This document shows, one piece after another, positions 1 through 5,637 of a DNA stretch of 5,637 nucleotides (position 1 is the stretch's first letter; every line of letters starts with the position of its first letter). Below the pieces are notes generated by a model. The model did no database searches. It was not told the DNA's origin and was given only the letters and a program-made list of their open reading frames with translations. This DNA is from Prevotella sp. UBA7594 (GTDB lineage Bacteria; Bacteroidota; Bacteroidia; Bacteroidales; Bacteroidaceae), in the NCBI GenBank assembly GCA_002490315.1, contig DLKG01000011.1, positions 1 to 5,637 on the forward strand, given 5' to 3'. The position numbers were made by a program, and so were the translations under genes.

Positions 1-13
1 CAGTTATTGTGGC

Positions 14-27
14 TTTGTCGGGGGCGA
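14..27. repeat. 14-bp GC-rich repeat, left copy (inverted relative to 5601-5614)
   Basis: The sequence TTTGTCGGGGGCGA occurs here, and its exact reverse complement occurs at 5601-5614. The two copies therefore enclose nearly the whole window in inverted orientation. A shorter word, CAGTTATT at 1-8, also recurs as its reverse complement at 5578-5585, but in an order that does not extend the same repeat. The pair may be two copies of a dispersed intergenic element. Nothing shows that they are ends of a mobile element: no transposase or target duplication is visible. Confidence 0.45.
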
Positions 28-170
28 CATTTCCTAGTTGATGACGTATATTTATGCAATTTTCTTTTCTTTTCCTTAGACTCAGTGTCGGTTATTACCC
101 TCTAATTAGCCGTTAGTTTGACAAATTTGCGGGTTTCGTTGAATAAAAGTGAAATTTTGTTGGATAAAAC

Positions 171-201
171 TTTGATAAATTAATAAATTTTCATAAATTT
201 G
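171..201 (+). promoter_or_regulatory. Candidate Bacteroidota-type promoter for the susC-susD operon
   Basis: A TTTG at 171-174 (-33 element) is followed after 19 bp by TAAATTTG at 194-201, an exact match to the TAnnTTTG -7 element used by the Bacteroidota primary sigma factor. Spacing and both elements agree with the known consensus. The start of transcription would fall a few bases after 201, roughly 206-212, giving a leader of about 400 nt to the susC ATG. The spacer is AT-rich and contains three ATAAATT words (175, 183 and 193). No equally good match was found closer to susC. The assignment is by motif only. Confidence 0.6.
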
Positions 202-243
202 CAACCGAAAGCAATAGATAATAAGACTTGCTAACGACTGAAC

Positions 244-260
244 TTGGTCGTGAAGACCAA
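244..260 (+). other. Leader hairpin TTGGTC-GTGAA-GACCAA
   Basis: A perfect 6-bp inverted repeat with a 5-nt loop lies about 35-40 nt after the predicted transcription start. An alternative pairing overlaps it: ACGAC (234-238) can pair with GTCGT (247-251), so the two stems exclude each other. That could form a simple switch in the leader RNA, but both stems are short. No U-tract follows, so it is not an intrinsic terminator for the + strand. The function is unknown. Confidence 0.35.
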
Positions 261-389
261 AAATCAGGAAATAAAACACTTAATTAGAGAGTTATTTTAG
301 CATAAAATTAACATACTATATACATAAAAGGACAGTATAAATATACAAAAACAACACATCATCACCACCCAACCCCAAAAATGACAAAA

Positions 390-478
390 TGAAAGCGGCT
401 CTTTAGCCTATCTAAAGTGCCACTTTAGCAAGCTTAAAGCGACGCTTTACAGCAGCTAAAGCGCCCCTTTAGCTAAAG
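390..478. repeat. Array of 22-bp dyad repeats with half-sites every 11 bp
   Basis: CTTTAG and CTAAAG alternate at an exact 11-bp step: CTTTAG 401, CTAAAG 412, CTTTAG 423, TTAAAG 434, CTTTAC 445, CTAAAG 456, CTTTAG 467. A degenerate TGAAAG lies one step earlier at 390, and a last CTAAAG at 473 breaks the step by a 5-bp deletion. The period is thus 22 bp, and each unit is an inverted repeat. Dyad centres fall at 398, 420, 442 and 464. The two best dyads are CTAAAGTG-C-CACTTTAG (412-428) and TAAAGCG-A-CGCTTTA (435-449). Between them a T:A pair is replaced by C:G on both arms, which is compensatory. The array could be a row of operator half-sites on one helix face or a run of hairpins in the susC leader. 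I do not recognise it as a named element. Confidence 0.8.
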
Positions 479-487
479 ACGAACGCT

Positions 488-503
488 GTTAACGGGCGTT
501 AAC
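488..503. repeat. Palindrome GTTAACG-GG-CGTTAAC
   Basis: This is a perfect 7-bp inverted repeat around a 2-bp centre, 10 bp after the end of the 22-bp array and about 100 bp before the susC start. As RNA it would fold as GUUAAC stems with a GGGC tetraloop. As DNA it has the size and symmetry of a dimeric operator. It is followed by a run of A, not T, so it is not a + strand terminator. A weaker pair, AAGCG (518-522) with CGCTT (536-540), lies just downstream. Confidence 0.45.
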
Positions 504-604
504 AAAAAGTGTCGGATAAGCGCCGGTTTTCGTGACGCTTTGCTATGATAAGAGAGAGTTAAGGAATAAAAAGTAAAACAAACATTAGAGAGATTGATTT
601 TCAG

Positions 605-3600
605 ATGAACAAAAGACTAAAGATGCTTTTTGCAAGCCAGCTGCTCGCAGCGAGCACGGCGCTTGCCCAGTCGCAGTTTAGCGGAAAGGTTGTCTCAGCC
701 GACGACGGCGAGCCAGTGATTGGCGCCACCGTCCGCGTGGCAGGCACCGACGCTGCTGTCGTCACCGACATCGATGGCAATTTCGCCATTGCCGTTCCGG
801 CAGGCGGCAAGGAACTCAAGGTTTCGTACATCGGTATGGACGACAAGACTGTGCACATTCAGGGTAACCACATGACCATCAGCCTCACCCCCCAACGAGC
901 ACAGCCTCGACGAAGTGGTTGTTACGGGCTACGGCGTGACGCGCAAGGCGGCATTCACAGGCGCCGCCACCACCATCAACAAAGACCTCATGGACCACCG
1001 CAACGACGCCAACCCCATCAAGTCGCTTGAGGGCACCGTGCCCGGACTCCAACTCTCAACCACCTCCGGCCAGCCGGGCGCCCCACAAACCATCTTCATC
1101 CGTGGCCGCAACTCCGTCAACTCAGGCACGCAGCCGCTTTACGTCATCGACGGCATCCCCTTCAATGCCGACCCTGTCGGCGTGCATATGGACGAGGGCG
1201 TGACCATCTCGCCCCTCGCCAATCTCAATTCATCCGACATCGAGAGCATCACTGTCCTCAAGGACGCCACCGCCACGTCCATCTATGGCTCGCGCGCCGC
1301 CAACGGCGTCATCGTCATCACCACAAAGCGCGGCAGCAAGGGCAAGACAAAAGTGAACTTCACGGCGAAACTCGGCTGGGAGTCGTTGCCCTCCTACACC
1401 AACAACTATAAGCTCTGCAACGCCGAGCAGAATCTGGAGCTCGCCACCGAGGCGCTTCTCAACTCCTACAAGGAGCTTGGCGCCGCCTCCACATTCGGCT
1501 ACTACAACGAGGCTTATGAGCTCGGACTCTCCTACGACCAGCAGGGGGCCGAGGATTTCTACGACTTCTTCACGGGAGGTTGGCTCACGCAGTATCGCGA
1601 GTCGGGCAAGTCTACCGACTGGATGAAGGAAATCACGCGCAAGGGACTTATACAGGAGTATGGCTTCGACATCAACTCCGGCGCCAAAGACCCGTCCGCC
1701 CCAACCTTCTACCTCTCCTACAACTATCTCTCCAACGAGAGCTTCATGAAGGGAAAGGATCTCAAGCGCCACACGCTGCGCTTCAATCTCGATCAGCAGC
1801 CGAGCCGCCTCTTCAAGTATGGCATCAACACCAACTTCTCCTATTCCGTCATCAACAACGGAGCAGGCGGAGGATACTATAGCGACCCGCTCACACAGGT
1901 CTACATAATGAACCCCATGACGCCCGTCTACGATGCCAACGGCGACTGGAACTTCGACACTACGACAGGCTACAATCCTGTGGCTCTGCGCTCCAAGAAC
2001 GGCGACCAGGACAAGGCCACGCAGTATCAGGCCATCATTTCGCCCTACGTGCAAATCAACATCTTGCCTGAGCTTACCTGGATGACGAAGGGCGGACTCG
2101 ACCTCTACCAGGTGAAGGAGTTCGGCTACTGGTCGTTCCTCAACCCGCAGGGAGCCGCCATGAACGGTATGGGCGAGGAGAACACGAACACGCGCTCGCT
2201 GCTCACCATCACCAACACGCTCAACTACATCAAGTCGTTTGGCGACCACCATCTCAACGTACTCCTCGGACAGGAGGGACAGAAGACGCACATCGCACGC
2301 TCATACCTTGAGGGCACCAACTATCCCGTGCAGGACAAGACAGAGATAGGACTCACGTCCACACCGGCGGCTGCCGCAACGTACAAATACAATCTTGTCC
2401 TCGGCTCGTTCTTCTCCAACGTGCAGTACGACTACGACAACAAGTACTATCTCTCGGCTTCCTGGCGTACAGACGGTTCTTCGCGCTTCGGCAAGAACAA
2501 CCGCTGGGCTTCCTTCTGGTCGGTGGGCGGCAAGTACCGTCTCTCGTCAGAGAAATTCATGGAGCCAGTGCGCCCGTGGCTCAACGACCTCACCTTCCGC
2601 GCCAGCTACGGCACGACGGGCAATCAGGACGTGGGCGACCACACCAATGCCGACTATTACTCCTGGATTGTGGCTGAGGACACCTATAGCTACGGCTACA
2701 ACTACGCCGGACAGCCTGGAGCGCGCCATGAGCAGTTTGGCTCCTCCAACCTCAAGTGGGAGAAGACGGGCAAGTTCAACGTTGGCTTCGACGCCACGCT
2801 CTTCCAGCGCCTCTTCCTCACCTTCGACTATTACAACCACAAGACCACCGACATGGTGTTCGCCGTGCCCATCAGTATGATAACCGGCCTCTCGGAGTAC
2901 TACAAGAACATCGGCTCCCTCTCCAACAAGGGCATCGAGTTCTCCGTCGGAGTCAACATCTTGCAAAACCAGGACTGGTACTGGAATCTCACGCTCACAG
3001 GGTCGCACAACAAAAACAAGGTGCTGAAGCTCTCCACCGACGACCCGATTGAAACCTCCATCTCCATTACCGAGGCCGGGCGTCCGCTCTATCAATGGAA
3101 GATGAAGGAGTACGCCGGTGTCGACACGCAGACGGGTGAGGCGCTGTGGTACCTCAACGAGACTGGCAGCGAGACGACCAATAACTACAACAAGGCCGCC
3201 AAGCGCTATCTCGGCGACGCCAATCCTTCCTTCTTCGGCTCTCTGCAAAACACGCTGAAATGGAAAGGCATCGACTTCTCGTTCCAGTTCAACTACTCCC
3301 TCGGCGGCAAGATCTTCGGCAACAACCTCCGCTACGACGAGCAGATCGGCACCTCGTTCTACGAGAACTACACGCTCTACGTCTACAATAACCGCTGGCA
3401 GAAGCCAGGCGACGTCACCGACGTGCCGCGCCTCTCCACCGACGACGCCTACGCCAACAAGGCTTCCTCGCGCTTCCTCATGAGCCGCAACTATCTGAAG
3501 CTGCGCTCCATGTCGCTCGGCTATTCGCTGCCGAAGGCTTGGGTGAAGAAAGCAGGGCTCGACAACGCGCGCATCTTCGTCAATGCCGAGAACCTCTACA

Positions 3601-3719
3601 CGTGGACTGCCAGCGACTACCGCGGTTTCGACCCCTCTGGCGTCGGCGCCAATGGCAACCAGTGGTGGAACTATCCGCTCGCACGCTCCGTGGTGTTCGG
3701 AGTGCAGGTGGGACTGTGA
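605..3719 (+). CDS. SusC/RagA-family TonB-dependent outer-membrane transporter (frameshifted by one base)
   Basis: This is the outer-membrane beta-barrel of a SusCD pair, importing a ligand captured by its SusD partner at TonB expense. As written, the frame opened by ATG 605 leaves the SusC sequence in a six-C run at 888-893 and stops at 1030; the rest continues in another frame from there to 3719. Dropping one C restores a 1037-residue protein, typical for SusC. Restored domains: signal peptide about 1-21 (ends STALA, then QSQF); carboxypeptidase-regulatory-like domain about 25-96 (FSGKVVSADDGEPVIGATV, SYIGMDDKTV); the EVVVTGYG junction about 103-110; TonB plug to about 243 with SLEGTVPGLQ, IRGRNS, PLYVIDG, ESITVLKDAT and YGSRAANG; then barrel strands to a final ARSVVFGVQVGL, ending in L where F is usual. 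Tandem stops TGA TAA follow. The GTG at 915 is not a plausible start because it would remove the signal peptide and N-terminal domain. The disruption may be a sequencing error, a real mutation or recoding. The substrate is unknown. Confidence 0.93.
888..893 (+). other. Six-C run carrying the susC frameshift
   Basis: The bases around this run read ACC CCC CAA CGA in the upstream frame, which leads into nonsense and a TGA at 1028-1030. With five Cs the reading is ACC CCC AAC GAG CAC AGC CTC GAC GAA, that is TPNEHSLDE followed directly by VVVTGYG, the canonical junction between the N-terminal domain and the plug in SusC proteins. The extra base is therefore located to this run. It is a +1 insertion in a homopolymer, the commonest site of indel error and of slippage. 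Confidence 0.9.
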
Positions 3720-3789
3720 TAATGTTTAATGTTAAGTGTTAAATGTTAGACTGGATATTTGATAAAATATAATAAATCGAAAACAGGTT
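3720..3789 (+). other. susC-susD intercistronic gap with a 7-bp microrepeat
   Basis: The 70-bp gap begins with the second stop codon TAA. It contains four consecutive heptads between 3721 and 3748, with TGTT at 3723, 3730, 3737 and 3744. The remainder is A/T-rich with a weak promoter-like GATATTTG (3754-3761) that differs from TAnnTTTG and has no -33 partner. No terminator hairpin is visible, so co-transcription of the two genes is likely. The leader before the susD ATG is A-rich. The AGG at 3785-3787 is only two bases from the ATG, too close to act as a Shine-Dalgarno site. Confidence 0.6.
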
Positions 3790-5256
3790 ATGAACAAATA
3801 CATAAAGAATATATCACTTGCTCTTGCTGTGGCGTTCGGGTTGTCGGCGTGCGACTTCGACCCCGAACTCACGCAGGACGTCAACACTTCCGATGCCTTC
3901 AAGAGCGTGCAGGACGTGAAGAACGGCACGGCAGGTGCCTATCAGGCGCTCGCCTATTATCCCTTCCTCGGCAACTATGCCGTAGCATTCGGCGACTTTG
4001 CCGGCGGACTCGCCACGGGCAGCGCCTCCTCCGGACATTTCTATTCCGTGTCCTACTGGTCGGTCAGCGACACCGACGAGGAGATGGAAGGCGTATGGCA
4101 GTATGGCTTCAAGGTCATCGACGCTGCCGTGCGCACCATTAACGGCTCCGACGCTCTCCTTGCAGCCGACCCGAACATGGATGATGACGACAAAGCCACC
4201 GTCTATTACAACGTTTCGCAATGCTACGCCCTCCGCGCCCTCGCGTACTTCACGCTCACGCAGTATTTCTGCTATCCCTACGCCAAGGGTGCCGACCAGA
4301 AAGGTCTACCTATCGTTAAGGATCAGCCTGTTGAGGCTTTTCAGACAATGGAGCGCGCCTCGCTCGGCGACACCTATCAGTTTATGCTCGACGACATCGC
4401 TGCCGCTCTCAACTACAACGAAAAGGCAGGGCAACCAGATCTTCAGTTCTTCTATCTGAACCGCGCCGCCATCTACGCCCTCAAGGCACGTGTATGTCTT
4501 TACATGGGCAAGTACGACGACGCTGAGGCTGCAGCCAAGCAGGCTATAAACCTCAAGGGAAAGGGCAGCGCCGACTATGCCGACCTCAATCCGTCTGACG
4601 ACGTGTATCTCTCGATGTGGGCGTCGCTCAGTCCGAGCGACGAGGACATCTTCACGCTCTCCAAAACGGTGGACGACAATCTCTCCGCCAACGCTCTCAA
4701 CACGCTCTGGGGCTCGTACTACGGTAAGGTGTCTGCCTACGGGCAGAGCTTCTTCAGCTCCACTGACGTCCGCGTGAAGCTCATAGGCGAGGTGGACGGC
4801 AACACGCCAGCCTCGAAGAAGTGGCAGGGCATAGAGTCGTCGCAGGCGACAAGCAACATCCCCGTCTTCCGCAAGTCGGAGATGGCGCTCATCATTGCCG
4901 AGTGTGAGGCACGCGCAGGAAACGTCAGTGAGGCGCAGAAGTATCTTGGCTACACCGCCAAGCGCGATTCCCAGTATGCCGCTGCCGACGGCACGTGTGA
5001 TCTCTCCAAGCTCCCGTCCGACAAAGACCAACTGCTCGACTTCATCTGGAAGGAGTCGACGCGCGAGTTCCTCGGTGAGGGCCACTTCCTATCGGAGGCT
5101 CGTCGCCTCGACAAGACCATCACCGTCATGAACGGCGCATGCACGACATTCCGTCCCGCCAACTTCGTATTCCCTATTCCTGCTGCCGAAATCAACGCAG
5201 GCTTCATGAAGGAGCAGAACACGGAATGGGAAAACGCACTCCCCGAACGCGATTGA
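3790..5256 (+). CDS. SusD/RagB-family surface lipoprotein, ligand-binding partner of the SusC-like transporter
   Basis: The 488-residue protein is the expected length for the SusD family and lies directly after its SusC partner, which is the standard order. It begins with a lipoprotein signal peptide: a Lys-containing N-region, a hydrophobic stretch, and the lipobox LSAC with the lipidated Cys at 21. The residues after Cys, DFDPE, are acidic, in keeping with the surface-export signal of Bacteroidota lipoproteins. The helical TPR-like scaffold is visible at about 125-165 (ALRALAYFTLTQYF), 189-209, 221-253 (ALKARVCLYMGKYDDAEAAA) and 358-386 (SEMALIIAECEARAGNVSEA). The C-terminal SusD signature follows: KESTREFLGEGHFLSEARR about 421-439, then FPIPAAEINAG about 461-471 and QN before the end. 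SusD proteins cap the SusC barrel and bind the incoming glycan or peptide. No frameshift or missing segment is seen. The ligand cannot be read from the sequence. Confidence 0.96.
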   Translation: MNKYIKNISLALAVAFGLSACDFDPELTQDVNTSDAFKSVQDVKNGTAGAYQALAYYPFLGNYAVAFGDFAGGLATGSASSGHFYSVSYWSVSDTDEEMEGVWQYGFKVIDAAVRTINGSDALLAADPNMDDDDKATVYYNVSQCYALRALAYFTLTQYFCYPYAKGADQKGLPIVKDQPVEAFQTMERASLGDTYQFMLDDIAAALNYNEKAGQPDLQFFYLNRAAIYALKARVCLYMGKYDDAEAAAKQAINLKGKGSADYADLNPSDDVYLSMWASLSPSDEDIFTLSKTVDDNLSANALNTLWGSYYGKVSAYGQSFFSSTDVRVKLIGEVDGNTPASKKWQGIESSQATSNIPVFRKSEMALIIAECEARAGNVSEAQKYLGYTAKRDSQYAAADGTCDLSKLPSDKDQLLDFIWKESTREFLGEGHFLSEARRLDKTITVMNGACTTFRPANFVFPIPAAEINAGFMKEQNTEWENALPERD

Positions 5257-5264
5257 TTCTCCAG

Positions 5265-5320
5265 TTTGGAATTTTGAATTAGGAATTTTGAATTAGGAGT
5301 TTGGAATTTTGAATTAGGAG
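5265..5320. repeat. Heptad microrepeat array (TTWKGAA x 8)
   Basis: Starting nine bases after the susD stop, the sequence divides without a gap into eight 7-bp units: TTTGGAA, TTTTGAA, TTAGGAA, TTTTGAA, TTAGGAG, TTTGGAA, TTTTGAA, TTAGGAG. The same heptads recur between the GC cores of the 74-bp repeats, for example three GAATTTT units starting at 5438, 5445 and 5452. The period of 7 is not a multiple of 3 and the units are low in complexity, so this is not coding sequence. Confidence 0.8.
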
Positions 5321-5532
5321 TTATTCTCGGGCTTCGCCCTGCGATTAGGAATTGTCCAATTAGGAATTAGGAATTTTGAATTTTGAATTAGGAGTTATTC
5401 TCGGGCTTCGCCCTGCGATTAGGAATTATCCAGTTTTGAATTTTGAATTTTGAATTTTGAATTAGGAGTTATTCTCGGGCTTCGCCCTGCGATTAGGAAT
5501 TATCCAGTTTGGAATTTTGAATTTTGAGTTTT
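5311..5532. repeat. Three tandem copies of a 74-bp repeat with a GC hairpin core
   Basis: The copies start at 5311, 5385 and 5459, exactly 74 bp apart. The first 43 bp are identical in all three (5311-5353, 5385-5427, 5459-5501). The remaining 31 bp differ at 2 positions between copies 2 and 3 and at 6 positions between copies 1 and 2. Each core holds a small stem-loop GGGC-TTC-GCCC (5329-5339, 5403-5413, 5477-5487) flanked by ATTAGGA-type words. The variable part is made of heptads. The perfect cores suggest recent duplication or gene conversion, or constraint. The hairpins lack U-tracts, so they are poor intrinsic terminators, though they could protect the mRNA 3' end. Confidence 0.9.
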
Positions 5533-5590
5533 GAATTTGGAATTAGAAATTTTGAATTATGGGCTTCGTTCCGGCAAAATAACTGGGAGA

Positions 5591-5608
5591 GGGGGCGCCC
5601 TCGCCCCC
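5591..5608 (+). terminator. GC-rich hairpin GGGGGCG-CCCT-CGCCCCC, possible terminator
   Basis: This is a perfect 7-bp, all-GC stem with a 4-nt loop, 335 bp after the susD stop, followed by GACAAATTTT. The stem is very stable, but the T-run is delayed and short, so it fits an intrinsic terminator only loosely. It is the strongest hairpin downstream of susD, and no better terminator was seen nearer the stop codon. It could equally be part of the dispersed repeat whose 14-bp word overlaps its right arm. Confidence 0.3.
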
Positions 5609-5614
5609 GACAAA
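5601..5614. repeat. 14-bp GC-rich repeat, right copy
   Basis: TCGCCCCCGACAAA is the exact reverse complement of bases 14-27. Its first half forms most of the right arm of the hairpin at 5591-5608, but the left copy lacks the matching arm and so does not form that hairpin within the window. This suggests that the 14-mer, not the hairpin, is the shared unit. Confidence 0.45.
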
Positions 5615-5637
5615 TTTTGGATGTCGCAACGGCAATG

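Follow-up and report, generated by a model that had tools for sequence, protein, structure and literature searches.

What kind of element is the row of short inverted repeats that lies in front of a susC-like gene in Prevotella sp. UBA7594, and does it serve that gene? The window (the whole 5,637-nucleotide stretch of DNA that was analysed) carried a susC-like gene, a susD-like gene, and a CTTTA/TAAAG array inside the predicted susC mRNA leader. A sequence-only reading had described this array as a cooperative multi-dimer operator along one helix face or a comb of alternative hairpins. The features of the window were as follows.

171 to 201, forward strand: promoter-like TTTG (171 to 174) plus TAAATTTG (194 to 201), of the Bacteroidetes promoter type.
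391 to 405, no strand: degenerate outer dyad GAAAG-CGGCT-CTTTA (sequence).
401 to 471, no strand: exact core array of seven alternating CTTTA/TAAAG pentamers (sequence, TRF, shuffles).
413 to 427, no strand: 15-bp dyad TAAAG-TGCCA-CTTTA, centre obeying YRNYR.
435 to 449, no strand: 15-bp dyad TAAAG-CGACG-CTTTA, centre obeying YRNYR.
457 to 471, no strand: 15-bp dyad TAAAG-CGCCC-CTTTA, YRNYR broken at the last centre base.
473 to 478, no strand: off-lattice half-site CTAAAG immediately 3' of CTTTAG.
605 to 3719, forward strand: susC-like gene in two open pieces, CarboxypepD_reg_2 (605 to 1030) and TonB plug (915 to 3719).
3790 to 5256, forward strand: susD-like gene (SusD_RagB, SusD-like_3).

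The window array was real and lay far above chance. The seven exact pentamers (CTTTA starting at 401, 423, 445, and 467; TAAAG starting at 413, 435, and 457) alternated on an N7/N5 lattice with a 22-bp period, and TRF called a 22-bp repeat at 392 to 473. Seven was the length of the longest alternating N7/N5 run of any word in the window, versus two (194 times) or three (six times) in 200 dinucleotide shuffles; CTTTAGN5CTAAAG with up to two mismatches matched three times in the window versus 0.14 expected, and three or more such matches were found in none of 200 shuffles. The finer description given earlier stood in part: (i) of eight half-sites said to lie at an exact 11-bp step, those from 401 to 467 did so, while that at 390 read TGAAAG, two mismatches away from CTAAAG; (ii) the hexamers TTAAAG at 434 and CTTTAC at 445 were each one mismatch off; (iii) the ninth alternating half-site, CTAAAG at 473 to 478, was off the lattice, 6 bp past 467; and (iv) since the 11-bp step exceeds the 10.5-bp pitch of B-DNA, the one helix face shifts progressively along the array. 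Just 3' of the array, a perfect palindrome with GTTAAC-GGGC-GTTAAC arms was located at 488 to 503.

The sequence comparison was applied to the window and the closest ortholog found, the susCD locus of genome G840, which shared 79% DNA identity with it over 4,682 columns. G840 also had the TAAATTTG box, 275 nt before the ortholog start codon (the box-to-start leader of the window being 403 nt), but its 275-nt leader contained neither CTTTA nor TAAAG, and the array was absent. Since the promoter-like box was kept and the array was not, the array may be specific to the window lineage, so far as this single comparison reaches, the alternative being its loss in G840. The best matches of a SusD protein search were one at 99%, one at 85%, and then about 90 at 81 to 82%, those named among the about 90 being Prevotella sp.; SusD matched at the set threshold in 3 of 398 genomes around a Prevotella genome (G840 at 82%, the other two at 48%), and a SusD-based scan of genome contigs gave no match. 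The window susC frame was broken near a C run at 880 to 930, where the G840 ortholog was one open frame of 1037 codons; the break may be genuine or may stem from faulty assembly. A different repeat was found 3' of susD, at 5265 to 5560, where 3.5 copies of a 74-bp unit containing CTCGGGCTTCGCCCTGCG occurred along with the heptamers TTTTGAA and AATTAGG.

When the genome collection was scanned with a pattern of four half-sites (20 fixed bases), at least 120 stretches matched, with 112 under Bacteroidales titles and 8 others among the matches listed, and the same scan of the viral collection gave four. The 8 non-Bacteroidota and 4 viral loci, of which five and three, respectively, lay inside ORFs by rough calls, were left out of the dyad, spacer, head, fold, and neighbour analyses. 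Eleven genomes picked for having such loci showed forward counts of 1 to 56 (110 in total, the 56 being those of G006), and the backwards pattern occurred in none of them, G006 included. An even sample of the order had a four-half-site match in 1 of 393 genomes, solely G001, the sample centre. When three half-sites were used, 15 of the 60 genomes of the G006 group matched (three by one match each), with 0 to 153 matches per genome and three single backwards-control matches at other places in these 60 genomes, while 4 of 100 genomes near G840 matched, G840 itself once. These proportions and widely differing counts made the CTTTA array patchy among genomes and volatile in copy count, and the window array is best read as a member of a lineage-specific, minisatellite-like intergenic class in Bacteroidaceae. 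The Prevotella genome G008 (L168 to L180) contained a dispersed element of about 200 bp with mixed GTTTA/CTTTA half-sites, several copies of which had similar GCGAAA...TTTACA stretches near both ends.

Rough ORF calls placed the 112 listed loci between tandem genes (56), convergent genes (28), or divergent genes (10), or at contig edges (18); divergent placement thus accounted for 10 of 94 arrays in this rough count. Among 26 arrays from G006 (codon-usage gene model) and G432 (rough ORF calls), excluding one G006 array called inside an ORF and one G432 locus having no left neighbour, none lay between divergent genes, whereas such genes flanked 21 of the 106 G006 gaps that were 100 bp or longer (p 0.013). 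Ten of 11 G006 arrays were intergenic, the remaining one being that called inside an ORF. Neighbour-gene function showed no theme among 107 neighbour proteins (from the 148 of 206 references listed), with 177 families, the largest of four members. The proposed preference for sites upstream of susC was not borne out: a SusC-like start followed within 1 kb at only 2 of the 112 listed Bacteroidales loci (L015, about 217 bp, and L059, about 700 bp), and any SusC or SusD match to the window proteins, up to 8 kb away, was present at 9 of the 112.

The array geometry was strict. In 362,861 bp of array-holding contigs of G006, TAAAG was followed by CTTTA at N5 in 41 cases (0 to 2 at other spacings up to 13), and CTTTA was followed by TAAAG at N7 in 48 cases (0 to 1 at other spacings up to 16), with echoes at +22 bp. 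Across the 112 listed loci, the N5 centre conformed to YRNYR in 256 of 333 dyads, and the N7 spacer took 273 distinct forms among 367; N7 similarity was 52% within an array versus 29% between arrays, and between loci N7 appeared nearly random. A 22-position GC profile displayed AT troughs 11 bp apart, and the alternation ended in two same-direction half-sites 11 bp apart at 36 of the 112 listed loci. Many arrays were preceded by a head, described from 39 of 45 candidate ends of this kind (six, whose N6 was not T-rich, were left out): outside the array it was conserved at spaced single positions to about -29 and had a sharp outer edge, its start near -29 being a loosely conserved (G)(T/C)AA. 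Of the 39 headed elements, 26 had this 29-bp head and either 9 or 11 half-sites. The window had no head, its best head-PWM score being 3.3 bits versus 21.6 to 55.0 for the heads themselves. At seven loci (L002, L011, L020, L024, L032, L044, and L094), the array started less than about 50 nt after an ORF of about 70 aa ending in ...LGEP, presumably DUF4248-like; several Bacteroides species had this ORF plus array in orthologous positions, and a Prevotella locus had it too.

Orthologous loci were also fetched with two flanking genes as queries, array presence being not required. The CTTTA array was present in 9 of 26 genomes at the first locus and in 4 of the 30 loci fetched at the second (61 genomes matched). 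In all 9 arrays of the first locus, the first exact half-site lay 14 to 17 nt past the stop codon. Eight of these 9 were parsed for a column count (L190 was left out): 0 of 25 half-site columns, 3 of 10 N5 columns, and 14 of 14 N7 columns varied, while one codon phase of the adjoining gene varied in 72% of columns. N7 was thus saturated while the half-sites were fixed, and the statement that half-sites and spacing are kept while spacers drift was borne out both here and in G006. The main loci had been fetched by demanding exact half-sites, which the flanking-gene fetch avoids and the eight compared arrays do not, so the conservation of half-sites is partly built in. Exact inversions of N7 were seen between orthologous arrays (e.g., GACTGGA versus TCCAGTC), and possible empty sites within the loci were too diverged for an insertion point to be defined. 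In the same positions, other species carried either hairpin-rich repeats of a different kind or hairpins resembling terminators. After the same genes, seven loci (L195, L220, L225, L227, L230, L233, and L237) displayed GAAAGTT heptads, ACAGAGT words, and AGTTGTACAACT or AGGTATATACCT palindromes with a 22- to 23-bp period.

The same geometry was carried by another word. GTTTC-N7-GAAAC-N5-GTTTC matched 91, 83, 85, and 107 times in G001, G404, G432, and G442, respectively; 11 of 15 genomes tested had matches, and in six of these the count was 22 to 107, against 0 to 1 backwards-control matches per genome. In the G006 group, GTTTC was found in 23 of 60 genomes, versus 15 of 60 for CTTTA and 29 of 60 for either word, and the backwards control gave 12 matches in total, 7 of them in G417 (23 true matches). 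GTTTC was absent from the CTTTA-rich genomes G006, G418, G430, and G007, while G002 had both words. Among laboratory Bacteroides, B. xylanisolvens XB1A is rich in GTTTC and B. rodentium carries CTTTA. The GTTTC arrays had a period of 22 to 23 bp, and 19 array loci were listed in G432; 17 loci of G432 showed GAAAC followed by GTTTC at N5 in 60 cases, and GTTTC followed by GAAAC at N7 in 57 and N8 in 16. Some N7 spacers (AAGGCAT, ACACCGA, and ATATAGG) recurred across loci and genomes in the GTTTC arrays of G432 and G442. A third class, found in two of nine genomes tested, had TCCGTA at 11-bp direct steps and then in inverse orientation, and it did not have the dyad; it occurred at L204, L205, and L238 to L249 of G906 and G443, with 49 and 41 matches per genome.

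We tentatively prefer to read the window array as a member of this class that was acquired by the susC leader after the split from the closest ortholog and forms a candidate row of dimer sites. The acquisition itself is likely, and side-by-side sites along the array would likely be occupied by dimers of a putative DNA-binding protein. The N5-centred 15-bp dyad TAAAG-YRNYR-CTTTA would be the rigid unit, because the GTTTC loci of G432 kept N5 constant but allowed a linker of 8 in place of 7, and each dyad would take one dimer. The arrays may have grown and become even by 22-bp duplication, as the greater N7 likeness within arrays suggests, together with template switching between inverted repeats. 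Their gene-end position suggests that they might end or insulate transcription units or contribute to chromosome structure, and any effect on susC would be incidental. Three lines of evidence counted for DNA binding: the word specificity, the centre rule YRNYR, and the head, whose conservation at spaced positions with a sharp edge is as expected of contacts of a trans-acting factor. Of the original alternatives, a multi-dimer DNA site fits better than a hairpin comb, and the part that fell away is an operator role specific to susC.

Points against the dimer reading included the following: (i) no binder turned up, and the array neighbours were functionally mixed; (ii) 22-bp duplication and quasi-palindrome correction could partly produce half-site identity in the absence of selection, since the within-array N7 likeness and the N7 inversions indicate that mutational evening-out could mimic selection; (iii) the TCCGTA class does not share the dyad; (iv) given the different hairpin-rich repeats and terminator-like hairpins at orthologous spots, a structural role fits too; and (v) the rough ORF calls placed 10 of 94 arrays between divergent genes. 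A wider version of the dimer reading, which we regard as possible and rather doubtful, would assume a Bacteroidaceae-wide putative protein family whose dimers tile gene-end arrays, the word having been switched by lineage (CTTTA, GTTTC, and perhaps more) at fixed geometry and the arrays rebuilt to match. If the geometry-constant, word-changing pattern does reflect binding, it would represent a system for organising the chromosome or ending transcripts that has gone unrecognised in Bacteroides and its relatives, and the array would be a ready bait for its protein.

Somewhat unlikely, and the strongest competitor of the dimer reading, is a selfish or neutral minisatellite, MITE-like or born by slippage, evened by template switching, and tolerated at gene ends with no host function. 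In its favour, match counts ranged from 0 to 153 among related genomes, and all but one of the 393 sampled genomes of the order lacked the four-half-site pattern; the within-array N7 likeness and exact N7 inversions point to duplication plus template switching, and Prevotella G008 has near-identical dispersed copies of a longer element. An intergenic 23-nt minisatellite MITE has already been described in BrickBuilt (PMC4596501). Against this, the 39 headed elements gave no target-site duplication signal (mean longest common word 3.97 versus 4.24 in shuffled sequence), and their head and tail ends differed, so that terminal repeats were not found in them; moreover, N7 was nearly random between loci while the half-sites and head positions were kept, which recent copying does not give. 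If the array were selfish DNA, it would be a clean natural record of how an inverted-repeat minisatellite originates, inverts, and spreads.

An RNA element, either a hairpin comb or a single long hairpin by which transcripts are ended or protected (e.g., a two-way terminator at convergent ends), seems improbable. Several observations spoke for it: ortholog regions with arrays folded strongly (mean z -4.8 for 13 regions versus -3.0 for 43 regions without), the window had a fold z of -2.4 at 381 to 510, where an array was present (9 of 26 orthologs) its first exact half-site followed closely on the stop codon, and hairpins occurred at the same spots in other species. Pooled complementarity also exceeded expectation (N5 pair 1-5, z 5.3; N7 pairs 2-6, z 3.9, and 3-5, z 3.6), and 14 of 103 arrays folded better than their spacer-swapped versions (z < -1.64) versus about 5 expected. 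However, swapping spacers between arrays had no effect on the mean fold energy (z -0.25 +- 0.27, n = 29; z -0.18 +- 0.16, n = 74), and within arrays there was no significant positive pairing (N7 pairs, z -2.0, 0.4, and 1.5; N5 pairs, z 1.2 and -2.5). The N5 that would be the loop was constant in G432, T runs of at least 5 were present in 2 of 13 array regions, and no Rfam match fell on any array examined; at the gathering score, the window had no match, and the three matches from 20 array loci (SRP RNA, tRNA, and TPP) did not overlap an array. The T:A to C:G change noted earlier between two window dyads was present (T418/A422 versus C440/G444), but across the 333 dyads of the 112 listed loci the coupling did not reach significance within arrays (MH odds ratio 1.37, z 0.9; permutation z 1.2), so the change is no evidence of pairing. 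A hairpin as the selected feature gained little support: the pooled N5 coupling (odds ratio 3.4) and the pooled N7 complementarity were positive but not significant within arrays, and the swaps had no effect on the mean energy. The spacers hence showed little sign of selection for pairing, while the pooled complementarity and the 14 better-folding arrays would allow a weak tendency.

There is only a small chance that the array is a site where a topoisomerase, e.g., gyrase, wraps DNA, in which case an 11-bp AT/GC rhythm over about 100 to 150 bp at transcription-unit ends would matter and the word would be irrelevant. The AT troughs 11 bp apart, the prevalence of headed elements with 9 or 11 half-sites and the 29-bp head (26 of 39), and the 11-, 22-, or 23-bp steps shared by several words agree with this. 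On the same side, the flanks of the E. coli gyrase motif have a 10.75-bp GC periodicity, and BIME-2 are strong gyrase sites (PMC6379681). Against it, a rhythm is less specific than the exact pentamers, the YRNYR rule, and the head seen here, and gyrase is, to our knowledge, universal, yet 392 of the 393 genomes sampled from the order lacked the CTTTA array.

Very improbable is the original reading as a susC-specific operator or leader attenuator, since the position within the predicted susC leader, the two listed loci where a SusC-like gene starts less than 1 kb past the array, and a TonB plug domain in 3 of 107 array-neighbour proteins are set against the absence of the array from the one closest ortholog, which keeps the promoter-like box, the SusC or SusD match of any sort at only 9 of 112 listed loci, and the rarity of arrays between divergent genes. 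Both observations that had been named in advance as speaking against it were made, i.e., the array was a generic intergenic, mostly gene-end repeat and was missing from an ortholog with a kept promoter, and the susC-specific reading is largely contradicted. Such arrays should not be read as operators of the adjoining downstream gene.

Regulation in SusCD leaders is of antisense-sRNA and ECF sigma/anti-sigma types; the long susC leader of the window resembles these systems, while the array, unlike them, shows no association with susC in related genomes. Comparison was also made with three kinds of DNA element. The E. coli gyrase sites and BIME-2 share with these arrays an AT/GC rhythm of roughly 11 bp that spans about 130 bp, and BIME-2 likewise lie between genes (PMC6379681), while the gyrase motif is degenerate and has no fixed pentamer, unlike these arrays (PMC6379681). 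REP/BIME are extragenic palindromic units present in many copies with regular spacing and alternating orientation (PMC2817692), all as here except that the REP length of 20 to 40 bp (PMC3733652) differs from the 15 bp of these dyads. The REP tag at the stem foot is GTAG or CGTC; headed elements have their loosely conserved (G)(T/C)AA near -29. REPs driven by RAYT were not supported: Y1_Tnp (the REP-associated tyrosine transposase) had matches in 12 of 60 genomes, including array-bearing G414 and G444, and none in the five CTTTA-richest genomes G418, G006, G430, G007, and G002.

BrickBuilt of Porphyromonas gingivalis is composed of 23-nt units, always intergenic, with 19 copies in ATCC 33277, a leader block, a partly conserved unit, and predicted stem loops, and 2 of the 19 copies lie between divergent genes as counted from Table 1 of its account (PMC4596501). 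It resembles these arrays in its tandem units, intergenic position, multiple copies (19, as against 19 array loci listed in G432), near-equal unit length (23 versus 22 to 23), leader block or head, partly conserved unit, and predicted stem loops. It differs in its 12-bp terminal inverted repeats like those of IS5 elements and in some target duplications (PMC4596501), neither of which was found here, and the part of the account available describes no alternating inverted N5/N7 pentamers (PMC4596501), the comparison being one of described features. No description of these arrays was found in the literature searched, most subscription papers being outside its reach, and the CTTTA/GTTTC inverted-pentamer arrays are apparently undescribed. 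BrickBuilt is the nearest published kind found, and REP/BIME is an architectural analogue; the arrays depart from the former in terminal repeats and target duplications and from the latter in the RAYT link.
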